From Actinomycetes bacterium (lineage in GTDB: Bacteria; Actinomycetota; Acidimicrobiia; Acidimicrobiales; RAAP-2), in the NCBI GenBank assembly GCA_021849435.1, contig JAJZSX010000054.1:1-10737 (forward strand): DNA of 10,737 nucleotides, in the 5' to 3' direction. Of the stretch, positions 1 to 10,737 are shown in pieces. The notes beneath the pieces are model-generated. The model made no database searches and was not told the DNA's origin. It saw nothing but the letters and a program-made list of their open reading frames with translations. Position numbers and translations under genes: made by a program. The first letter of the stretch is position 1; every line of letters starts with the position of its first letter.

Positions 1-473
1 AGTCCGGCTCCATGGACCTCGACCGAGAGTCGCTGGCGGCGCTGGCGCGACGTGCTCCCGACTCGCTCGTCGTCGGCTACAGCCATCGCCCCGATGACAC
101 CGGCTCGACTCCCAACGCCTGGGTCCTCGCGGACCGCGGCGGCGTGGTCGACCAGGTGCCGAGCGGCAACGTCGGCAATGGCGTCGACGGTCCAATTCTT
201 CGCTGGGCGGTAGCGCAGCGCCGTGCCGGCGAGCCCATCGTCTGGGTCAGCGACGGACAGGTCACCGACTCAGCGGACCACCCCGACGCCGAACTGGCGC
301 GCGTATGCGCACGCCTCGTGTTGAAGCATCGCATCGTGATGGTGCGGTCGCTCGACGAGGTGGCTGAGGCCCTCTTGATCCGGCGACGACGACGGCCGTG
401 GAGTGACTTCGGCCGTGTTGGCCGTGCCACCAGGGAAGATGCAGGCGAGCGTCCGTTCGTGACGACGCGCTAA
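1..473 (+). CDS. von Willebrand factor A (VWA) domain protein, C-terminal part
   Basis: The frame is open to the left edge and the first visible codons read S-G-S-M. That matches the last residues of a VWA metal-ion-dependent adhesion site (D-x-S-G-S), so the gene starts upstream and the in-frame ATG at 12 is probably not the start. The visible part covers about 156 residues. It includes a beta-strand-like segment (LVVGYSH) and WVSDGQVTD near residue 80, where the later metal-binding aspartate of VWA folds usually sits. The C-terminus is Arg-rich and ends at TAA 471-473. VWA proteins bind partners through a divalent cation and often act with AAA+ ATPases. The partner gene is outside the window, so the role is unknown. 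The gene ends just before the SOS promoter and is probably a separate transcription unit. Confidence 0.75.
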   Translation, partial: SGSMDLDRESLAALARRAPDSLVVGYSHRPDDTGSTPNAWVLADRGGVVDQVPSGNVGNGVDGPILRWAVAQRRAGEPIVWVSDGQVTDSADHPDAELARVCARLVLKHRIVMVRSLDEVAEALLIRRRRRPWSDFGRVGRATREDAGERPFVTTR

Positions 474-481
474 TCGGGGTC

Positions 482-510
482 TTGTAAAACGAACACCTGT
501 TCGCTACGAT
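482..510 (+). promoter_or_regulatory. sigma-70-type promoter of the LysM-nrdR-dinB gene group
   Basis: TTGTAA (482-487) and TACGAT (505-510) are separated by exactly 17 bp, close to the TTGACA/TANNNT consensus. Transcription would start near 517. One LexA box fills the spacer and the second covers the predicted start point, so LexA should block both polymerase binding and initiation. The promoter lies just after the VWA stop codon and 33 bp before the ATG at 543. Confidence 0.75.
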
Positions 511-525
511 ACGAACAGGTGTTCG
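490..525 (+). promoter_or_regulatory. Two LexA (SOS) boxes in inverted arrangement
   Basis: CGAACACCTGTTCG (490-503) and CGAACAGGTGTTCG (512-525) both match the Gram-positive/actinobacterial SOS box CGAAC-N4-GTTCG. They are exact reverse complements of each other, with 8 bp between them and 22 bp centre to centre, about two helical turns. That puts two LexA dimers on one face of the DNA. The 8-bp gap holds the -10 hexamer. Damage-induced cleavage of LexA would release the promoter. LexA control is inferred from the motif; no lexA gene is present in the window. Confidence 0.88.
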
Positions 526-530
526 TCTAC

Positions 531-537
531 AAGGAGG
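531..537 (+). promoter_or_regulatory. Ribosome binding site fixing the start of the LysM gene
   Basis: AAGGAGG (531-537) lies 5 nt before ATG 543. A GTG at 519 is in the same frame but sits inside the second LexA box and at the predicted transcription start, so it would have no leader. The ATG is therefore preferred. Confidence 0.8.
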
Positions 538-542
538 CCGCG

Positions 543-968
543 ATGTCCGCAGTTGCGCTCACGGAATACGAAATTCGTCCCCCAGCCAGACCCCACCTGC
601 ATCTCGTCGAACAGTCCAGCGTTCCGTGGCGCTTCGGGGTGCACCTCGCGAGTCGCCGGCTCGCGCGGGCCCGTCGGCGTCGCCAGCGCCAGCGCGCGCT
701 GCTTGGGCTCGCCGTGGCCCTTGGCCTGGTGGTGCTCGCGTGGCCGGGTCACGCCTTCGGAGGCACGACGGGCAGCGGGTTGCCCACCGATCTCGCCACG
801 GGCGCGACCCTCGCGTCGGGCATGGTCTACGTCGTCCAGCCAGGTGACAGCGTCGCGTCGATTGCGCGCCTCGTCAACCCCGTGGACCCGGCGTACGCTC
901 GTCGCAGGCTCATCGCGGAATTGCGATCGAGTGTGGTGATCCCCGGTGAGCACGTGCTTATACCATAA
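543..968 (+). CDS. SOS-induced membrane-anchored LysM protein (Rv2719c/ChiZ-like)
   Basis: A 141-residue protein. It has a short Arg-rich cytoplasmic N-terminus, one transmembrane segment at about residues 50-70 (ALLGLAVALGLVVLAW), a Gly/Thr-rich linker, and a C-terminal LysM-like domain from about residue 92 (VYVVQPGDSVASIA through IPGEHVLIP). LysM binds peptidoglycan, so the C-terminus should face the cell wall. The build and position directly before nrdR match mycobacterial Rv2719c (ChiZ), a DNA-damage-induced protein that affects septation. Actinobacterial SOS division inhibitors often have this small LysM form. Two LexA boxes overlap its promoter, which supports a role in delaying division after DNA damage. 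No separate hydrolase domain is visible, so enzymatic activity is not implied. The family assignment rests on domain order, size, neighbour and operator. Confidence 0.8.
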   Translation: MSAVALTEYEIRPPARPHLHLVEQSSVPWRFGVHLASRRLARARRRRQRQRALLGLAVALGLVVLAWPGHAFGGTTGSGLPTDLATGATLASGMVYVVQPGDSVASIARLVNPVDPAYARRRLIAELRSSVVIPGEHVLIP

Positions 969-986
969 TTTCTCGAAAATTGCGTG

Positions 987-992
987 TATCGT
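987..992 (+). promoter_or_regulatory. Possible internal promoter giving leaderless nrdR mRNA
   Basis: TATCGT (987-992) fits the actinobacterial TANNNT -10 element and ends 7 nt before ATG 1000, the usual geometry for leaderless transcripts. Only GGGG directly abuts the ATG, which is badly placed for a Shine-Dalgarno sequence. The preceding 30 bp is unusually AT-rich for this window and includes an AATTT-N5-AAATT inverted repeat (967-981). No convincing -35 element is seen. Confidence 0.35.
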
Positions 993-999
993 GACGGGG

Positions 1000-1470
1000 A
1001 TGCGATGCCCCTTCTGCTCGGCTGATGACGACCGCGTCGTCGATTCGCGCCTGGCCGAAGATGGCGTGGCGATTCGCCGCCGACGCGAATGCGCGGCCTG
1101 CGGACAGCGATATACGACCTTCGAGCGAATCGAGGAGGTGGGGCTCGTCGTGGTCAAGCGCTCGGGCGAGCGCGAACCGTTCGATCAGTCCAAGATCCTC
1201 ATGGGGATCCGGGCGGCGTGCAAGAACCGGCCGGTCGACGAAAGTGTCATGATGCGTATCGCGTCCAGCGTTGAGGAGTCCATGCGCCTGTTGAACCGGG
1301 ACGTGTCGAGTGAAGAGATCGGACGCGCAACCCTCGACGCGCTGCGTCCGGTCGACGACGTCGCGTACGTTCGATTCGCGTCGGTCTACAAGGGCTTCGA
1401 GGGCACCGAGGACTTCGCGCGCGAGATCGGCATGCTCGTCAAGGCGACCGCGCCAAAACTGCGGAGCTGA
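1000..1470 (+). CDS. nrdR: Transcriptional repressor NrdR
   Basis: A 156-residue protein of normal family length, starting MRCPFC. The N-terminal zinc ribbon has Cys3/Cys6 and Cys31/Cys34. An ATP-cone domain follows (about residues 46-136, starting LVVVKRSGEREPFDQSKI). NrdR represses ribonucleotide reductase genes by sensing the ATP/dATP balance through the ATP cone and binding NrdR boxes with the zinc ribbon. The frame is open upstream to 946, but that would add 18 residues overlapping the LysM gene, and the family begins at MRCP. It lies 31 bp after the LysM gene and 2 bp before the deacetylase gene, so it is probably co-transcribed, although a possible internal promoter is noted. No NrdR box or nrd gene is visible in the window, so its targets are elsewhere. 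Confidence 0.96.
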   Translation: MRCPFCSADDDRVVDSRLAEDGVAIRRRRECAACGQRYTTFERIEEVGLVVVKRSGEREPFDQSKILMGIRAACKNRPVDESVMMRIASSVEESMRLLNRDVSSEEIGRATLDALRPVDDVAYVRFASVYKGFEGTEDFAREIGMLVKATAPKLRS

Positions 1471-1472
1471 CG

Positions 1473-2180
1473 GTGCGCAACCTGCGCCTCCAACCCCAGC
1501 GCGCACTGGCGGTCTACGCGCACCCCGACGACGCCGACGTCGCCGCCGGTGGGGTACTCGCCCAGTGGGCGAGCGAGGGCTGTGACGTGCACATGGTGGT
1601 GGTGTGCGACGGCTCGAAGGGTTCGCATACAGGTCAGACCGACGCCAAGTCGCTGCGGGGCGTTCGTCGCTCGGAGTTCGAGAAGGCGGCTGCCTTGCTC
1701 GGGGTGGTGTCGGTCGTCGGCCTCGACCACCCCGACGGTGACGTCGTCAATGACGTCGTGCTGCGCGGCGAGCTCGTGTCGCTCATTCGATCGCTTCGTC
1801 CCGACGTCGTTATCGGCCATGACCCGACCGCCACCTTCTTTGGCGGGGTCTACGTGAATCACCACGACCACCGCGAGACCGGCTGGGCCCTGCTGGACGC
1901 CGTCGCACCCGCCGCCGCGATGCCGCTCTACTTTCCCGAGTACGGCGCGGCCCACCAGGTTCGACACCTCCTGTTGAGCGGCACCCACCAGCCGGACGTC
2001 GTCGTCGACGTCTCGCGCACCATCGACCGCAAGGCCGCGGCGGTGCTGGCGCACGCCTCCCAGCTCGGCGGCGACACCGACGGGATTCGCGAAGTCGTCT
2101 ACGGCCGGGCCGAACAGGCGGGACGTCCAGTCGGTGTCGCCTACGGTGAAGCGTTCCGCAGTGTCCAGCTCACCAACTGA
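1473..2180 (+). CDS. PIG-L/LmbE-family zinc-dependent deacetylase
   Basis: A 235-residue protein starting with GTG 1473, 2 bp after the nrdR stop. GGAG (1463-1466) lies 6 nt upstream. It carries the family signature AHPDDAD at residues 16-22: His17 and Asp20 as metal ligands and Asp19 as the likely catalytic base. A downstream HHDHRETG (residues 130-137) has His133 as the probable third ligand. The family removes acetyl groups from N-acetylglucosamine-type substrates, for example MshB/Mca in mycothiol metabolism and BshB in bacillithiol synthesis. The length is close to the short LmbE/BshB type and shorter than MshB. The substrate cannot be assigned from sequence. Its position between nrdR and dinB hints at a thiol or sugar-amide detoxification role during damage stress, which is inference only. 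Confidence 0.9.
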   Translation: MRNLRLQPQRALAVYAHPDDADVAAGGVLAQWASEGCDVHMVVVCDGSKGSHTGQTDAKSLRGVRRSEFEKAAALLGVVSVVGLDHPDGDVVNDVVLRGELVSLIRSLRPDVVIGHDPTATFFGGVYVNHHDHRETGWALLDAVAPAAAMPLYFPEYGAAHQVRHLLLSGTHQPDVVVDVSRTIDRKAAAVLAHASQLGGDTDGIREVVYGRAEQAGRPVGVAYGEAFRSVQLTN

Positions 2181-3504
2181 CCGGCCAACCGCCGACGACG
2201 CGCCCATCTTGCACGTCGACCTCGACGCCTTCTTCGCCTCGGTCGAGATTCTTGACGACCCCACGCTCGCGGGTCGACCGATCGCGGTCGGTGGCGCGGG
2301 TGAGCGAGGGGTGATCGCGAGCGCCAGTTACGAGGCGCGTCGATTCGGCGTGCGCAGTGGCATGCCGAGCGTGCTGGCGCGACGACGCTGTCCGGCGATG
2401 GTGATCCTGCCGGGCCGATTCGATCGCTACGAGGAGTACTCGCGACGCTTTCGCGACATCGTGACCGACCTCACCCCGATGGTCGAGGCAATCGGACTCG
2501 ACGAACTCTTCGCCGACCTGCGAGGGCTTCGACGCTTGGGCACCGACCCGGTGGCGGCCGGCTGGGCGCTGCGCGGGCGAATCGAGAACGAGCTGCACCT
2601 CGACTGCGGCGTGGGGCTCGCTCGCAACAAGCTCTTCGCGAAATTGGCCTCCAAGCGCTCCAAGCCGAGCGTCGTCAACGGCCGCATCACGCCGGGGGCG
2701 GGTGTCGTCTGGGTCGATCCGGCGACCGAACGGCGGTGGCTCGCCGAACTGCCGGTGGAGGCCCTGTGGGGCGTGGGACCGGCCACCGCGGCCAAGCTGC
2801 ACCGGCTCGGCCTGCGCTGGGTGCGCGACCTGGGCGCGGTGGACGAGTCGACGCTCGCGACGCACGTCGGACCATCGATGGCGGCGACGCTCGTCGCCTA
2901 CGCCCACGGCGACGACCGGCGCGAGGTCGTGGTCGATCGTGGTGCGAAGTCCCTCGGTCACGACGAGACCTTCGCGAAGTCCCTGCGCACCCTCAACGAG
3001 GTTCAGACCGCGGCGCGCGGCCACGCGGCGGTCGTGGCGCGCGCGCTGCGCGCGCACCACCAGCTCGCGCGCACGATCACCCTGGTCGTGCGCTTTGACG
3101 ACCTGCGCACCGTCTCGCGGTCCCAGACCCTCTCCTTTGGCGTGGACGACGACGGGGCCATCGCGATGATCGGCGCGGCCCTGGCCGAGACTGTCGAGCT
3201 GACCCAGAGCGTGCGACTGGTCGGACTCTACGCGTCGTCATTCCTGGAGCGAGGCGCCCACGAGATCCAGCTCACGTTGCCGATGACGATCGATGCGCCC
3301 AGCGCACGCGAAGGGATCGAGGCGGCGACGCGCGCGCGACAGGTCGGCTACGAGGCGCTGCGCGACGCCATCGACGAAGTGCGCCAACGCTTCGGACGCT
3401 CGGCCGTTGGCACCGTCGCCGAGCTCGATGAGCACGGCCTGCAGGTGGCGAGCCAACGGGGCCGCAACGCCTTTGGTCCCGATGCCGGGCCGCCGGCGAC
3501 CTAG
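2161..3504 (+). CDS. dinB: DNA polymerase IV (Y-family translesion polymerase)
   Basis: A 447-residue Y-family polymerase. HVDLDAFFASVE (from residue 18) supplies catalytic Asp20 and the steric-gate position Phe25. SYEARRFGVRSGMPS is the fingers motif. GLDELFAD supplies Asp114/Glu115; the usual Ser of S-x-D-E is Gly here. LGVGLARNKLFAKLASKRSKP-type palm residues and a helix-hairpin-helix (GVGPATAAKLHRLG) follow, then the little-finger domain. QLTLPM (370-375) fits a beta-clamp-binding motif. Start: GTG 2161, which overlaps the deacetylase gene by 20 nt and has GGTGAAG 7 nt upstream. A GTG at 2134 is possible but would lengthen the overlap. The product bypasses DNA lesions in an error-prone manner. 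It is the last gene of the LexA-controlled group, so SOS induction is likely. Confidence 0.95.
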   Translation: MSSSPTDRPTADDAPILHVDLDAFFASVEILDDPTLAGRPIAVGGAGERGVIASASYEARRFGVRSGMPSVLARRRCPAMVILPGRFDRYEEYSRRFRDIVTDLTPMVEAIGLDELFADLRGLRRLGTDPVAAGWALRGRIENELHLDCGVGLARNKLFAKLASKRSKPSVVNGRITPGAGVVWVDPATERRWLAELPVEALWGVGPATAAKLHRLGLRWVRDLGAVDESTLATHVGPSMAATLVAYAHGDDRREVVVDRGAKSLGHDETFAKSLRTLNEVQTAARGHAAVVARALRAHHQLARTITLVVRFDDLRTVSRSQTLSFGVDDDGAIAMIGAALAETVELTQSVRLVGLYASSFLERGAHEIQLTLPMTIDAPSAREGIEAATRARQVGYEALRDAIDEVRQRFGRSAVGTVAELDEHGLQVASQRGRNAFGPDAGPPAT

Positions 3505-3587
3505 CCAGAGGGACCGACGACCCATCGTGGCCGCGACACGGTAGGTTGCCCCTGGGCAGCGTCGCTGGTCGGGACGAAGGGCGGACC

Positions 3588-3746
3588 ATGAAAACGGGCG
3601 TAGTAGTAGCGCTGGCGGTCATCGCCGTGTTGATCCTCGGATCGCTCATCGCATCGGCGATCGCGATCGTGATGAAGGTCGTGGTGATCGCGATCATCGT
3701 CGGGTTCCTGTGGCTATTGAGCCGGAGGGGTCGCGCGAACCGGTAG
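3588..3746 (+). CDS. Small two-helix membrane protein
   Basis: A 52-residue hydrophobic protein starting at ATG 3588, with GAAGG (3576-3580) 7 nt upstream. Two transmembrane segments can be seen, about residues 4-27 (VVVALAVIAVLILGSLIASA) and 30-44 (VVVIAIIVGFLWLL). The C-terminus is basic (SRRGRANR), probably cytoplasmic. The frame is also open from TTG 3546, without a ribosome site. I do not recognise a family. It lies 83 bp after dinB and its stop codon overlaps the possible -10 element of the tRNA. Small SOS-associated membrane proteins exist, but nothing here shows that this is one. Confidence 0.6.
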   Translation: MKTGVVVALAVIAVLILGSLIASAIAIVMKVVVIAIIVGFLWLLSRRGRANR

Positions 3747-3749
3747 CAT
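3744..3749 (+). promoter_or_regulatory. Possible -10 element of the tRNA-Cys promoter
   Basis: TAGCAT (3744-3749) lies 10 bp before the first tRNA base, giving a very short 5' leader. It overlaps the stop codon of the small membrane protein. No good -35 element is found at 16-18 bp spacing. Confidence 0.35.
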
Positions 3750-3759
3750 TGACGTTTCT

Positions 3760-3833
3760 GGCGGCGTGGCCGAGTGGTTAGGCAGGGGCCTGCAAAGCCC
3801 CGTACTCCGGTTCGAATCCGGACGCCGCCTCCA
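3760..3833 (+). tRNA. tRNA-Cys (anticodon GCA)
   Basis: A complete cloverleaf. Acceptor GGCGGCG (3760-3766) pairs with CGCCGCC (3823-3829). The discriminator base is U (3830), as expected for tRNA-Cys, and CCA is encoded at 3831-3833. The anticodon stem GGGGC/GCCCC (3785-3789/3797-3801) encloses the loop CUGCAAA with GCA at 3792-3794. The T arm CCGG-TTCGAAT-CCGG is intact. The 3' half from 3785 onward is the integration core of the island; the integrated copy restores the full tRNA, so the gene stays functional. Confidence 0.97.
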
Positions 3834-3837
3834 GGAT
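3785..3837 (+). repeat. Attachment site attL (53-bp direct repeat, tRNA 3' end)
   Basis: This 53-bp stretch, from the 5' side of the tRNA-Cys anticodon stem through CCA plus GGAT, recurs without mismatch at 7579-7631 (offset 3794). It diverges right outside on both sides (A3784 versus C7578; C3838 versus G7632). A tRNA 3' half duplicated at the far end of a cargo segment is the classic footprint of tyrosine-integrase insertion. Confidence 0.93.
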
Positions 3838-3848
3838 CGGGTCAGTGC

Positions 3849-3870
3849 TGCTTCGGTAGCTGCCACGGTA
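3849..3870 (+). repeat. Arm-type repeat pair downstream of attL (12-bp period)
   Basis: TGCTTCGGTA (3849-3858) and TGCCACGGTA (3861-3870) are 12 bp apart, and the first begins 12 bp after the end of the core repeat. The same layout is found after the second core at 7643-7664. The spacing and position fit integrase arm-binding sites; binding itself is inference. Confidence 0.65.
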
Positions 3871-3970
3871 TTCCAATGCGGACCAGGAGAGAAGGTTCGC
3901 ACCCAAGCTACGGGTTGTCGCTAGGCGGTTCTTCCTGATGCGTTCAGCGACGTGAATACTTCTACTGAGT

Positions 3971-4095
3971 GGCACACGAGTTCGGAGCCCTGTAAGCCCC
4001 GTACTCGTGGGCGACGAGCCAAGTGATCAACGGGCTCTTGAATTAGTAGCCGTCGGTCCTGCCACGGTATTCGACGCGAATCCTGACGGACCAGG
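3971..4095 (+). repeat. Decayed third attachment site with flanking arm motifs
   Basis: GCCCCGTACTC (3996-4006) equals tRNA positions 3797-3807, offset by 199. It is preceded by CCTGTAA in place of CCTGCAAA. TGCCACGGTATTC at 4060-4072 equals 3861-3873, again offset by exactly 199. Upstream, GGCACA (3971-3976) lies 13 bp before the core start equivalent, the same distance as GGCACA 7566 from core 7579. Downstream, GGACCAGG-N-GAGAAG (4088) repeats the motif at 3880. The T-arm part of the core is lost. The match over four landmarks makes chance unlikely. It looks like an old element junction. Confidence 0.7.
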
Positions 4096-4294
4096 CGAGA
4101 AGATGGCTCGTGGCATTGACGACCGAGAGGGCGAAACCCCTTCGCCGACGGAACGCCGACTGGGGCGGGCGTTCCAGAGCTCGGCGACCGGTCACCACCG
4201 TGGACAAACGCTTGCTGAGCTGCCGGTGGCTTCGTCAAGTCGCTTCGCCACGAGATGACTCCGCGAGAAGCTCAGCACTGAGCCGTCGCGAAGT
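4096..4294. other. Non-coding stretch downstream of the AbiE operon
   Basis: No credible gene is seen. Two small inverted repeats are present: GGCGAA/TTCGCC (4130-4135/4141-4146) and GCTCAG-CA-CTGAGC (4270-4283). The second lies just beyond the AbiEii stop (on the minus strand), where a terminator would sit, but there is no T tract. Confidence 0.4.
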
Positions 4295-5260
4295 TCAGAG
4301 GAGCGCTTGTTGCTCGCTGAAGCGGCCGCAGATGTCTTCCCAAGTGGGGAGAGGGCCAGCACCGAAGTACAGCTCGGGCATGGTCGTCTCGTAGGCGTCT
4401 CGGAGCTGGGTTGAGATATCGCTGGCCGGGTCGAACGCCGGACAGGTGGCGAAACCTCCGTGCGGGCGGATCTCGACGCCGTCGGCCGCGAAGAAGGCTT
4501 GGTTGATCTCGGCGATGCTGCCCATCACCTGTTCGGTCTGGTCTCGGTCGGCGAGCAGGTCGAGCACCTGTTGGTCCCCCAAGAGCTCGTAGACGTCGTA
4601 GAAGTGACGTCCGCTGCGCCGGTCGATCGACCCTGCCGTGCCAGCGGCGAACTGCTGGGCCAGGGAGTGGATGAGGACGAGTTTTTCGAGCAGGGTACGA
4701 CCAGGGTGGAGGACGGCCACCTCGAACGGCGTGAGGTCCTCGAACTCGCCGAGTGCGGTTCCGGCGGCTTCGAGCACATCGCCGAGGAGGGATGAGATCG
4801 GCACGCGAGCGTGGGGATGCGGCCCGCCCCGGACACCCATCTCAAGGAGCACGCTGGCGCGGATGAGCGCGGTCGGTTCCCGAGTGGCTGGGTAGGCGAT
4901 CTCGAAGGAGCGGTGCCGGCCGGTCTCGCTCCCTCCGACGCCAGTCGCCGAGCCGCCGACACCGGTGGCGGCGGCCTCGGCCATGGCCTTCATGAGTTTG
5001 TCGGTCGCTCCTCGTCCCCGATCTCCGGGCAGGACGAGGACGTCGATATCTTCGGAGAAACGCTCTATTAGCCGGTATCCCTTGGAGAGACTGGTGCCGC
5101 CTTTGAAGATGAAGTCGCCGCCGAACTCGCGGCCGAGGACGCGGAGCACCTGGCTGACCCAGTAGTCCTTCTCCACGGCGGTGGGGCTGATCCCGAGGCG
5201 CTCGGCGGCCGCGTCGAGTGTCGGTCCGAACTCGCCCTGGTCGGCGAAGCGAGCCACCAC
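4295..5260 (-). CDS. AbiEii/AbiGii-family nucleotidyltransferase toxin
   Basis: A 321-residue minus-strand protein. KDYWVSQVLR (31-40) and FKGGTSLSKGY (52-62) are followed by FSEDIDV (68-74), the G-G-T-S and D-x-D pattern of the DNA polymerase beta-type nucleotidyltransferase fold. LLEKLVLIH and GRHFYDVYELL later in the protein are typical of the AbiEii family. AbiEii toxins act in abortive phage infection or growth arrest, and characterised relatives transfer nucleotides to RNA such as tRNA acceptor ends. GTG 5260 begins 1 nt after the stop of the upstream antitoxin gene, so translation is probably coupled. Oddity: ATGVGGS is repeated twice (residues 98-111), in a Gly-rich insert after the active site. 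Family confidence is high; the exact target is unknown. Confidence 0.93.
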   Translation of the reverse strand: MVARFADQGEFGPTLDAAAERLGISPTAVEKDYWVSQVLRVLGREFGGDFIFKGGTSLSKGYRLIERFSEDIDVLVLPGDRGRGATDKLMKAMAEAAATGVGGSATGVGGSETGRHRSFEIAYPATREPTALIRASVLLEMGVRGGPHPHARVPISSLLGDVLEAAGTALGEFEDLTPFEVAVLHPGRTLLEKLVLIHSLAQQFAAGTAGSIDRRSGRHFYDVYELLGDQQVLDLLADRDQTEQVMGSIAEINQAFFAADGVEIRPHGGFATCPAFDPASDISTQLRDAYETTMPELYFGAGPLPTWEDICGRFSEQQALL

Positions 5261-5261
5261 C

Positions 5262-5939
5262 TCAGCCGGCGAGAGCCAGATCGCGGAGGACCGACTCGCT
5301 GCGCGCCGGGCGAACGATGTCGGTCATCTCGGGTCGGCCGAGCGCGACGAGGAGGCGGCGCAGCCGCTCGCGGACCCGGGGCGGCTCGGTCTCCGCCGCC
5401 CGCGCCACCCGGTCCAAGCGGACGGTGCCATCGCTGGTGAGACGCTCGATTCGCTCCACGGCATCCGCGGCGGGGACCTCGACGAGGCCGTCCCAGTCCC
5501 GTAGTACTTCGAACAGCGCGACCTCGGCCGGGCGGAGGCGCTCGTCACGACGTTTGGTGCTGGCGGCCCGGCTGACGTAGTGGACCGAGCCGGGGTTGCG
5601 GGGTGATCGGCCCGGAACGGCGACCGCCTCCCGGCGGGCCACCTGGGTCGACAGGCCGAGCGCCAGGGCGGCACTTCGTCCGGCCGGACCCGAGCCGGTC
5701 CCGCCGACGACGGCGTCGGCGAGGCGGCCCGGCGGCGGGGGAGCCATGCCTAGTCGGGTAGGGGTGCCGCGCCAGTACAGGCCTCGGCGGACCCGGCGCA
5801 CATCTCCGGAGCGGACCATCCGCGACAGGGCTTGGGCGACCGCGTCGGGCGAGCCGTCGAAGTCCTCAGGACGCCAGAAACGGTCCCGCGAGCCGAGGAC
5901 GCGCGTGCGGACCTCGGTTGCCACGCTGGTCGTGCTCAT
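5262..5939 (-). CDS. AbiEi-type antitoxin/transcriptional regulator (DUF6088-like)
   Basis: A 225-residue protein if started at ATG 5939. The N-terminus is a winged-helix region (about residues 13-57: FWRPEDFDGSPDAVAQALSR, then GDVRRVRRGLYWRG), followed by a middle domain with ALALGLSTQVARREAV and SVHYVSRAAS, and an Arg-rich C-terminal part. The order (antitoxin first, toxin immediately after) and the winged helix match AbiE systems, where AbiEi neutralises the toxin without stable binding and represses its own promoter. Start choice: ATGs at 5951, 5948 and 5939 are in frame. A -10-like TATGAT overlaps the first two, so transcription would begin near 5940 and only ATG 5939 would be available as a leaderless start. 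Confidence 0.88.
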   Translation of the reverse strand: MSTTSVATEVRTRVLGSRDRFWRPEDFDGSPDAVAQALSRMVRSGDVRRVRRGLYWRGTPTRLGMAPPPPGRLADAVVGGTGSGPAGRSAALALGLSTQVARREAVAVPGRSPRNPGSVHYVSRAASTKRRDERLRPAEVALFEVLRDWDGLVEVPAADAVERIERLTSDGTVRLDRVARAAETEPPRVRERLRRLLVALGRPEMTDIVRPARSESVLRDLALAG

Positions 5940-5946
5940 GGGCGAC

Positions 5947-5952
5947 ATCATA
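5947..5952 (-). promoter_or_regulatory. Probable -10 element of the AbiE operon, leaderless start
   Basis: On the minus strand TATGAT (5952 to 5947) is a near-consensus -10 element, and the A of ATG 5939 lies 8 nt after it. No clear -35 element is seen. Upstream, GACATC begins two imperfect 18-bp direct repeats (5944-5961 and 5985-6002, 13 of 18 identical on the plus strand). These could be an operator for AbiEi; this is tentative. Confidence 0.5.
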
Positions 5953-6069
5953 CCACTAATGTCGGCAAAGCGATACGCGAAGTTGACATCGAACTAGTAG
6001 TGACTGGTGGAGGGCGATATTCCGACGTGGTTCATCCGCGGACTGACTCCAATGATGTCTCTGGCTAAC

Positions 6070-6099
6070 TTGAGGACGGCCTCAAATTGGCTGTAGTGT
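6070..6099 (+). promoter_or_regulatory. Promoter of the TetR operon with embedded palindromic operator
   Basis: TTGAGG (6070-6075) and TAGTGT (6094-6099) are spaced 18 bp. The -35 element is one arm of a perfect inverted repeat, TTGAGG-ACGG-CCTCAA (6070-6085), extended outward by AA/TT after one mismatch. A dimeric TetR protein encoded immediately downstream would be the natural ligand, giving autorepression. The -10 element ends 6 bp before GTG 6106, so the message is probably leaderless. Confidence 0.7.
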
Positions 6100-6105
6100 C
6101 GCTTG

Positions 6106-6768
6106 GTGGCCCCAACTACGGACTCTCGGCCGCTTCGTAGCGACGCTCGCCACAACCGCGAGCGGCTGGTCGAGGCCGCGAACGCGCTCTTTGCCGAGGC
6201 GGGTCTCGATGTTCCGTTGGAGACGATTGCCCGGAAGGCGGGTGTCAGCATCGGCACGCTATATAACCGATTTCCATCTCGCGAGCAGCTCTTGGAGGCG
6301 GTCTTCGTTGATCGTATGGAAAGGGTGGTTGCCCTCGTCGAGACTGCGCTGGCTGACGAGGATTCGTGGCAAGGACTGGTCGGCTACCTGACGAGCGTGT
6401 GTGAACTGCAATCCGGCGATCGAGGGTTCAACGACTTGGCGGCCCGCGGGTTCGCCGGGCCTCCCGCTGTTGATGGGCTCCACCGAGTGGCGCGGAGGCG
6501 TATGGCGGAACTCCTCGACCGGGCCAAGGAAGTTGGGATGCTTCGCCGGGATTTCGTCGTCGAAGATCTCACGTTTGTTGTCTGGGGGATCTCGAGGACA
6601 ATCGAGCTCACGGCTCATACTGCTCCCGACGCTTGGCGGCGACACCTGGCCTTGTTACTCGACGGATTCCGTGCCGATGCGGCTCACCCCCTTCTTGTGG
6701 AACCGATGCCGCCTTTCCCGACCGCGACGATGTCGGACCTTGCAACCAGCACCGAGATTGGAGAGTGA
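6106..6768 (+). CDS. TetR/AcrR-family transcriptional repressor
   Basis: A 220-residue protein of usual family length. The N-terminal helix-turn-helix covers about residues 15-60: RERLVEAANALFAEAGLDVP, then TIARKAGVSIGTLYNRF and PSREQLLEAVF. The remainder is the helical ligand-binding/dimer domain. The start is GTG 6106; TTG 6103 is equally in frame, but the predicted transcription start falls at about 6106. The upstream palindrome overlapping its promoter suggests autoregulation. The RibD-C-domain gene starts 1 nt after its stop, so both are one operon and probably share an inducer. The ligand cannot be predicted. It lies within the tRNA-Cys island. Confidence 0.93.
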   Translation: MAPTTDSRPLRSDARHNRERLVEAANALFAEAGLDVPLETIARKAGVSIGTLYNRFPSREQLLEAVFVDRMERVVALVETALADEDSWQGLVGYLTSVCELQSGDRGFNDLAARGFAGPPAVDGLHRVARRRMAELLDRAKEVGMLRRDFVVEDLTFVVWGISRTIELTAHTAPDAWRRHLALLLDGFRADAAHPLLVEPMPPFPTATMSDLATSTEIGE

Positions 6769-6769
6769 G

Positions 6770-7348
6770 TTGGCAACCAGCAGAAGAAGCAACCTGGGAA
6801 AGGTCGTTGTGCACCGGACGATGTCGCTCGACGGGTTCATCGCAGGCGTTGACGATGCGATGGATTGGATCTTCGACTACGTGGTTGCCGACGGGGTTCC
6901 CGAGATGATCGCTGCTACTGGAGCGATTCTCGCCGGTCGGCGAACCTATGAAGTAGGAAGGCGTGATGCTGGCAAGGAGACCGGCGAGGCGTATGGCGGC
7001 GCCTGGTCGGGCCCGCAATACGTCCTGACGCACGATCCACCCGAGAACGCGCCGAACGCCGACGTTGTGTTCCTGACCGGCGACATTCGCGAAGCCGTTG
7101 ACGTTGCCCTCCGGGCCGCTGGCGGCAAGAACCTCGAGATCTTCGGGGGCGAGGTCGCCAGCCAATGCCTGAGACTCGGTCTGGTCGATGAACTACTCGT
7201 CCACATCGTTCCCGTTCTGCTGGGCGATGGCATCCGCTTGTTCACCTCGACAGGTGGAACCCACATCGATCTGGAGACGCGCGGGACCGCGCAGTCGGGA
7301 TCGGTCACCACCATTCGTTGTCGCGTCGCAAGTCTCATTGTGAGCTAG
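6770..7348 (+). CDS. RibD C-terminal/dihydrofolate reductase-like family protein
   Basis: A 192-residue protein. VVVHRTMSLDGFIAGVDDAMDWIF begins the domain (residues 13-36), then GAILAGRRTYEVG (about 49-61), IFGGEVASQCLRLGLVDELLVHIVPVLLGDGIRLF (about 125-159), all typical of the NADPH-binding reductase fold shared by RibD-C and dihydrofolate reductase. Stand-alone members are annotated as dihydrofolate reductase family proteins, but most have no proven folate activity. The start is TTG 6770, 1 nt after the tetR stop, with GGAGAG (6760-6765) 4 nt upstream. The frame runs open back to 6401, but that part only shadows tetR. Coupling with TetR suggests induction by a small molecule. It is cargo of the island. 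Confidence 0.85.
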   Translation: MATSRRSNLGKVVVHRTMSLDGFIAGVDDAMDWIFDYVVADGVPEMIAATGAILAGRRTYEVGRRDAGKETGEAYGGAWSGPQYVLTHDPPENAPNADVVFLTGDIREAVDVALRAAGGKNLEIFGGEVASQCLRLGLVDELLVHIVPVLLGDGIRLFTSTGGTHIDLETRGTAQSGSVTTIRCRVASLIVS

Positions 7349-7445
7349 CCCACGTTTCGTTTTCATCGTCCCTGTTGAGTTCGGGCGGTTTGGTGGGCCG
7401 GCGACAACTCGAGCACGACCGGTGAGGCGTCCTTGGATGTAAGCC

Positions 7446-7467
7446 TGCCACGGTACTTGCCATGGTT
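7446..7467 (+). repeat. Arm-type repeat pair inside the right end of the island
   Basis: TGCCACGGTA (7446-7455) and TGCCATGGTT (7458-7467) are spaced 12 bp, like the pairs beside the two core sites. They lie 112-133 bp left of the second core, as expected for the distal arm of an integrase attachment region. Confidence 0.6.
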
Positions 7468-7545
7468 ATTCACCAGTCCTGTGCGAGGACGGAGGCTAAG
7501 TGAAGTCACGCAAGTGGGACGATCACTAGTGTTTCACTGACTCCT

Positions 7546-7575
7546 GGCACAGTGAGGCACACCTTGGCACAGGTT
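7546..7575 (+). repeat. Three 10-bp repeats beginning GGCACA next to the second core
   Basis: GGCACA starts at 7546, 7556 and 7566, an exact 10-bp period (one helical turn), and the last copy begins 13 bp before the core. One GGCACA is found at the same distance before the decayed core at 3984. Repeats phased with the helix beside an attachment core fit binding sites for an excisionase or integrase. The binding protein is unknown. Confidence 0.6.
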
Positions 7576-7578
7576 GCC

Positions 7579-7631
7579 GGGGCCTGCAAAGCCCCGTACT
7601 CCGGTTCGAATCCGGACGCCGCCTCCAGGAT
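7579..7631 (+). repeat. Second attachment core (53-bp copy of tRNA-Cys 3' end)
   Basis: Identical to 3785-3837. Only the 3' part of the tRNA is present; the acceptor 5' strand and D arm are missing, so it is not a working tRNA. It marks the right end of the island. Because arm-type repeats also follow it (7643-7664), it may be a junction between two elements and not a simple island-chromosome boundary. Confidence 0.92.
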
Positions 7632-7642
7632 GGACGAAATGC

Positions 7643-7664
7643 TGCCCCGGTACTTGCCACGGTA
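7643..7664 (+). repeat. Arm-type repeat pair downstream of the second core
   Basis: TGCCCCGGTA (7643-7652) and TGCCACGGTA (7655-7664) are spaced 12 bp and begin 12 bp after the core, the same geometry as 3849-3870. Sequence beyond 7665 no longer matches the left end after attL, so this would be a different element using the same attachment machinery. Confidence 0.62.
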
Positions 7665-8070
7665 GTTTCCCGGGGGCAGTTTCCGGTAAAACAGGCCCCT
7701 TCCGAGGCGCAGGATCGAAGGTCAGTTCCGGGGTGTTCATTCTGATCTGGGCGGTGTTCAGTTTTCGACCGTCAGCGACAGCCACGCAAGCTACAAGCCG
7801 ATCGCTGCGAGCCTCCTCCGCACAATCGAGCCGGACAGTCTGGAAGAGCGGCGCGAGCGTTGACGGGATCCAAAGCTTTCGCACCGCAGAGGTAGGGCGC
7901 ACCGCAACCGCTGGGCGAAAGCCATCAAGGGAAACTGCTGACCGCCGACACGGCGGCTGAACAGAGACGGGCAGCAGGGTTTCGGAGTCGAGGGTCGGCG
8001 AACTGTTGACGTCCGGACAGCCGACAAACGATGACGATGCGAAGGTCGTAGTGGACTGCGTCGCGAGCCG
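7665..8070. other. Gene-free stretch, possibly with an insertion-sequence end
   Basis: No intact gene is recognised. GGTGTTCA occurs at 7732-7739 and 7753-7760 (21-bp period), with a related GGTCAGTTCC at 7720. Repeated motifs of this kind occur in the ends of IS21-like insertion sequences, but no transposase is seen. A plus-strand segment at about 7783-7863 (beginning HASYKPIAASLLRTIEPDSL) has coding-like codon use before a TGA. It could be a scrap of a broken gene of unknown family. Confidence 0.3.
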
Positions 8071-9024
8071 TCATCGGACGCGAAGCGAGGAGAGGTTGCG
8101 GGTGATGCGCAGGACACCGATGGCGCCCGCCGCGCTGGCGGCCAGCATCACGGCGGCGGTTGCTCCCAGGAGCGGATTGACCGGAGCGCCTCCGGGGTTC
8201 GAGTTCAAAAAAGATGGTGCGTCAGCGGCAATCGCAGCCCACCATGTGGAGGTAGCGGCGAGGATCACCGCCATCGTGGCAGTGACGATCACAGCCAGAG
8301 CCGCCTCGGCGAGAAGCACGGACCGGGAAAAATTGACCTGGCGGGCTGCGATCACGGCCACCAGGGTCCACAGGCCGAGGGTCAGTGCCATCAGGGCCGC
8401 CCAGGCAATGAAAACGGCGCCGTACGAGCCGCTGCCGACGTTTCGCTGCTGACTGTTGAGATGGTGAGCCCACAGTAGGAGAGGAACGGTTGCGCCCACC
8501 GTGACGGCGGTGACCGTCAGCGCCCGCATGACGTGGCCGCGCACGGCAGGCCAGCCGCCGGATCGAAGGAATCGGACGAAGGCGGGCAACGCCACAGCCG
8601 TTCCGAGGAGAACCGCGAAGCCGCTCACCGCGGCGAGCACCTGTACCAGACCGTAGGCCAGGTCAGCGACGGCGTGGGATGCGGGGGGCAGGTGGCTGTC
8701 GATGCCGCCGGGCAGGGCGTTGTCGAAGTGTTCGGAGAACTTGGCGAAGCTGGAGCCGGCGAGCACAAACCCGGCCCAGCCGACCAGCACCAGCAGCGCG
8801 CCGGCTCGTACCCGGTCGCTCGGCGGCGCACTGTCACCGGTCAGGCCGGACTGGCGGGCTCGCTCGCGCAGACCCCCGACCAAGAGGGACATGCGTGCTC
8901 GCGCCGGCGGCCGGCCCGATCCGTAGCTGTCCTGCATAAATAGCACGAGTTCTTCGCCGTAGTGGTCCCGCCAGGGCTTCGGATACCACCGCAGCCAGGG
9001 GTTGAGCTGGCGGTTGGGGCTCAT
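8071..9024 (-). CDS. Six-helix membrane protein paired with PadR regulator
   Basis: A 317-residue minus-strand protein. The N-terminal soluble part has RWYPKPWRDHYGEEL (residues 12-26), a pattern common at the start of actinobacterial membrane proteins encoded beside PadR regulators. About six transmembrane segments follow, such as GALLVLVGWAGFVLAG, VLAAVSGFAVLLGTAVALPA, VTAVTVGATVPLLLWA, AVFIAWAALMALTLGLWTLVA, ALAVIVTATMAVILAA and GATAAVMLAASAAGAIGVL. No catalytic or transport motif is seen, so function is unknown; a sensor or partner of the PadR regulator is possible. Its ATG overlaps the padR stop (ATGA, 9024-9021), so the two are translationally coupled. Confidence 0.82.
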   Translation of the reverse strand: MSPNRQLNPWLRWYPKPWRDHYGEELVLFMQDSYGSGRPPARARMSLLVGGLRERARQSGLTGDSAPPSDRVRAGALLVLVGWAGFVLAGSSFAKFSEHFDNALPGGIDSHLPPASHAVADLAYGLVQVLAAVSGFAVLLGTAVALPAFVRFLRSGGWPAVRGHVMRALTVTAVTVGATVPLLLWAHHLNSQQRNVGSGSYGAVFIAWAALMALTLGLWTLVAVIAARQVNFSRSVLLAEAALAVIVTATMAVILAATSTWWAAIAADAPSFLNSNPGGAPVNPLLGATAAVMLAASAAGAIGVLRITRNLSSLRVR

Positions 9025-9371
9025 GCGCCGAGACCGTGGCCGAGCGTGACATTGAGAGCCAAACGGGAGGCGCCGACCCGGGCCAGCTGTTGCATTTCGC
9101 TGATCGCCTCGGCCAGGACTGCCTTGCCTGCGGCTGTGATCCGATAGGGACGGCGGCGGTCGCTGCTGGGCAGAGCCTCGATGAGCCCTCGCTCTTCCAG
9201 CCTGGTGATCGCCCCATACAACGCCCCAGGGCCGAGCGACGCTCCGGCGAAGCTCTCGATGTCCTTGGCCAGAGCATGCCCGTGCTTGGGGCCTTCGGCC
9301 AGGCTGGTCAGAATGAGCAGTGGCGGATCATTGGCCTTACGGGGCCTAGAGGACCCTTCGCGGCGACTCAT
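9021..9371 (-). CDS. PadR-family transcriptional regulator
   Basis: A 116-residue minus-strand protein with the winged-helix core of PadR: LLILTSLAEGPKHGHALAKD (18-37), LGPGALYGAITRLEERGLIE (46-65) and RRRPYRITAAGKAVLAE (72-88). The short helical C-terminus fits the small PadR class (PadR-s2). These proteins usually repress their own operon and respond to small molecules or stress. A near-perfect 30-bp palindrome overlaps its predicted promoter. It is first in an operon with the membrane protein. The start is ATG 9371; the message may be leaderless or have a very short leader. Confidence 0.92.
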   Translation of the reverse strand: MSRREGSSRPRKANDPPLLILTSLAEGPKHGHALAKDIESFAGASLGPGALYGAITRLEERGLIEALPSSDRRRPYRITAAGKAVLAEAISEMQQLARVGASRLALNVTLGHGLGA

Positions 9372-9380
9372 AAGTGCAAG

Positions 9381-9413
9381 ATACTACGTCTTGCGTAGCT
9401 ACGCAACACGTAG
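9381..9413 (-). promoter_or_regulatory. padR promoter with 30-bp palindromic operator
   Basis: The segment 9384-9413 is an inverted repeat with one mismatched pair. Its centre TTGCGTAGCTACGCAA (9391-9406) is perfect and is flanked by CTACGT and ACGTAG. On the minus strand TAGTAT (9386 to 9381) is a -10 element, with GTGTTG (9409 to 9404) 17 bp upstream as a weak -35. The palindrome covers the whole core promoter, so PadR binding would shut off its own operon. The -10 element ends 9 nt before ATG 9371. Confidence 0.7.
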
Positions 9414-9861
9414 ATATCGTCGCCGCGATACTGGCAGCCTTCCACCCGCCTCTATCCTTTGGCCCTGCGACTTGCGACGACCTGAGGCTCATGGCGGGAT
9501 GCGGCAGCCAGCGGGCGAGACGAATGGTCCTGGGTGGGCCTATCGACGGGTCGGCGCTCAGCCTCTCGGATACCGTCTATCTGGAGAGTGTCCCATATCA
9601 GGCGACCATAACGTCCCGCGTCCGCTCAGCGCGGGTGTCCTCCAACGCCGGATTGGGGTGCGTTATCGCTGTCGAGGTGTGGCTACTCAGCGCGATCAGG
9701 CCGATCGATCGAGCTGCTGATCCGGGCCGCCCCAGGTTAATCCGAGCCCGCTCCTTTCCGAGCCTGCGCAAGCGTGGAGGAACTCGCCTCCCCATAATCC
9801 CCTTCGGTGTATGGCTTGTAGCCTCAGTTGGGTGGAGGAGACAGGACGGTCCGTCGACCCG
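9414..9861. other. Gene-free stretch between padR and the unknown-gene pair
   Basis: Some frames are open across it, but none has a ribosome site or a recognisable product. One hairpin, CCCGCG/CGCGGG (9615-9620/9630-9635), is present without a T tract. GGAGGAG (9834-9840) is too far from ATG 9862 to be a normal ribosome site, but it could serve a start not identified here. I see no promoter of good quality for the downstream genes. Confidence 0.4.
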
Positions 9862-10176
9862 ATGAGTGAGCGCGCCTGTAGTCGAGACGCGCGAGCGCTG
9901 ATCGCGGCATATCACGAGGAGCAACTGCAGTTGCTCCTGGAGCGGGTGAGGGAAGGTTTCGACAGGATGGCTGCCGGAGAGATCGACGTGTTCGATCTCG
10001 ACCAGCTCATCTACCATTACAAGCGCTCGGCGGCGGAGTTGTGGAAGTTCTGCGGGTCCTCGGGCGGGGCGTGGTTGCGAGCGGCGCAGACGTTGGCCCT
10101 CTTGCGCGAGGAGGGCGATGAGCCGGACTGGTGGGAAGCAGGATCTCCCCGGGGGCGGCGTGGCCGAGAAGACTGA
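9862..10176 (+). CDS. Conserved-looking small protein of unknown function
   Basis: A 104-residue, mostly helical, acidic protein starting MSERACSRD at ATG 9862. The frame is open to ATG 9811, but the added residues look unlike a protein start. Notable segments are AAYHEEQLQLLLERVREGFD (residues 15-34), VFDLDQLIYHYKRSAAELWKFC (about 42-63) and EGDEPDWWEAG near the C-terminus. I recognise no catalytic motif or transmembrane helix. It resembles small hypothetical proteins that actinobacteria encode directly before a larger hypothetical gene, which is the arrangement here: the next gene starts inside it (17-nt overlap). A bipartite system is possible, but its purpose is unknown. Confidence 0.65.
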   Translation: MSERACSRDARALIAAYHEEQLQLLLERVREGFDRMAAGEIDVFDLDQLIYHYKRSAAELWKFCGSSGGAWLRAAQTLALLREEGDEPDWWEAGSPRGRRGRED

Positions 10177-10737
10177 CAGCGGCGCGTACCGATGGGCGTT
10201 CAAGCCGCGGTTTCGCCGGCATGCTTTCGGTTGGAGATCCCAGCCTCCGATCCAGCGCATCAAGGAGGCGATGAGCGAAATCAAAATGGTGGCCCGCCGC
10301 GACCCGGTGCTGGCGGGCGAAGGCGCTGTGGTGCTGTTGGAGCGGTTATCGCCAGCGCTGGAGCACGTAGACGGTTCCTCTGGGGCCATTGGCACGGCGG
10401 TGAACAACGCGATCTCCATTCTCGTGCCGCTGATCGCCACGGCACCCGCAGACGCCAAGACTCGCGAACGTTGGCTGGAGCGGCTTTTTGCGGCTCACGA
10501 GGCCGACCGCATTCCCTACATCGAGACGCTGACCGACTATTGGGGGGAGTTGTGCGGGTCCCCCGAGGTGGCCTCGGCCTGGGCCGACGACCTGATCGGG
10601 ATCACACGGATGGCCCGCAGCTCCGACCCGAACCTTCGAGATCATTTCCATGGGACGGCCGCGTGCCTGAGTGCCCTCTACCGCGCCGAGCGCTACCAGG
10701 AGATCCTCGACATCCTGGCATCGGAGAGGATGTGGCA
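10160..10737 (+). CDS. Hypothetical protein (possibly DUF6880-like), cut by window end
   Basis: The frame runs open from GTG 10160 to the window edge, giving at least 192 residues. It overlaps the previous gene by 17 nt, and the GGGGGCGG just before it could act as a weak ribosome site. The sequence is helical and repeat-like: IKEAMSEIKMVARRDPVLAG, GAVVLLERLSPALEHVDGSS, AVNNAISILVPLIA, then IPYIETLTDYWGELCGS and DPNLRDHFHGTAACLSALYR. This suggests an alpha-solenoid or TPR-like scaffold. I recall similar hypothetical proteins in many bacteria, but no activity is known to me. The strong overlap with the 104-residue gene implies coupled translation and probably a shared function. Confidence 0.75.
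   Translation, partial: MAEKTDSGAYRWAFKPRFRRHAFGWRSQPPIQRIKEAMSEIKMVARRDPVLAGEGAVVLLERLSPALEHVDGSSGAIGTAVNNAISILVPLIATAPADAKTRERWLERLFAAHEADRIPYIETLTDYWGELCGSPEVASAWADDLIGITRMARSSDPNLRDHFHGTAACLSALYRAERYQEILDILASERMW

Follow-up and report, generated by a model that had tools for sequence, protein, structure and literature searches.

CIMEs, as characterized in the accessible text of PMC5704250, are flanked by attL and attR, carry no genes for integration or transfer and accrete in tandem at one site, and the islands considered here are like them in each of these respects. The islands differ in that no parent ICE or IME is recognised, several unrelated cargoes use the same arm sites, there is a second core-like site in the interior, and two species have a sister array that no longer contains a helper. 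At ssrA of Dehalococcoides, islands likewise stand in tandem between copies of an RNA-gene 3′ end; in the portion of the account available, 15 islands without an integration module were suggested to be cis-mobilizable and 16 sister islands retain a serine-recombinase module at the tmRNA (PMC3146451). In contrast, the site here is a tRNA-Cys gene, and among its islands none was found that combines these ends with an integrase. The additive flexible islands of Ca. Actinomarinales (PMC7771536) and Methylophilaceae (PMC10872708) are similar as strain-variable tRNA cassettes with part-tRNA repeats, although the sections available mention neither arm sites in common nor a core-like site in the interior nor a tract bounded exactly by att sites. 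Jumbo-phage-carried tmRNA islands likewise combine an RNA-gene target and defence cargo with a lack of transfer genes, but according to the available text they have a tyrosine integrase of their own, on which excision depends (PMC12595487). No published account of the tRNA-Cys islands was found in the available text of the open-licence PMC literature.

We describe such an island in the window, which is the whole 10,737-nt stretch analysed from an Acidimicrobiales genome. Its sequence makes it quite probable that positions 3785-7631 are a non-autonomous, helper-dependent, CIME-like genomic island consisting of att sites and cargo, with no recombinase of its own.

Target gene, core repeats and cargo

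The target is a tRNA-Cys(GCA) gene at 3760..3833 (+), the one such gene called by both ARAGORN and Rfam; the Rfam scan at the gathering threshold returned this tRNA alone. Its chromosomal left neighbour is dinB (2134..3504, +; Pfam IMS), which also lies upstream of tRNA-Cys in related loci. A direct repeat of 89 bp at 88% identity (3782-3870 and 7576-7664) contains 53 identical bases, which constitute core copy 1 on the attL side (3785..3837, +), running from the anticodon arm to just beyond the tRNA 3′ end, and core copy 2 (7579..7631, +). An exact 53-bp repeat of the 3′ part of a tRNA is not a chance occurrence. Under the usual integration scheme, the 3′ half of the tRNA-Cys gene would have been supplied by the element.

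Four genes lie between the cores. An AbiEii nucleotidyltransferase toxin (4295..5260, -; Pfam PF08843, 5.4e-29; PADLOC PDLC02322, 8.5e-90) adjoins an AbiEi antitoxin/regulator (5262..5951, -; PADLOC PDLC02246, 5.2e-74), for which the Pfam AbiEi_4 match is below the cut-off. Adjacent members of the AbiEi and AbiEii families are what is expected of an AbiE type IV toxin-antitoxin system, which the pair is predicted to form. They are followed by a TetR-family regulator (6103..6768, +; Pfam TetR_N, 6.9e-14) and a RibD_C (dihydrofolate-reductase-like) protein (6770..7348, +), the latter identified by a Pfam RibD_C match of 1e-12 on the longer frame 6401-7348 and probably starting at the TTG at 6770. 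Conjugation genes are absent from this element. Copies that match the AbiE block alone, at 82-88% identity, occur in G048 (two), G053 and G076; those of G048 and G076 adjoin genes that were taken by eye, rather than by family search, for conjugation genes. The initial annotation had reported a perfect 53-bp copy of the tRNA-Cys 3′ half flanking an AbiE pair and a TetR/RibD_C pair with no recombinase; the repeat is confirmed, Pfam and PADLOC bear out the cargo, and searches with Pfam, an integrase profile and tblastn returned no recombinase between the two cores of the window.

Core copy 2 had been taken for the end of mobile DNA, but two tandem elements more probably meet there, the core serving as the right end of element 1 and the probable left core of element 2. 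The second element probably starts after core 2 and runs off the window, because a left-end arm pair (7643..7664, +) follows that core and repeats the 16-bp distance from the tRNA 3′ end seen for the pair at 3849. An exact pattern match for this pair occurs at the same place in G001. Element 2, whose right end is beyond the window, encodes a PadR regulator together with a 317-aa protein that no Pfam family matches (8071..9371, -). The island thus appears to be a single cassette within a tandem array.

Island ends and sister islands

Both ends of the islands bear TGCCNCGGTA arm pairs. In the window, the left pair is TGCTTCGGTA-GC-TGCCACGGTA (3849..3870, +), with a 12-bp period and a first unit two mismatches from TGCCACGGTA; a third left arm, TGCCACGGTA, lies at 4060..4069 (+), and the right pair is TGCCACGGTA-CT-TGCCATGGTT (7446..7467, +). 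At no more than one mismatch, TGCCACGGTA occurs at 3861, 4060, 7446, 7643 and 7655, a count of five that was reached in 0 of 200 shuffles. With 53-bp cores and arms on each side, the cargo appears to be flanked by attL and attR in the manner of a CIME. Across 397 genomes of the order, the arm pair was found at no more than one mismatch in seven places, six of which are tRNA-Cys islands; at two mismatches the pattern (17 places) was not above the reversed control (about 30).

The left end also contains an internal core-like 10-7-10 palindrome, AGTTCGGAGC-CCTGTAA-GCCCCGTACT (3979..4005; DNA hairpin z -3.19). It occurs in seven places in 172 genomes of the family, all of them left ends of tRNA-Cys islands, and lies ~135-160 bp inside the end. 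Its right arm, GCCCCGTACT, is the same as in the tRNA core, with a central seven of CCTGYAA in 4 of 6 left ends versus CTGCAAA. As for use by XerCD, the 7-bp spacer and arms presumably do not resemble dif. A role as transcription terminator was set aside, most copies being without a T-run by eye; G143_E1 has TTTT.

The islands of the window, of G143/G151 and of G113 have their ends alone in common (left, 164-244 bp; right, about 130 bp, or 48 bp in one pair). In the first element of the window, both elements of G143 (G143_E1 and G143_E2) and G113, these ends are conserved around unrelated interiors, and the G143/G151 cargo was read as mercury followed by arsenic resistance. Islands without an integrase are easily dismissed as dead remnants; here, a common end architecture is kept across toxin-antitoxin, mercury- and arsenic-resistance (as read) and transporter cargo.

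Integrase searches and a helper-dependent model

The integrase profile found no integrase in 13 islands or part-islands (best E 0.51), and it recovered the positive controls of G170 (7.4e-13) and G040 (1.3e-17). It missed a known 170-aa integrase fragment of G126 (E 3.8), and short remnants of unlike integrases may therefore escape it. A tblastn search of the islands with the integrases found beside tRNA-Cys was negative (best E 0.25), and PF00589 was absent from the islands among the matches listed. Unlike an IME, the island thus has no excision and integration genes of its own, and no IntI or other integrase was found that would associate it with integron cassettes.

We propose that a tyrosine integrase of a helper element, encoded elsewhere, would act in trans by binding the paired TGCCNCGGTA arms at both ends and carrying out recombination at the tRNA-Cys core, over the anticodon loop. 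Excision would release the island, either singly or together with the adjoining tandem element, for entry into another tRNA-Cys gene, presumably after DNA transfer by conjugation or phage, and repeated entry would stack elements head to tail into arrays such as those of the window and G143/G151. The role of the cargo in the host is likewise inferred. The features behind this model, read from the sequence, are ends held in common by islands of unrelated content, the tandem arrangement, the failure to detect an integrase, a sister tract bounded by att sites, empty sites and an exchanged left end. Integrase genes that adjoin this tRNA-Cys in G170, G126 and G040 also count in its favour. Of the two origins suggested in the initial annotation, that of a minimal passenger dependent on an integrase from elsewhere gains support from the unrelated, integrase-free cargoes found between identical types of end and from the att-bounded interspecies tract of the sister islands; a remnant held by toxin-antitoxin addiction is not needed, since mercury, arsenic or ABC-transporter cargo (as read) occupies sister islands whose ends are the same. 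If the helper-dependent model is true, metal-resistance and defence genes of these actinobacteria move as minimal passengers that are missed by integrase-keyed annotation, and the 10-7-10 palindrome with the arm pair provides a sequence handle for finding both islands and helper.

A helper with matching arms or palindrome was sought without success in the family genomes (172 for the palindrome), as was one with matching arms in the 397 genomes of the order, and exact core and arm patterns gave 0 matches in IMG/VR. What the helper searches did return was islands, tRNA-type matches or scattered ones. When the left end was compared with plasmids and phages, the listed matches (15 of 15 and 20 of 41 records) spanned about the tRNA part only. 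Arm matches in G038, G039 and G040 were rejected as a helper, being located within one coding sequence. The integrase of G170/G126 was set aside as a direct helper partner, as its flank has other repeats, with AGGTTGGCAG pairs at +32. On G150:C116, a PF00589 gene is located at a distance of 7.7 kb from tRNA-Cys, and a second core was not evident there.

The islands could instead be decayed autonomous elements that once had and then lost their own integrase, the loci now being fixed fossils. CIMEs are described as decayed ICEs or IMEs in the available text of PMC5704250, integrase genes adjoin the same tRNA-Cys in G170, G126 (a short frame) and G040, and the left end of element 2 in the window has arms and no good palindrome, all of which would fit decay. 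We nevertheless consider it unlikely, given that the 13 islands or part-islands yielded no integrase remnant (short unlike remnants could be missed), that the same arms stand on both sides of differing cargo, and that recent movement of the G143/G151 array seems to have taken place with no integrase inside it.

Apparent movement between genomes and exchange of the left end

Evidence for transfer, as read from sequence comparison, comes from the sister islands and not from the window's own island. From the tRNA to the third core, G143 and G151 are one substitution apart over 21.4 kb, and their left flanks diverge by 11.8%. The near-identical tract begins 5 bp before the tRNA, ends just past core 3 and brings along no donor flank. 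The array appears to represent an att-bounded and apparently recent transfer between species without an island-encoded integrase. Homologous rather than site-specific recombination might have spread such arrays, by additive or replacement exchange of flexible islands with the tRNA and its flanks as homology; the flanking genes are indeed homologous between species, but both tract borders coincide with att cores within a few bases and, with donor flank lacking, this explanation has a rather low probability. A chimera of assembly or binning might also account for the 21.4-kb identity, the islands then being immobile. This is very improbable: G151 is a metagenome assembly, but the array sits within long contigs in both genomes (1,211,899 and 127,483 bases), divergent sequence flanks it on each side, and two false joins would be required.

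Site-specific movement is further consistent with G108 and G154, in which the displaced core and the tRNA have unlike T stems, a difference that crossover would be expected to produce and a duplication in place would not. Empty sites were also identified, with chromosomal ABC or HAD genes used as markers. In L008, L010, L015 and L024, dinB lies upstream of tRNA-Cys and an ABC or HAD gene follows 128-335 bp after it, and in G113, G143, G151 and G154 those genes stand after the last displaced core. The expectation of the initial annotation, that strains without the island would have dinB, tRNA-Cys and the downstream chromosome with one core, was borne out within the family by the four empty loci and not in the window's own species, whose near-identical relative L001 has the same island. 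G107 and G115 were rejected as occupied sites, their cores being at contig ends where they may be the broken tRNA itself. The protein after G143 core 3 was discarded as an empty-site marker, having no match beside tRNA-Cys elsewhere among the places listed.

Between the window and L001, the left end has been exchanged, with the breakpoint at the palindrome (3979-4005). The difference takes in a 7%-divergent stretch to about 4400, which resembles a homologous tract and in that respect favours homologous exchange. It is possible, though doubtful, that the palindrome is a second, symmetric integrase core site and that elements trade their outer left ends, arm sites included, by recombining at such palindromes, so that a passenger island would change the helper integrase that recognises it. 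If true, palindrome recombination would be an end-switching system for islands without an integrase. In L001, 12 columns of the left arm pair (3849-3870) are deleted.

Structure of the tRNA-Cys locus

The window contains a single tRNA-Cys gene (3760-3833). Fifty-three of its bases, from the anticodon arm to just past the 3' end (3785-3837), are repeated exactly at 7579-7631. The genes between these two cores are a minus-strand AbiEi/AbiEii pair and a plus-strand TetR-RibD_C pair. A short arm pair follows the second core (7643-7664) and resembles the one after the tRNA (3849-3870); a 16-bp spacing after the tRNA 3' end is common to both. Downstream of 7631 are genes for PadR and for a protein of 317 aa with no Pfam hit. 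The ABC exporter and HAD phosphatase genes found next to tRNA-Cys in island-free relatives had no match within the window. Because of the second arm pair and the unmatched chromosomal genes, the window seems, from its sequence, to hold a complete element 1 plus the beginning of a tandem element 2. Apart from its arms, the left end of this second element is degenerate (~50% identity to other left ends).

Contigs ending inside the tRNA-Cys core were seen in G116:C242 (L145), G107:C101, G115:C139, L004, L009 and L035. Such ends may be expected where multiple core copies break assemblies, or may be plain assembly breaks; arrays are possibly under-counted.

Among the best 80 of 531 loci compared by the protein of dinB, the window's left neighbour, L001 (JAKAFH010000065.1, Actinomycetes bacterium isolate WY1.bin86) came first at 99% identity. 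The next-best proteins include L002 (83%) and L014 (73%), both labelled Actinomycetes, and many of the others are labelled Acidimicrobiaceae. L001 aligned to window 345-9789 at 98.8%, and the two were therefore treated as the same species. L001 diverges from the window at 9789 (after 9434 in L001), where its new sequence reads by eye like the start of an IS21-type istA gene, a strain-specific insertion in element 2.

The initial annotation anticipated that strains lacking the island would join dinB, tRNA-Cys and the downstream chromosome. This held across the family rather than within the window's own species: dinB, tRNA-Cys and the chromosomal ABC/HAD genes are contiguous in island-free relatives. 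An ABC or HAD gene lies 128-335 bp after tRNA-Cys in loci L010, L015, L024, L008 and L252, and 0.9-1.0 kb away in L250 and L111. Of the first five loci, all have dinB upstream except L252, where the sequence does not extend far enough to judge. In genomes G113, G143, G151 and G154, these genes are 1.7-4.35 kb past the last displaced core, that of G154 being listed as a full tRNA (its alignment begins at base 4). G107 and G115 were left out of this scoring, as their cores are at contig ends.

Shared ends, arm sites and cargo

The family set comprised 172 genomes, and a 141-base tRNA-Cys query hit 150 of them. Without its tRNA, the left end (3834-4080; four candidates scored per genome) had matches in 7/172 at E ≤0.01, clear in G001, G143, G151 and G113 and weak in G116, G056 and G032. 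The right end beyond the core matched G001, G113 and, in two places each, G143 and G151; the matches in G093, G095, G096, G088 and G116 were shorter or weaker. Thirteen islands or part-islands and three integrase controls were then compared all against all. Element 1 of the window, both elements of the G143 array and the G113 island, whose ends sit on different contigs, resemble one another only at their ends, over 164-244 bp at the left and 130-136 bp at the right, except that window element 1 and G143 element 2 share just 48 bp of right end. The only remaining matches were G108 vs. G154 (1166 bp, 89%) and the G126/G170 controls.

Cargo in the relatives was read from gene calls made with a simple codon-position script, in genomes of unstated completeness. 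Element 1 of G143 and G151 carries MerR alongside a pyridine nucleotide-disulphide oxidoreductase, interpreted as mercuric reductase. Their second element has genes for ArsA, a P-type ATPase, an oxidoreductase and an SBF-family transporter interpreted as ACR3. The G113 cargo is, by eye, an ABC transporter. Islands with other ends at the same tRNA-Cys carry ThiF/ABC/Clp_N (G116), MFS (G095), an M50 protease and an erythromycin-esterase-family protein (G096), RHH/PIN (G108), or IS110 and RHH/PIN (G154, RHH/PIN by eye and by the G108 match). The RHH/PIN islands of G108:C162 (L258) and G154:C101 (L154) share 89% DNA identity between two genomes.

The arm pair reads TGCCNCGGTA-NN-TGCCACGGTA. With ≤2 mismatches it occurred at 17 places (11 at island ends) in 10/172 genomes; the reversed control gave ~30, so at this threshold only position is informative. 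With ≤1 mismatch, 7 places were found in 3/397 genomes of the order, 6 of them at tRNA-Cys islands (G001, G143), against 4 for the reversed control. Among 66 distinct tRNA-Cys 3' flanks from fetched loci, 12-bp-spaced repeats with other letters occur at +11 to +16 in G142, G154, G093 and G140, and may, weakly, represent sister arm families. Shuffle rates were 0.7% for 9/10 matches, 6% for 8 and 25% for 7 (G140), and several tRNA-Cys flanks without a known island also score 8 or 9.

A core-like palindrome at 3979-4005, AGTACGGGGC-N7-GCCCCGTACT, was found with ≤2 mismatches at 7 places in 5/172 genomes (control 0), all inside left ends of tRNA-Cys islands (G001, G113, G116 and twice each in G143 and G151). 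Its right arm is that of the tRNA core, with poorer agreement in G143 element 2. The central seven bases are CCTGTAA in the window and L001, CCTGCAA in both G143 copies, CCGGCAA in G113 and GCTGTGA in G116; those of the tRNA are CTGCAAA.

Probable movement and left-end exchange

G143 and G151 differ by 1265 substitutions over about 10.7 kb of left flank (11.8%), and on the right flank the first five 500-base bins show 10-19% divergence, vs. a single substitution in the 21.4 kb from tRNA-Cys to core 3. On the left, the differences stop 5 bp short of the tRNA; on the right, they resume directly after core 3. Near-identity inside divergent flanks thus points to recent passage of the array between species, or its acquisition by both from a common source, with the att sites as its limits. 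The tRNA of G108 and G154 has TTGGG/CCCAA in the T stem and the displaced core CCGG/CCGG; the two are not a local duplication.

Over 9.4 kb, 101 substitutions separate the window from L001: 37 in the 154 bp of 3834-3987 (24%), 1 in 3988-4013 and 27 in 4014-4400 (7%), with 0.2-0.6% elsewhere. Twelve bases of the arm pair are absent from L001. In the outer left end, 12 sites pair the window with G143 element 1 and L001 with G143 element 2, none show the opposite crossing and 3 pair the window with L001; the same patterns number 0, 0 and 10 in the inner left end. As judged from these sites, the switch in affinity falls on the palindrome, and the simplest reading is that one strain's outer left end came from another element. 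Homologous recombination may have brought this about, and the 7%-divergent tract at 4014-4400 argues for it at least in part; an integrase acting at the palindrome may also have made the exchange.

Integrases, known systems and the AbiE operon

Known tyrosine integrases contact two kinds of site: inverted core arms on either side of a short overlap, which is often the anticodon loop, and arm sites farther away. The island ends show every part of this scheme except the enzyme. Pfam found no integrase in the cargo between the cores, and none of the stronger PF00589 matches, those listed for 13 genomes, is inside an island. A local profile of 30 family integrases, run in all frames on the 13 islands and part-islands, detected none (best E 0.51); the G170 (7.4e-13) and G040 (1.3e-17) controls were found, and the 722-base G126 control was missed (E 3.8). 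Using tblastn with the G170, G040 and L002 integrases and the G170 HTH protein, the best island E was 0.25, with controls found. Integrase genes do adjoin the same tRNA-Cys in G170, G040 and G126/L002. The G170 integrase (404 aa) is accompanied by an HTH_17 protein, that of G040 has 402 aa, and the G126/L002 one is a 170-aa frame. The repeats beside these genes differ from the island arms, and none of these elements was seen with both ends on one contig. The five PF00589 matches of G143 were labelled by us as two Xer-like genes and a group of three. At least two adjacent tyrosine recombinase genes, which we take to be recombinase-in-trio-like, occur at G143:C1:1199381-1202559, on G001:C148 and on contigs of G003, G154 and G093 (13 genomes searched).

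The island fits the definition of a cis-mobilizable element (CIME) with accretion (PMC5704250). On this scheme, a helper would insert in tandem with the island, the two would move as a composite, and the helper would then leave. Like 15 ssrA islands of Dehalococcoides (PMC3146451), the window island is without an integration module, and like the cassettes reported for Ca. Actinomarinales (PMC7771536) and Methylophilaceae (PMC10872708), it is marked by tRNA repeats. This kind of island is therefore already known. As far as our searches of the literature went, the novel features are arms common to unrelated cargo, a palindrome that is specific to the islands and at which a breakpoint maps, and the exactly bounded tract shared between species (G143 and G151).

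Among the matches listed (two candidates scored per genome), TetR-RibD_C had none outside G001. The AbiE operon (4295-5988) occurs at 82-88% identity in G048:C287, G048:C174, G053:C52 and G076:C98 (L275-L278); the matches in G009, G079 and G090 are short and weak. Block edges are sharp, near the AbiEii stop codon and about 37 bp before AbiEi; right edges coincide to within 3 bases across all four copies, left edges to within 18 across the three complete ones. The operon may move as a block from one mobile element to another, and its copies in G048 and G076 adjoin genes taken by eye for conjugation genes.
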